DNA of 64,000 nt from Clostridiales bacterium. GTDB lineage: Bacteria > Bacillota > Clostridia > Oscillospirales > Ruminococcaceae. Position numbers and translations under genes: made by a program. The stretch lies in the NCBI GenBank assembly GCA_003150405.1, contig QAMM01000009.1, positions 99,731 to 163,730 on the forward strand, given 5' to 3'. Under the pieces are notes generated by a model that saw only the letters and a program-made list of their open reading frames with translations, was not told the origin of the DNA and did not search any database. Below, piece by piece: positions 1 to 64,000 of the stretch (within the stretch, counting starts at the first letter, position 1; every line of letters begins with the position of its first letter).

Positions 1-544
1 GATCCACCACCGCAGCCGCCCGCGGCAAAGTCTCTCCCGGCTGGTGATGATCGGTAATCACCAAATCCAGCCCCAATTCCGCAGCATATTCTGCTTCGGC
101 AACGGCAGAAATTCCATTATCCACCGTAACAACCAGGCCAATGCCCTGTTCTGCCAGTGCCTTTAAAGCCTCGGCATTCAGTCCATAGCCTTCGTTTTCC
201 CGCGACGGGATGTAAACCATCACATCGCCGCCCTGCTGCCGCAGGTAACGGCAGAGCACGGTAGAAGCACAGACGCCGTCACAATCATAATCCCCGTAAA
301 CTGCAATTCGTTCTCCGCTGTCCAGTGCAGCGCGGATTCGCTCCACCGCCGCCGGCATATCCGGCAGGGTAAACGGGTCGGAAAGTTTTATCGTTGTTTC
401 CAGCCAGTCCCCGGCAGTGGCAGGGGAATCATACCCGCGCGCGGTCAGAATATCCGCCAATACCTGCGGAATATGGTATTCCGCAGCGAGTACCGCCGCG
501 AGTTCTGTACGTTCAGCGGGACGAACCCAACGTTTCAATGCCAT
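1..544 (-). CDS. recJ: Single-stranded-DNA-specific exonuclease RecJ (N-terminal part, cut by window edge)
   Basis: Reading the minus strand from ATG at 544 gives 181 codons that run off the window start, so the C-terminal two thirds are missing here because of the edge, not a mutation. RecJ is a 5'-3' ssDNA exonuclease of the DHH phosphoesterase family used in recombination and repair. The metal-binding motifs are visible: DYDCDG (residues about 85-90), VDNGI (about 141-145) and TDHH (about 164-167). An AAAAGGAA ribosome site precedes the ATG. It lies downstream of the 247-aa membrane protein but a strong hairpin separates them. The family call is firm; no function beyond the family is inferred. 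Confidence 0.93.
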   Translation of the reverse strand, partial: MALKRWVRPAERTELAAVLAAEYHIPQVLADILTARGYDSPATAGDWLETTIKLSDPFTLPDMPAAVERIRAALDSGERIAVYGDYDCDGVCASTVLCRYLRQQGGDVMVYIPSRENEGYGLNAEALKALAEQGIGLVVTVDNGISAVAEAEYAAELGLDLVITDHHQPGETLPRAAAVVD

Positions 545-630
545 ACTGCCAGTTCCTTTTCTCATTCAGAAGTATCTTTGACACTATTTTATCATTATTT
601 CGGTGAAAATACAAATCCTTGGTGCAGAAA

Positions 631-657
631 GGGCCGCCGCATTGGATGCGGCGGCCC
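631..657 (-). terminator. Hairpin terminator after the 247-aa membrane protein
   Basis: A perfect 12-bp GC-rich stem (631-642 with 646-657) and 3-nt loop lies 14 nt past the stop at 672. On the minus strand it is followed by only a short TTTCT tract, so termination may be incomplete and allow some read-through into recJ. Confidence 0.6.
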
Positions 658-671
658 CTGGTAACCGGTCG

Positions 672-1415
672 TCAGGATTCATCTGTGGTTTTAACTCCAT
701 TGACCACATTGGTGAGAAGCTCAACCGCATGGTCATAGTTCTCCGGGTGGCTGCCCGCATGATTCTCGGTGCGGATTACAAACGCCAGCTCCTCCGGAAT
801 GTTTTTGGCGCCAATAGTCTCTTCCAGCACTGTTCCTTTCAGAAAATAGCGCTGCCCATCCACGTTGGGGTTCCCTGGGAACAGCTCGGAAAGATCCATA
901 AACATATCCGGCTCCTGGCCGACAAGCTCTTCGTAAATCCCCTCGTCCACCAAATAAATCATGGTATTGGCGTCATTAATGTAGCTTATCATCTTCGGGC
1001 GCGACGTGGTATCCGAGGAATTGCCCAGACTGACGCCAATAATCTCGGCGCTGGACTGACCGTTGCCGTCCAAATCCACTACATACTCGTTGAGCGCGCC
1101 CGCAAGCTGCTCCATGTTTACCTCACTGGAGGAATAAAGCGTTAATATTTTAATATCGTACTTTGGCTTCTGAATCAAATTGACAAGCAGGAATACACCG
1201 GCAATGAGCACCGCAATTCCCAAAAGAATGCGCCATTTGTAATAATACAGAAAATTGGTGACCTTTTCCCCAGTCGTCTGAACATGCTGCGCCTGTTCAG
1301 CTGCAATTTCCCGCTGGCGTTCTTCGTCACTTTTTGGTTTCATGGTCTGCTTGACCTGGCGGATATAAGCCAGTTCACGCTGCCGGTTTTGGTCTTTTTT
1401 AATACTGCTGGCCAT
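672..1415 (-). CDS. Uncharacterised single-pass membrane protein, 247 aa
   Basis: No family is recognised. The N-terminal 57 residues are charged and helix-forming, rich in Gln, Arg and Lys. One hydrophobic segment follows (about residues 61-82), then an extracytoplasmic-type domain of about 165 residues with no cysteines. The topology suggests a type II membrane protein with a short cytoplasmic coiled region. ATG at 1415 has an AGGGG ribosome site just upstream. It follows lysS on the same strand with a 118-nt gap, so it may be co-transcribed with lysS. Function unknown. Confidence 0.75.
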   Translation of the reverse strand: MASSIKKDQNRQRELAYIRQVKQTMKPKSDEERQREIAAEQAQHVQTTGEKVTNFLYYYKWRILLGIAVLIAGVFLLVNLIQKPKYDIKILTLYSSSEVNMEQLAGALNEYVVDLDGNGQSSAEIIGVSLGNSSDTTSRPKMISYINDANTMIYLVDEGIYEELVGQEPDMFMDLSELFPGNPNVDGQRYFLKGTVLEETIGAKNIPEELAFVIRTENHAGSHPENYDHAVELLTNVVNGVKTTDES

Positions 1416-1533
1416 TTTGGACCCCTTCCCTGTTCTTTGTACTGCCGCATTGATAGGAGCGCATAACTGCCGCCGTATAAACTGCCCTTCCGTCAGCTTT
1501 ACATTGCAAAGCAGCGCCCGGCTGTTCCCGCTC

Positions 1534-3033
1534 TTATCGGCCCAGCGGCTTCATTGTGGGGAACAGCAGTACGTCGCGGATCGACGCGCTATTAGTAAGC
1601 AGCATGACCAGACGATCCAAACCGAAGCCAAGGCCACCCGTCGGCGGCATGCCGTATTCCAGCGCAGTGACGAAATCCTCGTCAATGTCAGCATGGATTC
1701 CCTGCGCGCGCTTTGCTTCAACCTGCTTTGCAAACCGCTCCCGCTGGTCAATCGGATCGTTGAGCTCCGAGAACGCGTTGCCCATTTCACGGTTGTAAAT
1801 AAAATACTCAAACCGCTCGGTAAAGGCGGGATTCGACGGTTTGCGCTTGGCAAGCGGCGAATTTTCCACCGGATAATCGTAAATAATAGTCGGCTGCACC
1901 AGCTTGTCCTCAACAAACGCCTCAAAAAAGGCGATGAGCACATGTCCTTTGGTCGCGGAGTCACCTTCTTCAACCTCAATATGATGCTCTTTTGCACAGG
2001 CGCGGGCATCCTCATCAGTCGCCCATTCATTATAATCAACGCCCGCATACTTCTGAACCGCTTCCACCATTGTCAGCCGTGTCCACGGGGCGCCCATGTT
2101 GATTTCAACCCCTTGGTATTCAATGACGTCGGTGCCGCAGACCTTGCGGGTGATGGTCTTATACATGTCCTCAATGAGGTCCATCATACCAAAATAATCG
2201 GTGTAAGCCTGGTACATTTCCACCGAGGTAAACTCCGGGTTGTGCGAGGTGTCCATTCCTTCGTTGCGGAAGATGCGGCCAACCTCGTACACACGGTCAA
2301 AACCGCCAACAATCAAGCGCTTTAAGTACAGCTCGGTCTCAATGCGGAGGTACATGTCAATGTCCAATGCATTGTGGTGGGTAACAAACGGACGCGCCGC
2401 AGCGCCAATTTCCAACGTATGCAGAACCGGTGTGTCCACCTCCAAATAGCCAATCCCATCCAAATAAGCGCGCACTTCCTTGAGAATCTGGCTGCGTTTG
2501 TAAAAGGTGTCCCGCACCTCCGGGTTCATGATAAGATCCACATAGCGCTGGCGGTACCGCATCTCGGTATCGGTCAGGCCGTGGAACTTCTCCGGCAGCG
2601 GCAAAAGGGCTTTGGAAAGCAGGACAATTTCGGTTGCGTGAATCGAAATTTCTCCGCTCTTGGTTTTAAATACCGTTCCTTTCAACCCAATGATGTCGCC
2701 AATATCCCATTTTTTAAACGCATTATAGCTGTCCTCGCCCACATCGTCAATGCGAACATAGGACTGCATCCGGTCGGTATGGTCACGCAGATCAATAAAG
2801 CTCGCCTTGCCCATCCGGCGGCGGCTCATCATACGCCCTGCAAGAGAAACGGATTTCCCCTCCAGCTCCTCATAATGGTCACGTACCTCTTTCGCTGTAT
2901 GGGTGACCTTGTAACTGGTAATCTGGAATGGATCATTTCCAGCGGCCTGAAGCTCTGCCAGCTTTTCGCGGCGTACCCGCCGCTGCTCGCTCAGCTCCTG
3001 CAATTGAGCTGCGTCGTTCATCGGTTCGCTCAT
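1534..3033 (-). CDS. lysS: Lysyl-tRNA synthetase, class II
   Basis: Charges tRNA-Lys with lysine in the cytoplasm. The 499-aa product has the N-terminal OB-fold anticodon-binding domain, then the class II catalytic core: motif 2 region with FRNEG (VGRIFRNEGMD) and motif 3 near the C terminus (GLGFGLDRLVML). The open frame extends upstream to 3084, but the ATG at 3033 is preceded by a perfect AGGAGGT at a 9-nt spacing, so that start is chosen; the protein then begins MSEPMNDAAQ. Length is normal for bacterial LysS. It lies downstream of greA, from which it is separated by a hairpin. Confidence 0.96.
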   Translation of the reverse strand: MSEPMNDAAQLQELSEQRRVRREKLAELQAAGNDPFQITSYKVTHTAKEVRDHYEELEGKSVSLAGRMMSRRRMGKASFIDLRDHTDRMQSYVRIDDVGEDSYNAFKKWDIGDIIGLKGTVFKTKSGEISIHATEIVLLSKALLPLPEKFHGLTDTEMRYRQRYVDLIMNPEVRDTFYKRSQILKEVRAYLDGIGYLEVDTPVLHTLEIGAAARPFVTHHNALDIDMYLRIETELYLKRLIVGGFDRVYEVGRIFRNEGMDTSHNPEFTSVEMYQAYTDYFGMMDLIEDMYKTITRKVCGTDVIEYQGVEINMGAPWTRLTMVEAVQKYAGVDYNEWATDEDARACAKEHHIEVEEGDSATKGHVLIAFFEAFVEDKLVQPTIIYDYPVENSPLAKRKPSNPAFTERFEYFIYNREMGNAFSELNDPIDQRERFAKQVEAKRAQGIHADIDEDFVTALEYGMPPTGGLGFGLDRLVMLLTNSASIRDVLLFPTMKPLGR

Positions 3034-3120
3034 ATCGTTTCGTACCTCCTGCAAAAACAGCTTGGTGCTGTTTTCATCATACAATTTACTTGTTTCCTGT
3101 TTTTGAATAAGTGGTAAACA

Positions 3121-3144
3121 AACAAAGGGCTTTCGCCCTTTGTT
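3121..3144 (-). terminator. Hairpin terminator after greA
   Basis: 10-bp stem (3121-3130 with 3135-3144) with a TTTC loop, 9 nt past the greA stop. On the minus strand it is followed by TTGTTTACC. It lies in the lysS leader region. Confidence 0.65.
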
Positions 3145-3153
3145 TTAAAAATA

Positions 3154-3630
3154 CTATCTCTGAATTTCCAAAATTTCAAACTGGACCATGCCAGAAGGGG
3201 TCTCCGCTTCCACCATTTCACCGACACGGTGGCCAAGAATGGCTTTGCCAACCGGGGATTCATCCGAAATTTTGCCGTTCATCGGATCTGCCTCGGTGGA
3301 ACCAACCAGATGATATTCCATAATCTCGTCAAACTCCACATCGCGGATTTTTACCTTGGAACCGAGATTAACAAGGTCGGTGTCCATTTCATCGTTATCC
3401 AGCACCTTTGCATTTTTGAGGATAGCCTCAAGCTGAACAATACGCGCTTCCACCATTGCCTGCTCATTTTTGGCTTCATCGTATTCGCTGTTTTCCGAAA
3501 GGTCGCCAAAAGACAGCGCGACCTTAATTTTCTCCGCGACCTCTTTGCGTTTTATGGTTTTCAGTTCTTCAAGCTCATCCTCCAGGCGTTTGAGGCCGTC
3601 AGCGGTAAGCATTACCTGTTTTGCAGACAT
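3154..3630 (-). CDS. greA: Transcription elongation factor GreA
   Basis: GreA enters the RNA polymerase secondary channel and stimulates cleavage of backtracked RNA. The 158-aa product has the N-terminal coiled coil, including the conserved acidic tip ([18 protein letters not shown]), and the C-terminal FKBP-like domain ending in ILEI. The open frame extends upstream to 3894 but ATG at 3630 has an AGGAGGAG ribosome site 7 nt before it and gives the usual GreA length. It precedes lysS on the same strand, an arrangement common in Firmicutes. Confidence 0.97.
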
Positions 3631-3703
3631 TAAAACTCCTCCTAAAAACAAAAGTTCCCGATGGCTACGGAAACCCTTGTCAGTTTGCAATGTACCTATT
3701 ATA

Positions 3704-4522
3704 TTAAATCTTCCCAGCGGTGTCAAGCGAGAATCGCTCTTCCAGTATATTTTGCAGCGTCCTGCGCTCATTATCCAACAGACAGCTTTCCGGCAGCAGC
3801 GTGCGCATTTGAAGCTGGCTGCCAATCCCGTAAAGAGCGGCGGAAAGCTGTAAGGGTTCCACCCGTTCGGGTGGCTCCAGCTTAAAATCATCAAACCGCT
3901 CCCGTGAAAAACCGTGGATTACCGTTGCGCCCTTGAACTGGTCCGGCTCCAATGTGACCACCGGTGCCGTAACAGCCCCCGCCAAATCAACACCGAACCC
4001 TTTGGGTGAAACAAGCATAAGATTGTCGTTGGGATGATCCAGTACATCGGTCACCTGAAGCACTGCGCCGAATTCTGCACGCAGGTCCACCGCCAGATGT
4101 TCATAGCTGTCCCGGTGCAGCGTCACCACCTTGAGCAAGGCGCATTCCTTTGCCATTGCGCGGGCAAGATCGTGATAAACCCCGCGCAGATCAATCAGGG
4201 TTGCGCGCCGTTTCTGGAGCGGTACGTCTGATTCCGCCAGCCAAAATGAAACGGCATTTTTTAGAAAGACGTAACCAATTTCCGCCGTGTCAATCGGCCG
4301 GATGCCGCAGTCCTCCGGCAATTCAATCCCGGTGCAGAACACTGCGCGGGAAGCGGTATCCCCCAAAAGGGCCGTCAATTTTTTTAGTTTAACCTTGTGC
4401 GCGGTAAGCTCCACCAATAAATAAGAGCCGCCCTGGTAGGACACCATCTGGGTGCGGTACCCGCTGCGGAACAGGCCGCCGGAAACATACCGCCCCGCTT
4501 TCCCGGAAATGACAGCAAACAT
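3704..4522 (-). CDS. Uncharacterised protein, 272 aa
   Basis: I do not recognise the family. The protein is soluble (no signal peptide or membrane segment), begins [10 protein letters not shown], has a Gly/Tyr-rich N-terminal beta-type region and a central part with alternating hydrophobic strands ([33 protein letters not shown]) that could be an alpha/beta domain. TTG at 4528 is possible, but ATG at 4522 has GGGTGG at a good distance and is preferred. It lies between the S41-type gene and greA on the same strand. No catalytic motif can be pointed out. Confidence 0.7.
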
Positions 4523-4605
4523 AAACAATAACCACCCTATTCCATCATTGATGCCGTTTGCACGGTGATCAATATATATGAACAGGGTGGTTCAAATAAG
4601 ACAAA

Positions 4606-5808
4606 TTATTTTGCGGCCTCCAAAACCTCAACCGCTTTGGAGAGCTGCGTATCGTTCGCCGGAAGTAGCTGGTCGTACAAGAGCTTCTTTTCATCGTCTA
4701 CCGAAAGAGCAGTCTCGTAGTCCGGAACCAAGCCGACACCGTTGAAATTTGCGCTGACCGCCGGCATGAACTGCGCATTGCTCAGCACAACACAGCTGCC
4801 ATCCTTAAGCTGGTATTCCTCCTGCATCAAACCCTGCCCATAGGTATTAACACCCACCAGCTTGGATTTGCCGTAATCCCGCAGGTCTGCCGCAAACAGC
4901 TCCGCCGCGTACTGGGTCTTACTGTTTATTATGGTTACCATCGGAAGAGTAACCTCATTGGTATCCGACCGGCGCAGTAACTCGGTCGTGCCGTCCTTAT
5001 ACGAGGCACTGTAAAGATCGCCCGCCGGAAGTAGCATATCCAAAATATCGCTCGCGCTGTCCAAATCACCTGAACGGGTATTGCGCACATCAAAAACAAT
5101 GCCGGTAACCGCTTCTCCTTCCGCCGCAATGTCGTTCATAATTTTTTGGAACTGCTCCACTGCTGCCGGTGAAAAATCAGTAATACGGATATAGGCGTTG
5201 GAATCCATCATGGTCATTGTCACAACCGGAACTTCAAAGCTCTTGCGCAGAACCGTAACATCGCTGTCCACACTGTCCCGCCGGATGGTCACGACCACCG
5301 ATGTCCCCGGCTCTCCCATGAGAAGCTCGGCCGTTTTGGTATATCCAGCCGTCTTGGCGTCCTGCCCTTCCACCGCAACAATCAAATCATTTTGCAGCAG
5401 CCCGGCCTGCTCCGCCGGAGAACCGGCATAAACTTCGTTTACGCGGTAGTAACCGCTTTCATCCCGCGAAAGTCCGGCGCCAATGCCAACAAGCTTGCCC
5501 TCACGAATGGACTGAAGACGGCTGTAGGTCGCCGCATCATAGTAGGCCGCATAAGGGTCATCCGAACCATTGACAAAACCATTGGAAACCTGGTCCAGCA
5601 GGTGGGATTCATCCAACTCGCCTACATAATTCTGACGGATCAAATGGTCAATTTCCGCGACCTTTTTATAAAGCTCCTCCCGTTCCTTCACGTTATACAC
5701 CTTGTCGTTAAAAATATTCTGCGAAAAAATCATGGTGATGGTAAAGGTAATGGCCGCAACAACCGCCATAAAGCTGATAGCCGCACCAAGGGATATTCTC
5801 CTGTTCAT
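4606..5808 (-). CDS. S41 (CtpA-like) PDZ protein with both catalytic residues replaced
   Basis: A 400-aa membrane-anchored homologue of C-terminal processing peptidases: signal anchor (about residues 9-29), helical region, PDZ domain (about 106-178), then the S41 fold (about 195-370). In active members a Ser (SxSE region) and a Lys (FGKG) 25 residues later form the dyad, as in E. coli Tsp Ser430/Lys455. Here the aligned positions are Tyr300 (in NSKTQYAAE) and Gln325 (in NTYGQG), exactly 25 apart, so the protein is predicted to be non-proteolytic. It follows the M23 hydrolase gene by 41 nt in an ftsE-ftsX-M23-S41 cluster, suggesting a scaffolding or regulatory role in septal peptidoglycan hydrolysis. 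Start ATG has GGAGG upstream. Confidence 0.88.
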   Translation of the reverse strand: MNRRISLGAAISFMAVVAAITFTITMIFSQNIFNDKVYNVKEREELYKKVAEIDHLIRQNYVGELDESHLLDQVSNGFVNGSDDPYAAYYDAATYSRLQSIREGKLVGIGAGLSRDESGYYRVNEVYAGSPAEQAGLLQNDLIVAVEGQDAKTAGYTKTAELLMGEPGTSVVVTIRRDSVDSDVTVLRKSFEVPVVTMTMMDSNAYIRITDFSPAAVEQFQKIMNDIAAEGEAVTGIVFDVRNTRSGDLDSASDILDMLLPAGDLYSASYKDGTTELLRRSDTNEVTLPMVTIINSKTQYAAELFAADLRDYGKSKLVGVNTYGQGLMQEEYQLKDGSCVVLSNAQFMPAVSANFNGVGLVPDYETALSVDDEKKLLYDQLLPANDTQLSKAVEVLEAAK

Positions 5809-5849
5809 GCACCGCTTCCTCCAAATGTTCGTTTTTCAGGTATCCGGCG

Positions 5850-7025
5850 TTAGCCGGCGGCGACAACGTACTGAAGCGGATTGGTCACAACGCCGTTGAC
5901 ACGCACTTCAAAATGACAGTGAACACCGTAGGAGTCTCCTGTATTACCGGCGTACGCAATAACATCGCCCTGGTTTACCGTCTGCCCGTACACGACATTC
6001 AGGCTGTTGTTGTGGGCATACACTGTGGAATATCCGCCGCCGTGGTCAATAATGACAATATTGCCGTAGGAGCTGCTGGTATTCGCACGGATAACCGTAC
6101 CGCCCTTTGATGCCCGTATAGGGGTGTTCAAGCCGCATGGAATGTCAATGCCCTTGTGAAACTGCTGTTTTCCATACAAATCACGCCAGCCGTAACCATC
6201 AGAAATACGGTAATGCCCACTGACCGGCCAGAGCCATCCGCCCGGCGACAGCGGTGTATCAGTGCTCTGGTTCTGTTTCAGCCACTCTTCAATTTCACGG
6301 TCGGCAGCCTCAAGGTCGGCCGCAATCTGGTCACGATCCTTCTGGGTCTTTTTCTCCAGTGCTTTCAGCTCGTCCAGCGTATCCTGAGACTGAGACAGTG
6401 CAGTGTTAAGCTCCTGGTTCTTGGCCATAACCTCTGCCTTGCTGGCCTCAATCTGCTGTTTTGAAGCCTCAATTTCAGCCTTATCGGCTTCAATCTGCTG
6501 TTTTTGTGCCGTCATTTCCTTAATGAGCTTATCGTCGTGATCCGCCACACGCTGGGTGGTTTCCGCCGCCGACAAAAACTCCGCAAAGGTCGAGCTGCCG
6601 AACAGCACGCTCAGCACCGTAGCGTCATCGGCCATATACATGGCGCGCAGGCGTTTTTTAAACAGATCGTAGTTTTCATCTATCCTTGCCTGCATTTCCT
6701 CAATTTCCTGGTTTTTCTGGCTGATCTGCCCTTCCAGCGTATTGATTTGGCTGCTGAGCACCGAAATCTGATTCTGAATGTTTTGAATTTGGTAGCTGAT
6801 CTGGGTCTGAACGGCTTTCTGATCGTCTACCTTTCCCTGAGCCTCTTTCAGCGCTTGATCAATCTTCTTTTTTTCTTCTTCCAGGCGTTTTTTTTCATCC
6901 ACCAGATCGTCATAACTGCTTGCCGCCTGTACCTGTGTTGACGGCGCCGACAGCAAACAGCCAAACGCAACGGCACACAGTACAAGAATGGCAATGAATT
7001 TTGACAAAACTTTGTTGCGAACCAC
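5850..7025 (-). CDS. Coiled-coil M23 peptidoglycan hydrolase (EnvC/PcsB-type FtsEX partner)
   Basis: Secreted 391-aa protein: signal peptide (about residues 1-35), long coiled coil (about 38-245) with near-heptad Gln/Glu/Lys/Ile repeats, and a C-terminal LytM/M23 domain (about 260-391). Metal ligands look intact: HKGID (His290, Asp294) and HCHFE (His369, His371), plus YAH (about His338), so it should be an active endopeptidase. In other Firmicutes the coiled coil of such proteins (PcsB, CwlO) binds FtsX and is activated by FtsE ATP hydrolysis. It lies 19 nt downstream of ftsX. Start is GTG at 7025 with AGGAGG 8 nt upstream. Confidence 0.92.
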   Translation of the reverse strand: MVRNKVLSKFIAILVLCAVAFGCLLSAPSTQVQAASSYDDLVDEKKRLEEEKKKIDQALKEAQGKVDDQKAVQTQISYQIQNIQNQISVLSSQINTLEGQISQKNQEIEEMQARIDENYDLFKKRLRAMYMADDATVLSVLFGSSTFAEFLSAAETTQRVADHDDKLIKEMTAQKQQIEADKAEIEASKQQIEASKAEVMAKNQELNTALSQSQDTLDELKALEKKTQKDRDQIAADLEAADREIEEWLKQNQSTDTPLSPGGWLWPVSGHYRISDGYGWRDLYGKQQFHKGIDIPCGLNTPIRASKGGTVIRANTSSSYGNIVIIDHGGGYSTVYAHNNSLNVVYGQTVNQGDVIAYAGNTGDSYGVHCHFEVRVNGVVTNPLQYVVAAG

Positions 7026-7044
7026 GGTTCCGTCCTCCTCGCTT

Positions 7045-7953
7045 TTACACTTTCAGGTGATTGCGTACACTAAAGGTACAACCAACCGTACCAACAATAA
7101 TCCCTGCCCCTAGGAAGCATCCAACCAATTCCCACGCAATCTGTTGGAACGGAATCACGCTGGACAGCAAATCCTGCAGCCACACCGAGGCATTGTCAAC
7201 CATATAGCTGAACAGGAGCTCATAAACACCCCAAATAAGGAAAAAGGCAAGTACAGCCGAAATTGTGCCAATCACTACACCCTCTACAAAGAAAGGAATT
7301 CGAATAAAGTTGTTGGTCGCTCCAACATATTTCATAATGTTGATTTCTTTTCTCCGGCTGAACACCGAAGCGCGGATGGTGTTCGCAATAATCACCAGCG
7401 ATACAACAACCAGCGCGGCAATCAAAATAATCGCAAAGACATTGATCATATCCTTGATGTTGGTAATGGTATCTGCAACATCGGTCGGCGCATTGATTTT
7501 CTCCTTGATTGGGTTGCTTTCAAATTCTGAAACAATTGCAGAAGTCTGAGAAAGGTCGACAATCTTGAAACGGAAGGAAGCCGGAACAGGATTTTCCTCT
7601 CCCTCTAATCCGTCCAACAGAACCGCATCCTCTCCCATCGTCCTTTTTAATCCTTCTAGCGCCTGCTCTTTGTTGACATATTCCACCTCAAACAGGCGGG
7701 AATCCGACTCAAGCGCTGCAAGGTTTGCCTGTATCTCCTCTTCCGAAGCATCGTCCCTGATGAAAAATACGACTTCATTCTGGTCGCCGATGGAGGTCAC
7801 CATACTGTTGATGTTCGCCGAAAGCAGCCAGGAAAAACCAATCAGCAGCAGACAGGTCGTCAGCACACCAATCGAAGCAAAGGACATCAGCCGGTTGAGC
7901 CATACGTTTTTGCCGCCTTCTTTAACGAGGTATTTGAAGCTGCTGGCTTTCAT
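7045..7953 (-). CDS. ftsX: Cell division ABC transporter permease FtsX
   Basis: 302-aa inner membrane protein with the FtsX topology: one N-terminal membrane helix (about residues 24-46), a large extracytoplasmic loop (about 47-170) and three C-terminal helices (about 172-195, 225-250, 272-292). It has the short cytoplasmic motif SRRKEINIMKYVGATN typical of the family. FtsEX transmits cytoplasmic ATP hydrolysis to an extracellular peptidoglycan hydrolase, here the coiled-coil M23 protein encoded next. The start ATG at 7953 lies inside the end of ftsE (32-nt overlap) with GGAGGGG just upstream, implying translational coupling. Confidence 0.95.
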   Translation of the reverse strand: MKASSFKYLVKEGGKNVWLNRLMSFASIGVLTTCLLLIGFSWLLSANINSMVTSIGDQNEVVFFIRDDASEEEIQANLAALESDSRLFEVEYVNKEQALEGLKRTMGEDAVLLDGLEGEENPVPASFRFKIVDLSQTSAIVSEFESNPIKEKINAPTDVADTITNIKDMINVFAIILIAALVVVSLVIIANTIRASVFSRRKEINIMKYVGATNNFIRIPFFVEGVVIGTISAVLAFFLIWGVYELLFSYMVDNASVWLQDLLSSVIPFQQIAWELVGCFLGAGIIVGTVGCTFSVRNHLKV

Positions 7954-8626
7954 TGTCCCCTCCTATATAATCATCAAAAATAATGCTGCCATTTTCAATC
8001 GTAATCGTCCTGCCGCCAAAATAACGCACCAGGTCGTGTTCATGGGTCACCATTAAAATAGTAGTTCCACATTTGTTAATTTCCCGCAGAAGCTCTACAA
8101 TTTCGTAAGAGAGTTCCGGGTCAATATTGCCGGTTGGCTCGTCCGCAATAATCAGCGGAGGGTCATTCACCAAAGCGCGCGCCAAAGCAACCCTCTGCTG
8201 TTCACCGCCGGAGAGTTCGTTTGGGTAGCTCTTTGCTTTATGTACCAGCCCCATCAGGTCAAGCACATACGGAACCTGGTTGCGGATAAACCGCTTAGAA
8301 GCGTCGGTCACCCGCAGGCTGAACGCAACATTATCAAAGACGTTCATGGTTGGAATCAAGCGGAAATCCTGGAACACTACACCAATCGAGCGGCGGAACC
8401 TTGGAATTTCCCGCTTCTTCAGCTTTTTCAGGTCGTAGCCATTGACAACAACAGACCCTTTGCTCGGAAGGGTTTCCCGCAGGATCAGCCGGAACATCGA
8501 GCTTTTTCCCGCGCCGGATGAACCCACAACAAAAGCAAACTCACCTGCATCAATATTCAGGTTGATGTCTTTCAGTACCGTATTGCCGTTGCCGTATGCA
8601 AACGAAACATCCTTAAAATTAATCAT
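7922..8626 (-). CDS. ftsE: Cell division ATP-binding protein FtsE
   Basis: 234-aa ABC ATPase partner of FtsX. Walker A GSSGAGKS, signature LSGGEQQR, Walker [12 protein letters not shown] and the switch His (MVTHEHD) are all present. The frame is open to GTG at 8638, but ATG at 8626 (MINFKDVSF) matches the usual FtsE start; the ribosome site is weak for either, so the start is uncertain by 4 codons. It is the first gene of the ftsE-ftsX-M23-S41 cluster. Confidence 0.95.
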
Positions 8627-8690
8627 AGACTGCACCACAATTCAAAAGAGTATCGATCCTTCATTCGTTCCACCGTCAAACGGCATCCGG

Positions 8691-9776
8691 TTAAAATTTA
8701 ACCGGATTCGAGGTCAGGTATTTCTTTACCATCAACGCAATTTTAAAGATGATGGCATGGTCAAACTCACGCAGATCAAGCCCGGTCAGCTTTTTAATCT
8801 TTTCCAGGCGGTAGACCAGCGTGTTTCTGTGTACAAACAGCTTTCTGGAGGTCTCAGACACATTCAGGTTGTTTTCAAAGAATTTCTGAATGGTAAACAA
8901 TGTCTCATAATCCAACGACTCAATCGAACCCCGCTTAAAGACTTCCTTTAAAAAGGTTTCGCAAAGGGTCGTCGGAAGCTGGTAAATCAAGCGGGCAATC
9001 CCCAGGTTGTCATAACTAACAATAGCCTTGTCGGTATCAAACACTTTTCCGACTTCAAGGGCAATCTGCGCCTCCTTAAAGGAATGCGCCAGATCTTTGA
9101 CCCCAACAACCGGCGTGCCAATACCCACAACCGCTTTGGTGTAAAATTCACTGGAGAGAGTGTCCACAATTGAACAAGCCAGCTTTTCCAAATCTTTGGA
9201 CTCAATGGTTGGTTTAATTTCCTTAATCAGCACAATTTCAGTTTCACTAATGTTGAAAACAAAATCCTTCTGTTTATCCGGAAAGAGGTTCTGAATTACA
9301 TCGTAGGCCGAAACATCATGCGACGAAGTAATACGGATTAGCAATGCAACGCGGCTGACATCGGTGTTAAAATGCAGCTCACGTGCCTTGACATAGATGT
9401 CACCCGGCAGGATGTTATCCAAAACAACATTTTTGATAAAGTTGTTGCGATCGTACTTTTCGTCATAATACTGCTTAATACTGGAAAGCGTCACCGCAAG
9501 AATCTGCGCGTATTTAGCAGCGGCATCGTCAATTCCCTCCACAAAAACCGCATAATCCGGTTTAATATGGGAACCAAACGGTTTATAGGTATAGCCGTCC
9601 CGGATGAAAACATCGTGCCCATCGGTAATATCCAGAGAAATATATTCATTGGTAATGCCTATTCTGGACAGTTCGCTGCATGCAATAACCGTCGCTTGGT
9701 CGTCTACTACACCGATCACGCGGTCAATGGTATCCCGCATTTGATGGACAATCCCTTGAAACAACCGATTCGACAT
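8691..9776 (-). CDS. PucR/CdaR-type transcriptional regulator
   Basis: 361-aa soluble protein. The C-terminal about 60 residues match the PucR helix-turn-helix (LNVSETSRKLFVHRNTLVYR, then LEKIKKLTGLDL); the middle part resembles the GGDEF-like region of the CdaR/PucR family, and the N-terminal region may sense a ligand. Members usually control catabolic genes for diacids, purines or amino acids. No obvious catabolic target lies next to it: ftsE is downstream and an orphan ABC ATPase upstream. Effector and targets unknown. Confidence 0.85.
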   Translation of the reverse strand: MSNRLFQGIVHQMRDTIDRVIGVVDDQATVIACSELSRIGITNEYISLDITDGHDVFIRDGYTYKPFGSHIKPDYAVFVEGIDDAAAKYAQILAVTLSSIKQYYDEKYDRNNFIKNVVLDNILPGDIYVKARELHFNTDVSRVALLIRITSSHDVSAYDVIQNLFPDKQKDFVFNISETEIVLIKEIKPTIESKDLEKLACSIVDTLSSEFYTKAVVGIGTPVVGVKDLAHSFKEAQIALEVGKVFDTDKAIVSYDNLGIARLIYQLPTTLCETFLKEVFKRGSIESLDYETLFTIQKFFENNLNVSETSRKLFVHRNTLVYRLEKIKKLTGLDLREFDHAIIFKIALMVKKYLTSNPVKF

Positions 9777-9921
9777 AATCTATCCCCTCTTATTTCTAAA
9801 AAATATTTACAGATCAAATTCTATTTTACATAAGTTTTTAACATTTTGCAACATATTGCGAAAAAATTCAGGGCTAATTTTGTAAATATTTCAAAACAAA
9901 ATACCAAACCGGCCGAATGTA

Positions 9922-9934
9922 TTACAAATTGTAA
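9922..9934. promoter_or_regulatory. Palindrome upstream of the PucR-type gene (possible operator)
   Basis: TTACAAATTGTAA is a perfect odd palindrome in an AT-rich 220-nt intergenic stretch, about 146 nt upstream of the regulator start. It could be a binding site, but short AT-rich palindromes also occur by chance. Confidence 0.25.
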
Positions 9935-9998
9935 CACATTTCAATTGGTCGATTGTTAATAAACTATGAAAAAGCAAATGCCAGATCATTCCAACAAA

Positions 9999-10027
9999 AA
10001 ACCGCTGCACATATTGTGCAGCGGTTT
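9999..10027 (-). terminator. Terminator after the sugar-ABC ATPase
   Basis: 12-bp perfect stem (9999-10010 with 10016-10027) 33 nt past the stop at 10061; on the minus strand it is followed by a run of T residues (TTTTTTG counting the stem end). Classical intrinsic terminator. Confidence 0.85.
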
Positions 10028-10060
10028 ATCCGTTTGGAGTTACACGAAATTATGGCAAAC

Positions 10061-11170
10061 TTAGTTACAAATGACCTGCTCGGTTTCTTTGTCAAAAATG
10101 TTGACACGGTTGAGGTCGATTGCAACCTGAATCTTGTCACCCGGACGAGCTTTGGTGCGGGATACGCGAGCAGTAATATTATTGCCTTCGCAATCCAGAT
10201 ACAGGTAGGTCTCAGCGCCCATCAACTCAACAACATCTACATTGGCTTCAACAACACCGTCGGTTACTGCGGAGAGGTACATCTCTTCGTCATGAATGCA
10301 TTCCGGACGGATACCGATGATAACTTCTTTGCCAACAGCAGCTTTAACAGCTTCGTTGTCTGCTTTTGCAGCCGGAAGCGGAATCTTATACTGGCCGAAT
10401 GCGAAGCAGATTTTGCCGCCTTCTTCAACAAGAGTAGCGTCGATGAAGTTCATCTGCGGAGAACCAATGAAGCCTGCAACGAAGACGTTGCACGGTTTGT
10501 CGTACAGGTTCTGCGGGGTATCAACCTGCTGAATGAAACCGTCTTTCATAACAACGATTCTGTCAGCCATGGTCATAGCCTCAGTCTGGTCATGAGTAAC
10601 GTAAATGAAGGTGGTGCCCAGACGATAATGCAGCTTGGTCAGCTCGGTACGCATCTGCGCACGAAGTTTTGCGTCCAAGTTGGAGAGCGGTTCGTCAAGG
10701 AGGAAGACCTTCGGGTCACGGACGATTGCACGGCCCAGCGCAACACGCTGTCTCTGACCACCGGAAAGAGCCTTCGGTTTACGGTCGAGCAGGTGAGAAA
10801 TATCGAGGATACGAGCAGCTTCTTCAACGCGGCGTTTGATCTCATCCTTCGGGGTTTTACGGAGTTTCAGACCGAATGCCATGTTGTCAAATACAGTCAT
10901 ATGCGGGTACAGAGCGTAGTTCTGGAAAACCATTGCAATATCGCGGTCTTTCGGAGCAACGTCGTTCATCAGGGTCTCGCCAATGTAGAGCTGACCACCA
11001 GTGATTTCTTCCAGACCTGCAATCATACGCAGCGTGGTGGATTTACCACAGCCGGAAGGGCCAACAAGTACTAAGAACTCCTTGTCTTCAATTTCCAGGT
11101 TAAAGTCAGAAACAGCCTGAACGCCGCCAGCATAAACTTTTTGAATATTGCGTAATGATACGTTTGCCAT
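10061..11170 (-). CDS. Orphan sugar ABC transporter ATPase, MsmK/UgpC family
   Basis: 369-aa ATPase: Walker A GPSGCGKS, signature LSGGQRQR, Walker [13 protein letters not shown], then a C-terminal TOBE/OB extension (about residues 240-369) as in MsmX, MsmK and UgpC. Such proteins energise carbohydrate importers from the cytoplasmic side. There is no permease or binding-protein gene beside it and it has its own terminator. By analogy with B. subtilis MsmX, where one ATPase serves several sugar transporters, it may be a shared subunit; that is inference. Start ATG has AGGAGG upstream. Confidence 0.92.
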
Positions 11171-11315
11171 TATATGTACCTCCTAATTATTTGTAGCAAC
11201 ATTACATGTATACTATAACAAATTCGCCCTCAAAAAAGCAATAAGGTTATTAGCCAAAGATTCAAAATCCAGTTTATATATATTTACTAAAATTGGCTCC
11301 GAGGACAAAATTTGT

Positions 11316-12041
11316 TCATTTTTGGCTCAAATTACTGCCTAAAATCAACCCACATTCTTTGTGCAACATTTCCCGGCACTCTCCCGGCAACAAATTTGGG
11401 TCCAGTTCCAATTCGCCGATTTTTATACGCTTCAAACGTTCTACATGGTTGCCAACCGCCTCAAACATCCGCTTAATCTGGTGGTATTTCCCTTCGTACA
11501 GCACAACCTCAGCCAGCGGATTGTCCCCCTCTTGCACAATCCTGCACTGAGCAGGCAGGCATTTCGTTCCATCCGAAAGGACAATGCCGCCGCAAAACAC
11601 TTTTATTTCTTCGCTGCTGATGGGATGCTCCAGCACCGCCTGGTAAGTTTTTGGAACATGGTGCTTCGGCGAAAGCATCCGGTGGGCAAAATCGCCATCG
11701 TCGGTCAGCAGGACAAACCCTTCGGTATCAATATCGAGCCGGCCCGCCGGCGCCATTCCGCGACGGTACAGCTCCGGCGGAACCAAATCCAATACCGTTT
11801 GATGCCTGCCGTCCTCGGTCGCACAAATGACCCCCTGCGGTTTATTGAGCATTACATACAAGTGTTCTTTGAACTCCACTGGCACTCCGCGCAGCAACAC
11901 CATATCGGCAGCGGGGTCAATATTCATTGACGCATCCCTTACCGGCTCGCCGTTGACGCGGACAAGCCCTGCCCTGCACAACTCCTTTGCCTCGCGGCGG
12001 GTCGCCGCATTCTGGCTGGTTAAAAAACGGTCAAGGCGCAT
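11316..12041 (-). CDS. rsuA: 16S rRNA pseudouridine synthase, RsuA/RluB family
   Basis: 241-aa pseudouridine synthase: N-terminal S4 RNA-binding domain (MRLDRFLTSQNAATRREAKE) and catalytic domain with the aspartate motif AGRLDIDTEGFVLLTDDG. It isomerises a uridine in rRNA; the RsuA-type target is 16S U516, though RluB and RluE types cannot be fully excluded. The open frame extends to 12080; ATG at 12041 is chosen because GGAGG lies 9 nt before it and the S4 domain begins there. Confidence 0.88.
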   Translation of the reverse strand: MRLDRFLTSQNAATRREAKELCRAGLVRVNGEPVRDASMNIDPAADMVLLRGVPVEFKEHLYVMLNKPQGVICATEDGRHQTVLDLVPPELYRRGMAPAGRLDIDTEGFVLLTDDGDFAHRMLSPKHHVPKTYQAVLEHPISSEEIKVFCGGIVLSDGTKCLPAQCRIVQEGDNPLAEVVLYEGKYHQIKRMFEAVGNHVERLKRIKIGELELDPNLLPGECREMLHKECGLILGSNLSQK

Positions 12042-12140
12042 ACTTTTCATCCTCCGGCATAAAAACAAGGCCCCGCTCACTGCGCAGGGCCTTTTCAGCG
12101 ATTATTCCCATTGTACCCGATCTCAAACCGGAATGCAACG

Positions 12141-12620
12141 CTACGGCTGCATAAAACCGTGCATAAAACCATCCAGCTCGCTGGAACAGACGTCGCCCCC
12201 GACAATCCTGTTTTCAAAGACAAGGATATGCGCATAGACGTTGCTCTTCCCCTCTGGGTAATTGGTGATAAGATAGGTATAGCGCGTAACGGTCTGACCC
12301 TTACACGCCTCCAAATCCAGCCCCTGCTGTTTTTGAATGGCATTGTAGTTCTGGTAAACGTCGTCAAACTCTGCCGGGATAGTCACCTCTGCCACCTCGG
12401 TCGGATCCGCAACGACTTCCCAGCCAAAATAGGTCAAAAACGCCACCCGCTGCTCCCCGGTTTCTGCTGCCATCATCTCCTCCGGCGGCAGGGATTCCGG
12501 GGGCTTGCTCCCGGAATTTGCATTGGTGATGACAATAATAGCCGTAATCCCTGCGGCAAGAATCATTGCAAAAATGGCAAAAATCTTCAGTTTAGACATG
12601 CGAACAGAACACAGAAACAT
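12141..12620 (-). CDS. DUF4830-type membrane-anchored protein, 159 aa
   Basis: N-terminal membrane anchor (about residues 12-33), then a 120-residue extracytoplasmic domain with conserved-looking features of the DUF4830 family (FLTYFGWEV; NYNAIQKQQGLDLEACKG; YTYLITNYP). The function of this family is unknown. ATG at 12620 is preceded by GGGGG at an 8-nt spacing, which supports this start over the internal Met8. It lies between the EF-G-like gene and rsuA. Confidence 0.78.
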   Translation of the reverse strand: MFLCSVRMSKLKIFAIFAMILAAGITAIIVITNANSGSKPPESLPPEEMMAAETGEQRVAFLTYFGWEVVADPTEVAEVTIPAEFDDVYQNYNAIQKQQGLDLEACKGQTVTRYTYLITNYPEGKSNVYAHILVFENRIVGGDVCSSELDGFMHGFMQP

Positions 12621-12682
12621 CTACATTACCCCCTATTGCTGACACAATAGTAATGTATATGCCCCTATGTTCTGGTTCAGTC

Positions 12683-14749
12683 TTATTTGCCGAAAATTTC
12701 AGCCGCTTTTGCAATAACTGCGCCCTGCATCTGCTCCGGCAGTGGTTCGTAGCGCTCAAACGCCAGTGTAAAGCTGCCGTCGCCTTGGGTCATCTGGCGC
12801 AGGACATTCGCAAAATCCTGCATCTCCGCCATCGGCACGTTGGCTTCAATAACAGTATAACCTTCTTCCTCCGGGTTCATTCCCAGCACACGGCCGCGCC
12901 GCTTGTTAAGCTCACCCATTAAATCGCCGGTCTTGTCGTCGGGAACAACCGCCTTGAGCAGTCCAATTGGCTCCAGTAAAATCGGAGATGCCTGGGCAAT
13001 CCCTTCGCGGTAAGCAAGACCAGCCGCCGTCTTAAACGCCATTTCCGACGAGTCAACTGGATGATACGATCCATCCAGCAGCGTCGCCTTGACGCCGACC
13101 ACCGGGTAGCCTGCCAGCACACCCTTGAGCACACTGTCGCGCAGGCCCTTTTCAACCGCCGGGAAGTAGCCCTTTGGCACCGAACCGCCAAAGACCTTTT
13201 CCTCAAAGACCAGATCCTCACAGTCCCACGGTTCAAATTCAACGACAACATGGCCGTACTGGCCGTGCCCGCCGGTTTGTTTCTTATGTTTGCCCTCCGC
13301 CTTGACCTTTTTGCGGATGGTCTCGCGGTAGGCGATGATCGGCGGTTCCAAATCCACAGCAACGCCGAATTTGCTCTTGAGTTTCGCAACTGCAACATCC
13401 AGGTGCTGCTCGCCCAAACCGCTGAGGATTTGCTGGTGCGTCTCGGTGTTCAGGGCGAACGAAAGGGTCAAATCCTCCTCCAGCAGGCGGTGAATCCCGC
13501 TGGACACCTTACTTTCATCCCCATTAGCCGCCGTTTTGACCGCCAGCGAATAGCAGGGTTCCGGGAATTCCATTTTATCGAACACAACCTGCCGCTTCGG
13601 GTCGCAGAGAGTATCCCCAGTCACCGCGCCGAGCTTGGTGATCGCCACAAGATCGCCCGCCGCAGCTTCCTTGACCTCATCCTGCCGTTTGCCGCGGATG
13701 TTAAGCAGTTTGCCAATTTTTTCCGGCTGCCCGGTTGTCATATTGACGACCGCCGCTTCGGTATTCAGCACGCCGGAAATTACCTTGACAAAGGACAGCT
13801 TGCCGACAAATGGGTCGGCAACCGTCTTAAATACATACGCGCTTAAAAGAGAGGAAGCGTCGCAGTCCACGTTGATGACCGAATCGGCGCAGACCGCCTC
13901 CCGGCCCGAAGCCTCCGCCGCAGACGGAAGCATTTTGGCAACAGCATCCAGCAGCATGTCAATGCCTGCAAGGGTTTGCTGGCTGCCGCAGAGCACCGGT
14001 GTAATCGCCCCGCTCTTAATACCGTTGTGCAGCCCGGTAATCAGCTCAAAATAAGTGAACTGCTCGCCGGAGAAAAACTTTTCAAACAGTTCTTCGTCGG
14101 TCTCGGCAATCGCTTCGCTGATAGCCTCAATCAGGCCGTCCAGCCGGTGTTCGGTGTCCGGCATATCCACTGGGGTCGCCACGCCTTTCACATCGTACTT
14201 GTAGGCGCGCATTTCCAGCAGATTAATGTAGCATTCCACCCCGCTGCCGCTGTTATATGGGACGACAATCGGGCAAACTGACGGTCCAAAAGATGCTTTC
14301 AAATTTTCCAAAACTTTATAGAAATCAGCGTTTTCGCTGTCCATTTTCCCAACAAAAAACATGGTGGCTTTTCCGCTCTTCTTAGCCAATTTATAGGCCT
14401 TTTTCGCGCCCACGGTCACGCCGGATTTCCCGGAGACCGCAATCAAAACGCTGTCCGCCGCGCTGACGCCCTCATACAGCCCTGCTACAAAATCAAACAG
14501 GCCGGGGGTGTCCAGTAAATTCAGTTTCACGTCGTTGTAGTCAAACTGCGCAAGTGAAAGGGATAACGACGCTTTGCGTTTTATCTCTTCCGGCTCAAAA
14601 TCGCACACAGTATTGCCTTCGGTCACTTTTCCCAGGCGGTCAATGACTCCCGCCTTGAACATCATAGCTTCTGCAAGTGAGGTCTTACCAGACCCCGCAT
14701 GACCAGCCAATGCAATATTTTTTATCCTGTCCGCCCCGAAACGGCTCAT
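12683..14749 (-). CDS. EF-G-like translational GTPase paralogue
   Basis: 688-aa protein with full EF-G domain order: G domain (P-loop GHAGSGKT, residues 16-23), domain II, III, IV and V. It differs from canonical EF-G at key sites: DTPGLFDF (about 80-87) replaces DTPGHVDF, losing the histidine that activates GTP hydrolysis, and GKMD (134-137) replaces NKMD. This fits the EF-G-like/FusA2 paralogue group in Clostridia and Actinobacteria, whose role is unclear. The canonical fusA should lie elsewhere, usually with rpsL/rpsG and tuf. Start ATG has GGGAGTGG upstream. Confidence 0.88.
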   Translation of the reverse strand: MSRFGADRIKNIALAGHAGSGKTSLAEAMMFKAGVIDRLGKVTEGNTVCDFEPEEIKRKASLSLSLAQFDYNDVKLNLLDTPGLFDFVAGLYEGVSAADSVLIAVSGKSGVTVGAKKAYKLAKKSGKATMFFVGKMDSENADFYKVLENLKASFGPSVCPIVVPYNSGSGVECYINLLEMRAYKYDVKGVATPVDMPDTEHRLDGLIEAISEAIAETDEELFEKFFSGEQFTYFELITGLHNGIKSGAITPVLCGSQQTLAGIDMLLDAVAKMLPSAAEASGREAVCADSVINVDCDASSLLSAYVFKTVADPFVGKLSFVKVISGVLNTEAAVVNMTTGQPEKIGKLLNIRGKRQDEVKEAAAGDLVAITKLGAVTGDTLCDPKRQVVFDKMEFPEPCYSLAVKTAANGDESKVSSGIHRLLEEDLTLSFALNTETHQQILSGLGEQHLDVAVAKLKSKFGVAVDLEPPIIAYRETIRKKVKAEGKHKKQTGGHGQYGHVVVEFEPWDCEDLVFEEKVFGGSVPKGYFPAVEKGLRDSVLKGVLAGYPVVGVKATLLDGSYHPVDSSEMAFKTAAGLAYREGIAQASPILLEPIGLLKAVVPDDKTGDLMGELNKRRGRVLGMNPEEEGYTVIEANVPMAEMQDFANVLRQMTQGDGSFTLAFERYEPLPEQMQGAVIAKAAEIFGK

Positions 14750-14928
14750 ACGACCACTCCCTTTTGTTCATACTTCATATAAAAAATAAATATGATGGTT
14801 GAATTATATCACGTTTGCATAAAAGGTGCAATTCTTTTTCCTCTACTTTTGTGCTAAATATATGTTTGAATTTTTAGGATATTGCACAAAAAAGCAAAAA
14901 AGATTCACTGTATATCCGTCAAAAGCAA

Positions 14929-14961
14929 ACAAGCCGCACGGCAAAACGCCGTGCGGCTTGT
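14929..14961 (-). terminator. Terminator after the P-type-ATPase-like gene
   Basis: 14-bp perfect stem (14929-14942 with 14948-14961), 30 nt past the stop at 14991, followed on the minus strand by TTTGCTTTTG. Confidence 0.75.
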
Positions 14962-14990
14962 AACATTTTACCGGATATCAGCGAACCGGA

Positions 14991-17477
14991 CTAAAGGGTT
15001 TTTAAGCGCGGGATAAGGAAGGTGGCCGCCAGCCAGACCACTTCATAAATCAGCAGGGAAAGCACCTTCATCTCGCTCATACCAGAAACCAGTGTGAGGG
15101 CAATCAGCATCAGTACGCCAAGGCCAATGGCGGCAAACTGAATAATGCTCCCCAGTAGGATAGCGCCCTTCATCCGTTTGGCGGCAATCAGAGAACCGGC
15201 AAAGGAGTGGAAACTGCCGTTGCTTAATACCGAGCTGGCGCCGCGTTCCACCGGAGCAGTCAGCGCGTCATAGGCTGCGTGAAGGCGGGCGGGCAGGATT
15301 TTAAAGAACGAGGGATCTTCGTCAAAGACCTCTGCAAGCTTTTGCTGGGTGATTACTGCGTCTACCGACTTGACAATCAGGTGAATTCCATTGTCCTCCA
15401 GCCGCCGAATGCAGGCCTTGACCTCCGGCGCAGCAAAGAACTTGGTGAGGAACACCGCTGTCAGCTCTCCCGAGGTGGAGAGGTAGATGAGGTCGTGCCC
15501 TTCATTGAGATAGCGCTCCTCATAGTCGCGCGACGGTACGCTGATGCCGTGGTTTACCATCAGGTCGCGGCTGCCAATCAGCACCCGCTTATTGTCTACC
15601 CAGGCAGAAATGCCCATACCATCCTCATATACCAGCGTGTCAACGGGGCGGAGCAGTTTGCTGTCCCCGCCGGTGATTTGGCGGAACACATTGGCAAGCA
15701 CACTACCGGACGCTTCAATAACACTGGCGGCATCCATCAGCGCTTCATCAATCCGCTGTCCCGCAAAGGTCTTAATCCCATAAAGCTTGACCGCGTTACC
15801 GGGAAACAGGTCGTGCGCCGAAACGGCAGCCGCGTTGGTATAGCAAAAATCATCCACCTCGCTCGGCGAAAGGATTACCCCGCCGTGCTTGCTGTACTTG
15901 CGCACTGCGCGGGACATGGGCAGACAGACCGAAAACAGGTAGGAAAGCGGCGAAAAGACGCAAAGCACGGCTGCCGCAGTGGTGAGCGCGGTATCCGCGT
16001 TACGGGTCATGAAAAAGGAAACCGCACCAAGCAAAATCGTAAACCCAACTGCAAGCGGCGTCAGATACTTTGCATACTCGTCGGTAGCATCGGTGTCAAT
16101 GGAATAACCAATAAAGTCGGTAACAAAATCTGCCTTCTGCTGAACCGCAACGGTGGGAATGTCGCTTACAACGCCGCGGGTGAGTTCCAGCGCCACACTT
16201 TCGTCCTCCACCAGGGTGGTGACATATTTATCATACCCCGAAGATACCATGCGGAAGTTGAGGATCATGCGGTTAATGGCAAAATACTTGGCAAAACTGT
16301 TGCAGAGCAGTGCCCCAATGACCACAAGGCCGTACAAGTGGACGCTAGGCGCGGTCACCGCCTCAATGCGGAAGAAGCTGACAACCATTTGCACTAGGCT
16401 GAAAAGCGCCGCAAGCGAAACCAGGCTGTCTCGGTTCGGATGCAGCCGAACAGCAGAAAGCAGCCCTTCTCCAAGACTGGAGCAGCAGACCACCATGGAG
16501 GAAACCAGCAGAACAAACTGTACCGCCAAATAGATGAGCGGCTGTTCATTGCGGCGCAGCGCCGACGGCAGCAGCTGTGGGAAAAACTCTTGGCCCAGCG
16601 CAAACACCAGAGCAAGTCCGCCAAACACTGCCAGCAGAATTATGCTGAGCAGCAATCGTTTGCGGGTTGTAAGAATTTCGGTATACACCTCACGTTCATC
16701 AGCCGGTGAACGGTATTCCACATAGTCCAATTCTTCTTCCGGTTCCGGCTCTGCGTCCTCCTCTTTTTCCTGCGGGGCAGGTGTATCAGTACGCTGTTTT
16801 GCCTTTAAAAAGGCATCCTCATCTATGTACCGGGTCGGTTCATCCACCGGGGCGCCCGCATCATCATAAGCCGCTTGTGTTTTGGGCGCAGAAACCTCCG
16901 CAGCAGCTGTTTCCGGCTGTACCACTTCTTCAGCAGACTCCAAAAGAACCTCCGGTGATGCTTCGCCTTCGGCTGATTCTTCGGAATCCACCCACGGCAC
17001 TTGGGCGTCATCCCCGGCTGGAGCCGCATCCATCGGCTCCGGTTCCTCCGGTGCCGACACGCCAAGCTCATCGGCAAGGGATTCCCTCAGCAAATCCACC
17101 GTCGAAAGCGGCGGTGCTTCCACAGACGGCTCCGGCTCGGCAGACGGCTCCGGCCGTATCGTATATTCCTGGCGTGGTTCCTTTGGTGCCGTCGGCTCAT
17201 CGTCGTAACGGATATTAACGGTAAACCTGGGTTTCTGCTGAGCAGCTTCTCCTCCCGGCGCCGGGGCGCTTTCCGCTGTTAGAGCCGCAGCCGGTGGCTT
17301 CATCTCGGTTTGAACCGGCTCTGGAGTACGGACAGGGGTTTTTTCTTCGCCCAATATCTCCGCAATCAACCGGTCGACGTCAACGGCCGAATTTTGTTTC
17401 GTTTCACGCCCTGTATCCTGTTCCAGGCCCAAGTCTGCGAGAATATCATCTACTGAATACTGTTTTTTATCGCTCAT
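14991..17477 (-). CDS. Degenerate P-type-ATPase-like membrane protein with acidic N-terminal tail, 828 aa
   Basis: Residues 1-265 are low-complexity, rich in Glu, Pro, Ala and Asp. The rest resembles a heavy-metal (P1B) ATPase: about six membrane segments (roughly 275-510), a soluble region, and two C-terminal helices (roughly 773-825). The N-domain match is clear: EDGMGISAWVDNKRVLIGSR (about 618-637). The catalytic parts are gone: SPL stands where CPC is expected (about 509-511), DLFPG (about 556-560) where DKTGT should be, and no TGD or GDGxNDxP motif is present. It should not form the phospho-aspartate. ATG at 17477 with GGGAGG is chosen over the longer frame to 17549. Function unknown; it lies 31 nt downstream of rlmB. 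Confidence 0.82.
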   Translation of the reverse strand: MSDKKQYSVDDILADLGLEQDTGRETKQNSAVDVDRLIAEILGEEKTPVRTPEPVQTEMKPPAAALTAESAPAPGGEAAQQKPRFTVNIRYDDEPTAPKEPRQEYTIRPEPSAEPEPSVEAPPLSTVDLLRESLADELGVSAPEEPEPMDAAPAGDDAQVPWVDSEESAEGEASPEVLLESAEEVVQPETAAAEVSAPKTQAAYDDAGAPVDEPTRYIDEDAFLKAKQRTDTPAPQEKEEDAEPEPEEELDYVEYRSPADEREVYTEILTTRKRLLLSIILLAVFGGLALVFALGQEFFPQLLPSALRRNEQPLIYLAVQFVLLVSSMVVCCSSLGEGLLSAVRLHPNRDSLVSLAALFSLVQMVVSFFRIEAVTAPSVHLYGLVVIGALLCNSFAKYFAINRMILNFRMVSSGYDKYVTTLVEDESVALELTRGVVSDIPTVAVQQKADFVTDFIGYSIDTDATDEYAKYLTPLAVGFTILLGAVSFFMTRNADTALTTAAAVLCVFSPLSYLFSVCLPMSRAVRKYSKHGGVILSPSEVDDFCYTNAAAVSAHDLFPGNAVKLYGIKTFAGQRIDEALMDAASVIEASGSVLANVFRQITGGDSKLLRPVDTLVYEDGMGISAWVDNKRVLIGSRDLMVNHGISVPSRDYEERYLNEGHDLIYLSTSGELTAVFLTKFFAAPEVKACIRRLEDNGIHLIVKSVDAVITQQKLAEVFDEDPSFFKILPARLHAAYDALTAPVERGASSVLSNGSFHSFAGSLIAAKRMKGAILLGSIIQFAAIGLGVLMLIALTLVSGMSEMKVLSLLIYEVVWLAATFLIPRLKTL

Positions 17478-17508
17478 ACCGGCCTCCCAAACACTTTTTG
17501 CATATAGT

Positions 17509-18273
17509 CTATTTTGCCCGAAGTCCCATCCGCTGGCGGGCAATTTCATACATCAGGATTCCCCCCGCGACCGATGCATTCAGCGAAGTCACCCGGCCGC
17601 GCATCGGCAGGCTGATGCGAAAATCACATTTCTCCAGCACCAGGCGGCTGACGCCCTCTCCTTCCGAGCCGACCACCAATCCGCATGGGCCGGAAAAATC
17701 CTGCTCACACCAGGTGGTGCCGTCCATATCCGCAGCATAGAACCAAAGTCCCTGCTGTTTAAGCTCCTCCATAACCGAAGGCAGATTCGGCACTCGTGCC
17801 ACCGGAAGATGGCTGACCGCTCCCGCCGAGGTTTTCTGCACAATCGAGGTCAGCGACGCGCTGCGGCGTTTTGGGATGATAAGCCCGTGCGCCCCAGAGG
17901 CCTCTGCCGTTCGAATCAACGCACCTAAATTGTGCGGATCCTCCACGCCGTCCGCCAGAATCAGAAACGGCGGTTCCCCACGTTCCGCTGCACGTGCGAG
18001 GATCTCTTCCACCGCAGCATAGCGTGCGCAGCTTGCCGTGGCGACTACTCCCTGATGGTTCTCGGTACCGCACATTGCTTTGAGTTTCTGCTCGCTCACC
18101 TGCTTGACCACCACGCCGCGCTGCTTTGCAATGGCAACGATTTTGTTTAAGCTCCCGGTGAAGCGGTGGTCGGCAATAAATATCTTGTCAAGCTCCACAC
18201 CGGCATTGAGCGCTTCCAGCACGGCGTTGCGGCCGGCGATTACGCTGTGTTCCATTTCATTCTGCTGATTCAT
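17509..18273 (-). CDS. rlmB: 23S rRNA (guanosine-2'-O-)-methyltransferase RlmB
   Basis: 254-aa SPOUT methyltransferase (TrmH family) that methylates G2251 of 23S rRNA. It has the N-terminal substrate-binding domain (IAGRNAVLEAL) and the three knot motifs: NLGALIRTAEASGA, GLVVGSEGEGVSRLV and SLNASVAGGILMYE. Start ATG has TAGGA upstream. It is the first gene of a two-gene unit with the P-type-ATPase-like gene; its promoter must lie in or near the repeat-bearing 18.3-18.7 kb stretch. Confidence 0.93.
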   Translation of the reverse strand: MNQQNEMEHSVIAGRNAVLEALNAGVELDKIFIADHRFTGSLNKIVAIAKQRGVVVKQVSEQKLKAMCGTENHQGVVATASCARYAAVEEILARAAERGEPPFLILADGVEDPHNLGALIRTAEASGAHGLIIPKRRSASLTSIVQKTSAGAVSHLPVARVPNLPSVMEELKQQGLWFYAADMDGTTWCEQDFSGPCGLVVGSEGEGVSRLVLEKCDFRISLPMRGRVTSLNASVAGGILMYEIARQRMGLRAK

Positions 18274-18390
18274 ACTGGTTCCTATCCCGCCCCAACGGCG
18301 CTGTTGATAATCTGTTCAGACCTTGTCACACCTTACGGCGGATGGCCCAATTTCAAATTATATTTTCATGATCGGCACGTGAGCCCTCTG

Positions 18391-18650
18391 CGCCGCCGCA
18401 GTTTCGCTTGGAACAATCTTCACCGAAATCAGGGGGCTGGAGAGTTCACACCTCGCGGACTTTCCGCGCTGCATATCAATCGTGTTTGGCCCGTACGGCC
18501 GCACATTGTGAGGCTATTATACCATGAACGGCGTGCAGACGCCCACAACAAAACCGTGCATTGCCGCGGTTTTGCATGGAACAATGTTCTCGTCGCGGTC
18601 AAAATCTTTGATTTTGGGCACCGCAGAGGTTATTATACCATACTATCCGA
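18391..18650 (-). repeat. Intergenic repeat region A (at least two diverged tandem units)
   Basis: This stretch fills the 419-nt gap between rlmB and the 100-aa gene and encodes nothing convincing. Read on the minus strand it holds two similar units. Each begins ATGGTATAATARCC and each contains a TTGTTCCAWGCRAAAC-like block. It also carries AAAATCAAAGATTTT and CGCGGAAAGTCCGCG, both self-complementary. A block of about 55 nt (AACCTCTGCGGTGC to GAGAACATTG, 18587-18635) recurs at 21150-21206 on the other strand with about 85 percent identity, and TGTGCGGCCGTACGGG (18493-18508) recurs at 21257-21272. TATAAT occurs twice and could act as -10 elements. Confidence 0.7.
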
Positions 18651-18692
18651 CAAAATAAAACATTTTCCGTCGTTCGGCGCAGGAAATTGTTG

Positions 18693-18995
18693 TCAGCGCA
18701 GGAACAGCAGCATCGAAAGCAGCGCCCCGCCCAACGCACCGCATCCCACCTGAAGCAAAATGCGCCAAAACGGCCGGCATGTCATTTTAATCCCTTTGTC
18801 CTGCCGAATGTAGGTATCCACAAAATAGTTTGCCTGCTCCTGCAATTCTTTTTGATCCACCGTCAGTTTTTCCGGATTGACAAACAGGATTGCCTTTTCA
18901 AAATATGCATTGTCGGTCCGTACAATTTCCACAATTTGCTTGTTGACCCCTTTTACCACAAAAACTTCCCCACTTTCCACATTTTTTACAAACAC
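18693..18995 (-). CDS. Uncharacterised small membrane protein, 100 aa
   Basis: The N-terminal 70 residues are soluble and beta-rich (GEVFVVKGVNKQIVEIVRT); one hydrophobic helix lies at the C terminus (about residues 76-99), so a tail-anchored topology is likely. The start is uncertain: GTG at 18995 has AGGATGG close upstream, and a few later GTG codons are possible. No family recognised. It sits alone between repeat region A and the DUF6062 gene. Confidence 0.55.
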   Translation of the reverse strand: MFVKNVESGEVFVVKGVNKQIVEIVRTDNAYFEKAILFVNPEKLTVDQKELQEQANYFVDTYIRQDKGIKMTCRPFWRILLQVGCGALGGALLSMLLFLR

Positions 18996-19144
18996 CCATC
19001 CTGCTTAAAGTTTCCCACTGTTTAAACAGGGTTTTCAACAAAAAGATTGACCGACTGGCCCAAAAATATACATTTTGTAATTGTTTGGCCATAAAAGCCC
19101 CCTGTTTTCCCCATTTATTGTGGAAAACTTGGTTGAAACAGTGG

Positions 19145-19176
19145 AAAAGCCCCGCAGCAAACGCAACGGGGCTTTT
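19145..19176 (-). terminator. Terminator after the DUF6062 gene
   Basis: 10-bp stem (19145-19154 with 19167-19176) with flanking A and T tracts, about 100 nt past the stop at 19276. On the minus strand the hairpin ends in TTTTCCAC. It could work in both directions. Confidence 0.65.
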
Positions 19177-19275
19177 CTATTTACAGTGTGGAAAGAGTCA
19201 CAAATTATGATACCGAAAGTATATACAGGTTATGCATAGAATTATACAAAACAAAATCCGCCCATTTTCGCACCC

Positions 19276-19944
19276 TCATTTTCGGGAGGTCAAAAACCAC
19301 ATGGCGCGCTCAATGGAATCTCTGGAATTACCCCAGTCGGCATCCTTTCCGCCAAAGCGGTAATCAAACCGGGTGGTAAAATGATGAACGTCGCCGGCCA
19401 GTTCGGCGAGATAGCGTTCGGTCAGCGGGTTTAACGCCTCCATGAAAACCGGGAGCTGCTTTTTAGAGAGCTTGTGCGCTGCCCGTCCGGCTAGCATCTC
19501 ATAATGCGGCAGGCAGACCACCGGCTGTTCCCGAAACAGCGTCTGAAACTCTGGGTCCGAGAAAAAAATTTTCAGAATGTTGTCAAGCATCCCGTCCATC
19601 ACTGACTCAATTTTCTGGCAGACATAGCAGGTCGGCGGCGCCGGCTCCTTTTTGCGGGAAGGCATTTTCCCTTTTTCAAATAGATTTTTGTGGATTTCCG
19701 CCAGCCGCGTCTCTAGTATCAGCGCCAACGAAAGACGGTTCTGCCGGGCATGCATCATATCGAGATGCGTCTTGCAAAAGCCAAGGCGGTTGGTCTCCAC
19801 CCGCACGTCCGGCTCCATCATGGCAGCCCCCATAATGTATTCCACACAGCGCTGCTCCAAAATGTCGTGCATCGCACAAATAGGACAGCCATCCTTCGGC
19901 TCAAACACTTCGCTGATGGGGATGGTATAAATTCGTTCCTGCAT
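19276..19944 (-). CDS. DUF6062-type cysteine-rich protein, 222 aa
   Basis: Soluble protein with a regular set of metal-type ligands: CPIC near the N terminus, GFCKTH (about residues 60), CYVC in the middle and CLPHY further on. Two four-ligand sites, probably zinc, are likely. I match it to DUF6062, a clostridial family without known function. ATG at 19944 has GAAGGAG upstream and is preferred to the frame extension to 20004. It starts 2 nt after the stop of the YczE-type gene, so the two are translated together. Confidence 0.78.
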   Translation of the reverse strand: MQERIYTIPISEVFEPKDGCPICAMHDILEQRCVEYIMGAAMMEPDVRVETNRLGFCKTHLDMMHARQNRLSLALILETRLAEIHKNLFEKGKMPSRKKEPAPPTCYVCQKIESVMDGMLDNILKIFFSDPEFQTLFREQPVVCLPHYEMLAGRAAHKLSKKQLPVFMEALNPLTERYLAELAGDVHHFTTRFDYRFGGKDADWGNSRDSIERAMWFLTSRK

Positions 19945-19946
19945 TG

Positions 19947-20639
19947 TTATTCTCCTTCCTTTGCAAGGTCCCCTGCGGGCGCCTTTTCCCCGCTCTGGAA
20001 CCATCTTTCAGCGGCCGGGCGAAACAACCGGTTCAGCCCTTTGATGATGAAGCCGGAAATCACCGCCGCAACAACCGTCCCTTCACGTACCCCCTGAACA
20101 CTGCCGAAAAACAGCAATGAGAGCAGGACTGAGAGCAGGACAAGCGAAACGTCAAACACAACCTTGACCGTTCCAAACTCCTTTTTTGTCCGGATAGAAA
20201 CCGCATTCACAAACGCTTCCCCTGAATTCATCAGCACGCCGGCAAGTACGGTACAGCTCACCCCAAGCGCGAGCACAAGGCAGCCGCCCAGCAGCAGAAG
20301 GGCGCTCATACCATAGCCAGCGGGTTCCAGCGTGGAAAGCATCCATTTGCAGAAGTCCACAAAAGCACCAAATAGGAGCGAAATCGGGATTTGCAGAAGC
20401 TGGTACAGCGAAAACTGCCCGCGCAGGAGAATCGCCTGCCCCGCAATGAGCACTAAATTCCACAGAATGGTGAAAACTCCCAAAGAGATTCCGGTAAACT
20501 TTAAGCTCATAACATACGGCACCGAGGATATAGGCGATGTGCCAAGCTCTGCTTTTACCATAAGCGCAATGCCGAGCGCCATAACAAACAGCCCAGCTAT
20601 CAGCAGCAGGTACCGTTTGATCCGTTCTTTATTTGTCAT
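19947..20639 (-). CDS. YczE/YitT-type (DUF6198) integral membrane protein
   Basis: 230 residues with about five to six membrane segments, beginning with the family motif LGIALMVKAELGTSPISSVPY. Members are uncharacterised membrane proteins found widely in Firmicutes. ATG at 20639 (MTNKERIKRY) is the likely start; GGGAAG is a weak ribosome site. The frame to 20726 has no better start. It is directly coupled to the DUF6062 gene downstream. Confidence 0.8.
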   Translation of the reverse strand: MTNKERIKRYLLLIAGLFVMALGIALMVKAELGTSPISSVPYVMSLKFTGISLGVFTILWNLVLIAGQAILLRGQFSLYQLLQIPISLLFGAFVDFCKWMLSTLEPAGYGMSALLLLGGCLVLALGVSCTVLAGVLMNSGEAFVNAVSIRTKKEFGTVKVVFDVSLVLLSVLLSLLFFGSVQGVREGTVVAAVISGFIIKGLNRLFRPAAERWFQSGEKAPAGDLAKEGE

Positions 20640-20960
20640 CCATTCATTCTTCCCATCCGTTGCAGGAGACCACCTGCGGCGATTACACCAAACTTCCTGC
20701 CCGCAGCGCAGACCAGAACCCTTCAAGACCTCCGCAGCCTCCTAAATTGTGTCCCCATTATAACACAGTTTCTGCAAAGGCGGCAAGAATCTCAATGCTT
20801 CCGGAACCTTCCACCAACCCGGCACTTCCGTATTGATTTTTTCTGTGGTAAAATCAATGATATACCATTGTATCAAAGAGGAATGCCGTCTCATCCAGTA
20901 TTTTCCGCATTGGAAACACAACTGGCACAAAACGGCCGGCGACGCTAAATTATTCCGGAG

Positions 20961-21470
20961 TCATGGTATCATAATTTCATGGCCGCGAATCCCGGCTGGC
21001 AATCCGCGCTTCATACAAGGTGCGGATAACGGCGCGGGAATCCTGCGGGGTATGAATTCTTTAAGCATTTGGCTTCATCAAACACTGTCCCATCGAATGA
21101 TCCGGCAGCGCGGGGGATGTTTGGACATTGCGTGCCGTTCATGATATTATAACCTCTGCGGTGCTTAAAATCAAAGATTTTGATCGCGGCGGGAACCTTG
21201 CAGCACTCCAGTATCGCACGGACACACTTATGAATCCATTAAAGTAATCTCGTGGTGTGCGGCCGCACGGGTGAAACGCGAATGATACACAGTGTGATCA
21301 GCCGCCGGGTACAGGTCTGCCGGTAGGCAAACAATTATCCCGCAAGGCACAAGTCCATCGGCCATCTGGCTTTGGAAAATGCAGCCGCTGTTTCTGGCGG
21401 CTGACCGGTGTAGGCACTGGCGCGCTGTTCATGGCATCGCACGATGCGTTCCGAAGCAAACTTCGAGCGT
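20961..21470 (+). repeat. Intergenic repeat region B (diverged copies of region A, opposite orientation)
   Basis: The 1063-nt gap between the YczE-type gene and the glycosylase has no convincing gene. It holds copies of the region A blocks on the plus strand: ATGGTATCATAATT (20963-20976), GCGCGGGAATCCTGCGGGG (about 21032-21050), the AACCTCTGCGGTGC to GGGAACCTTG block (21150-21199) with its AAAATCAAAGATTTT palindrome, TGTGCGGCCGCACGGG (21257-21272) and a weaker GTTCCGAAGCAAACTTCG (21448-21465). Short hairpins (21382-21403, 21433-21446, 21450-21464) add to the structure. From 21471 to 21702 I see nothing recognisable. Confidence 0.65.
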
Positions 21471-21702
21471 CTGAGAAAAACAGAAGCGCCTGTGAAAATC
21501 AGCGACTGCTTCCTATAAAAACGATTGGCTGATCAAAAGCGGTCTTGTATCAATGCAGGTCTGCCGTTTGATTCGGATACCATCAAGTCTGTTTGACAAA
21601 AAATATGCAGCGCTTTCAAACGCGCTGTGCCGTACTCATCCTGGGAAGCTCCCCCGTCCAGTCGGCAGTCCCCGGAAATTTCCATCAGCAAAGGAAGAAG
21701 CG

Positions 21703-22533
21703 ATGAAACAGCAATACCAAACCATACCAGTCAGCGGATTTTCATTAAAGGATACACTGGACTGCGGCCAGAGTTTCCGCTGGGAGGAAACGGACGGCGT
21801 TTTCTCCGGCGTTGCCTTTGGGCGCGCTTTAACCGTTGCGCAGCAGGAGGACAAGCTCCTGTTTTACGGAATCGGCCCGGATGAACTCCCTTTCTGGCGG
21901 GAATATTTTGACCTTGATGGTGATTATCCCCGCTTGCAGGAGCTTTACCTGACCGATCCGGTGCTGGAACAAGCCTGCCGGTTTGCGGGCGGCATCACCT
22001 TACTGCGGCAGGAACCGTGGGAAGCGCTGTGTTCCTTTATCATCTCCCAAAACAACAACATCCCGCGCATCAAGGGCATCGTCAAACGCCTGTGCGAATC
22101 GTTCGGCGCTCCGTTGGGGCCGGGAATCCACGCTTTTCCGCCGCCGGAGCAGATCGCCAGGCTGCATCTCGATGACCTTGCCCCCCTACGCGCAGGTTTC
22201 CGGGCAAAATACATTTTAGACGCGGCGCAGAAGGTTGCGGACGGCACCATTGACCTGGAGGCAGCGCGTACCCTCCCCTTGGAACAGGCACGCGCTCACC
22301 TGATGCAGATTATGGGAGTAGGCCCCAAGGTGGCGGAATGTGCGCTGCTCTACGGGCTGCACCGGCTGGAAGCATTTCCTGTCGACGTATGGATGAAACG
22401 GGTGCTGGAACGGTTTTACCCAAATGGGTTTCCCCCTGTGGAATGTCCCGGCGTGGCGCAGCAGTACCTGTTTCACAGTGTGCGGTGCGGCAAACTGGCA
22501 GAGCTGAAAGCCGGGCAGAAAAATGCCGTTTAA
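21703..22533 (+). CDS. 8-oxoguanine DNA glycosylase, OGG1 family
   Basis: 276-aa bifunctional DNA glycosylase/lyase that removes 8-oxoguanine. The N-terminal OGG domain (SLKDTLDCGQSFRW) is followed by the HhH-GPD core: hairpin and catalytic Lys in IMGVGPKVAE and the conserved Asp in VDVWMKR. ATG at 21703 has AAGGAAG upstream; the longer frame from 21553 runs through non-coding sequence. It lies 83 nt upstream of the aldolase gene, which has its own promoter. Confidence 0.9.
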   Translation: MKQQYQTIPVSGFSLKDTLDCGQSFRWEETDGVFSGVAFGRALTVAQQEDKLLFYGIGPDELPFWREYFDLDGDYPRLQELYLTDPVLEQACRFAGGITLLRQEPWEALCSFIISQNNNIPRIKGIVKRLCESFGAPLGPGIHAFPPPEQIARLHLDDLAPLRAGFRAKYILDAAQKVADGTIDLEAARTLPLEQARAHLMQIMGVGPKVAECALLYGLHRLEAFPVDVWMKRVLERFYPNGFPPVECPGVAQQYLFHSVRCGKLAELKAGQKNAV

Positions 22534-22550
22534 ATCTTCACATAAAGTAT

Positions 22551-22579
22551 TTGCTTTTGCGTCCCAGTTCGTTTATAAT
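22551..22579 (+). promoter_or_regulatory. Sigma-A promoter of the aldolase gene
   Basis: TTGCTT (22551-22556), 17-nt spacer and TATAAT (22574-22579), 37 nt before the aldolase ATG. Near-consensus, consistent with strong constitutive expression of a glycolytic gene. Confidence 0.8.
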
Positions 22580-22616
22580 AGTTTTGTGATAAAAACACCA
22601 TTAGGAGGATGTCGAT

Positions 22617-23480
22617 ATGTTAGTTTCTGCACAAGAAATGCTCACCAAAGCAAAAGCCGGCAAATACGCAGTCGGACAGTTCAACATCAACAACCTGGAG
22701 TGGACCAAAGCAATCCTGCTCACCGCTCAGGAAAACAACTCCCCGGTAATCCTCGGCGTTTCCGAGGGCGCGGGCAAATACATGACCGGTTACAAAACCG
22801 TCGTCGGCATGGTCAACGGCATGCTGGAAGAGCTCAACATCACCGTTCCGGTTGCGCTGCATCTGGATCACGGCAGCTATGAGGGCTGCTTAAAATGCAT
22901 TGAGGCAGGCTTCTCCTCCATTATGTTTGACGGTTCTCATTACCCGATTGATGAAAACGTTGCTAAAACCACCGAGCTTGTTAAAATTACCAAAGAAAAA
23001 GGCATGTCGCTGGAAGCAGAAGTCGGTTCCATCGGCGGTGAGGAAGACGGCGTCGTCGGCGCCGGCGAGGTTGCCGACCCGAACGAATGCAAACGCATTG
23101 CAGATCTCGGCGTCACCATGCTCGCGGCAGGCATCGGCAACATCCATGGCAAATACCCGGCCAACTGGAAAGGCCTTGATTTCGGCGTTCTGGCTGAGGT
23201 GCAGAAACTCACCGGCTCCATGCCGCTCGTTCTGCACGGCGGTACCGGCATCCCGGAAGATATGATTAAGGAAGCCATCTCCCTCGGCGTTTCCAAAATC
23301 AACGTCAACACCGAATGCCAGCTCTCCTTTGCAGAGGCTACCCGCAAATACATTGAGGCCGGCAAGGATCTGGAAGGCAAGGGCTTTGACCCGCGCAAAC
23401 TGCTGGCGCCGGGCTTTGAGGCCATCAAAGCAACTGTAAAAGAGAAAATGGAGCTTTTCGGTTCGGTCAACAAAGCATAA
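22617..23480 (+). CDS. fba: Class II fructose-1,6-bisphosphate aldolase
   Basis: 287-aa zinc-dependent aldolase that splits fructose-1,6-bisphosphate into two triose phosphates. Zinc ligands and active site motifs are visible: LHLDHG (about residues 81-86), LEAEVGSIGG, NIHGKY and VLHGGTG, then the phosphate-binding INVNTE. Start ATG follows TTAGGAGGATG. Codon use is biased as in highly expressed genes. It has its own promoter and terminator. Confidence 0.96.
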   Translation: MLVSAQEMLTKAKAGKYAVGQFNINNLEWTKAILLTAQENNSPVILGVSEGAGKYMTGYKTVVGMVNGMLEELNITVPVALHLDHGSYEGCLKCIEAGFSSIMFDGSHYPIDENVAKTTELVKITKEKGMSLEAEVGSIGGEEDGVVGAGEVADPNECKRIADLGVTMLAAGIGNIHGKYPANWKGLDFGVLAEVQKLTGSMPLVLHGGTGIPEDMIKEAISLGVSKINVNTECQLSFAEATRKYIEAGKDLEGKGFDPRKLLAPGFEAIKATVKEKMELFGSVNKA

Positions 23481-23502
23481 TTGTCTTTCTATAATTCAAA
23501 AA

Positions 23503-23531
23503 AGCCTGGAACTTTTGTTCCGGGCTTTTTC
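23503..23531 (+). terminator. Terminator after fba
   Basis: 10-bp stem (23503-23512 with 23517-23526, one G-T pair) with a TTTT loop, followed by TTTTCGTTTTTC. Intrinsic terminator 22 nt past the stop. Confidence 0.85.
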
Positions 23532-23674
23532 GTTTTTCTTTTCCGTGCACTTGCCGTTGTATTTTGGACAAATAATTGCTAAAATAAGGCTAAAATATGA
23601 AGAAGATGTTGCCAAATGAAACGTCTGTCATGGTATAGCAAAGGGTTTGCTGAAATTCCTGCACTTTCCGAAAT

Positions 23675-23709
23675 AAAACAGCCCTTCCCAATTTGGGAAG
23701 GGCTGTTTT
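23675..23709 (-). terminator. Terminator after spoIIE
   Basis: Perfect 15-bp stem (23675-23689 with 23695-23709) 9 nt past the spoIIE stop, with A and T tracts on both sides; functional for spoIIE and possibly for read-through from fba. Confidence 0.8.
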
Positions 23710-23718
23710 TCTGCTGGA

Positions 23719-26034
23719 TCAATCGCCTGTCCGGAGGCGGATAGCCGCCACCGTTACATCGTCGCTGTGACCGTCAATGCGTCTGCGGCGCGCTTCACTG
23801 GCAATACGTCCGGCAATTTCACGGCTGGATTTTCTGGCATTCATTTCAAGCTCTGCCTCAATCCAGTCGGTACCGGTAGCAGTGACGCCGTCTGACACAA
23901 TCAAAACCAAATCCCCGGAAGAGAGCTTGCAGTCCATCCGGTCAAAGCCAACCCCTTTCAGGATGCCGACCGGCAGCGAGTCTGACTCCAGCTTCTGTAC
24001 GGAGCTTCCTTTGAGGATGAAGGTCGGCGCAGCGCCCGCCTTGAGCACCTCCGCACGGCCGGTGTAAAGATCCAGCCGGAGAATATCAATGGTAGCCAGG
24101 GATTCATCCGGCGCCTTGACCAGTAGTGAGGAATTGATGAGCTTGATAGCGGATTCAAAACCAAACCCCGCCTTGATGAGCTTTAAGATAAAGGAGCAGG
24201 TCATGACTGAATCCACAGCGGCACGGCCGCCGCTGCCCATCCCATCGCTTAAGACAAGATGGAAAAAGCCCTTGGAATCCAGAAAGGTCTCGTAGCTGTC
24301 CCCACAGTACTGTTCGCCATTAGCCGGATATTGCTCGGCATGAAATTCAGTGTGATAACGAGCCATTTCAAAAAAGGAAAGCTTCACTCGCTCGCCAATT
24401 TCAGTGACGCTTGGCAGATCAAATTCGCAGTCCAGAGCAGAGGAAAGATTCTCGCACAGCAACTTTTCCGAAACCTTTACTGGAGCAGTTGTGTAAATCT
24501 CTACCCCTGTACGCTCATTCATATCAGTATAACAGCAGATTTCATCCGCATCTACATTGAGATTGGAAAGCACGGTGCGCACCTTGGCGGTGCGGCGGTC
24601 GTCCAGGCTGCTGACCGTCCCCACCTCTTCTCCAATTTCACAGAGCATTTCGGCAACACCGTCGAGTTGCTCGGAGGATACCTGTTTTGCCTCCTCTACC
24701 ATCCGCGCCGCTTGCCGGTGGGAAAGGTAGCTTTGGTAATTCTGGTTGACCGCAGCGGTCAATGCAGAAAATTTGCAGCATTTGTTCTGGAAATACTGCG
24801 GCATTTGCTCCTCGCGGATGCGGCCCTCTTTTTTGAGGATGGGTGTTACGGTCTCAAGCGCCTGCCAGGTGGTTTCATACTGGCTTTCCCAGCAAAACAT
24901 TTTCAATCCGCAGTTGTGGCAGATGTGATCAGCCGAACGGTGGTAGACCGAAGAAATATCCGGCACTTCATTTTCACTCATCTTTCCAGACACTGCATCC
25001 ACTGAACTGCGCAGATCATGCAGGGCAAGGGCTGCAAACCGCAGCCGGTTGGCAAGCCAGCCGCTGTCCTGCGCCCCGGTTTTCCCGGAAGCGGCATCCA
25101 GCGAAACAGCGAAACTCCCGCCGAGAAAACGCACTGGAATCACTGCAAAAACGGCGGCAGCAAAAAAAGAATCCAGCAGGTAGACAATGGTTTGCTGCCC
25201 GGTACTTATCATAAAGGCACCGCAGGTATTTACCGCCAGAAAAACAGCAACCTGCCCCAACTTTCCCAGTGGTTTAAGCGCACTGGCGAGGATAGCCGCC
25301 ATCATCATTGCGCCGCCATAGGGGGCAAAATCCGCACTGTAAAGAGCAAACGACGCAGCCGTTCCGGCGGCAACCGCAGCGCCAGAAAAACCACCTTTCC
25401 CCATAAAGTACAGCACGACCAAAATCCCTATGATCCGGCCAAGAGTAAAGGTGAAAAAATGTATGTCGCAGAGGGCGAGCAAAAACACGCCGCCAATGAC
25501 GCCAATGCTAACATATTCCCGCATGGTATAATGGCGCATATCCCGCGGGGAGAAAAATGCTTTGACCGCGGTTGCTCCAAAATAGGTGACAGCGAAGCAG
25601 AGAACCGCCTGCAGCGCCCGGAGCAGGTAAACCACCGGCCCTGCGGATTCAATGGCGGAGGCCCCAAGCCCACAGCAGAGCATGACCAGAAAGGAGAGCG
25701 CACCAAGCAGGATTGGGCTTGCCTTTAAAGTATAAACACGGTGAACAAACATTTTTAAGAGCAGCACAATCAGAAGTGCGGGAAGCAGCACTAACTGATC
25801 GGCGCGGTTGCCGAACAGGACGTAACCGAGCACACTGCCCGCAATCGCAGCGTAGGAATAGGTCCGCGGCAGGGCGGCCGATACGGCAACGCCCATTCCG
25901 GCAAGGCCGCCAATCATACGGGCGTTGGAAGCAAGCGCCGCAAGCAGTACAACAATGCCGTAGCGGATGATTGCCTCCACTCCATGCAGCTTGCCGGCGT
26001 TTTCGGATGTTTTCATCTGTAAAGCAGTTTTCAC
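23719..26034 (-). CDS. spoIIE: Stage II sporulation protein E, PP2C-type phosphatase
   Basis: 771-aa protein: about ten N-terminal membrane segments (to about residue 320), a central regulatory region with a Cys cluster (CHNCGLKMFC), and a C-terminal PP2C phosphatase domain with DGMGSGGRA and VLIVSDGVTATG metal-binding motifs. SpoIIE dephosphorylates SpoIIAA, which leads to sigma-F activation in the forespore, and helps asymmetric division. GTG at 26034 is preferred (AGAGGTG 6 nt before); GTG at 26043 and ATG at 26016 are alternatives. Length is close to B. subtilis SpoIIE. It shows that the host is a spore former. Confidence 0.94.
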   Translation of the reverse strand: MKTALQMKTSENAGKLHGVEAIIRYGIVVLLAALASNARMIGGLAGMGVAVSAALPRTYSYAAIAGSVLGYVLFGNRADQLVLLPALLIVLLLKMFVHRVYTLKASPILLGALSFLVMLCCGLGASAIESAGPVVYLLRALQAVLCFAVTYFGATAVKAFFSPRDMRHYTMREYVSIGVIGGVFLLALCDIHFFTFTLGRIIGILVVLYFMGKGGFSGAAVAAGTAASFALYSADFAPYGGAMMMAAILASALKPLGKLGQVAVFLAVNTCGAFMISTGQQTIVYLLDSFFAAAVFAVIPVRFLGGSFAVSLDAASGKTGAQDSGWLANRLRFAALALHDLRSSVDAVSGKMSENEVPDISSVYHRSADHICHNCGLKMFCWESQYETTWQALETVTPILKKEGRIREEQMPQYFQNKCCKFSALTAAVNQNYQSYLSHRQAARMVEEAKQVSSEQLDGVAEMLCEIGEEVGTVSSLDDRRTAKVRTVLSNLNVDADEICCYTDMNERTGVEIYTTAPVKVSEKLLCENLSSALDCEFDLPSVTEIGERVKLSFFEMARYHTEFHAEQYPANGEQYCGDSYETFLDSKGFFHLVLSDGMGSGGRAAVDSVMTCSFILKLIKAGFGFESAIKLINSSLLVKAPDESLATIDILRLDLYTGRAEVLKAGAAPTFILKGSSVQKLESDSLPVGILKGVGFDRMDCKLSSGDLVLIVSDGVTATGTDWIEAELEMNARKSSREIAGRIASEARRRRIDGHSDDVTVAAIRLRTGD

Positions 26035-26200
26035 GTCTGACACCTCTGGATAATCCCTGAATTTTGGACGAATATGGAAATTAATTCCATTATAGCGGTG
26101 TCCCTACAATTATTCTGTCAAAGAAGCAGCGCGAAATCTGCGAGAAAACCGGAAGTTGTGCGGAAAACGGCAGGATTGTTTGGAAACAGCCGTACAAAAA

Positions 26201-26242
26201 CCAAAACAACGCTGGACAAAAGCCTGTCCAGCGTTGTTTTGG
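26201..26242 (-). terminator. Terminator after gltX
   Basis: Perfect 18-bp stem (26201-26218 with 26225-26242) with a 6-nt loop, 13 nt past the gltX stop. On the minus strand the stem ends in TTTTGG and is followed by TTTTTGTACG. Confidence 0.85.
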
Positions 26243-26255
26243 TGGGATTTCCCTT

Positions 26256-27710
26256 TTATTTTGTCAGCTTTTCTATTCCTTTGCGAATGCGGTTCAGCGA
26301 CTCCTCCTTGCCAAGGATCGCGCAGATTTCCACACCGCCGCCCGGCGTGAACTGCTTGCCTGAAACCGCCACGCGGACCGGCCAGAGGATAAGACCGTTT
26401 TTGACGCCTTTTTCGGCGATCAGTGCAAAAAGCGCCTCGTGGATGGATTCCTCGGTCCAGATCTCCAACTGCTCCAGTACCGGCAGAACAGCCTGAAGGG
26501 ACTCTAGGGAGTTTTCCTCGTTGGTCTTCATCTTTTTGTGGCAATAGAGCGCTGTATCATAATCCGGCAGGGTGTCGATAAAGTCTACCTGTTCTGGAAT
26601 ATCGGTAAACAGCTCGGTGCGGGACTGAAGCACACGGGCAATCAATTTGGTGTCTACATCCTCACGCTTGCAGGTTTCACGGATATAGGGAAGCGCATAC
26701 CGCTCAAACTCGTCGAGCTCCATCCGGCGGATGTACGCCCCATTGATGGCTTTGAGCTTGACCGGATCAAAAATCGCCGGAGATTTGGAAATGCCGCTAA
26801 TATCGAACTCCTGTACCAGCTCCCCCAGCGTGAAAATCTCCTCCTCGCCTTTCGGACTCCAGCCGAGCAGGGCGATGTAATTGACCACCGCCTCGGTGAG
26901 ATAGCCCTTCTCAATGAGGTCTTCGAACGAAGCGTCGCCGTTGCGTTTGGAGAGCTTTTCGGTCTGGTTTTTCATAACCGGCGAGCAATGGATATAAACC
27001 GGCTTGTCCCAGCCAAACGCCTCGTACAGCAAGTTGTATTTCGGGGTGGAAGAGAGGTATTCGTTGCCACGGATGACGTGGGTAATCCCCATGGTGTGGT
27101 CATCGACGACATTGGCAAAGTTATAGGTCGGCATACCATCTGTTTTTATCAGGATCTGATCATCCAGCACGGAATTGTCCACCGTAATGTCGCCAAACAC
27201 TTCGTCATGGAAGGTCGTGGTACCCTCCAGCGGCATCTTTTGGCGGATGACATAAGGCACGCCGGCGGCAAGTTTCTCCTCAATCTCCTCTTTGGTGAGG
27301 CTGCGGCAATGGCCGTCGTACTTTGGCGCCATGCCGGACGCCTGCTGAATTTTTTTCAGTTCATCCAGACGGTCCTTGTCACAGAAGCAGTAGTAGGCAT
27401 GCCCGCTCTCAACCAACTTGAGGGCATATTCTTTAAACATCCCCATCCGCTCACTCTGCACGTATGGGCCGTACGGACCGCCGATATCCGGTCCCTCGTC
27501 CCAGTTGAGTCCTGTTTGACGCAGGGTGTTGTAAATAATGTCGACTGCGCCTTCCACATAGCGTTCCCGGTCGGTATCTTCAATGCGGAGGATAAATTTC
27601 CCATCGTATTTTTTCGCTAGCAGATAGGCGTATAGCGCGGTGCGCAGATTGCCAACGTGCATATATCCTGTCGGACTCGGTGCAAATCTTGTCCTTACCG
27701 TTTGCGGCAT
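26256..27710 (-). CDS. gltX: Glutamyl-tRNA synthetase
   Basis: 484-aa class I synthetase that charges tRNA-Glu (possibly also tRNA-Gln, later amidated, as in most Firmicutes). HIGH-type motif [16 protein letters not shown] is at the N terminus and KMSKS-type motif EKLSKRNGD near residue 240. The C-terminal anticodon-binding region is complete. Start ATG has AAAGGGAG upstream. It is monocistronic, between spoIIE and dpaB. Confidence 0.95.
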
Positions 27711-27845
27711 TTTTGTTCTCCCTTTCCTGTTCTTATTGTATCTTTATTATACTACCGTTTTATAGGTGTTTTGTCAATTACCAACACCATTTGCTCTTAC
27801 CATTACCAACTCTTGTACCTTCTATTCCCGCCGTACACAAGAGAA

Positions 27846-27875
27846 GCGGAAACATGGAAAACACCATGTTTCCGC
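27846..27875 (-). terminator. Terminator after dpaB
   Basis: Perfect 12-bp stem (27846-27857 with 27864-27875) 5 nt past the dpaB stop. On the minus strand it is followed by TTCTCTTG, so the T tract is weak. Confidence 0.7.
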
Positions 27876-27880
27876 CTGTT

Positions 27881-28453
27881 TTATGAACGAAAAAGTGGCT
27901 GCAACTGCCGGTTTGCGAACGATCCTTCAATGGCTTCCGGCAGCAAATCAAACCGGGCAACCAGTGAATTGGGCTTTTTCTCTGGATTATCCTGCCGCAT
28001 AGGGACAAAGTAAAAATGCTTCATATTTAGCAGTGCACCCAGGTTTTTGGCGCTGCCGCTTAAAGCGTCGTTGGTTGAGACAGCAAGAAGCACCGGTTTG
28101 GCACCGCGCAGATGGGATTTCACAGCCATTGTCACGGGGGTATCCGTTATGCTGGACGCGAGCTTGGCAAGCGTATTCCCGGTACAGGGCGCCACCACCA
28201 GCAGGTCGAACATTCCTTTTGGGCCGATTGGTTCGGCATCCTGTATGGTTTGAATGACATGATGCCCGCAAATGCGCTCCAATTCCTCAATAAAATCGAG
28301 CGCCCGGCCGAATCGAGTGTCGAGCGTTGAGGCGTTATAGGACATAATCGGCGTAATATCGTAAGTATCGGTCAGTTTTTCAAGCTCATCAATGACCTCG
28401 CGAAAGGTGCAGAATGAACCGCAAAGTGCAAAACCCAGTTTCTTTTTACTCAT
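27881..28453 (-). CDS. dpaB: Dipicolinate synthase subunit B
   Basis: 190-aa flavoprotein of the HFCD family (SpoVFB). With DpaA it makes dipicolinic acid in the mother cell for the spore core. Family features: LGFALCGSFCTF at the N terminus and VVAPCTGNTLAKLASSITDTPVTMAVKSH. ATG at 28453 has GGGGTGG 6 nt upstream; it overlaps the TGA of the dpaA 3' segment as ATGA, the usual coupled arrangement. As the chromosome stands, dpaB is cut off from the dpaA promoter by the inserted element and its terminator. Confidence 0.95.
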   Translation of the reverse strand: MSKKKLGFALCGSFCTFREVIDELEKLTDTYDITPIMSYNASTLDTRFGRALDFIEELERICGHHVIQTIQDAEPIGPKGMFDLLVVAPCTGNTLAKLASSITDTPVTMAVKSHLRGAKPVLLAVSTNDALSGSAKNLGALLNMKHFYFVPMRQDNPEKKPNSLVARFDLLPEAIEGSFANRQLQPLFRS

Positions 28454-28596
28454 TGACAACCACCCCTTTCCGCCAAAATATTCTGAATGGTGTCACAAAT
28501 GATTTCCCCGGACGTAACCGGTGCGACCTTTCCCGGCAGCGACAGCGCCCAAATTACTTTAACACCCAGTTGTTTTGCCAGTTCAAAGTCCACCCC
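28450..28596 (-). pseudogene. dpaA: dpaA 3' segment (C-terminal 47 codons plus junction), separated by an inserted element
   Basis: This segment encodes VDFELAKQLGVKVIWALSLP and onward to the normal C terminus of dipicolinate synthase subunit A (including LPGKVAPVTSG), ending in a TGA that overlaps the dpaB start. It has no start codon or ribosome site of its own; the frame upstream of the GGG at 28594-28596 is element sequence. The coding frame is undamaged and continues exactly in phase from the 5' segment that ends at 32418. It is not a decayed relic but the second half of a split gene. A product would need removal of the 3.8-kb element. Confidence 0.9.
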
Positions 28597-28615
28597 CCAT
28601 AGCTTCGGGGATAAA
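28588..28615 (-). other. Attachment site at the dpaB-side end of the element
   Basis: Contains the start of the dpaA 3' part (GTGGAC, 28588-28593), the crossover GGG (28594-28596) and the element arm (28602-28615, minus-strand TTTATCCCCGAAGC). The arm is an inverted match of the one at the other end. Confidence 0.75.
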
Positions 28616-28652
28616 CTTCTCTGGCATACCGCACCGAAAAAAGTGGCTGCGG

Positions 28653-28683
28653 GCAAAAAAACACCCGGCAAATGCCGGGTGTT
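28653..28683 (-). terminator. Strong terminator after degV, inside the element
   Basis: 10-bp stem (28660-28669 with 28674-28683), 4-nt loop, then a run of seven T residues on the minus strand. It stops element transcripts before they reach the dpaA 3' part and dpaB. Confidence 0.88.
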
Positions 28684-28696
28684 TTTGTTTCGTTCT

Positions 28697-29563
28697 TTAC
28701 CGGTGTTTGCCCAGGAAGAAAAGGGCAACCGTTCCCGCGCCAGAGTGGGTACCAATAACCGGGCCAATGTAATCAATCCAGATATTCTGAATACCAAAGC
28801 GCTTTTTCACTTCATCCGCCACAAACTGGGCATCCTCCAGGCAATCGCCGTGGCTGATAAAGACAACATCGTTTTTCATCCCACCCATACAGGTTTCCAT
28901 ATTATCCACCAACGCCGTCAGAGACTGCTTGCGCCCGCGGATTTTCTGAATGGGGATTAACCGTCCTTCATCGTCAACATGCAGCACTGGCTTAACGCCG
29001 AGCATTGAACCGAACACCGCCGCCGTTTTGGATACACGGCCGCCCCGGTGCAGATGGAACAGGTCATCCACTGTGAAATTGTGGCAGATATTGAGCTTAT
29101 GGGCTTCCAGCCATTCAGCCGCTTCTTCCAGTGACTTCCCCTGCTTTTTAAGTTGCACCGCGTAATAAACGAACAGGCCCTCCCCCATTGACGCACATTT
29201 AGAGTCAATGGTTATAACCTTTGCATCGCCGTATTTGGCGTTGAGTTCCTCCGCCGCAATGACAGTGCTTTGGTAGCTTCCGCTGAGCGCGGAAGAAAAT
29301 GCGATGTGCAGTACACTGACGCCGCTTTTCAAAAAACGCTCAAACACTTTCTCAGCCTGATCGGGATTGACCTGCGCCGTCTGCGGCATGGAACCGCCGC
29401 GAAGCCGGTCGTAAAACTCTTTCGGCGGAAGAAAATCGCCTTCCAAACCCGTATAGGTTTTTCCATCAACGGTATAAGCCATTGACATAACGGTCAGTTC
29501 ATTTTCTTCTAAAAAGGCCTGCGGCATATCGCAGGTTGTATCGGTCGTAATGACATAACGCAT
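28697..29563 (-). CDS. DegV family fatty-acid-binding protein (element cargo)
   Basis: 288-aa DegV protein: N-terminal domain with ITTDTTCDMP, central FSSALSGSYQS, and C-terminal IGPVIGTHSGAGTV. Members bind long-chain fatty acids (as FakB) and hand them to a DAK-type kinase for phospholipid synthesis. ATG at 29563 has TGGGGAA upstream and starts the usual MRYVITTD; a TTG at 29578 is less likely. It lies inside the dpaA-intervening element, next to a lipid-acting patatin protein. No FakA-type kinase is seen in this window. Confidence 0.92.
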   Translation of the reverse strand: MRYVITTDTTCDMPQAFLEENELTVMSMAYTVDGKTYTGLEGDFLPPKEFYDRLRGGSMPQTAQVNPDQAEKVFERFLKSGVSVLHIAFSSALSGSYQSTVIAAEELNAKYGDAKVITIDSKCASMGEGLFVYYAVQLKKQGKSLEEAAEWLEAHKLNICHNFTVDDLFHLHRGGRVSKTAAVFGSMLGVKPVLHVDDEGRLIPIQKIRGRKQSLTALVDNMETCMGGMKNDVVFISHGDCLEDAQFVADEVKKRFGIQNIWIDYIGPVIGTHSGAGTVALFFLGKHR

Positions 29564-29596
29564 AAAATCGTTCCCCAATTCTTTGAATTTGCAATC

Positions 29597-29605
29597 ATTG
29601 TACCA
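29597..29605 (-). promoter_or_regulatory. Possible extended -10 promoter for degV
   Basis: TGGTACAAT on the minus strand, 34 nt before the degV ATG. No clear -35 is seen, but the TGn extension may compensate. Confidence 0.4.
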
Positions 29606-29640
29606 TAAACCATACAGAAAGAATAGCGGTTATATGAACT

Positions 29641-30957
29641 TTATTGAAATTTATCCGCATTTCCAAAGGCAGCCTCATAATAAATGGCACCCAGCAGCCA
29701 GCGCGGGAACATCAACGCTATGCTTTCCAGTTCCAGTGCTGAAAGCCGGCCAGCTCGGTAATCCGCTAATCGTTCACAGATGTAACGAAAAACCTCTGGC
29801 CGGCGCATCCGCCCAATGCGCTCAAATTTCTGTGCAGCAGTCAGGGCGGAGTCGGTAATGAGCCGGCGGATACGCCCTGGAAGCGGCGCCGTTTGCTCAT
29901 ATTTCTGCCTCAGCTGCCGATGGAAAGACTCATAGGAATAAATTTCATCTGTTTCCAGCTGCAACGCCTCCGCCGCATACTCCGCAGAGCGCAGAAGAGC
30001 GCGTTTCAAATTGGGTTTCCCATCCGAATCCAAATATTTACCGAGCGCATGCCGGACATGAGCCATCACCGCCACATGGTCAAACAGCATGAGCCTACCA
30101 TGATTTCCGGTAACATAGCACCGCATTCCGCGTACAAATTCTGCACTGTTATCCTGTATCATCCGCCGGACGGTACCACGCTCCAGGTGGTACTCTTCTC
30201 CTTCCAGCCGTTCAAATGCCTTCATAGCGTCCAGATAACCCCAGAGGATGTTCTTTCTGGTCTGGGCGGGATCAAAAACAAGGATAGGGCCAAGGGCGCT
30301 GCGCCGCTTGCGGCCGATGCGGGTGATCCGCACCTCCCGGTTGCGCACCGGTTTGACGAGGTTGATATCCTGCAGTTCAACCGCAATGATTTCTTCCGCC
30401 CCCATATCAACTGCAAGATTAATGGGGACGTTGTCAAAATAGCCGCCGTCCACATAGCGCCCATCATCAATTTTGCGAACTTGAAAAGCAGGGAAACAAG
30501 CCGCCGAAGCCATGAGGTAATCGCAGAGTTTTTCCGGCGGGATGTCTGCCTTTTTGAGCAGAACCGGACGAAAGCTCGGGTATTCCACCGTGACCAGTCC
30601 AAAATCAACCGGAGAAGCGTAGAACCGCTCCAGATCAATGACCTTTTTCAAGGTCTCTTCCAACGGTGCAACATCGGCGCCGCCGCGGAACACACTCTGT
30701 CTCAAAAAGGAAAAGACCTGCCCCGGGGCAAAAAAATTTTCCGGCGCTTCCGCCATCACCTGTTCCGGCGTGAGCTCCAGCCACATGTGTTCGGCTTTGT
30801 TGTAGTCGCCCTGTACCATCATCAAGCCGTTGAGGGAGCCAACCGAAGTCCCCGTAACAATTTGATAATCAAGCCCCAGCTCATTCATTGCCTTCCAAAC
30901 GCCAACCTCGTATCCTCCGCGCGAACCACCGCCCGAAAGCACCACTGCACGCTTCAT
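29641..30957 (-). CDS. Patatin-like phospholipase (element cargo)
   Basis: 438-aa protein with the full patatin set: oxyanion loop SGGGSRGG (about residues 8-15), nucleophile elbow GTSVGSLNG and the catalytic Asp in YVDGGYFDNVP. Such enzymes hydrolyse acyl esters of membrane lipids. The catalytic domain covers about residues 1-280; the C-terminal part is helical and unassigned. No signal peptide. ATG at 30957 has AGAGG 7 nt upstream; the frame extension to 30978 is less likely. It has a promoter inside the recombinase terminator. The pairing with a DegV fatty-acid-binding protein suggests lipid remodelling, which is inference. Confidence 0.92.
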   Translation of the reverse strand: MKRAVVLSGGGSRGGYEVGVWKAMNELGLDYQIVTGTSVGSLNGLMMVQGDYNKAEHMWLELTPEQVMAEAPENFFAPGQVFSFLRQSVFRGGADVAPLEETLKKVIDLERFYASPVDFGLVTVEYPSFRPVLLKKADIPPEKLCDYLMASAACFPAFQVRKIDDGRYVDGGYFDNVPINLAVDMGAEEIIAVELQDINLVKPVRNREVRITRIGRKRRSALGPILVFDPAQTRKNILWGYLDAMKAFERLEGEEYHLERGTVRRMIQDNSAEFVRGMRCYVTGNHGRLMLFDHVAVMAHVRHALGKYLDSDGKPNLKRALLRSAEYAAEALQLETDEIYSYESFHRQLRQKYEQTAPLPGRIRRLITDSALTAAQKFERIGRMRRPEVFRYICERLADYRAGRLSALELESIALMFPRWLLGAIYYEAAFGNADKFQ

Positions 30958-30995
30958 CTCCGCACCTCTTTTCCTCAAAAAAACATCTCTTTTAT

Positions 30996-31024
30996 ATTGT
31001 ACTAGAAAGCGGGCGGAAATTCAA
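30996..31024 (-). promoter_or_regulatory. Sigma-A promoter of the patatin gene, overlapping the recombinase terminator
   Basis: Minus-strand TTGAAT (31019-31024), 17-nt spacer, TACAAT (30996-31001). The -35 lies in the loop of the recombinase terminator and the spacer is its 3' arm. Confidence 0.6.
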
Positions 31025-31041
31025 ATCCGCCCGCTTTCTAG
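31002..31041 (-). terminator. Terminator of the serine recombinase gene
   Basis: Perfect 16-bp stem (31002-31017 with 31026-31041) that contains the recombinase stop codon in its loop. No long T tract follows, so it may act as an attenuating or RNA-stabilising hairpin rather than a full stop. Confidence 0.6.
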
Positions 31042-32244
31042 CCTACCCGTTAAAAACAGCTTTAATTCCTTGTTTTTCCCCACAAGAACTTTCCGGAACA
31101 ACTCTCCCGGTAGTTCCTTCCATCGATCCTGTATCCACGAAGAAGGCAATTTAAGGGCATGATTTTGCATTTCCTCCACAAGCCAGGCCGCCAATACCGC
31201 TTCCAGCTTTGGTTCACTGCAACAGTGGGAGGTGCATTCCCGCCCGCCGGAGTGTTTCCAGCGAGAACAGACAGCATAGCTGTAACTGCCGCGCCGGACA
31301 AAATCCATCCGCGCGCCGCAATCCCCGCAGAACAAAAGGCCGGACAAAACATGTTCCGCGCCGGAGGAATGTCTGGAACGGCGGGCGGCTATCCCCTGCG
31401 CCTCATCAAAAACCCGGCGCGGTACAATAGCCTCATGGGTATCCGGCACGGTAATCCATTCCCGGCGCGGAAGCATCCGCCGCTGTTTGATTTTATAGTT
31501 CACCTTGCGGGTCCGGTTTTGGGTGACGTTTCCCATATAGGTTGGATTTGTCAGGATTCGTTTGACGGTTGTATCGTTCCAGCCGCGGCCAGAGGCAGGC
31601 GGTGGAATTCCATTTGCATCCAGCCGACGTGCAATCCCTATGTAGGACTCCCCCTCCAAAAACCAACGGTAAATCTGACGCACCACCGCTGCCTGTTCCG
31701 GTCGGATTTCCAGGCGGTTCTTTTCATTGACCGCCTTTTGGTAGCCGTACGGCGGCGTCGCGCCAACAAACTCCCCGTTTTTCTTTTTGGATTGGAGCGC
31801 CGAAACAACCTTTTTGGAAATATCCTTTGCATAAAGATCGTTAAAAGCGGCGCGAAACAGTCCCATATCGTTGCCCGCAGTATCCGCTTCGGTGTCAATG
31901 GAGTCGTTGACCGCAATAAACCGCACACGATGGGCGGGAAAATACCGTTCAAAATAGTAGCCGGTATCAATATGATCCCGCCCCAGCCGTGACAGATCCT
32001 TGACCAACACTGTTCGTATGACTCCCCGCTCGATGTCTGCAATCATACGGCGGAACGCCGGGCGGTCAAAATTGGTGCCGGTGAAGCCGTCGTCGGCATA
32101 AATATCATATACCGCCATACCTTGCTCCTCCGCGTAACGCAGCAGGAACGCCCGCTGGTTGCCAATGCTCTGGGATTCACCGCCCTGGTCGCCATCCTCC
32201 CGCGACAGGCGCAGGTACAGCGCCGTATTCCCTTTGCCGTTCAC
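31021..32244 (-). CDS. Large serine recombinase of the dpaA-intervening element
   Basis: 407-aa site-specific recombinase. Resolvase domain (about residues 1-145) with the catalytic pattern YLRLSRED (Arg and Ser), DDGFTGTNFDRP and DLSRLGRDH; recombinase domain (about 160-270); zinc ribbon with CGDCG and a second Cys pair (CSRW...CTSHCC region); short C-terminal tail. All expected active-site residues are present. It is shorter than SpoIVCA of skin (about 500 aa). Start is GTG at 32244 with AAAGGAGG 9 nt upstream. It should cut and join the two sites flanking the element; whether it works only in sporulating cells cannot be read here. Confidence 0.93.
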   Translation of the reverse strand: MNGKGNTALYLRLSREDGDQGGESQSIGNQRAFLLRYAEEQGMAVYDIYADDGFTGTNFDRPAFRRMIADIERGVIRTVLVKDLSRLGRDHIDTGYYFERYFPAHRVRFIAVNDSIDTEADTAGNDMGLFRAAFNDLYAKDISKKVVSALQSKKKNGEFVGATPPYGYQKAVNEKNRLEIRPEQAAVVRQIYRWFLEGESYIGIARRLDANGIPPPASGRGWNDTTVKRILTNPTYMGNVTQNRTRKVNYKIKQRRMLPRREWITVPDTHEAIVPRRVFDEAQGIAARRSRHSSGAEHVLSGLLFCGDCGARMDFVRRGSYSYAVCSRWKHSGGRECTSHCCSEPKLEAVLAAWLVEEMQNHALKLPSSWIQDRWKELPGELFRKVLVGKNKELKLFLTGRLESGRI

Positions 32245-32353
32245 CGTCCGGTTCCTCCTTTGTCTCCTGCATCAACAGGCGTTTCACAATCTCCTTTAGA
32301 GAAGGACCTGTTTCATCCGGGATTACCTGTACGACCTTTGGTGCAGTTCGCAT
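32177..32353 (-). CDS. Small ORF overlapping the recombinase start, 58 aa
   Basis: ATG at 32353 has GGGGGAAG at a good distance and opens a 58-codon frame beginning MRTAPKVVQVIPDETG, with a helix KEIVKRLLMQE. It overlaps the recombinase by 68 nt in another frame and lies between the recombination site and the recombinase gene. The position would suit a leader peptide or a recombination directionality factor, but I recognise no family. The last 20 or so residues lie in recombinase sequence and may be chance coding. Confidence 0.4.
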   Translation of the reverse strand: MRTAPKVVQVIPDETGPSLKEIVKRLLMQETKEEPDGERQREYGAVPAPVAGGWRPGR

Positions 32354-33158
32354 TTGCGCTTCCCCCTTCCATTTTCATGGATATGCGGAAGCGCCCGGTT
32401 TTATCCCCGCAGCCAGACCCGCCCGGTTTGGAGGCAAGATCCAAAATCAGGCAATGATCCCGGAGTTTTGATAAAACGGCGTAGTCAAACAGCTTAACAG
32501 GCACCGTATTGATGATGTAATCAAATTCACCGGCATATTCAGACATTTGGCTGATATGTATTCCGCAGCCGCCATAAATTTTAGCCCATGCCAAATCGGA
32601 ATACTTGCGCGCTGCTACGGTTACGTCCGCTCCCAGCACTGTTAAATATTTAATCAAAACCTTTGAAATTCTTCCGAAGCCAGTCAGTAGGCATTTTGTG
32701 CCAAATAGTGTCGTAGGAAGTTCCTGCATCAGAAGCTCCAGAGCTCCTTCAGCAGTCGGTACCGCGTTAAGCACCGCCATCTCTTCCCGCTCCAGGTAAT
32801 CGGCTGCTTCCAGGCCGCGATCTTTGCAGGCGGCATAAAAACCGGACTCGATTTTTCCGCCGAAAATCATGGTGCGCCGTCCCGCCAGAGCAAGAACGTC
32901 ATCCAGCAGCAGCTCACGGTGGGACAACGGCGTATTGACGGTAAACCCGTCGTTTGTCACAGGAAGCGGCAGGATAATGCAGTCTAGCGGCTCGCCAACC
33001 TCTGCCGGCGATTCGACTGGAATCAGGTGTTTGTCGAGTTCAAATGCCTTGTCAAAGCAGGTGATATACACCTTATTTCCCTGCCGGGCAAGCGCCTTTG
33101 CCAGATAAAGCTGGCGCAGGTCTCCCCCAGCAACCAGGTATGTTTTATCTATCTTCAT
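32313..33158 (-). CDS. dpaA: dpaA 5' segment: dipicolinate synthase subunit A, residues 1-247, then element-derived tail
   Basis: DpaA (SpoVFA) with DpaB oxidises/cyclises the product of DapA to dipicolinate. The segment starts MKIDKTYLVAGGD and contains the Rossmann motif LLTGFGRISKVL and the end motif LILDLASKPGG. True dpaA sequence stops at 32418; the frame then runs 34 codons into the element before a stop at 32313, so an unexcised locus would give a 281-aa protein lacking the last 47 residues (including LPGKVAP). ATG at 33158 has GGGGGT upstream. A sigma-K-like promoter lies 29 nt before it. No frameshift or internal stop is seen. Confidence 0.93.
   Translation of the reverse strand: MKIDKTYLVAGGDLRQLYLAKALARQGNKVYITCFDKAFELDKHLIPVESPAEVGEPLDCIILPLPVTNDGFTVNTPLSHRELLLDDVLALAGRRTMIFGGKIESGFYAACKDRGLEAADYLEREEMAVLNAVPTAEGALELLMQELPTTLFGTKCLLTGFGRISKVLIKYLTVLGADVTVAARKYSDLAWAKIYGGCGIHISQMSEYAGEFDYIINTVPVKLFDYAVLSKLRDHCLILDLASKPGGSGCGDKTGRFRISMKMEGGSANANCTKGRTGNPG
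32400..32429 (-). other. Attachment site at the dpaA-5' end of the element
   Basis: Contains the end of the dpaA 5' part (AAACCGGGC, 32421-32429), the crossover GGG (32418-32420) and the element arm (32400-32413, minus-strand GCTGCGGGGATAAA). Joined with the other inner end, the arms are separated by 12 nt whose middle two bases are the first GG of the shared GGG, the pattern expected for a serine-recombinase attP. Confidence 0.75.
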
Positions 33159-33186
33159 GGAACGACCCCCATAGGAATTTCTTTTA

Positions 33187-33215
33187 TATCCTATGAGGGC
33201 CATTCCCATTCGGTT
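33187..33215 (-). promoter_or_regulatory. Sigma-K-like promoter of dpaA
   Basis: Minus strand AACC (33212-33215), 16-nt spacer, CATAGGATA (33187-33195), which fits the sigma-K pattern (AC at -35, CATANNNTA at -10), ending 28 nt before the dpaA ATG. The dpa operon is sigma-K controlled in B. subtilis. Confidence 0.6.
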
Positions 33216-33230
33216 CCTATTAATTTGTGG

Positions 33231-33737
33231 TTATTGCGGCAGCGTGTCCACCCAATTCCAAAAAGCAAAAACCAACTGGTGGAAACTGCCTGCCGCGAGC
33301 AAATCGGAGCGGAGATTCCCTGGAAGCCAAGAGGAACAAGACGCGGCAAATCTGACAATCCGTTCCGCTATTTCCGCTGGAAGGAACACTGTATCATTCA
33401 TCCATGTAAATTGGACACTGTTTTCATTTTTGTCCACCGAGACGACGGCATCCTTGCCATACAGTACCGACGCTGTGTTGTAAACCGCCGCAGACGCGCC
33501 GCCGAAAAATGCAATAATGAAAAGCGTGATGCAAAAGGAGAGCACTCCGCTGCGGAGTGCATCCTTTGAGATACGCAGGACTGTTGTTTGGCTTGTGGCC
33601 TTCCGCTGCCGCAGTGCTGTACGGACTTCCGGCAGCGGTTTTGTAGGAGAATCTGATATATACAGCAGGTGCATGGCGCGCCCAAGGAGCGCTGTTTTTT
33701 GTTTTTGGGCACCATGAACATTTGTCTTTTTCAACAT
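33231..33737 (-). CDS. Uncharacterised membrane protein between spoIIP and dpaA, 168 aa
   Basis: N-terminal basic soluble part of about 65 residues, one membrane helix (GVLSFCITLFIIAFFGGASA, about 66-85), then about 80 residues outside. ATG at 33737 (MLKKTNVHGA) has AAAGGAA about 10 nt upstream. It starts 19 nt after the spoIIP stop, so it is likely co-transcribed with spoIIP and may have a role in sporulation. No family recognised. Confidence 0.72.
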   Translation of the reverse strand: MLKKTNVHGAQKQKTALLGRAMHLLYISDSPTKPLPEVRTALRQRKATSQTTVLRISKDALRSGVLSFCITLFIIAFFGGASAAVYNTASVLYGKDAVVSVDKNENSVQFTWMNDTVFLPAEIAERIVRFAASCSSWLPGNLRSDLLAAGSFHQLVFAFWNWVDTLPQ

Positions 33738-33756
33738 CCTGTGGGGTTCCTTTCGA

Positions 33757-34914
33757 TTAAGATTGCAGGCTGATGAGCAGTTTTGCCAGAGATTTTCCAA
33801 CCAACTCCCCGGAATAGATCACCTCTTCCATACTGTTAGCGTGGCCGCCCATTTCCAGCAGGATGGATCCCGTGGTAAGATGCTGGTTGTATTTTCGGTA
33901 GTCAAAGAGAAGTGGACGGGCAAATCCGGGATAATCAGTTTCCATCTGGGTTTGGAGGGCGGATGCAAATTTCAGGTTCTGAAAGTAGTTGGGATACCCC
34001 ATAGTACCGTCATCGCAGCCCGAAATGATCATAACCTGTGCCGCATTTTTGCCATTGACATTGGCGACCGGCGCAATACGGGTACCGTCCTGCTGCTCAA
34101 TGGCGTCCCGATGAACATCCAGCACCACTTTGATAGAGGGATACTGATTCAAGTAGTTCTGCACTGTGACCGCCGAACGGTCGTAACACCCAGGAAAGGT
34201 TGGGTAATCGTGCAGCGTTTCATCATGAATGACGCCGATTCCAGCCGCCTTGAGCTGTTTTTCAATTTCATCTCCAATGCGGCAGACATTGTACTCCGGG
34301 TCGGTAGTACGGGAGTTAAAGTTTTTATCAAACCAGTCGAGCGTTTGACGCTCATAGCTTTCAGTCGTATGGGTATGCATAATCAGCACCTGCGGCGCGT
34401 CGGTCTTTTCAATTTTGAAGGCCGGGCCTTGGGCAATCTGTTGGTTAATTTCCTCTACGCTGTGGCTAGTGAGGTTTTTAATCCAGGCGCCGCCAATTTG
34501 GAATTGGGTCGAGCTTGCCGCTCCTGCATAGGTACGGCGGATGATGTCTCCGGCATCAGCCGGACGTTCTGGTACCGGTTCACTTTCGGAGGAAGCTGGT
34601 TCAGAGGAAGTCGACGCGTCGGCAGAAGCATCGTCGGCTCCGTCGCCGTCCACTGCTGCAGAATCCGTCGGCAGGTCGGAGGCGGAACTGTCCTCCGGCA
34701 CAGATGCTTCAGGGGATGCAAGCTCCTTTTGCAGCAGCTCTTTGCCGCCTTCCGGCAGGGTGACCCCAGCCGACCATACAGCAAGCTGGCAGGCAGCGGC
34801 GTTGAGGGTGGGGAGGAAATCCACAATGCCGCGGTATAAAAATGGACTAAGCAGGACAAGGGTTAAGATGGTAAAAACACGTCTGGCAATCCGTTTGGTT
34901 TTTTGATGGTTCAT
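33757..34914 (-). CDS. spoIIP: Stage II sporulation protein P, peptidoglycan hydrolase
   Basis: 385-aa membrane-anchored amidase/endopeptidase of the DMP engulfment machinery (SpoIID-SpoIIM-SpoIIP). N-terminal anchor (about residues 9-30), acidic Ser/Glu-rich linker (about 60-125), and catalytic domain with HTHTTES, LDVHRD and LLEMGGHANS metal and active-site motifs. Start ATG has GGAGTG upstream. It lies next to gpr, a pairing also found in B. subtilis. Confidence 0.95.
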   Translation of the reverse strand: MNHQKTKRIARRVFTILTLVLLSPFLYRGIVDFLPTLNAAACQLAVWSAGVTLPEGGKELLQKELASPEASVPEDSSASDLPTDSAAVDGDGADDASADASTSSEPASSESEPVPERPADAGDIIRRTYAGAASSTQFQIGGAWIKNLTSHSVEEINQQIAQGPAFKIEKTDAPQVLIMHTHTTESYERQTLDWFDKNFNSRTTDPEYNVCRIGDEIEKQLKAAGIGVIHDETLHDYPTFPGCYDRSAVTVQNYLNQYPSIKVVLDVHRDAIEQQDGTRIAPVANVNGKNAAQVMIISGCDDGTMGYPNYFQNLKFASALQTQMETDYPGFARPLLFDYRKYNQHLTTGSILLEMGGHANSMEEVIYSGELVGKSLAKLLISLQS

Positions 34915-35011
34915 ATTTTATACACTCCGTTCCTTAACAGGGATGAGGTAACTGCACGCAATTTACCCGTTCTCCATTATATGTCTGCCAAAACGGATTC
35001 ATGAACCCAAT

Positions 35012-35884
35012 TCACTCGGTCAGTCCTAATATATCCTCGACGGTCAAAGCTGGCTGGAGCGCCTTATTGATGGCAAGCGCAAGCATGGAGGACGCCTTAT
35101 CAATGATGACGTCGATTTCACGGGGAGTTACCATACAGCCGGAGAGCTCCTCCGGTTCAGGTGTCTGGCCAGTCGGCGCGCGGACAACGACCGAGGCGGC
35201 GTCGACGACGGTGGGAATACCGAGCGCAACCACCGGAATACCAAGTGTTTCCCGGTTGAGCGCCTTGCGCTTGTTCTGAACACCGGAACCGGGCGATATC
35301 CCGGTATTGGTAAGCTGAACCGTCGTACCCAGCCGCCGCACGCTGCCGGACGCAAGGGCATCCACCGCGACAACAGCCGATGGAGCGATCCGATCACAGA
35401 CCGAACGGATGAATTCCGCTGTTTCAATACCAGTCTGGCCAAGCACGCCGGGGGATATCACCGCGACCGGGCGCAGAGCTGGCAGACCGCTGATTTGATG
35501 TTCGCCTCCTGCCACATGCCGGGTTGCCAAAATACCGGCCGCCGTTTTGGGGCCGATGGCGTCCGGGGTAATCTGCTCGTTTCCAAGTCCTGCAATAAGG
35601 ATAAGCCCTTCCTGCGGAAGCAGCTTGCCAAGTTCCTCCGACACCACGGAAAGCTCGCCTTCAAAATTGGTGCTGACTGATTGAAACGGAGTACAATCTA
35701 TGGTAATATAGCTTCCAATGGGTTTTTGCAGCTTTTGGGCTGTGGATTCATCCTGCACCACAACTTCGGTCACGGTGACACCTTCTTTTTCATATTGACG
35801 CTGGCGCACCCCTGGCGAACCGCTCTTTTCTTTGAGTTGTTCTACACTTTCCACCGCCAAATCGGTGCGGATTTGCTGTTTCAT
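35012..35884 (-). CDS. gpr: Germination protease GPR (A25 family)
   Basis: 290-aa protease made as a zymogen in the developing spore and activated by removing a short N-terminal peptide; it degrades small acid-soluble proteins when spores germinate. The start MKQQIRTDLAVE resembles the known propeptide, and the core has ILIAGLGNEQITPDAIGP and AVVAVDALAS, which should include the catalytic Asp residues. Start ATG has GGGAGG upstream. 97 nt upstream of spoIIP on the same strand. Confidence 0.95.
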   Translation of the reverse strand: MKQQIRTDLAVESVEQLKEKSGSPGVRQRQYEKEGVTVTEVVVQDESTAQKLQKPIGSYITIDCTPFQSVSTNFEGELSVVSEELGKLLPQEGLILIAGLGNEQITPDAIGPKTAAGILATRHVAGGEHQISGLPALRPVAVISPGVLGQTGIETAEFIRSVCDRIAPSAVVAVDALASGSVRRLGTTVQLTNTGISPGSGVQNKRKALNRETLGIPVVALGIPTVVDAASVVVRAPTGQTPEPEELSGCMVTPREIDVIIDKASSMLALAINKALQPALTVEDILGLTE

Positions 35885-36089
35885 TCTGCATCCTCCCTTG
35901 TTTCGCCTGCTTTTTTCGGATTTGTGCGGAAAACATCTTGCATTTTATTTGGAATTATAGTATCATAGTAAATGCTGTCACAGCGCCGTTTGTGTCTTAA
36001 GGCGAAACCGCCTTGACGGCCTGTGTTCCATATTTTCTAAGCATATTGTACGCAAAAGCAATTTGCTTATGTGGAGGAGGTGCAAAAAG

Positions 36090-36347
36090 ATGCCGAACAT
36101 TAAATCTGCGAAAAAAAGAGTGAAGGTCATTAAAGCCAAAACCCTGAGAAACAAAGCAGTAAAGTCGAACCTCAAAACTGTTTTGAAGAAAGCTGATGTT
36201 GCTGCTGCGGGTAACTCCGCTGACAAAGAAGCTGCAATCCGCCTTGCCATCAAAAAGGTTGATCAGGCTTGTGCAAAAGGCTTGCTTCATAAAAATACCG
36301 CATCCAGAAAGAAATCTCAGCTTGCACGCAAATTGAAAAACGCATAA
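36090..36347 (+). CDS. rpsT: 30S ribosomal protein S20
   Basis: 85-aa basic protein of the small ribosomal subunit, binding 16S rRNA near its 5' end. It begins MPNIKSAKKRVKV and is rich in Lys and Ala as usual. ATG at 36090 has GGAGGAGGT upstream; the longer frame from 36063 is not used. Transcribed away from gpr; rpsT beside gpr is a common Firmicutes arrangement. Confidence 0.97.
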   Translation: MPNIKSAKKRVKVIKAKTLRNKAVKSNLKTVLKKADVAAAGNSADKEAAIRLAIKKVDQACAKGLLHKNTASRKKSQLARKLKNA

Positions 36348-36402
36348 GGATGCAGTTGTTACCGGTTCGCCACCTCTCAGAGCCGTTTAACAAAACAAGT
36401 AA

Positions 36403-36429
36403 GGGCGCATGCTTTTCGCATGTGCTCTT
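36403..36429 (+). terminator. Terminator after rpsT
   Basis: 10-bp stem (36403-36412 with 36418-36427, with G-T pairs), TTTTC loop and TTTTTC tail, 55 nt past the stop. The rest of the 235-nt gap to the methyltransferase is AT-rich without other visible features. Confidence 0.75.
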
Positions 36430-36582
36430 TTTCTATCCGGAAATTTACTTTTTGTATAATTTTTAATTTTACTTCTATTTGTTGAAATGTTTCTTTTCTG
36501 TTTGCATCATTTAACCGTTGCAGTTATCATAGTACGTACTGTATAAGCAAGGGATATCCCTTTTAAATGCAAGGAGAATTTT

Positions 36583-37317
36583 ATGAAAGAAAACAAATAT
36601 AACAATCCCAGATTTTTTGAAAAATACAGCCGGATGGGCCGTTCCCAAGAGGGCTTGGAAGGTGCGGGTGAATGGCATGTCCTTAAAAAGATGCTCCTGG
36701 AGTTTTCTGGGAAACGTGTACTGGACCTCGGCTGCGGCTTTGGCTGGCATTGCCGTTATGCGCTGGAACACGGAGCGGCTATAACGTTCGGGATCGATAT
36801 ATCCGAACGAATGCTGGCACGCGCCAGAGAAATGACCTGTTCCGACAAAGCGTTTTATCGATGCCAGCCGATTGAGGATTATGCATACCCGGAAAATACC
36901 TTTGATGTGGTTCTGAGTTCTCTGGCCTTTCATTATGTTGAATCTTTTGAAGAAATCTGCGAGAAGGTAAACCGCACCCTTGTTCCCGGCGGGGATTTTA
37001 TTTTCTCGGTGGAACATCCGGTCTTTACCGCTTATGGCTCACAAGACTGGATTTACGACCAAAAGGGGAATATTCTGCACTGGCCGGTGGACCACTATTT
37101 TACCGAAGGTCGGCGGGAAGCTGTTTTTCTTGGGGAACCGGTTACCAAATACCATAAAACCCTGACCACCTACCTGAACGGCCTGCTGCGCTCTGGATTT
37201 GAAATCCGTCAAGTGATTGAACCGATGCCGGAGGAATCCATGCTGGATACCATACCCGGCATGCGGGAGGAGCTGCGCCGCCCCATGATGCTGCTGGTTT
37301 CCGCACGAAAAAAGTGA
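36583..37317 (+). CDS. Class I SAM-dependent methyltransferase
   Basis: 244-aa soluble enzyme with the SAM-binding motif VLDLGCGFGWHC (about residues 46-57), the acidic motif (FGIDISERML) and post-motif LVPGGDFIFSVEHP. It belongs to the large Methyltransf_11/25 type group; the substrate cannot be told. Start ATG has AAGGAG upstream. Single gene between rpsT and an unknown secreted protein. Confidence 0.87.
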   Translation: MKENKYNNPRFFEKYSRMGRSQEGLEGAGEWHVLKKMLLEFSGKRVLDLGCGFGWHCRYALEHGAAITFGIDISERMLARAREMTCSDKAFYRCQPIEDYAYPENTFDVVLSSLAFHYVESFEEICEKVNRTLVPGGDFIFSVEHPVFTAYGSQDWIYDQKGNILHWPVDHYFTEGRREAVFLGEPVTKYHKTLTTYLNGLLRSGFEIRQVIEPMPEESMLDTIPGMREELRRPMMLLVSARKK

Positions 37318-37576
37318 TGTACGAGCGATAAAGCAGTCTCCGTTGCCTTGCAACCACCGTTTCCCATCCAAAATTCAAACAAATTGCACCGTTATAAGGC
37401 TGCTTTTCCCCAACCATTTGATTGATTCTGATATTCGTTTGTAATCGTTCTACAGGAAAACGCAAATCACCTGGAACAAGGTTGACATAGCACTCTTTTA
37501 AGATTATAGTGAAAATAGTCACAGTGCTTCGAAGAATTGGCTGAATCCAGCCTTTGTCAAGCGGAGGGGGAAGAAT

Positions 37577-38362
37577 ATGAACCATAAAAAAATGAAAGCC
37601 GCCCTGCTCGGTGTATTCCTTACTGCGGCGCTTGGCCTCTCCATCTATACTGTGCAGACGAGTCCTTCCGACGGGCAATCCAGTGAGTCGGCAAATCCAT
37701 TTCCCCGCCCTGGGACGGAAAGCGAAAACAATTCATTTGAGCCGGAACCATATCCAACCGTTCCTCTCTCCCGGCTTGCGGAATATTACGAGAGCCAGCT
37801 TGATCCGGATATCCCCAAAATTGAGGTTACTACCCATATTTACGGCGACGGATTTGCCAGCATTCAGAAATTGCCGTATGACGCTTATCTGCGCGCAGAC
37901 AAGGAAGAAACCGAAACCGACCGGAACAAGACCTGGTTTGTGGATTTGATGAACAATTTCCAGTCGCTTCCGGTTTTGTATGACGGGTATGTGATAGACA
38001 CAGAAATCCCTTCCCGCCTGACCATTCGGTTTGAACAGCTGCCCACGGGAGAAATTGTCATTAAGGACTACGGCATTTCAAGTGTATATGGCATTGCCCA
38101 TGAGGCAAACGGTATGGGGCCGGAAGCGGTGGGCTACATCCACACGTTTGAAGCCGCGCAGGAACTGGAATTCGATTTGTGGTTATACGATCAAATTCGT
38201 TTGAGTTCGGAGCCTCCTCCAATGCGGGGCTTGCGGATCGAATGTGAAATTGACGGCAAACAGGTGGAATATGATATTCTATTTCAAACCGGTTATAGGG
38301 GCATTGGCTATGTTCCTTTTTACAGGGATGATCTTTCCCACCTCACGCCGTTGGAGGGATAG
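37577..38362 (+). CDS. Uncharacterised secreted or membrane-anchored protein, 261 aa
   Basis: N-terminal signal or anchor (about residues 7-27; no lipobox Cys), a Ser/Pro/Glu-rich linker to about residue 60, then a beta-rich domain of about 200 residues without cysteines. ATG at 37577 follows GGAGGGGGAAG. The upstream 259 nt hold no recognised feature. No family recognised; it converges with mfd across a shared terminator. Confidence 0.72.
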   Translation: MNHKKMKAALLGVFLTAALGLSIYTVQTSPSDGQSSESANPFPRPGTESENNSFEPEPYPTVPLSRLAEYYESQLDPDIPKIEVTTHIYGDGFASIQKLPYDAYLRADKEETETDRNKTWFVDLMNNFQSLPVLYDGYVIDTEIPSRLTIRFEQLPTGEIVIKDYGISSVYGIAHEANGMGPEAVGYIHTFEAAQELEFDLWLYDQIRLSSEPPPMRGLRIECEIDGKQVEYDILFQTGYRGIGYVPFYRDDLSHLTPLEG

Positions 38363-38413
38363 CCGAATAGAACCATGCTGCTCAACGCAAACGCAATTAG
38401 AAAAAGAATCAAC

Positions 38414-38442
38414 AAAAGCCCCCAGTACGGCCGGGGGCTTTT
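38414..38442. terminator. Bidirectional terminator between the secreted protein and mfd
   Basis: 10-bp stem (38414-38423 with 38433-38442) with A tract before and T tract after on both strands; serves both convergent genes. Confidence 0.8.
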
Positions 38443-38444
38443 TA

Positions 38445-41400
38445 TTACTGTGTGTCCTGTTGTTTTTCCGCGGTGCTCGCCTCACTCCAAACGCCGAGCA
38501 CCTCGCGCATCACCTCAACCGGGCCTGCATCCTTCATCTTGACCGAAAGGTAGGGTTTAGCACCTGCGTTGACCATCACCCGGCCCTTAAGAGCGGCGAC
38601 AAGCTGCGCCGCAAGTTCCATATTCAGGTGTTCCGGATAAAACAGCAAATTTCCGCCTTTCTGACTGATTTCACTGATGCCGAACTGTGACGCCGTATTG
38701 CGCAGCAGCGCCACATCGACCAGGCCCTTGACCGCCTCCGGCGGCTCGCCAAACCGGTCGATGAGCTCATCCAGCACGTCGAACGCGTCGTCCTCGGATT
38801 TGACCGACGCAATCTTGCGGTAAACATCGATGCGCTGGGACAGGCTTTCAATGTACCGCTCCGGAATATGCGCCTCGATCTGAATATCAACCAGGCATTC
38901 CTCAGCGGCAAGCTGCGGCTTCTCGCCCTTGTGCTCGCTGATGGCGTCGGACAGCAGACGCAGGTACATGTCGTACCCGACCGCCTCCATGTGTCCGTGT
39001 TGGCGGGAACCCAAAATATTGCCTGCCCCACGGATTTCCAGATCGCGCAGCGCAATGCGGAACCCGGAACCGAACTGGGTGAACTCCCGGATGGCGGACA
39101 GCCGCTTGGTTGCAACCTCCGAGAGAACCTTGCCGCGCCGGAAGGTGAAGTAAGCAAACGCACGGCGGTTGGAACGGCCGATCCGTCCGCGGAGCTGATA
39201 GAGCTGGGAAAGCCCCATGTTATCCGCGTCGTCAATAATGAGGGTGTTGACGTTCGCCACATCCACACCAGTTTCAATGATGGTGGTGCAGACCAGAACA
39301 TCAATTTCCTGCTCCATGAGCTGACGCCAGATTTCAGAGAGTTCCTCCTCAGCCATCCGCCCGTGAGCGATGCCGATGCGCACGTCCGGAATGCGCTCCT
39401 GAATCCGCGCCGCACAGCTCCGGATACTGTCAATGCGATTGTGAATATAGTAAACCTGGCCGCCGCGCCGCAGTTCCCGGCGGATGGCATCGCAGATGAC
39501 GCCCATGTCATGCTCAATGACATAGGTCTGCACTGGATGGCGGTCCTGCGGCGGCTCGTCGATAACCGACATGTCGCGGATGCCGGACATCGCCATGTTC
39601 AGGGTGCGGGGGATCGGGGTTGCAGACAGGGTGAGCATATCCACTCCGCGGAACATCTCCTTGAACTTCTCCTTGTGGGCAACGCCGAAGCGCTGTTCCT
39701 CATCCACAATGGCTAGCCCGAGCGACTTGAACTCAATGTCCTTCTGCACCAGCCGGTGGGTGCCGACTACAATATCTACCTCGCCGGTCTTGAGCTTTTT
39801 CACCGTTTCCCGCTGCTGCTTGGGGGAACGGAACCGGGAGAGCAGTTCGATGTTTGCCGGAACCCCCTCAAACCGCTTGAGGATGTTCTGGTAATGCTGC
39901 CATGCGAGGATGGTAGTCGGGCAGAGGATGGCACACTGTTTCCCGTCCTCGATGCACTTGAAAGCAGCGCGCAGGGCGACCTCGGTTTTACCGAAGCCGA
40001 CGTCGCCGCAGAGCAGGCGCTCCATCGGCACCGGTTTTTCCATATCCGCCTTGATTTCGGCAGCACAGCGGAGCTGGTCGTCGGTTTCCTCGTAATCGAA
40101 CCGCTCCTCGAACTCGCGCTGCCACTCGTCGTCCTCCGGGAAGGCATGGCCTTTGACCTTCATCCGTTCGGCATAGAGGCGGATGAGTTCGTCCGCCATC
40201 TCGTCCACCGCTTTTTTGACCCGCGCGCGGGTCTTCTGCCATTCGCCGGAATTGAGACGGTTAAGCTTGATTTTGCCGTCGTCCTTCGGCCCGATGTATT
40301 TGGAAACCAGGTCGAGCTGGGTGACCGGGACGTATAAAGTATCTGCCCCGGCATATTGGATTTTAATGTAATCCTTGACAATACCATGCAGATCCAGCTT
40401 GTGGATGCCGTCGAAGATGCCAATGCCATGGGTGACGTGAACCACCGCGTCGCCTATATTGAGGTCACTCAACGAACGAATTTCTTCTCCCTTGCGTTTT
40501 TTAAACCGCTTTTTGGAGGCCACGCCCGGCTTGACACTGGTGACGACCGCCAGCTTGATTTCCGGGTACTCAAATCCCGAGGAGAGCTTGTTTTCCAGCA
40601 CAAACACCTTGCGGTAGATAATGTCCTTGACGTCCTTGGTGTAATCGGCAGGCAAGCCGTGTTTGCGCAGATCAGCAGCAAGGGTCGCCGCCGCCTTAGC
40701 GGTTCCGGCGAGCACCACACAGCAATATCCCTGCGCAACAAGGGCGGACAAATCCTCCGCCAACAGTTTCAGTTCGCCGCCCCAGGCTGAGGTCTGCACA
40801 GCAGTCGCGGTGATGAGCTCCTTCAGCCGCAATTCGTTGCCCTGGGCAAAGGTGTCAAGGTAAACCGTGCGGTTCTCCTGCAAAATGTCATTCATCCGGG
40901 AGAAGTCCATGCAGAAGGTGTCAAAGCCCTTGCAGAGCTCCCCCTCCTCCAACAGAATTTTAATATCCTCATGGTGGGTCGCGAGGAACCCGCGGGCGCG
41001 CTCTCGCACCGCAACGTACTCGCTCACAAAAATGAGCGGCTTATCAAAGTAGTCGAGCAAAGTCGCGGGCTGTTCATACACCGCGCCAATGTATTTGTCA
41101 TACGAGGACAGCTCCAACCCGGATTTTAAGCGTTCCGCATCCATCCCGAATTTCGCGGCCACCGCGCTGTCTTTTTTAAGATGCTTAAGGGTTTCCTCGA
41201 TAAGCTGGACCAGCGCCTCCGGAGATTCGGCTAGTACCTCGTAGGCAGGGGTAATCCGCACCTCTTTTATTGTGTCCACCCTGCGCTGGGTGTCAAGCTC
41301 AAACACCGAAATGGTGTCGATTTCATCTCCCCACAGCTCAATGCGAACCGGGGATGGCAGGTCGGGCGGGAACAGGTCGACAATGCCGCCGCGCACCGAA

Positions 41401-41918
41401 AACTGCGAGGTGCCGTCTACCTGATCGCGCCGTACATAGCCCGCGCGAACCAGCGTTTTCACAATCTCCGCCAATTCAATCTGCTGGCCGGGCCTCAGCT
41501 TTACGCTCCGGCGCGCCAGCTCCTCCGGCGGAATGGTATATTGCAGCAGCGCGTCGATGCTGCAGCAGACCACCCGGCACCCGCCCCGCATGATGCGGGA
41601 GAGCACCCCCAGACGCTGCTGCTCGTATTCATGTGATACGCCTTCAATGCTGCGAAAGACAAAATCCTTTGCCGGGTACAGAACCGCCGCTTCTTCTCTG
41701 AGCATGGCGTTAATATCCTCGCAAAAACGGCGAGCGGTAAGCTCATCGTCGGTGACAACCAGACAGGGGCCATATGCCTCAGCCGCGGCGGCGACCAGAT
41801 TGGCCTTGTGCACGGTCGAAAAGCCCACCGCCATTGCAGGCAGCGAGCGGGATTGAATCGCTTGATTGATGCGGATAAACGGATCGTACTTTTCAAGAAG
41901 GTTTGTAAAGAGCTTCAT
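38445..41918 (-). CDS. mfd: Transcription-repair coupling factor Mfd
   Basis: 1157-aa ATP-driven translocase that displaces stalled RNA polymerase and recruits UvrA. Domain order: UvrB-like N-terminal region, RNA-polymerase-interacting domain (about residues 490-560), helicase core with GDVGFGKTEVALRA (Walker A), IVDEEQRFG (motif II) and QLRGRIGRSNRRAFAYF (motif VI), then the C-terminal regulatory domain. Length is normal. Start ATG has AAAGGAA 9 nt upstream. First genes upstream are pth, prs and glmU on the same strand, a common Firmicutes order. Confidence 0.97.
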   Translation of the reverse strand: MKLFTNLLEKYDPFIRINQAIQSRSLPAMAVGFSTVHKANLVAAAAEAYGPCLVVTDDELTARRFCEDINAMLREEAAVLYPAKDFVFRSIEGVSHEYEQQRLGVLSRIMRGGCRVVCCSIDALLQYTIPPEELARRSVKLRPGQQIELAEIVKTLVRAGYVRRDQVDGTSQFSVRGGIVDLFPPDLPSPVRIELWGDEIDTISVFELDTQRRVDTIKEVRITPAYEVLAESPEALVQLIEETLKHLKKDSAVAAKFGMDAERLKSGLELSSYDKYIGAVYEQPATLLDYFDKPLIFVSEYVAVRERARGFLATHHEDIKILLEEGELCKGFDTFCMDFSRMNDILQENRTVYLDTFAQGNELRLKELITATAVQTSAWGGELKLLAEDLSALVAQGYCCVVLAGTAKAAATLAADLRKHGLPADYTKDVKDIIYRKVFVLENKLSSGFEYPEIKLAVVTSVKPGVASKKRFKKRKGEEIRSLSDLNIGDAVVHVTHGIGIFDGIHKLDLHGIVKDYIKIQYAGADTLYVPVTQLDLVSKYIGPKDDGKIKLNRLNSGEWQKTRARVKKAVDEMADELIRLYAERMKVKGHAFPEDDEWQREFEERFDYEETDDQLRCAAEIKADMEKPVPMERLLCGDVGFGKTEVALRAAFKCIEDGKQCAILCPTTILAWQHYQNILKRFEGVPANIELLSRFRSPKQQRETVKKLKTGEVDIVVGTHRLVQKDIEFKSLGLAIVDEEQRFGVAHKEKFKEMFRGVDMLTLSATPIPRTLNMAMSGIRDMSVIDEPPQDRHPVQTYVIEHDMGVICDAIRRELRRGGQVYYIHNRIDSIRSCAARIQERIPDVRIGIAHGRMAEEELSEIWRQLMEQEIDVLVCTTIIETGVDVANVNTLIIDDADNMGLSQLYQLRGRIGRSNRRAFAYFTFRRGKVLSEVATKRLSAIREFTQFGSGFRIALRDLEIRGAGNILGSRQHGHMEAVGYDMYLRLLSDAISEHKGEKPQLAAEECLVDIQIEAHIPERYIESLSQRIDVYRKIASVKSEDDAFDVLDELIDRFGEPPEAVKGLVDVALLRNTASQFGISEISQKGGNLLFYPEHLNMELAAQLVAALKGRVMVNAGAKPYLSVKMKDAGPVEVMREVLGVWSEASTAEKQQDTQ

Positions 41919-41935
41919 CGGTTTCGTTCCTTTGC

Positions 41936-42550
41936 TTACCGGCTGAAGCGGTTCATCGCTTCGTCGATTTTATCTTCTACCAGCAGGGATATGATTTCCG
42001 GGCAAGTTTCATACACCTGTTCCATCTGTTTCTGCTGTTCCGGGGAAAACGCGGAGAGAACCCAATCGGCCAAATTATAATCCGGACGGGGTTTTGCGCC
42101 AACGCCGAGCTTCACCCGTGGAAAATTATCAGAACCCAGGTGCTCGATAATGCTTTTAATACCGTTGTGCCCCCCAGCGCTCCCCTTACGGCGGATACGC
42201 AGCTTGCCGGGCGGGAGTGAAATATCGTCAAATAGAACAATAATCCTTTCCGGCGGGATTTTGTAAAACCGCGCGGCCTCACCAACCGCTTCCCCGCTCA
42301 AATTCATAAAGGTCTGCGGCTTCATAAACAGGCAGCGTTTGCCGGCCACTGTGCCGTCCGCCACCTCAGCCTGAAACTTTTTCTGACGCAGTTCAAGGCG
42401 GTTTGCTGCAAGGACGGCGTCCATTGCGCAGAATCCAGCGTTGTGGCGGGTCTTTTTATACTTGGAGCCGGGATTTCCTAATCCAACCACCAGGTATTCA
42501 ATATTTCCGCACTGATGTGAAATTTGTGCAAACAGGTCGAAGATACTCAT
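41936..42550 (-). CDS. pth: Peptidyl-tRNA hydrolase
   Basis: 204-aa enzyme that frees tRNA from dropped-off peptidyl-tRNA. Visible motifs: LVVGLGNPGSKYKKTRHNAG (catalytic His), FMKPQTFMNLSG and VLFDDISLPPGKLRIRRKGS. It has an N-terminal extension of about 18 residues before the usual start. ATG at 42550 has GGAGGAA upstream. Ends 17 nt before the mfd start, so translation of both is linked. Confidence 0.95.
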   Translation of the reverse strand: MSIFDLFAQISHQCGNIEYLVVGLGNPGSKYKKTRHNAGFCAMDAVLAANRLELRQKKFQAEVADGTVAGKRCLFMKPQTFMNLSGEAVGEAARFYKIPPERIIVLFDDISLPPGKLRIRRKGSAGGHNGIKSIIEHLGSDNFPRVKLGVGAKPRPDYNLADWVLSAFSPEQQKQMEQVYETCPEIISLLVEDKIDEAMNRFSR

Positions 42551-42577
42551 ATTTCCTCCTAAAACGGATTGCAAGCC

Positions 42578-42642
42578 AGCAAAACCCGCAAAAGCGAAGG
42601 AGGCACCTCACCGGTTTATCCTTTTCTTTTGCAGGCTTTGCT
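42578..42642. other. Long imperfect hairpin between prs and pth
   Basis: Arms of 24 nt (42578-42601 and 42619-42642) pair at about 20 positions, several others being G-T; the loop contains another short stem (GAGGTGCCTC). No T tract, so probably not a terminator; it may be an RNA processing or stability element between prs and pth. Confidence 0.4.
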
Positions 42643-42675
42643 CAGTATGTATCCAATTTAATGCTATATCCCCAT

Positions 42676-43635
42676 CTAGATAAAGAGCGGCGAAACCGGT
42701 TTATCCAGATAAATGCGCTCAATGGCTTCGGCAAAGACCGGCGCCACTGGGAGCTGCTTAATTTTATCGAGTTTCTTTTCCTCCGGCAGCTCAATAGTGT
42801 CAAGAAAAACAAGTTCCTTGATAGGGCTTTCCGCAATCCGCTCAATGGCGGGGCCGGAAAGTACACCATGGGTCGCACAGGCGTACACTTCTTTTGCGCC
42901 GCCCTTTTCTATAATGGCCTTGGCGGCGTTGCAGAGGGTGCCCGCAGTGTCAATCATATCGTCCACCAAAATAACCCGTTTGCCCCGCACCTCGCCGATA
43001 ATGTTCATCACTTCTGAAACATTGGCGCGCTGACGGCGCTTGTCAATGATGGCAAGCGGGGCATCAAACCGTGAAGCAAAGTTGCGCGCACGGGTAACCG
43101 AACCCAAATCTGGCGAAACAATGACAATGTCCTCCTTGCTGTCCTTAAACTTCTCATTGTAATAGGGAAGCAGAATCGGAACACCGAGCAGATGATCCAC
43201 CGGGATGTTAAAAAAGCCCTGAAGCTGTGCAGCGTGCAGATCCATGGTAAGGACGCGGTCCGCACCCGCCGTTGTAATGAGATCTGCCACCAGCTTGGCG
43301 GAGATCGGGTCGCGCGCCTTGGCTTTGCGATCCTGCCGGGCATAGCCGAAATACGGGATCACCGCCGTGATCCGCCCTGCTGACGCGCGCTTGAACGCAT
43401 CGATCATCAGCAGAAGCTCCATCAAATTCTGATTAACCGGCGAGCTGGTCGACTGAACGACGAACACATCCGATCCACGCACCGATTCAAAGATGGAAAC
43501 CGAAATTTCGCCGTCACTGAATGCTGTGACATCGCTTTTGCCAATAGGCAGACCCAGCTCACGCGCAATTTCGTATGCAACCTTCGGGTTGGAATTTGCA
43601 GTAAAGATTTTAATATCCTTGCCATGTAAATTCAT
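42676..43635 (-). CDS. prs: Ribose-phosphate pyrophosphokinase (PRPP synthase)
   Basis: 319-aa enzyme that makes PRPP from ribose-5-phosphate and ATP for nucleotide, His and Trp synthesis. Signature motifs are present: [20 protein letters not shown], the flexible loop [19 protein letters not shown] and the PRPP site [14 protein letters not shown]. Start ATG has AGGGAG upstream. Follows glmU by 36 nt, as in many Firmicutes. Confidence 0.97.
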
Positions 43636-43671
43636 GTTATACTCCCTTCGCCTGTACTGCCATACGGCCGT

Positions 43672-45054
43672 TTAGCGTTCCTTCTTATTCCGCAGTTTCC
43701 GGTAAGCGTAATCTTTAATCATCACCTGATCGGCCCGCTCTACCGCGAGCGCACCGTCCGGTACATCCTTGGTAATGGTGGAACCGGCTCCGGTATACGC
43801 TGTATTGCCGATTTTGACCGGCGCCACAAGGTTTGTATTACAGCCAATAAAAGCGTGGTCGCCAATGGTCGTACGCATTTTGTTCACGCCGTCATAATTA
43901 ACCGTGACAACGCCGCAGCCGAAGTTGACGTGACTGCCAACATCGCTGTCCCCCACATAGGTCAGGTGGGCAATCGCGGTATGACTGCCGACGACAGAAT
44001 TTTTGACCTCGACAAAATCGCCGATTTTCACGCCGGAATGGATTTCGCTGTTCGGCCGGATGTGGACGAACGGCCCCATTTTCACCTGACTGTGGATAAC
44101 GCAGTCATACGCCTGCACATAATTGAGCCGGGTTTCATCGCCGACCCTTGCATTTTCCAAAAGACATCCCGGCCCAATTTCGCAGTTGGCGCCAACAGCA
44201 GTCCTTCCCTTTAAAATGGTATTGGGCAGGATCACCGTGCCCGGCTCAATGGTAACATCCGGCCCGATCATCACACCGTCGGTTGAAACAAAGCCCACAC
44301 CGTTTTCAAGGTGTTTGTCAATGATCCGCTCTGTAGCAAGGCGGTTGAGGGCAAGCAGAGCCTTACGGTCGTTCGCTCCAAGAGCAACGCAGGCATTTGC
44401 CGCGCAGTAAGCGCCTGCACGTTTGCCGGCGGCAAGCAGGGCGGAAATGGTGTCGGTTAGGTAAAACTCCCCCTGGGCGTTATCGTTTTTTAAGTTCCAG
44501 AGCACCGAAAGCAGGTCGTCGGTCTTAAACCAGTACGCGCCGGAATTGATTTCGGTAATGCGCAACTGATCGTCAGTAGCATCCTTTTGTTCCACAATAC
44601 CAGAAATCCCGCTGCCCTTACGGACAATTCGGCCATATCCCTCGGGATTTTCGAGGTTTGCTGTGATAACCGTAACGCTGTTGCCCTGCCCCTCGTGCTG
44701 GGCCAGTGCGCCGCGAAGAGTCTCCGCATCCATAAAGGGAGCATCCCCGCAGAGAATAAGCAAATTGGAACCTGCATGCGCCTTTAAAAAATCCGCCGCC
44801 ATCATAACTGCATGGCCGGTACCGCGCCGTTCGGTTTGCAGAACAACCGGGTAAGCCCCGTTCAAATAATGCTCCACCTGCTCATGTTCATAGCCCGCAA
44901 CCACGCAGATTTCACCCACGCCGGAGGCCTCACACGCAGAAAGAACCCAAGACAGCATGGGTTTGAACAAAACCTCACACAGCACCTTGGGTTGTTTTGA
45001 CATCATCCGCTTGCCGTCTCCGGCAGCCAAAATGACCGCTATGGTTTCACTCAA
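43672..45054 (-). CDS. glmU: Bifunctional UDP-GlcNAc pyrophosphorylase / GlcN-1-P acetyltransferase
   Basis: 460-aa enzyme making UDP-GlcNAc for cell wall synthesis. The N-terminal nucleotidyltransferase has AVILAAGDGKRM; the C-terminal half is a left-handed beta helix with acetyltransferase motifs (SDVGSHVNFGCGVVTVNYDG). The frame is open to GTG at 45066, but TTG at 45054 has GGAG 6 nt before it and gives the usual start (M)SETIAVILAAG; the choice is uncertain by 4 codons. Confidence 0.94.
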   Translation of the reverse strand: MSETIAVILAAGDGKRMMSKQPKVLCEVLFKPMLSWVLSACEASGVGEICVVAGYEHEQVEHYLNGAYPVVLQTERRGTGHAVMMAADFLKAHAGSNLLILCGDAPFMDAETLRGALAQHEGQGNSVTVITANLENPEGYGRIVRKGSGISGIVEQKDATDDQLRITEINSGAYWFKTDDLLSVLWNLKNDNAQGEFYLTDTISALLAAGKRAGAYCAANACVALGANDRKALLALNRLATERIIDKHLENGVGFVSTDGVMIGPDVTIEPGTVILPNTILKGRTAVGANCEIGPGCLLENARVGDETRLNYVQAYDCVIHSQVKMGPFVHIRPNSEIHSGVKIGDFVEVKNSVVGSHTAIAHLTYVGDSDVGSHVNFGCGVVTVNYDGVNKMRTTIGDHAFIGCNTNLVAPVKIGNTAYTGAGSTITKDVPDGALAVERADQVMIKDYAYRKLRNKKER

Positions 45055-45225
45055 AGCGAACTCCACTCCCTTGTTATGTACTTGTAAACGCGCCGTTTTC
45101 TGTACTTATTATCTCAATTTCAGGGGCGTTTTGCAAGTCTAATTTGTCAAACTCTATAAAATACACTGATTTCAGGTTTTTTTCCAAAAAAATTTGATAA
45201 ATATATAGAAAACCCGGCGAATGTT

Positions 45226-45234
45226 TGGTATAAT
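45226..45234 (+). promoter_or_regulatory. Extended -10 promoter upstream of ppdK
   Basis: TGGTATAAT (TGn extension plus perfect TATAAT) lies 117 nt before the ppdK start in an AT-rich leader. No clear -35. The 5' leader of about 110 nt includes the weak inverted match around 45262-45325 (TTTACAAAGCC/GGCTTTGTAAA related), which may be structured. Confidence 0.6.
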
Positions 45235-45350
45235 GTGAGACGAGCCTAGAGAAACAAGGCATTACAAAACACTTTCTCGTCTTGCCTGCAAACAACCTTT
45301 GCGGGCTTGATCTGCGAGGCTTTGTAAAAAAAATTTGGAGGTAGTTGCAA

Positions 45351-47978
45351 GTGAGCAAAAAGTACGTGTATCTTTTTTCCGAAGGCAATGGAAAAATGAG
45401 AGAACTGCTCGGCGGTAAAGGTGCGAACCTGGCTGAAATGACCAATCTTGGCCTGCCGGTTCCGCAGGGCTTTACCATCACCACCGAAGCATGCACCCAG
45501 TACTATGAAGACGGTAAGAAAATTAACGACGATATCCAGGCTGAGATCATGGAATACATCGGCAAAATGGAAGAGATCGTCGGCAAAAAATTCGGTGACC
45601 ATGAGAATCCGCTTCTCGTTTCGGTCCGCTCCGGCGCCAGAGCTTCCATGCCTGGTATGATGGACACCATCCTCAACCTCGGTCTTAATGAGGAAGTTGT
45701 TGAGGTCATGGCGAAGAAATCCGGCAATCCGCGCTGGGCTTATGACTGCTACAGAAGATTTATTCAGATGTACTCCGACGTTGTTATGGAGGTCGGTAAA
45801 AAGTACTTTGAAGAGCTCATTGACAAGATGAAAGAGGAAAAAGGCGTTACGCAGGATACCGAGCTGACCGCCGAAGACCTCAAGGAGCTTGCAAATCAGT
45901 TCAAAGCCGAGTACAAAGCGAAAATTGGCGAAGAGTTCCCGTCCGACCCGAAAGAGCAGCTCATGGGTGCTATCAAGGCTGTTTTCCGTTCTTGGGACAA
46001 CCCGCGCGCCAATGTTTACAGAAGAATGAACGACATTCCGTATTCCTGGGGTACTGCTGTTAACGTCCAGATGATGGCGTTCGGCAACATGGGTGAAACC
46101 TCTGGTACCGGCGTTGCGTTCACCAGAAACCCGGCAACCGGTGAAAAGAAACTCTTCGGTGAGTTCTTAATGAACGCTCAGGGCGAAGACGTTGTTGCTG
46201 GTGTGCGCACCCCGCAGACCATCGATCAGCTCGCTGAGGTTATGCCGGAGTGCTACAACCAGTTTGTGGAAATCTGCCACACCCTGGAAAATCATTACCG
46301 CGATATGCAGGACATGGAGTTCACCATTGAAGACAAAAAACTCTACATGCTGCAGACCCGTAACGGCAAGAGAACCGCTGCTGCTGCTCTCAAGATCGCC
46401 TGCGACCTCGTGGACGAAGGCATGATCTCGGAGAAAGAAGCGGTTGCAATGATCGACCCAAGAACCCTCGACTCCCTGCTTCATCCGCAGTTTGACGCTG
46501 CTGCTCTGAAGAAAGCAACTCCGGTTGCAACCGCTCTGGCTGCTTCTCCGGGTGCTGCATGCGGCCGCATTGTCTTTACTGCTGACGACGCAAAAGAGTG
46601 GGCGGAAAAAGGCGAGAAAGTTGTTCTTGTCCGTCTGGAGACCTCTCCGGAAGACATTGAAGGTATGGTTGCTGCTCAGGGCATTCTGACCGTTCGCGGT
46701 GGTATGACCTCTCACGCGGCAGTTGTTGCTCGTGGTATGGGTACCTGCTGTGTATCCGGTTGCGGCGAAATCAAAATGGATGAAGCCAACAAGCAGTTTG
46801 AGCTTGCAGGCAAAACCTATAAAGAAGGCGACTACCTCTCCCTTGACGGTTCGACCGGTAACATTTACGGCGAAGCAATCCCGACTGTTGAAGCTTCTAT
46901 TTCTGGTGAATTTGGCCGTCTGATGGCTTGGGCTGACAAATTCCGCACCCTGAAAGTCCGCACCAACGCAGACAATCCGCGTGATGCGAAACAGGCGAAA
47001 AAATTTGGTGCTGAGGGTATTGGCCTCTGCCGTACCGAGCACATGTTCTTCGAGGCAGATCGTATTCCGGCGATCCGTGAAATGATCTGTTCCGATACTG
47101 TAGAAGGCCGCGAGAAAGCACTTGCAAAACTCGAGCCGATGCAGCAGGGCGACTTTGAAGCCATGTATGAGGCGATGGAAGGCAACCCGATTACCATTCG
47201 TTTCCTTGACCCGCCGCTTCATGAGTTCGTTCCGACCAGCGAAGAGGATATCGAGCTGCTCGCGAAAGACACCGGCAAATCGGTTGCAGACGTTAAAGCA
47301 ATCATTGCTTCCCTGCACGAGTTCAATCCGATGATGGGCCATCGTGGCTGCCGTCTGGCGGTCACCTACCCGGAAATCGCTGTCATGCAGACCAAAGCGG
47401 TCATCAAAGCTGCTCTGGCCGTCAAAGCAAAACATCCGGATTGGGAGATCGAGCCGGAAATCATGATTCCGCTGGTAGGCGAAGTCAAAGAGCTGGCTTA
47501 TGTGAAATCCGTTGTCGTTGAGACCGCCGATGCAGTTCTCAAAGATGCTGGCTCTGACATGCACTACAAAGTCGGTACCATGATTGAGATTCCGCGTGCT
47601 GCTCTGACCGCTGACGAAATTGCTACCGAGGCTGAGTTCTTCAGCTTTGGCACCAACGACCTGACTCAGATGACCTTCGGCTTCAGCCGTGATGACGCTG
47701 GCAAGTTCCTTGGTGCATACTATGACAAGAAGATTTATGAGAACGATCCGTTTGCGAAGCTCGATCAGAAGGGCGTTGGCAAACTGGTTAAGATGGCTGC
47801 TGACCTTGGGAAGCAGACCCGCCCGGATATCAAACTCGGCATCTGCGGCGAGCACGGCGGCGATCCGTCCTCCGTTGAGTTCTGTCACAATGCAGGCCTC
47901 ACCTATGTTTCCTGCTCTCCGTTCCGTGTTCCGATTGCCCGTCTGGCTGCTGCTCAGGCTGCAATCAAAGCTGAATAA
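45351..47978 (+). CDS. ppdK: Pyruvate, phosphate dikinase
   Basis: 875-aa enzyme that interconverts pyruvate/ATP/Pi with PEP/AMP/PPi, common in the PPi-based glycolysis of clostridia. Domains: N-terminal ATP-grasp (GGKGANLAEM at the start), central swivelling domain with the phosphorylated His in GGMTSHAAVVARG, and C-terminal PEP-utilising domain (GTNDLTQMTFG; CGEHGGDP). Start is GTG at 45351, with GGAGG 9 nt upstream; a TTG two codons earlier is less likely. Codon use is strongly biased as in highly expressed genes. Confidence 0.97.
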   Translation: MSKKYVYLFSEGNGKMRELLGGKGANLAEMTNLGLPVPQGFTITTEACTQYYEDGKKINDDIQAEIMEYIGKMEEIVGKKFGDHENPLLVSVRSGARASMPGMMDTILNLGLNEEVVEVMAKKSGNPRWAYDCYRRFIQMYSDVVMEVGKKYFEELIDKMKEEKGVTQDTELTAEDLKELANQFKAEYKAKIGEEFPSDPKEQLMGAIKAVFRSWDNPRANVYRRMNDIPYSWGTAVNVQMMAFGNMGETSGTGVAFTRNPATGEKKLFGEFLMNAQGEDVVAGVRTPQTIDQLAEVMPECYNQFVEICHTLENHYRDMQDMEFTIEDKKLYMLQTRNGKRTAAAALKIACDLVDEGMISEKEAVAMIDPRTLDSLLHPQFDAAALKKATPVATALAASPGAACGRIVFTADDAKEWAEKGEKVVLVRLETSPEDIEGMVAAQGILTVRGGMTSHAAVVARGMGTCCVSGCGEIKMDEANKQFELAGKTYKEGDYLSLDGSTGNIYGEAIPTVEASISGEFGRLMAWADKFRTLKVRTNADNPRDAKQAKKFGAEGIGLCRTEHMFFEADRIPAIREMICSDTVEGREKALAKLEPMQQGDFEAMYEAMEGNPITIRFLDPPLHEFVPTSEEDIELLAKDTGKSVADVKAIIASLHEFNPMMGHRGCRLAVTYPEIAVMQTKAVIKAALAVKAKHPDWEIEPEIMIPLVGEVKELAYVKSVVVETADAVLKDAGSDMHYKVGTMIEIPRAALTADEIATEAEFFSFGTNDLTQMTFGFSRDDAGKFLGAYYDKKIYENDPFAKLDQKGVGKLVKMAADLGKQTRPDIKLGICGEHGGDPSSVEFCHNAGLTYVSCSPFRVPIARLAAAQAAIKAE

Positions 47979-48008
47979 GCAGGAAAATACTAGCTTAATA
48001 ATAGTTCT

Positions 48009-48042
48009 ACAGGCGCATGATTCGACAGAATCATGCGCCTGT
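48009..48042 (+). terminator. Terminator after ppdK
   Basis: Perfect 15-bp stem (48009-48023 with 48028-48042), GACA loop, 31 nt past the stop; the T tract is poor (TGCTTTAC). Confidence 0.7.
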
Positions 48043-48124
48043 TGCTTTACAGTGAATGGTTAAATGGTGTATAATAAATACTAATTCAGTAAATAAATCC
48101 TCTTGGGGATATTGGGAGTTTAAT

Positions 48125-48982
48125 ATGAAAGAATATGATGAGGCTACACTTAAAAAGGTGCAGCAAATGGAACTTGCTATTTTAAAGGATTTTATTCAAA
48201 TCTGTACCGAAAACAACTTATCTTATTTTGGTCTTGCGGGGACTGGTATCGGCGCTATCCGCCACAAAGGGTTTATCCCCTGGGACGATGATATTGACGT
48301 TGGCCTGCCGCGTAAGGATTATGAAAAATTCCTTCAAATTGCAAAACAGCAGTATAGTGACCGGTATACAGTTATGAATGCAGAGGAAAATGAAAATTAT
48401 CCTCTCATGACCACTCGCTGGATGCTGAAAGGAACTGAATTTCGGGAAGATTCTCTGAAAGATATCGACTGCGAACTGGGAATTTTTTTGGATATTTACC
48501 CTTTCGATAACCTTTTTGACGACGCTAAAAAAAGAAAACATCAAACATTGGCCGCTTGGTTTTGGAGCAAAATGTTAATTTTACGGAGCATTCCGCATCC
48601 CGTGCTAGGCTTTACCGGAGCCAAAGAAAAACTCGTTCGCTTTGCCTGTGTTGCTATTCATTACTCCATGCGACTGTTTCACATTTCGAAAAAATGGCTA
48701 TATCAAAAAGGGAAAAAGGCTAGTATGAAATGCATGGATGAAGCTACCGAATATCTTGGCTATCTTTGTGATACTAGTCCCTATTCCAATACCATTTCTG
48801 TCAAAGAATTATTCCCGGTTCTCTACATTGACTTTGAAGATATTTCATTGGCGTTTCCAAACGGGATTGACCAGGTGCTGCGGCGCATGTTCGGCGATTA
48901 TATGCAGCTCCCGCCCGCAGACAAACGGAAAAACCATTATCCATATCGGTTGGATTTTGGCGTTTATAAGGACAAAATATGA
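48125..48982 (+). CDS. LicD-family phosphotransferase
   Basis: 285-aa protein of the LicD nucleotidyltransferase fold, which moves phosphocholine or a similar group from a CDP carrier onto glycans or teichoic acids. Motifs: GIGAIRHKGFIPWDDDIDVG (metal-binding DDDID) followed by RKDYEKF. ATG at 48125 has GGGAG upstream; the frame from 48056 includes non-coding leader. It overlaps the flippase start by 4 nt (ATGA). With the HTH-nucleotidyltransferase and ABC importer downstream it suggests decoration of a surface polymer; the group transferred is not known. Confidence 0.88.
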   Translation: MKEYDEATLKKVQQMELAILKDFIQICTENNLSYFGLAGTGIGAIRHKGFIPWDDDIDVGLPRKDYEKFLQIAKQQYSDRYTVMNAEENENYPLMTTRWMLKGTEFREDSLKDIDCELGIFLDIYPFDNLFDDAKKRKHQTLAAWFWSKMLILRSIPHPVLGFTGAKEKLVRFACVAIHYSMRLFHISKKWLYQKGKKASMKCMDEATEYLGYLCDTSPYSNTISVKELFPVLYIDFEDISLAFPNGIDQVLRRMFGDYMQLPPADKRKNHYPYRLDFGVYKDKI

Positions 48983-50241
48983 AGCTGAATCAACTATTGC
49001 TTGGAAATGGCAAAAACCTGCCCCGAAAGAGATTTTTTTGGAACATGGCCGGAAGTACAGTCATGTCCTTATCGACTCTTCTTCTCACCATGATTGTAAC
49101 CAGGGTCACCGGCGAAATTACAGCAGGGATTTTTGTTTATGCGTTCACGCTTGCCCAGCAGCTGCAGAGTGTGGGGTACTATGAAGTGCGCCCTTACCAA
49201 TCCACCGACCTTCAGGAGACCTATTCCTTTTCGACCTATCTCTCCGCTCGAATTGTAACCTGCACTGCAATGATGGTCATCTGTCTTGTAATTATTGCGT
49301 TCCGGGAAAATTCACTCTACAACAACCTTGTCATATTTCTTGTGTGCTTTTACAAGATGTTTGATACCGCAGAAGATGTATACCATGGCTTGTTCCAGCA
49401 GCAGGGCCGGCTCGATGTTGCCGGAAAAGCGATGTTTTTCCGTGTTCTAACATCAACGCTTGCCTTTCTTGCAGCCCTTTATCTCACCAAAGACCTCGTT
49501 GTCACCACTACCATCGCCATTGCGGTGGCCGCCGTGGGGTTCCTTCTCTTTGATGTTTTGGTATCCCGGCAGTTTGTAAAAGAAAAATACTCCTTTCAGT
49601 TCATTCCCCTGCGCCGACTGTTAATCACTTGTTTTCCTCTTTTTATCGGCGCTTTTCTTTTATTATACATTTACAATGCACCAAAATACGCCTTGAGCGA
49701 CTACATGCCGCCCGAATACCTGACCTATTTTAATGCGCTCTTCATTTTAACTTATATTATCAATCTTTTCAGCGGTTTTGTTCTGAAACCCATTTTAAAC
49801 ACACTGGCTGACAGCTGGCTCAACCGGGAATTTAAACGGTTCAGCGGAATTATTCTAAAATTGTCGCTGGCCTTGGTCGGGTTTACGGTATTGGTCATTG
49901 CTGCTGGATATTTTATGGGGCTTCCTGTTTTGTCATGGCTCTATTCGCTGGATCTGTCGCCCTACCGTACTGAGCTGATAGTTTTGCTCGCTGGCGGCGG
50001 ACTGAGCGCTATCTCGGTTGTCTTATATTATGCAGCCACCGTCATGCGAAAGCAGAAATGGACTCTGTTCATTTACATTGCCGTGTCTGTCGCTGCGATG
50101 ATCGTTTCACCAATGGCCGTGCAAAAAATGGGGTTGCTGGGTGCATCCCTGATTTACCTTGCCTTGATGGTCTTTATGACGCTTTTATTCATCTGTATGA
50201 ACGCCTATTTTATTCACAAAGCAAAGCAGGAAGCAGGATAA
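48979..50241 (+). CDS. Wzx-type polysaccharide flippase/MOP family protein
   Basis: 420-aa integral membrane protein with about 11-12 helices and the N-terminal pattern of oligosaccharide flippases (FFWNMAGSTVMSLSTLLLTMIVTRVTG). It probably carries a lipid-linked glycan across the membrane, perhaps one modified by the LicD protein encoded just before. The start overlaps the licD-type stop. A terminator follows directly, so these two form a unit separate from the transporter genes. Confidence 0.82.
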   Translation: MKLNQLLLGNGKNLPRKRFFWNMAGSTVMSLSTLLLTMIVTRVTGEITAGIFVYAFTLAQQLQSVGYYEVRPYQSTDLQETYSFSTYLSARIVTCTAMMVICLVIIAFRENSLYNNLVIFLVCFYKMFDTAEDVYHGLFQQQGRLDVAGKAMFFRVLTSTLAFLAALYLTKDLVVTTTIAIAVAAVGFLLFDVLVSRQFVKEKYSFQFIPLRRLLITCFPLFIGAFLLLYIYNAPKYALSDYMPPEYLTYFNALFILTYIINLFSGFVLKPILNTLADSWLNREFKRFSGIILKLSLALVGFTVLVIAAGYFMGLPVLSWLYSLDLSPYRTELIVLLAGGGLSAISVVLYYAATVMRKQKWTLFIYIAVSVAAMIVSPMAVQKMGLLGASLIYLALMVFMTLLFICMNAYFIHKAKQEAG

Positions 50242-50267
50242 ACAATCCTGTTTCCTGCTTCCTTTTT
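50224..50267 (+). terminator. Terminator after the flippase
   Basis: 16-bp stem (50224-50239 with 50245-50260, one G-T pair), 5-nt loop, CCTTTTTCC tail. The stem begins within the last codons of the flippase. Confidence 0.85.
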
Positions 50268-50271
50268 CCTC

Positions 50272-50300
50272 TTGCCTTTGTTCATATAATGTGCTATGAT
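50272..50300 (+). promoter_or_regulatory. Promoter of the ABC importer operon
   Basis: TTGCCT (50272-50277), 17-nt spacer, TATGAT (50295-50300), 49 nt before the binding-protein ATG. A TATAAT at 50285-50290 overlaps and may be an alternative -10. Confidence 0.55.
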
Positions 50301-50349
50301 TGTAGAATATGAACAAATCATGCTGAAAAATATTTTAAAGAGGAATTTT

Positions 50350-51333
50350 ATGTTTAAAAAATGCTTGAGCGTTCTTCTGACCGCTTTTTTGGTATGTGGT
50401 ATGTTTTCCGGATGCAACCAGAAGGACGAAAACACCGTTGTCATTTATTCCAGTTCAGAAGATTTCAGGAATGAATATATTACCGAACAGTTAAAGGAAA
50501 GGTTTCCAGAATATCATATTCGTCTACTTTATCTACCCACTGGTAAAAATGCAGCCAAGGTAAAAAGTGAAGGCAAAAATAGCAAAGCAGATATCATTCT
50601 AGGGTTAGAAACTGGATATCTGACCAGTATTCAAGAACATTTAGCCGACCTGTCCGAATATGACACCTCCAACTATCTGGAGGATATGATTCCTCGCAAT
50701 CATAAATATTTAGGTTGGGATCGTTACAGTGGCTCTATCATTATTAATCCTAAAATGATGGAGGAGAAAAACCTGCCGGTTCCCAAATCCTATGAGGATC
50801 TGCTTGATCCAGTTTACAAAGATCTAATCTGCATGCCAAATCCCAAAGCCTCAAGTACCGGCTATATGTTTCTGAAAAACCTCTGCAACGCGTGGGGTGA
50901 AGACAAAGCCTTTGATTATTTTGACAAGCTGGCAGAAAATATTTACCAGTTTACTTCATCCGGTTCCGGCCCGGTCAACGCACTGGTTCAGGGCGAAGCG
51001 GCAATCGGCCTTGGCATGACCTTCCAGGCGGTGGAGCAGATCAACAAAGGGGTTCCGCTTGAAATTCTGTATTTTGAAGAGGGCTCGCCTTATTCGACCG
51101 GCGGTATGGCCGTTATTGACGGGCGTCTTGAAAACAAGGCAGTGAAGGACGTATTTGACTTTCTGGCGAACACCATTGTCTATAAAGACAAGGAAAATTT
51201 TTGTCCAGAACAAATTTTCAAAGACCAAGTCAACAGCACACCCAACTACCCGCAGCATATTCCCTACGCTGATATGTCCGGATTAGAGAACTTAAACGAT
51301 AAAACGCGGCTTTTGGAGAAATGGAGATTTTAG
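50350..51333 (+). CDS. ABC transporter substrate-binding lipoprotein (Fe3+/phosphonate/polyamine-like group)
   Basis: 327-aa lipoprotein: signal peptide with lipobox FSGC, then a type 2 periplasmic-binding fold of the family that includes AfuA, PhnS and ThiB (VVIYSSSEDFRNEYI; KADIILGLETGYL). ATG at 50350 has AGAGGAA upstream. It is followed after 1 nt by the ATPase gene. The ligand cannot be read from sequence; neighbouring LicD and CTP-transferase genes make choline or 2-aminoethylphosphonate candidates. Confidence 0.87.
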   Translation: MFKKCLSVLLTAFLVCGMFSGCNQKDENTVVIYSSSEDFRNEYITEQLKERFPEYHIRLLYLPTGKNAAKVKSEGKNSKADIILGLETGYLTSIQEHLADLSEYDTSNYLEDMIPRNHKYLGWDRYSGSIIINPKMMEEKNLPVPKSYEDLLDPVYKDLICMPNPKASSTGYMFLKNLCNAWGEDKAFDYFDKLAENIYQFTSSGSGPVNALVQGEAAIGLGMTFQAVEQINKGVPLEILYFEEGSPYSTGGMAVIDGRLENKAVKDVFDFLANTIVYKDKENFCPEQIFKDQVNSTPNYPQHIPYADMSGLENLNDKTRLLEKWRF

Positions 51334-51334
51334 G

Positions 51335-52099
51335 ATGGAAAACATTTTAACCATACAAGGACTCTGCAAAGAGTACGGCGATAAAACCATTTTAAATCAT
51401 TTGAATTTTGAGGTGCACCAAGGAGAATTTCTCTCGGTCTTAGGGCCTTCTGGGTGCGGAAAAACCACCCTGCTGCGGATCCTGATTGGGATTTCTCAGC
51501 CCACCTCCGGCAAAATTCTGAAAAACGGAACCGATATTACAAAACTTGATCCTTCCAAACGCGGAATGGGCATTGTGTTTCAAAATTACGCGCTGTTTCC
51601 AAACATGACCGTTCTACAAAATGTAGAATATGCCCTGAAATTTCAGCCGGATTTAAAACCGCGTGCCCGTCAGATTGCGTTGGACGCCATTAAACAGGTT
51701 GGCATGACCGAACACCTTGGCAAAAAGCCGCACAAGCTTTCCGGCGGCCAGCAGCAGCGGGTTGCAATTGCCCGTACCCTGGCGTTGGAGCCAGAAATTA
51801 TTTTGTTTGACGAACCGATGTCCGCTCTTGACGCTGCCAACCGCCTGACCCTGCGCGCAGAGCTGAAGCGCATCCAACGGGACCATAATATTACGATGGT
51901 TTACATTACTCACGATCAAGAGGAGGCGTTTACCATGTCCGATCGCATTATGGTCATGAGTGAGGGACATATTGAACAGCTTGACACACCGTTTGAAATT
52001 TACAATCATCCGGTGAACGATTATGTCCACACCTTTGTGGTTGACCATCTTAAGACCAAACTCTCTGCACTGCTGCAGTGCATGGGGAAATCGCTATGA
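51335..52099 (+). CDS. ABC transporter ATPase of the importer
   Basis: 254-aa ATPase with Walker A GPSGCGKT, signature LSGGQQQR, Walker B IILFDEPMSALD and the switch His (YITHDQEEA). It resembles PotA/AfuC/PhnT-type subunits without a long C-terminal domain. Its stop overlaps the permease start as ATGA. Confidence 0.92.
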   Translation: MENILTIQGLCKEYGDKTILNHLNFEVHQGEFLSVLGPSGCGKTTLLRILIGISQPTSGKILKNGTDITKLDPSKRGMGIVFQNYALFPNMTVLQNVEYALKFQPDLKPRARQIALDAIKQVGMTEHLGKKPHKLSGGQQQRVAIARTLALEPEIILFDEPMSALDAANRLTLRAELKRIQRDHNITMVYITHDQEEAFTMSDRIMVMSEGHIEQLDTPFEIYNHPVNDYVHTFVVDHLKTKLSALLQCMGKSL

Positions 52100-53682
52100 G
52101 GCGGGTCAATAAAGCCGGCTTGACGGTAAAGCTGCTGCTTATCCTGTTCATGCTGGTTTCGGTTATCTTCCCGCTCTGTTGCATGCTGTTCAATCTTTTT
52201 GAGGTTGACTTTGGGGCGATTGTTTCTTCACCGCAGTTTTTGAGTGCCTCTCTCAACTCGGTTGTGGTGGCTCTGTGCGCTACCATCATATCAGTAGCGC
52301 TCGCCTTTGTGCTGGCCTGGTGTCTTGCACGCTCCAACATCCGGCGCAAAAACCTAATTGCCATGCTGCTGGTTGTTCCGATGCTGATCCCCTCCATTTC
52401 ACACGGCATGGGATTAATTGTGCTGCTTGGTTCCAACGGCGTACTGACCAACCTGCTCAACCTGAAGTTTAACATTTACGGGTTCTGGGGCATTGTCATC
52501 GGTTCAGTCATGTATTCCTTTCCGCCTGCCTTTCTAATGCTGCTCGACATCTTCAAATATGAGGATTACGCCGTGTACGAATCCGCGCAGGTGTTAGGGG
52601 TGCCAAAATGGCGGCAGTTTACCTCCATCACCATGCCTTATCTGCGCAAACCACTGATTTCAGTGCTGTTTGCCACTTTTACCCTGATTTTTACCGACTA
52701 CGGCATCCCGCTGATGGTGGGCGGTAAGTTTACCACCCTGCCGGTCTACATGTACAACGAGGTCATCGGCCTGCTCAACTTTGGAAAAGGCGCTGTGGTT
52801 GGCCTTGTGCTCATTATCCCGGCTTTGGTCGCTTTTTTGTTTGACTTCTTCAACAAGGACGTCGGCAACATGTCCTTTACGCCCAAACCTTTTGAGATAA
52901 AGAAAAGCAAAATACGTGATGGTTTGGCGTATTTTCTGACCATCGCCACTGTTGTGCTTATCCTGCTGCCCATTGTCGTATTCGTCTTGTTGACCTTTGT
53001 GGAGAAATATCCGGTCAAGATGAATTTCAGCATGGAAAACATTTTAAAGGCAATGGATCTCGGTGCGGCCGAATATCTCATCAACTCATTGGTAATTGCA
53101 TTGTTTACCGCGCTCATTGGGGTCATGGTTTCTTACATAACCGCTTACTATACTGCACGCAGTCGGGGAACAAGTTCCAAAACATTGCACCTGTTTTCGA
53201 TTACTTCTCTGGCGATTCCGGGTATTGTGCTCGGCCTCTCCTACTCGCTCGCCTTTCAGCAGTCTTTCCTTTACGGTACCATTGCCATTTTAATTTTAGT
53301 GAACATTGTTCACTTCTTTGCATCGCCCTATCTGCTCGCCTACAATGCGATGGGAAAAATGAATCCGAATTTTGAGCCGGTTTCGCGGACGCTCGGTGTC
53401 AAACGCTGGCGGCTCATTAAAGATGTCTTTGTACCGCAGACGATCGACACCATCCTTGAAATGTTCTCTTACTTTTTCGTCAACGCGATGATCACCATTT
53501 CAGCCGTTTCGTTTTTGAGCAACGTCAGCAACATGCCTCTTTCCCTTATGATCCCGCAATTTGAGGGGCAGACCATGCTGGAAAGCTCGGCTTATATTTC
53601 GCTGCTGATTTTGATTGTCAACGTGGTCCTCAAAGGGCTTATTTACCTGGCAAAGCGGATTTATATCCGCCGCACCGCTTAA
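52096..53682 (+). CDS. ABC transporter permease, two fused membrane domains
   Basis: 528-aa protein with about 12 helices; each half has an EAA-like loop (ESAQVLGVPKWRQFTSITMP in the first half, RTLGVKRWRLIKDVFVPQ in the second). Fused permeases of this kind occur in Fe3+ and 2-aminoethylphosphonate importers. ATG at 52096 is coupled to the ATPase stop; the frame extension to 52078 is not needed. Confidence 0.9.
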   Translation: MRRVNKAGLTVKLLLILFMLVSVIFPLCCMLFNLFEVDFGAIVSSPQFLSASLNSVVVALCATIISVALAFVLAWCLARSNIRRKNLIAMLLVVPMLIPSISHGMGLIVLLGSNGVLTNLLNLKFNIYGFWGIVIGSVMYSFPPAFLMLLDIFKYEDYAVYESAQVLGVPKWRQFTSITMPYLRKPLISVLFATFTLIFTDYGIPLMVGGKFTTLPVYMYNEVIGLLNFGKGAVVGLVLIIPALVAFLFDFFNKDVGNMSFTPKPFEIKKSKIRDGLAYFLTIATVVLILLPIVVFVLLTFVEKYPVKMNFSMENILKAMDLGAAEYLINSLVIALFTALIGVMVSYITAYYTARSRGTSSKTLHLFSITSLAIPGIVLGLSYSLAFQQSFLYGTIAILILVNIVHFFASPYLLAYNAMGKMNPNFEPVSRTLGVKRWRLIKDVFVPQTIDTILEMFSYFFVNAMITISAVSFLSNVSNMPLSLMIPQFEGQTMLESSAYISLLILIVNVVLKGLIYLAKRIYIRRTA

Positions 53683-53708
53683 ATTTCTAAAAGAAGGTAC
53701 TGTATTTC

Positions 53709-54599
53709 ATGGAACTCAACCGAAAACAATTTGATGTATTGACCGACCTTGTTTACCACGGAGAGCAGGAACGCACCCAGCGGGAGATTGCCGAAAGCAC
53801 CGGCAGCTCGCTCGGAACGGTTAACAAAACCCTGGCTTTCCTTCAGGAGGCAGGCCTTGTTCAAAAAGGTAAGGTGACAAGCGCAGGGCTGGAGGCATTG
53901 GAACCCTACCGTGTCAAACGAGCAGTCTTTATTGCTGCTGGATTTGGCTCCCGCCTGGTACCGGTCACTCTGAACACCCCCAAACCGCTGGTGCGGGTCA
54001 ACGGCACCCGGATGATCGACACCCTGCTTGACGCGGTAGTAGCCGCTGGAATTGAAGAGATTATTGTAGTGCGCGGTTACCTGTCAGAACAGTTTGATCA
54101 GCTCCTATACAAATACCCGCAAATCAAATTTATTGAGAACCCCATTTATAACGAAGCGAACAACATCAGTTCCCTAATGCATGTGCGTTACCTGCTCCGG
54201 CAGGCCTATGTGCTGGAAGCGGACCTAGTGCTGTACAATCCCAAGCTCATCACCAAATACCAGTACACCAGCAATTATCTCGGCGTACCAGTCGAAATGA
54301 CTGACGACTGGTGCTTTCTAACCAAAAAAGGGGTCATTACCAAGCTCTGCATTGGCGGCACCAACTGCCACCACATGTACGGTATCTCTTACTGGAACAG
54401 TCATGACGGCGCCAAACTCGCCGAACACATCAAACAGGTTTACGAAATGCCGGGTGGCAAAGAACGTTATTGGGATCAGGTTCCGTTAGAGTATTTCATC
54501 GACCAGTACAAGGTAGAAGTCCGGGAATGTACCTTTGACGACATTATTGAAATTGACACCTATAAGGATTTAAAAAAGATTGATAAACTCTACCGCTAA
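53709..54599 (+). CDS. HTH domain fused to LicC/PntC-type nucleotidyltransferase
   Basis: 296-aa protein with two parts. Residues 1-72 form a winged-helix domain (TQREIAESTGSSLGTVNKTL). Residues 74-296 form a sugar-phosphate-type nucleotidyltransferase (AAGFGSRLVPVTLNTPKPL) close to LicC (phosphocholine cytidylyltransferase) and PntC (2-aminoethylphosphonate cytidylyltransferase). It would make the CDP-activated group for the LicD protein. The HTH may let the enzyme regulate its own operon or be structural; neither is shown. It follows the permease by 26 nt and ends the operon. Confidence 0.85.
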   Translation: MELNRKQFDVLTDLVYHGEQERTQREIAESTGSSLGTVNKTLAFLQEAGLVQKGKVTSAGLEALEPYRVKRAVFIAAGFGSRLVPVTLNTPKPLVRVNGTRMIDTLLDAVVAAGIEEIIVVRGYLSEQFDQLLYKYPQIKFIENPIYNEANNISSLMHVRYLLRQAYVLEADLVLYNPKLITKYQYTSNYLGVPVEMTDDWCFLTKKGVITKLCIGGTNCHHMYGISYWNSHDGAKLAEHIKQVYEMPGGKERYWDQVPLEYFIDQYKVEVRECTFDDIIEIDTYKDLKKIDKLYR

Positions 54600-54600
54600 A

Positions 54601-54627
54601 AAGGAGCCCTTCAAGGGTTCCTTTTTT
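54601..54627 (+). terminator. Terminator after the HTH-nucleotidyltransferase
   Basis: 10-bp stem (54601-54610 with 54614-54623, one G-T), TCA loop, TTTT tail directly after the stop. The following 240 nt hold no gene. Confidence 0.8.
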
Positions 54628-54869
54628 ACCGCTTCGACATGCGAGAACCGCCGCCCAAGCAAGCGATCACCAGTCTGACCGCAATGCCGGACAGCGCTGG
54701 TCTGCAGCTTCACCGCAGCCGTGGCAGTTCCACGCATCCATTTAAAAAATTTATATCAAACTGGCAGAATTGCGAAAACCAACACAGAATTATCGGCAGA
54801 TTCATCGCTGTTCTTTTTGGACGCTGTATGATAAAATAAAAGCATCATGCAAAATATGGAGGAACCAAT

Positions 54870-56387
54870 ATGCAATATCCAGCATCTGTAGAAAAATGGG
54901 GCCTTTTTGAGGTTGCCTGCGAAGGCTTTCAGAATGGGAACCCCTTTACTGATTATACCATCCAGGGCCGTTTTGAAGGAGCAGACGAGCAGATAATTGC
55001 AACCGGCTTTTACAATGGAAACGGCGTTTACAAAGTACGCTTTATGCCGTCCTATGAAGGAGAATACCACTTCCGCATCAGCGGGAGCTTTTCCCCAAAC
55101 GTTTTTGAGGGCGACTTTACTGTTACCGCCCCGCAGGAGGGTAACCACGGGCCGGTTCACGTGCAGGATACCTACCACTTTGCCTATGCGGACGGAACTC
55201 CCTGCTACCCCATTGGCACCACCTGCTATGTTTGGGAATTACAGTCTGACGAACGCATCCAGCAGACGCTGAAAAGCTTAAAACGGTCCGGCTTTCAGAA
55301 AATACGCTTCTGCATTTTCCCCAAGCATTACGACTACAACCTGCATGAGCCGCGCTCCTACCCCTACGAAGGCACGTCAATGGACAGCAGCGTGCTGACC
55401 AAGGAAAACTTTTCGGAATACACCGGCAAGACCGAGGGGAATCACTGGGATTTCACTCGTTTTCATGTGCCGCACTTTGAACACATTGAGTCCTGTATCC
55501 TCGCGCTGCAAAGGCTCGGTATTGAAGCGGATCTTATCGTCATGCACCCTTACGACCGCTGGGGTTTCTCCCAGATGAACCGCGCGCAGGATGAACTTTA
55601 CTGGCGGTATGTCATCGCACGGTTTTCGGCTTACCGGAATGTCTGGTGGTCGCTCGCCAATGAGTACGACCTCATGAAACATAAAACCGAAGAAGATTGG
55701 GAATTTTACGCGAGCCTGCTCTGCGAATGCGACCCCTACCAGCACCTGCGTTCGATTCACAACTGCTTCCCGTTTTACGACCACACCCGCCCCTGGATCA
55801 CCCATTGCAGCATTCAGCGGCAGGACGCCTATAAAACCGCCGAACTGGTCAACGAATGGCGCGCCGCTTACCACAAGCCGGTGGTTCTCGACGAAATTGC
55901 CTATGAGGGCGACATCCAGCACGGCTGGGGCAACATCACCGGCGAGGAGATGGTGCGCCGCTTCTGGGAGGGCGCCTGCCGCGGCGGATATCCCGGCCAT
56001 GGAGAGACCTATCTGAGCCCGGACGATGTGCTGTGGTGGTCGCACGGCGGCATTCTTAAAGGAGAAAGCTGGAAACGGGTCAATTTTCTGCTGCAAATTC
56101 TGCGGGAGGTCCCCGGCGGCTACCTGAAGCCCTATGAACGCGCCGCGTGGGATGAAGTTTGCGGCGTTCCGGAAACCGGGGAACCCGGCAAGTTTTATCT
56201 GTATTATTACAGCTTTATGCGCCCCTCATTCCGCGAATTTTACTTTGATGATTCCACCCGGTACCAGGTAGAGGTCATTGACACCTGGAACATGACTATA
56301 GAACCGCAGGGCATCTTCTGCGGCAAATTTAAAGCCATGCTGCCCGCCCGTCCATTTATGGCGGTTCGCATTCAGAAGGTAAAATAA
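54870..56387 (+). CDS. DUF5060/DUF5605-type glycoside hydrolase, 505 aa
   Basis: No signal peptide, so a cytoplasmic enzyme is likely. N-terminal beta domain (DUF5060-like, residues about 3-88), then a TIM-barrel of the DUF4038 type with candidate catalytic Glu residues in WWSLANEYD and VVLDEIAYEG, and a C-terminal beta region (DUF5605-like). It probably hydrolyses a short plant or host oligosaccharide; the substrate is unknown. ATG follows GGAGG. It has its own terminator and may be independent of the importer operon. Confidence 0.85.
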   Translation: MQYPASVEKWGLFEVACEGFQNGNPFTDYTIQGRFEGADEQIIATGFYNGNGVYKVRFMPSYEGEYHFRISGSFSPNVFEGDFTVTAPQEGNHGPVHVQDTYHFAYADGTPCYPIGTTCYVWELQSDERIQQTLKSLKRSGFQKIRFCIFPKHYDYNLHEPRSYPYEGTSMDSSVLTKENFSEYTGKTEGNHWDFTRFHVPHFEHIESCILALQRLGIEADLIVMHPYDRWGFSQMNRAQDELYWRYVIARFSAYRNVWWSLANEYDLMKHKTEEDWEFYASLLCECDPYQHLRSIHNCFPFYDHTRPWITHCSIQRQDAYKTAELVNEWRAAYHKPVVLDEIAYEGDIQHGWGNITGEEMVRRFWEGACRGGYPGHGETYLSPDDVLWWSHGGILKGESWKRVNFLLQILREVPGGYLKPYERAAWDEVCGVPETGEPGKFYLYYYSFMRPSFREFYFDDSTRYQVEVIDTWNMTIEPQGIFCGKFKAMLPARPFMAVRIQKVK

Positions 56388-56393
56388 ATTGAG

Positions 56394-56426
56394 AAAAGGC
56401 TTTGCCGCTTTGGCAAAGCCTTTTTC
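56394..56426 (+). terminator. Terminator after the glycoside hydrolase
   Basis: 13-bp perfect stem (56394-56406 with 56412-56424), GCTTT loop, T tract; immediately after the stop. Confidence 0.85.
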
Positions 56427-56481
56427 TAGTATCTACGTTTTTTATAAGTCATAAATCGCTAAACGATTTCTAGCGTTTGGA

Positions 56482-56673
56482 TCAAAGACTTTTATCTCTC
56501 TTCTGCTGTTCTGCAACTTCCTCCAACGCAATACGAATGGCTGCTACTACAAAAGCCGAAAAAGTGCATTCCTTTCCCCGAATTGCCTGTTCAACACCTT
56601 CCACCAAATCATTGGGAATGCGAATGGTTTTATTTGTTGTTTTAGGAATGTTCGGAATCCGAAAAACGGCCAT
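56482..56673 (-). CDS. Small ribbon-helix-helix protein, 63 aa
   Basis: Begins MAVFRIPNIPKT and continues with a ribbon-helix-helix pattern (KTIRIPNDLVEGVEQAIRG, then a second helix SAFVVAAIRIALEE). Probably a DNA-binding protein of CopG/Arc type, or the antitoxin of a pair whose partner is not seen nearby. ATG at 56673 has a GGGGGGG tract upstream; the frame to 56802 is non-coding leader. Converges with the glycoside hydrolase. Confidence 0.7.
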   Translation of the reverse strand: MAVFRIPNIPKTTNKTIRIPNDLVEGVEQAIRGKECTFSAFVVAAIRIALEEVAEQQKRDKSL

Positions 56674-56778
56674 GTCTGCCCCCCCTAAACAGTTACTCGC
56701 ATTTATTGTAGCATATCGTACCGAAGAATCGGTTGTAAAAGTGAGACAAGCAGAATAATAAAAGCGTGCCGATCCAAT

Positions 56779-56807
56779 AAAAAAGCCGCTGTGACTCTGC
56801 ACAGCGG
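56779..56807 (-). terminator. Terminator after the radical SAM gene
   Basis: 8-bp stem (56786-56793 with 56800-56807) followed on the minus strand by six T residues; 11 nt past the stop at 56818. Confidence 0.7.
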
Positions 56808-56817
56808 TTTGTAACCT

Positions 56818-57696
56818 TTAAAAAAATTTAAGCTGCATATCCCCATAGCCCATTTTATAAGAGCGGATGATCTCCTGCATGTCATACAGCAGGCCCTTTT
56901 GGTCACAGGCACGGCGAAAAACCTCCCAAAGCTGTTTGGCTCGCGGCGAGGTACAGACATAAGAATCGCCGTATTGCTTTCGGTACTGCGTGGAAAGCCC
57001 GGGGTAATGCTCGTCCAGGCGGTCATAATACCACTCGCGGTTGCCCCGCCGCAGCGTCATGCCAAACGCAGGGTAAATAAACCGCGCACCGCAGTCCGCC
57101 GCCCGCTCCACAACGGCGAGTACGTTTTCCTCGCTGTCCTCCAAAAACGGCAGAACCGGCATAAGCAGTACCCCTGCATAAAGACCGTGCTCCGCCATCT
57201 GGCGCAGGATTTCAAACCGCTTGGAGGAGACCGGCGCATTGGGTTCCACAAGCCCTGCTTGTTCGTCGTCCGCTGTGGTGATCGTCACTTTAATCAGCAC
57301 CGGGGAATGTTCCTTAATATCAGACAGTACGTCCATATCCCGCAGGACAAGGTCACTTTTGGTGGCAATTCCCACCCCAAATTCGTAGGCATTAAGCAGT
57401 TCCAGCGCGTGGCGGGTGAGCTGCAGCTCCCGCTCAGCGGGGTTGTAAGGGTCGGACATTGAACCGGTTGCGACCACGCCGGTTTTCACCTTGCGGCGCA
57501 GGTCGTTGCGGATAATTTCCAGCGCATGCTCCTTTGCGCGCACCTCATCGAATGAATCAATATGGTAACACTCGCTCCGGCTGTCACAATAAATGCAGCC
57601 ATGACTGCATCCCCGGTAAACGTTCATGTTGTAATCCATGCCGAACCAGCCGCTTTTGGCACGGGTGACAATGGTTTTTGCCGGGATATACTCCAT
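56818..57696 (-). CDS. Radical SAM protein of the SPL-like group
   Basis: 292-aa radical SAM enzyme with the cluster motif CSHGCIYC (about residues 30-37) and family features NVYRGCSHGCIYCDSRS and TGSMSDPYNPAE. It resembles the SPL/Rv2578c group; true spore photoproduct lyase is longer and differs in the C-terminal part, so a role in repair is uncertain. Follows alr by 10 nt and is likely co-transcribed. Confidence 0.82.
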   Translation of the reverse strand: MEYIPAKTIVTRAKSGWFGMDYNMNVYRGCSHGCIYCDSRSECYHIDSFDEVRAKEHALEIIRNDLRRKVKTGVVATGSMSDPYNPAERELQLTRHALELLNAYEFGVGIATKSDLVLRDMDVLSDIKEHSPVLIKVTITTADDEQAGLVEPNAPVSSKRFEILRQMAEHGLYAGVLLMPVLPFLEDSEENVLAVVERAADCGARFIYPAFGMTLRRGNREWYYDRLDEHYPGLSTQYRKQYGDSYVCTSPRAKQLWEVFRRACDQKGLLYDMQEIIRSYKMGYGDMQLKFF

Positions 57697-57706
57697 AAGC
57701 GGCTCC

Positions 57707-58888
57707 TTACTCTTCGCCGTAGAGATAGTTGACTACATCAACCACCTTGTTGTTTTTATAGTAGACCCGCGGCACACGGTGGCCGACCGCGCAAATCACT
57801 TCATAGTTGATGGTCGAGGCCATCCGCGCCAAGTCATCCGCGGAAATGCTTTCCTTGCCGTCATGACCAAATATGGTCACCTCATCTCCCATCCGCACGC
57901 CGGGGATATGGCTGACGTCGAGCATCAGCTGGTCCATGCAGACGGTGCCGATAACCTTTGCACGCTGACCGCGCACCAGAAATTCAGCGCGGTTGGAAAG
58001 GGAACGGGAAAAACCATCTGCGTAGCCGACCGGCACGGTGGCGACAACCATATCATGGTCGGAAATAAAGTGCCGCCCATAGCTGATCGACGTCTCCGGC
58101 CCCACTGTTTTCACCATGGAAACCACCGACTTGAGTTCCATCACCGGGCGGAAATCCGGGTCAACCACCTCCGGGCTGGGGTTGAGCCCATACAGGATGA
58201 TACCCGCGCGCACAAAGGGAAAATGCTCGCTGCCCAGGCGCTCAATTCCGGCGCTGTTTTTGGTGTGCACCGTTTTCAAATGAACACCGTTTTGTTCCAG
58301 TTTGGTTAAAACATCCTCAAACGCAGCAAACTGCTTTTTGGTGTAATCCGCAGAGCACGCACTCGTTTCGTCCGCTACGGCGTAATGGGTGAAAATGCCG
58401 GTGGGATGAAGGCCCGGTAGCTTGCAGACCGCAAGTAGCTCGCCCAAAGCATTGCTGTCGTCGTGATGGACAAAACCAATCCGCCCCATTCCGGTATCAA
58501 TTTTTAGGTGGCACTCTACCGGCTGTTCAAACCCTATCGCCTGTTCGCTGAGCTGACAGGCGTATTCGGTGGAGTAAACGGTCTGAATTAGACGATACTG
58601 AATCAAAAGATCGCAAAGCTCCACCGGAGTCATTCCCAAAATCAAGATACTGCCCCGTATTCCATATTTCCGCAGCGAAATAGCTTCATCAATATTGGAA
58701 ACGCAAAACCATTTTACGCCCTGCCGCTCAAGTTCGGCGGCTATAACCCCATCGCCGTGGCCATAGGCGTTTGCTTTTACCACCGCCATTACCTCGGCCC
58801 CCGGCACCAGCGTACGAATGTGCTCTAAATTATGCACCAAATGGTCCAAATTAATATGCGCCCAACAGCGCTTCATAAAGCTTTGCAT
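57707..58888 (-). CDS. alr: Alanine racemase
   Basis: 393-aa PLP enzyme that interconverts L- and D-alanine for peptidoglycan. PLP Lys in MAVVKANAYGHG (about residue 39), catalytic Tyr in SYGRHF in the second half, and conserved C-terminal YGEE-like end. Start ATG has GGGGGAAG close upstream. First gene of a pair with the radical SAM gene. The 133 nt before it are AT-rich and shared with the divergent SLOG gene. Confidence 0.95.
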   Translation of the reverse strand: MQSFMKRCWAHINLDHLVHNLEHIRTLVPGAEVMAVVKANAYGHGDGVIAAELERQGVKWFCVSNIDEAISLRKYGIRGSILILGMTPVELCDLLIQYRLIQTVYSTEYACQLSEQAIGFEQPVECHLKIDTGMGRIGFVHHDDSNALGELLAVCKLPGLHPTGIFTHYAVADETSACSADYTKKQFAAFEDVLTKLEQNGVHLKTVHTKNSAGIERLGSEHFPFVRAGIILYGLNPSPEVVDPDFRPVMELKSVVSMVKTVGPETSISYGRHFISDHDMVVATVPVGYADGFSRSLSNRAEFLVRGQRAKVIGTVCMDQLMLDVSHIPGVRMGDEVTIFGHDGKESISADDLARMASTINYEVICAVGHRVPRVYYKNNKVVDVVNYLYGEE

Positions 58889-59021
58889 AGCTTCCCCCTA
58901 CAAAATATAACGGAAAATAGACATATTATTCATAAATTATACATAATTTTCAAATATAATACAAATATAAAATATATTTAAATTGTTAATTTTATTAAAA
59001 ATTTATGAATGGATGTCGATT

Positions 59022-59528
59022 ATGAAACATTTAGCCGCTTGTTTTTCCGGCCCACGTCCGGAAAAACTGTTGCAACACTGGGACGAACAACACCCTGAGG
59101 TTATACGTATCAAACAGGAACTGCAGGCCAAGACCGTCAATGCAGCCATTGACGGCTACCGCATTTTTTTAAGCGGTATGGCGCGCGGTGTTGATCTGCT
59201 TGCAGCTGAAACTGTTTTAAATTTAAAACAGGTGCTTTCTGACCTATATTTTGTTGCCGTAATTCCGTACCGAGGCCAGCGTTTTAGCGACCCGGAATGG
59301 GCCAACCGTTACAACCGGGCACTAGAAAATTCCGACCAAGTGATTGTTTTGAGCGAACAATACTACAACGGCTGTTTTATGGAGCGCAACCGCTATATGG
59401 TTGAACAATCAGGCCGACTCATCGCCGTGGTAAACGGAACCAAAGGAGGAACCGCCGCTACCCTCCGTTATGCCGAAAAACAAGGGTTGGAAATTGACCT
59501 CATTGCAACCGCCCTACGCGGTTTATAA
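59022..59528 (+). CDS. SLOG-fold protein (YpsA/DUF1273-like), 168 aa
   Basis: Begins MKHLAACFSGPRPEKL and has FLSGMARGVDLLAAETVL, typical of the SLOG nucleotide-binding superfamily that includes YpsA and DprA-like proteins. Role unknown; YpsA affects division in B. subtilis. ATG at 59022 is chosen because the family starts there; the ribosome site is weak and an ATG at 59013 is possible. The following 295 nt are AT-rich with a small hairpin (GGGC/GCCC, about 59681-59694) and no gene. Confidence 0.83.
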   Translation: MKHLAACFSGPRPEKLLQHWDEQHPEVIRIKQELQAKTVNAAIDGYRIFLSGMARGVDLLAAETVLNLKQVLSDLYFVAVIPYRGQRFSDPEWANRYNRALENSDQVIVLSEQYYNGCFMERNRYMVEQSGRLIAVVNGTKGGTAATLRYAEKQGLEIDLIATALRGL

Positions 59529-59823
59529 CCTTTTTTATTTTACTATATTTAGGACTTGAACACAACAGAAACTTTTAAGCTTGTGAAGTCTTTATAACTT
59601 TTTGTATTAATCATACCAATTACACAAACTTTCAACCTTTTCAACGTGATTTTCAACAATTCACATAGAAATAAAAAATGACGGGCCTAATGCCCGCCGC
59701 AGATAAAATAAGATGAAATAAGGATTTAGATAATAAAGGAGAGGGTAAAACAGAAATAATTCGTTTCTGCTCTTTCATTATAACAGCGAAACTCAAGCGA
59801 TGTATGAATAATATTGCCAGCAA

Positions 59824-60285
59824 TCATGACCGATTTCTTAACTTTTTGAAAAATGCCCGCAATAATTTTGCCGATTCTTCCTGCAATACGCCTCGCTCCA
59901 CCGCCGGGCGATGGTTAAAACCACAGTCAAACAGGTCAAGCAAGGTTCCGCAGCAGCCTGCTTTTGGGTCCTCTGCACCGTAGACCACCCGTTTGATACG
60001 CGCATTGATTATGGCGCCTGCGCACATTGGGCATGGCTCAAGAGTTACATACAACTCGCACTCATGCAGTCTCCAGCCCCCAAGCTTTTTACAGGCAAGA
60101 TCGATGGCAAGCAATTCAGCGTGGAAAAGGGCATTTTTTTCGGTCTCACGCAGGTTATGTGCCGTTGAAACCACCTCACTTCCGCGTACAACAACAGCGC
60201 CAATCGGCACTTCGCCGAGTGCGGCCGCTTCTTTTGCCTGTTCCAGTGCCAGTTTCATAAAAATCAAATCGCGCTCTTCCGCCAT
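59824..60285 (-). CDS. tadA: tRNA adenosine deaminase TadA
   Basis: 153-aa zinc deaminase that converts A34 to inosine in tRNA-Arg(ACG). Zinc-binding and catalytic motifs HAE (NALFHAELLAI) and PCPMCAGAI are present. ATG at 60285 has AGGTGG 8 nt upstream and lies 3 nt past the CPBP gene stop, so the two are translated together. Confidence 0.95.
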   Translation of the reverse strand: MAEERDLIFMKLALEQAKEAAALGEVPIGAVVVRGSEVVSTAHNLRETEKNALFHAELLAIDLACKKLGGWRLHECELYVTLEPCPMCAGAIINARIKRVVYGAEDPKAGCCGTLLDLFDCGFNHRPAVERGVLQEESAKLLRAFFKKLRNRS

Positions 60286-60288
60286 AAG

Positions 60289-61371
60289 CTATACCACCTG
60301 AAAATAAACAAACACAAAAGCCAAAAGTGCAAGTACCATTGCCGCACTTCCAAAGCAAATCATCGCACGCTGGCGGGTGCTCAGCTGGCTGTTTTCCGGC
60401 AGAGGAATAGTAAACGCCGTTGACTCCTTGCGTACAAACAACAGAAAGGCAAGGATACCCGCCGCCAGCAGGATAAGCGCAACCAAATTCCCCACCAGCT
60501 CAGCATACTCCTGCAGCACCGTACTAAACAGTACCATTTCAAAAAAGGAAAGCAGGTTTATGATAAAATGCAGAATGATTCCTGTCCAGAGAGAACCGGT
60601 ACGAAGCACAAAATAGCCAATGATCAATCCCATTAAAAAGGCGTTAGCCGCCTGCATTGCATTAAAATGTGCCAATGCAAAAAATATGGCAGAAACCAAA
60701 AGCGCAACGCCATCACCAAAGCAACGCAGGCCCTGCATGATCACGCCGCGAAATAGGTATTCTTCCAAAAACGCCGGTACGACCGTCAGCAAAACAAGGC
60801 TCAACACCCAGTCCAAAGGGGTAGACGGCACCATATATCCCGGCAGAGAAACATTCCACCCATATTGGGAAAATATTTTCTGCAACAGTTCTACGAAAAA
60901 GCTGCCAACCACCGACACTGCCAGAACCATTGGCAGGGAAAAAGCGACTAGCTTTGCCCGGGGCGCACGCATGACCGAACGAAAAGATATGTAATTTTTA
61001 AGAGTCAGGCTCAAATACAAAGCAGGGAGACCCAATTTTAAAATGGCAAGAACAAGGTTTACCACTAAGAGCATGGATTGTGTGCCATAAACCTGCATTG
61101 AAGTAAAGTTTACACGAATGGGCAGACCCAAAAAAGAAAGCAACAATACCACCGGCATAGTGGCAAACAGAGAAATAACAACGTAAAGAATTAAGGCGAC
61201 GCCGACATTATTCGCCGCGTAGTGCAGGTGTCGGCGTTCCCGGGTTTCCGGATCGTTTAATAGAAACCCCAAACCAGGTACATAAGTATATCCGCTTTCT
61301 GCACCGCTTTCTTCCGGCTGCTCCTGTTCAGAATAAACCGCCTGACTTTTAAATTCAAAGGGCTCGTTCAA
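60289..61371 (-). CDS. CPBP-family intramembrane glutamic endopeptidase
   Basis: 360-aa membrane protein with eight or so helices after a soluble N-terminal region of about 60 residues. The CPBP (Rce1-like) motifs are present: EEYLFRG (EExxxR), FALAHFN (FxxxH) and GIILHFIIN (HxxxN). Substrates are unknown. The start is probably TTG at 61371, 8 nt after AAAGGAG; the frame extension to GTG 61395 lacks a ribosome site. Coupled to tadA. Confidence 0.88.
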   Translation of the reverse strand: MNEPFEFKSQAVYSEQEQPEESGAESGYTYVPGLGFLLNDPETRERRHLHYAANNVGVALILYVVISLFATMPVVLLLSFLGLPIRVNFTSMQVYGTQSMLLVVNLVLAILKLGLPALYLSLTLKNYISFRSVMRAPRAKLVAFSLPMVLAVSVVGSFFVELLQKIFSQYGWNVSLPGYMVPSTPLDWVLSLVLLTVVPAFLEEYLFRGVIMQGLRCFGDGVALLVSAIFFALAHFNAMQAANAFLMGLIIGYFVLRTGSLWTGIILHFIINLLSFFEMVLFSTVLQEYAELVGNLVALILLAAGILAFLLFVRKESTAFTIPLPENSQLSTRQRAMICFGSAAMVLALLAFVFVYFQVV

Positions 61372-61625
61372 AAAGATTTCTCCTTTGCACACCACATGGT
61401 AAACAATTTTGATACAATTATTATAGCATGGCGCTTTTTTAAAAGCAACGAACGGTGCTTTGGGTGCAGAAAAGTTTACAGTCCTGTCACAGGTACTGCC
61501 AAATCTATTTCAATTTGAGACAGCGGTTTATACTGTAGAAGGTTAACTTGCTATAATCCCGTTTGCTTTCTCCAACAGCTTCCGCTATAATGGTGAACAA
61601 AGCAAAACAATTATGAGGTGACGCT

Positions 61626-62330
61626 ATGAAAAGGCTACTGCGTTACACGCCATTGGTTCTTTGCGCACTCAGTTCAATCCTTCCCCTGTGCACAATAATT
61701 GGCTTTTTCTTTGGATATCAATTCAGTCTTTACCACCATGAGGCATTTCTTGGGATTACAGCAGGACTTTCTCTTATCTTAACATCAGCGCTGTTTTACA
61801 ACAAGGGTCCTATAAACCGAGCGAACGCTGTTTTTGCTGCACTTCTTTTCCCATTGGCTCTCATAAACAGCGCCTTTTTTCTTTCGCTGGATTGGAGCCT
61901 GACTGCTCTATTTCTGCTCATTCAGACAGGCTGCGCCGCGGCCGTTTATCTAAAGTTCGCGTGGCCGATTGTTCTAAAATGGATTGCCGGAATGTTGACT
62001 GCACTTCTTTTCTTGCTTCTGATATTCGCCTGTACCATCGTCTCTGTTTTTGGAAGTCTTTCCCATAACACGGTTGTCTCGTTAATTGTATCGCCGCAGG
62101 GAACCTATACCGCCGAAATAATTGACAACGACCAAGGCGCGCTGGGCGGCAATACATTTGTTGAAATCAAAAACAATATGGAGACACTCCCATTTCTGGT
62201 TGGAGAATTCAGCAAACCTTCCGTCCGCATCTACGCCGGCGAGTGGAATGAATTTGAAACTATGCAGCTTTATTGGCAGGATGAGAATACCATTGTTATC
62301 CAAGGAAGGACATACAATATTCACTCCTAA
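61626..62330 (+). CDS. Uncharacterised membrane protein, 234 aa
   Basis: Four to five N-terminal helices (about residues 8-30, 42-58, 70-90, 94-112, 117-145), then an extracytoplasmic tail of about 85 residues with SPQGTYTAEIIDNDQGALGG, a pattern also seen in small DUF5412-like proteins. ATG follows GAGGTG. Function unknown. Converges with the EamA transporter across a shared terminator. Confidence 0.75.
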   Translation: MKRLLRYTPLVLCALSSILPLCTIIGFFFGYQFSLYHHEAFLGITAGLSLILTSALFYNKGPINRANAVFAALLFPLALINSAFFLSLDWSLTALFLLIQTGCAAAVYLKFAWPIVLKWIAGMLTALLFLLLIFACTIVSVFGSLSHNTVVSLIVSPQGTYTAEIIDNDQGALGGNTFVEIKNNMETLPFLVGEFSKPSVRIYAGEWNEFETMQLYWQDENTIVIQGRTYNIHS

Positions 62331-62398
62331 ACTTACAACCGCTTTAGACGGATTCCAACGAAGTCTCGATAGAAATCCTTTTTCATACAAAATAAAGA

Positions 62399-62422
62399 AA
62401 GAGGCGGGAGTTCCCGCCTCTT
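62399..62422. terminator. Bidirectional terminator between the membrane protein and EamA transporter
   Basis: 11-bp stem (62399-62409 with 62412-62422) with a very short loop, between two convergent genes. T tracts are short. Confidence 0.65.
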
Positions 62423-62453
62423 CACATGTTTCATGTTTGAATTATATTAGCTG

Positions 62454-63383
62454 TTATGACGGTTCGCTGCGCTCCAATATCTCCGTTTCTGCAGTCCGTT
62501 CCGCTGGCTCGTCGCGTTTTTGTGTCAAGATACAGAACAACACGCCTGAAACAATCAAAGCCGCGCCAATTACAAACCATAGATTGATGCTTTCTCCCAG
62601 GAACAGTGCTCCCAACAGCACCGAAATCATAGGCTGAAGCGGATAAAACATGGAGCAGATGCTGGCATCCAAAACAGAGAGACTTTTCCCCCAAAAGAAA
62701 TGCGCCGCACCCATACAAACAGCACCCATGTAAAGAATTGAAAGGATGGAGGAGCCGTCCATCCGTACAGGAGCGGTGGCCCACTCCACTGCGGCAACTG
62801 GAACGGTACAAACAGTGCCAATCAACATCCCATAGGCAGTTACCTGGAGTGGATCATACTTTTGGGTCATTTTTTTAATAATCACCGACACAAACGCCCA
62901 CAAAACAACTGCAAGCGCGGACAAAAGGATGCCGTAAATCATTCCGCTGCCGTCGACACCGCCGATTACAAGATAAACCCCAAGCAGCGCCGCCGCAATG
63001 CTGACGATTTTCCGGAACGTTAGCTGTTCTTTCAGAACAAGAGTTGCCGCCAGCATAATCATAACTGGATTTAAGGAATTAATGAGTGATGCGAGCGAAG
63101 CAGTTGCAAACTTTGTCCCCAAAAGCTGTGCCCCGGTTGTCATAAAATAACCAAGAAAGCCAATCAAGAAAAAATATTTATAGTCGCTGCGCTCCACCTT
63201 TTTTCTGCCGGAGCGTCGTTTTTTAAAGAGCCAGGCGCCCATCAGCACCGCAACAGCAACCACATATTGCATCAAAGATACGGTAAACGCCGGAATTTGG
63301 TTCATCACAAATTTACTGACCACATAAGAGCTTCCCCAAAAACAGAAGGTCAGCAGCAAAAATCCATAGGCACGCAGTTTCAT
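62454..63383 (-). CDS. EamA/DMT-superfamily transporter
   Basis: 309-aa protein with ten helices in two EamA repeats (first FCFWGSSYVVSKFVMNQIPA; second from about residue 150). Family members export amino acids or other metabolites; the substrate is not predictable. ATG at 63383 (MKLRAYGFLL) has AAAGGGTG upstream; GTG at 63392 is less likely. Confidence 0.9.
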   Translation of the reverse strand: MKLRAYGFLLLTFCFWGSSYVVSKFVMNQIPAFTVSLMQYVVAVAVLMGAWLFKKRRSGRKKVERSDYKYFFLIGFLGYFMTTGAQLLGTKFATASLASLINSLNPVMIMLAATLVLKEQLTFRKIVSIAAALLGVYLVIGGVDGSGMIYGILLSALAVVLWAFVSVIIKKMTQKYDPLQVTAYGMLIGTVCTVPVAAVEWATAPVRMDGSSILSILYMGAVCMGAAHFFWGKSLSVLDASICSMFYPLQPMISVLLGALFLGESINLWFVIGAALIVSGVLFCILTQKRDEPAERTAETEILERSEPS

Positions 63384-63867
63384 TTTATACACCCTTTCAT
63401 ACAGCTCTTTTATTTTAAAACGGCCGTAGGAAAATGGCTATTATTTTCTTGCTTTTTTTGGTAGAAACATGTGCTTTTCTCGATGTGTTTTTGAAGCACA
63501 CCACCTATCCTCAAACAATTATCACGAAAGCGCATAACCTCATCTATCAAGGAAACGGCTCCCTGTTTTTACTGCTGTCTTTCGCTCAGAGCCGTATTCA
63601 ATTCACATGGGGCAATGCCAATGTAAAATAGGAGCAAAAAGCTAAACAGTGTTGATGATCCCGCAGGAAATGAAAATAGAACAAAAAAATAAGCTTGCGG
63701 GTGTCAAACAAAGCGGCTGTACCGGTAAGTTCTGTTGTACCACTGAAGAAGCCGCATGCTGCGCTGCTCTCCAAACACAGCGGTATTATCAATAGAGGGC
63801 ATTCTTCCGGAAAGGCCACTGAAAAAGGCAGACTCCGGACACCAAAGGCGTTCCAGAGCCTGCTGAA
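63384..63867. other. Gene-poor stretch
   Basis: No convincing gene. A 65-codon plus-strand frame at 63434-63631 starts with a hydrophobic segment but lacks a ribosome site and family match. Composition is more AT-rich than the flanks. It may be the worn end of an integrated element given the tRNA fragment that follows. Confidence 0.4.
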
Positions 63868-63911
63868 TGGCACCCCCGACCAGAATCGAACTGATAACTA
63901 CCCCTTAGGAG
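63868..63911 (-). tRNA. tRNA 3'-half remnant, probably tRNA-Arg (CCT)
   Basis: On the minus strand this reads like a tRNA from the anticodon loop (CTCCTAA, anticodon CCT, 63905-63911) through an intact T arm (ATCAG TTCGATT CTGGT) to CGGGGGT-G-CCA. The 5' half (acceptor 5' strand, D arm) is missing; upstream minus-strand bases do not pair. Not a functional tRNA. Such 3' halves are typical integration-site duplicates. Confidence 0.55.
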
Positions 63912-64000
63912 ATGGACCCAGTGCATATATTCCCTATCAACAGGGATAAAGAAAATGCAGTTATATCAAGGCTTTTCTCCATGTTCTCTATAAACCTTGT

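Follow-up and report, generated by a model that had tools for sequence, protein, structure and literature searches.

The 64,000-nt stretch of clostridial DNA analysed here (the window) contains the spore dipicolinate gene dpaA in two pieces. According to the ORFs of the window, dpaA is interrupted after codon 247, at the junction ASKPGG|VDF, by an element of 3.8 kb. The 5′ piece (32418..33158, minus strand, as are all features given below) comprises 247 codons ending in ASKPGG, and spoIIP adjoins dpaA. The 3′ piece (28450..28593), separated from it by a gap of 3,824 nt, comprises 47 codons and a TGA and begins with VDFELAK. This TGA overlaps the ATG of dpaB (spoVFB, 27881..28453), the second gene of the operon. 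A first-pass annotation had placed both dpaA pieces at these coordinates, which were correct on re-check. Both match the DpaA profile PRK08306 (297 positions), the 5′ piece at positions 4-248 and the 3′ piece at positions 249-291; the halves therefore abut and nothing has been lost. Past codon 247 the 5′ frame continues for 34 more codons inside the element, with its stop ending at 32313, and the 3′ piece starts mid-frame, within an ORF that opens 68 codons upstream in element sequence.

Removal of the element in silico yields a 294-codon DpaA, in frame and without loss. The first-pass annotation had predicted this uninterrupted product, and a public protein, P0121 (from a 12.6-kb contig), which was retrieved with the 5′ piece alone as query, is identical to it at 294/294 residues. 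Thus an uninterrupted allele exists, and the joined form, which was to be sought in sporulating cells, is found in a public assembly, as sequence only; the strain concerned could be one that never carried the element. P0122 has the same 247 residues followed by another tail, and P0228 is full-length. A search for uninterrupted dpaA in relatives, also proposed at first pass, found the halves adjacent at the codon-247 boundary (i.e. an empty site) in 44/47 related loci. In the other three the match ends at codon 136-149, and the remainder of dpaA lies elsewhere in two of these genomes. Since uncut dpaA is known from another assembly, the element is probably spliced out when spores form.

The element spans 28594..32420, or 3,827 nt with one copy of the GGG core counted. 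As claimed at first pass, the gap holds a serine recombinase, a large one of 407 aa (31021..32244) with Resolvase, Recombinase and Zn_ribbon domains; the cargo is a patatin-like phospholipase (29641..30957, 438 aa from ATG) and a DegV family protein (28697..29563, 288 aa from ATG). A 58-aa ORF (32177..32353), a candidate recombination directionality factor, overlaps the recombinase start, and a terminator-like hairpin (28657..28686) lies 3′ of degV within the element. The attL inner half-site (32400..32420) consists of the GGG core (32420-32418) followed by the arm GCTGCGGGGATAAA (32413-32400), and the attR inner half-site (28594..28615) of the arm TTTATCCCCGAAGC (28615-28602) followed by the GGG core (28596-28594). 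Around the shared GGG, the two ends of the element make up an inverted repeat resembling attP, 14 nt long with one mismatch (p = 0.001 versus random pairs), and the core of 3 nt only was counted against excision. A large serine-type site-specific recombinase, a short direct-repeat core with an inverted repeat at the element ends, restoration of the reading frame and a mother-cell target gene are features of sporulation gene-intervening elements, and each was found here. When the four element proteins were scanned against PHROGs for phage structural, packaging and lysis genes, as expected of a prophage, no structural match was found; the recombinase matched integrase-type families and DegV one of unknown function. 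Nor did Pfam and NCBIfam reveal relaxase or conjugation genes, as expected of an integrative conjugative element, among the four ORFs. Rfam and tRNA scans of the whole window gave no match. A defence role for the patatin was considered and set aside: matches to CBASS-type phospholipases fell below the cut-off and PADLOC matches were weak, the patatin being the sole one among three element proteins scanned. Scans of viral_contigs with P0121 and with the recombinase found no relative, and thus no excised circle was seen there.

The orthologous genome G507 contains an identically split dpaA, with the gene order of the element as in the window. The 3′ pieces of the two share 44/47 residues. Between them, the 5′ half has a dN of 0.18, with saturated dS, and the 3′ half one of 0.034-0.036, where dS is about 1.9 under YN00 but saturated under NG86; dpaB, for comparison, has a dN of 0.12-0.13. 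In the window and G507 these values indicate purifying selection on each half of dpaA, in agreement with the earlier suggestion that selection keeps the rejoined gene. Because both halves are intact and constrained, the joined gene is predicted to be in use. Two signs that would have spoken against excision were also sought: a second intact dpaA is absent from G507, the genome checked for it, and decay of the 3′ fragment, in the form of an in-frame TAG, was confined to G757 among the 3′ pieces listed.

Split dpaA recurs in three samples of Clostridia, in 12/123 (a single family sample, in which gpr was also counted), 7/111 and 4 (perhaps 6)/96 dpaA-bearing genomes. Insertions occur at four codons, about 134, 194, 247 and 267, and four genomes carry two insertions within one dpaA. 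The first-pass annotation was right about dpaA as a target, but what it presented as a single case is a recurrent one; its proposed search for the same insertion point found the window's codon used in G507, G339, G149, G568 and others. A serine recombinase is present in 16/17 fully assembled elements; none was found in G497B, and that of G424 is frameshifted. In a phylogenetic tree, which omits three recombinase fragments (G065 left and two of G424) and has a long-branch warning for G524 and G339, the recombinases group by insertion site, with site A and site B split by well supported branches. Two genomes added after the tree fit this division. The cargo seen is metabolic and varied, and in G728 the element holds the sole full-length glmS of that draft genome.

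For each split gene the best of many in-frame joins was chosen, so that an in-frame join says little by itself; the argument relies instead on the longer cores, on insertion codons shared between genomes, on the repeats and on P0121. The base position is not fixed for joins with 2-nt cores (G497B, G640A, G172, G497D, G757, G705). Inverted repeats at the element ends, by a local score with a wider offset, reached p<0.01 in 12/24 junctions (combined p = 9e-25), and 11/24 had none at p<0.05. This score replaced one with a narrow offset, by which 7/24 reached p<0.01 (own mean 13.5 of 27, versus 10.0 for random and 10.8 for cross-element pairs). Because the arms begin mid-core in either score, long cores contribute in part to the result.

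The dpa/spoVF operon is used in the mother cell, spoIVA is likewise a mother-cell gene and gpr is a forespore gene. No clear split of gpr was seen among 117 genomes; three matches are broken (G642, G628, G597), and in G642 and G628 one of the pieces lies where a contig ends. The contrast between dpaA and gpr has p = 4e-4, or p = 0.03 if the three broken matches are taken as splits, and p = 0.14 if, with these again as splits, only same-contig dpaA splits count. spoIVA is split in 3/125 genomes, a count from which interrupted matches at contig ends (G564, G610 and G551 among them) are left out. gltX is a weaker control, because partial matches (such as G550, G571, G624, G641, G569) occur among those listed (>=234 bits) and because these extend only to 234 bits.

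The observed anatomy, att-like ends, shared insertion codon, conservation of both halves and joined protein in a public assembly lead us to infer, with a probability of roughly 0.86, that this is a non-phage gene-intervening element, excised from dpaA by its large serine recombinase in the mother cell. The recombinase would have inserted the element into a highly conserved dpaA motif. Vegetative cells and spores would keep it, making no complete DpaA and needing none. In the mother cell, recombination between attL and attR within the GGG core, carried out by the recombinase with a directionality factor, would release a 3.8-kb circle and restore the dpaA-dpaB operon, allowing dipicolinate synthase to be produced; since the mother cell does not survive, the element would stay in the germ line. 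The factor is perhaps the 58-aa ORF. This has no Pfam match, and a small ORF was seen by eye ahead of each of 8 site B recombinases, being ranked first by a leave-one-out profile in 6/8 site B elements. Among ten micro-ORFs, Pfam gave three sub-cut-off matches only, the best to UPF0175 (0.0015) for one site A ORF. Upstream of dpaA lies a predicted promoter (33187..33214), AC-N17-CATAGGATA, conserved in G507, which we take from the consensus to be sigma-K-like. In the window the recombinase follows the dpaA 5′ piece directly and is co-oriented with it, and this promoter could therefore drive it, as a self-triggering switch. However, in some elements the recombinase and the 5′ piece are not neighbours, of 16 loci tested only the window, G507 and G497 showed the sigma-K-like site upstream of dpaA, and a sporulation-type promoter pattern is absent before most of seven recombinases tested. 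We count against excision these sparse sites, the lack of a recombinase in G497B, the G424 frameshift, the G757 stop, the junctions without inverted repeat and the weaker gpr contrast if broken matches are splits.

An excisable element resembling skin, the model put forward at first pass, remains the best reading as to kind, but not as to closest model: lacking phage structural genes, the element is nearer to gin. In the accounts cited, gin is a non-phage element in gerE of Bacillus cereus ATCC10987, with an inverted repeat at its att site, the serine recombinase GirC among three recombinase genes, and a 42-aa directionality factor, GirX, described as having no conserved motif (PMC5595907). 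The window element shares the non-phage nature, serine recombinase and att inverted repeat, has a small ORF as candidate factor, and differs in its target and in gin's three recombinase genes. skin, in sigK of B. subtilis and C. difficile, has a large serine recombinase and a directionality factor (PMC5025042); its excision in sporulation rejoins an ORF, as proposed here, whereas its content is described as prophage-like and its target is a sigma factor gene. vfbin, in spoVFB (dpaB) of Bacillus weihenstephanensis, is excised in sporulation (PMC10747680, PMC6957869, PMC5025042) and likewise intervenes in the dipicolinate synthase operon, but it is called prophage-like and occupies the other subunit gene in another bacterial class. 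yin in yabG (PMC10747680) and SPbeta in spsM (PMC4191935) also split sporulation genes that are then rejoined; these are described as prophage-like or prophage and have other targets. In cyanobacteria, excision of the nifD, fdxN and hupL elements rejoins genes in the differentiating cell (PMC6957869); the hosts differ, and XisF of fdxN resembles the window recombinase only distantly. Literature searches found no report of dpaA as a target, consistent with the novelty supposed at first pass. The kind of element is already known (skin, vfbin, gin, yin), and dpaA appears to be a new target for it.

Integrases often target conserved motifs, and the elements could be ordinary site-specific genomic islands using a conserved dpaA motif as attB, excised rarely and without developmental control, with dipicolinate synthesis lost or occasional in carriers. 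The metabolic, varied cargo and the lack of sporulation-type promoter patterns before most of the recombinases tested would suit such islands. However, the intact and constrained halves in the window and G507 point to a joined gene in use, and splits fall in mother-cell dpaA and spoIVA with no clear one in gpr, which makes this unlikely. That dpaA is dead, through one-way insertion in lineages losing sporulation, would fit the TAG in G757 and the failure to find spoIVA in G570 and G415, although both are draft assemblies (1.7 and 1.1 Mb). Given the purifying selection, the presence of spoIVA in 17/19 genomes with split dpaA, the spoIIP beside the window dpaA and the joined allele in P0121, we regard it as very improbable. 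Separate translation of two complementing pieces, to which their conserved, open frames would lend themselves, is scarcely credible: the 3′ piece begins mid-frame in an ORF that opens within the element, the insertion codons vary between genomes, and a twice-split dpaA would require three working parts.

Beyond mother-cell excision, we tentatively suggest, at somewhat less than even odds, that throughout Clostridia dpaA serves excisable islands as a permanent docking site, used by several recombinase lineages, each at one conserved codon and with exchangeable metabolic cargo. The element would be needed in the chromosome vegetatively and out of it for dipicolinate, the mother cell discarding vegetative genes as a programmed step of its terminal differentiation. 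With each state required in turn, host and element would become bound to one another, which would also account for genes found in three pieces. Under this suggestion some lineages would have their own micro-ORF factor; in G728 the cargo is apparently the cell's only glmS, which raises the idea of an element that one cell type requires and the other must lack. Directionality control could also be tested with the several combinations of recombinase, site and factor that this set provides. If excision is true, dpaA would join a short list of genes known to be reassembled by DNA excision, and the 4 to 10% of dpaA-bearing genomes affected in three samples suggest that reassembly of this sort is no rarity among uncultured Clostridia. 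As a split dpaA would be annotated as truncated, genomes from metagenomes may be wrongly assessed for their capacity to sporulate.

The dpaA gene of the window is found in two pieces on the minus strand, a 5′ piece of 247 codons (33158-32418) and a 3′ piece of 47 codons (28593-28450), which match positions 4-248 and 249-291, respectively, of the 297 in the DpaA profile PRK08306. The halves have zero residues missing or doubled relative to this profile, and all coordinates of the first-pass annotation are correct. Upstream lies spoIIP, and downstream of the 3′ piece lies dpaB, whose start overlaps the dpaA stop; nearby are putative gpr- and spoIIE-like genes. The intervening element contains, in order and all on the dpaA strand, a 58-aa ORF, a 407-aa large serine recombinase, a patatin gene and a DegV gene; no phage structural gene was found in it. 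The patatin (29641-30957) and FakB-like DegV (28697-29563) cargo is a possible lipid-release/fatty-acid-binding pair.

A protein search using the 5′ piece alone retrieved a 294-aa protein (P0121), encoded on a 12,561-nt contig with the source code lgn (presumably Logan). The first-pass annotation had predicted that joining the pieces gives an uninterrupted 294-codon DpaA, and P0121 is exactly that protein, identical at 294/294 residues. It may come from an excised chromosome or from a strain without the element. A second protein, P0122, has the same 247 residues as the 5′ piece and a different tail. Among the nearest 120 proteins listed, 15 end shortly past ASKPGG (site B, as in the window), 6 past ALSLP (site C) and 99 are full length (sorted by eye after a regular expression, some short ones possibly being cut by contig ends). 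Two truncated DpaA proteins, P0123 and P0130, come from contigs of 9,531 and 22,126 nt, the same sizes as the contigs of P0002 and P0005, recombinases close to that of the window; therefore each pair may lie together.

Uninterrupted dpaA, for which the first-pass annotation had proposed searching related genomes, was found. Scanning genome contigs with the 5′ piece turned up 47 loci (the top one 45% identical), of which 44 have the 3′ part directly after the 5′ part, at the same codon. At the remaining three the match ends at codon 136-149. In Eubacteriales bacterium A05DMB11 (JANLFN010000001.1) the remainder of dpaA is on the same contig, 14 kb downstream; in Ruminiclostridium sp. MnB_11 it is on a different contig, and in UBA4821 it was looked for and not found. 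One genome, G507, has an orthologous split with the same arrangement as the window, with identities of 77% for the 5′ piece, 62% for the recombinase, 59% for the patatin, 81% for DegV, 94% (44/47) for the 3′ piece and 81% for dpaB; no second dpaA was found in it. Comparison of the window with G507 gave a dN of 0.18 in the 5′ half, where dS is saturated, and of 0.034-0.036 in the 3′ half, where one method puts dS at 1.9 and the other finds saturation. The corresponding dN values are 0.12-0.13 in dpaB (dS 1.7-2.5), 0.31 in the recombinase and 0.37 in the patatin. Selection thus conserves both halves of dpaA to about the same degree as their operon partner dpaB; the first-pass annotation had proposed that selection seems to keep the rejoined gene.

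We drew genomes evenly from three groups and searched them with the DpaA profile, counting by hand as dpaA-bearing those with listed matches <1e-12; the samples share a few genomes. In the family of G149, 123 of 150 genomes have dpaA and 12 have it split, nine of these with two pieces on one contig; in the family of G339 the figures are 111 of 148, seven and five. The class of G010 gave 96 dpaA-bearing genomes out of 157. Four of these have splits that join well, with the pieces on a single contig in G728 and G753 and on two contigs in G700 and G730; two more (G757, G705) are doubtful, and G801, which has the 3′ piece only, is left out of the count. The splits counted over the samples include G577, G616 and G415, which lack one end or have it at the edge of a contig. 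G757 (L112, L113), whose 3′ piece has an in-frame TAG, is possibly a decayed case. A 394-genome search with the 5′ piece fetched 30 loci, two of them split (G339, G149).

Insertions fall at four codons: ~134 (site A, ANAVPT/AEGA), ~194 (site D), 247 (site B, ASKPGG/VDF) and 267 (site C, ALSLP/GKVAP). A clear best in-frame join to the DpaA profile exists at 20/20 junctions of a first set and 4/6 of a second; shared cores are 2 to 20 nt, and only 2 nt in 6/26 junctions. Elements range from 2.7 to about 43 kb. Four genomes have two sites in one dpaA. In G640 (L090, L091; G640:C1:903000-930000) three pieces lie on one contig, with 2.7 kb at A and 17.4 kb at B, and in G604, G570 and G497 they are spread over several contigs. 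The pieces of G497 (L083, L084) flanking codon ~194 are on two contigs; if these join, the insert measures at least about 89 kb. Its second split, at 247, holds 5.65 kb in which no recombinase was recognised.

The two dpaA pieces of the window share GGG at the junction. When the inner ends are joined as in a circle, GCTTCGGGGATAAA and GCTGCGGGGATAAA form an inverted repeat at equal spacing from GGG (p = 0.001, local score against 24,000 random pairs), a layout described as usual for the attP of a serine recombinase (PMC5595907). Of the 24 junctions scored in this way, 12 pass the 0.01 level and 13 the 0.05 level, for a combined p of 9e-25. The arms are 22-28 nt long and nearly free of mismatches in G149, G570B, G545, G700, G640B and G183; no inverted repeat of note was seen in G604B, G640A, G172, G728, G730, G410, G497D and G568.

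A serine recombinase is encoded in 14 of the 15 fully assembled elements of the main set (the exception is G497B) and in those of G728 and G753; none was found in the incomplete elements G557, G410 and G497D. That of the site C element in G424 (L086) is frameshifted into two overlapping frames, by decay or sequencing error. In a tree of 52 rows, the eight site B recombinases make up one side of a branch, and the seven from site A, two of them from G172, make up one side of another (support 99/97 and 100/99, respectively); the background rows are relatives of the window recombinase only, and a minority of them have a known insertion site. The later-found recombinases of G728 (site B) and G753 (site A) are nearest the B and A sets, respectively. 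By eye, a 40-58-aa ORF with a V...GP.LEELL..L-like pattern precedes each of the eight site B recombinases, and a different small ORF precedes most of those at site A. Leave-one-out profiles ranked the small ORF first in 6/8 site B elements (third in G507, not found in G339) and in 4/4 site A elements tried, G172 being outside the trial and G065 matching only at E = 0.4. Outside profile building, G753 gave a match of 3e-6 directly before the recombinase and G728 only 0.1, at the right place; G183, G557 and G410 gave none. The small ORF is a candidate recombination directionality factor.

A sigma-K-like site, AC-N17-CATAGGATA, is present upstream of dpaA in the window and G507 (expected 0.015 per 250 nt) and, among the 16 loci tested, otherwise only in G497. 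The recombinase comes first after the 5′ piece, in the same orientation, in the window, G507, G339, G568, both elements of G604, G183 and, at a distance of 440 nt, G640B; transcription from the dpaA promoter could therefore reach it. Its position or its strand is different in G149, G570, G640A, G065, G172, G545, G524 and G424.

Cargo is diverse. It includes thiF, thiH and a thiE/tenI-like gene in G149; genes for a sugar ABC transporter and of transketolase type, scoring under the models' cut-offs, in G339; capsule-type genes in G570; a glycerate kinase gene in G640; an ABC transporter of the solute-binding kind in G753; MatE and HGD-D genes in G183; and glmS in G728. The full-length glmS (C183:8052-9872; L108:4050-5876), inside an element at about 6016-10190 of C183, is the sole match above the family cut-off in G728, a draft genome from which a further copy may therefore be missing.

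The 150-genome family sample was also searched for gpr, a forespore gene, spoIVA, a mother-cell gene, and gltX. No clear element-like split of gpr was seen in 117 genomes, with three broken matches (G642, G628, G597), and none of gltX among the matches listed for 149 genomes, some of them partial. Three of 125 genomes have spoIVA split, all at one codon (L120-L125), with pieces 30.7 kb apart on one contig (G604:C2) or on two (G560:C9/C10, G648:C195/C241) that rejoin in frame as ASAPSIH/MIRADIETEV or close, with cores of 5-8 nt. Splitting of dpaA versus gpr differs at p = 4e-4 (Fisher's test), at 0.03 if the broken gpr matches are taken as splits and at 0.14 if, additionally, same-contig dpaA splits alone are counted, the genomes not being independent. 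The contrast is modest; the choice of genes hit agrees with removal of the element solely in a cell that will die.

Taken together, these data support what the first-pass annotation had inferred, a skin-like element in dpaA that is predicted to be excised in sporulation. The kind of element is already known, with sigK, spsM, spoVFB, spoVR, gerE, yabG and kamA as targets in the literature found (among it PMC5595907, PMC10747680, PMC6957869 and PMC5025042). Neither dpaA/spoVFA nor spoIVA was found named as a target in open-licence literature, mainly in titles and the starts of abstracts. What is new is dpaA as a target, its recurrent interruption at four different codons, with recombinases grouped according to site, genes cut into three, and cargo of metabolic genes extending to an apparently sole glmS.
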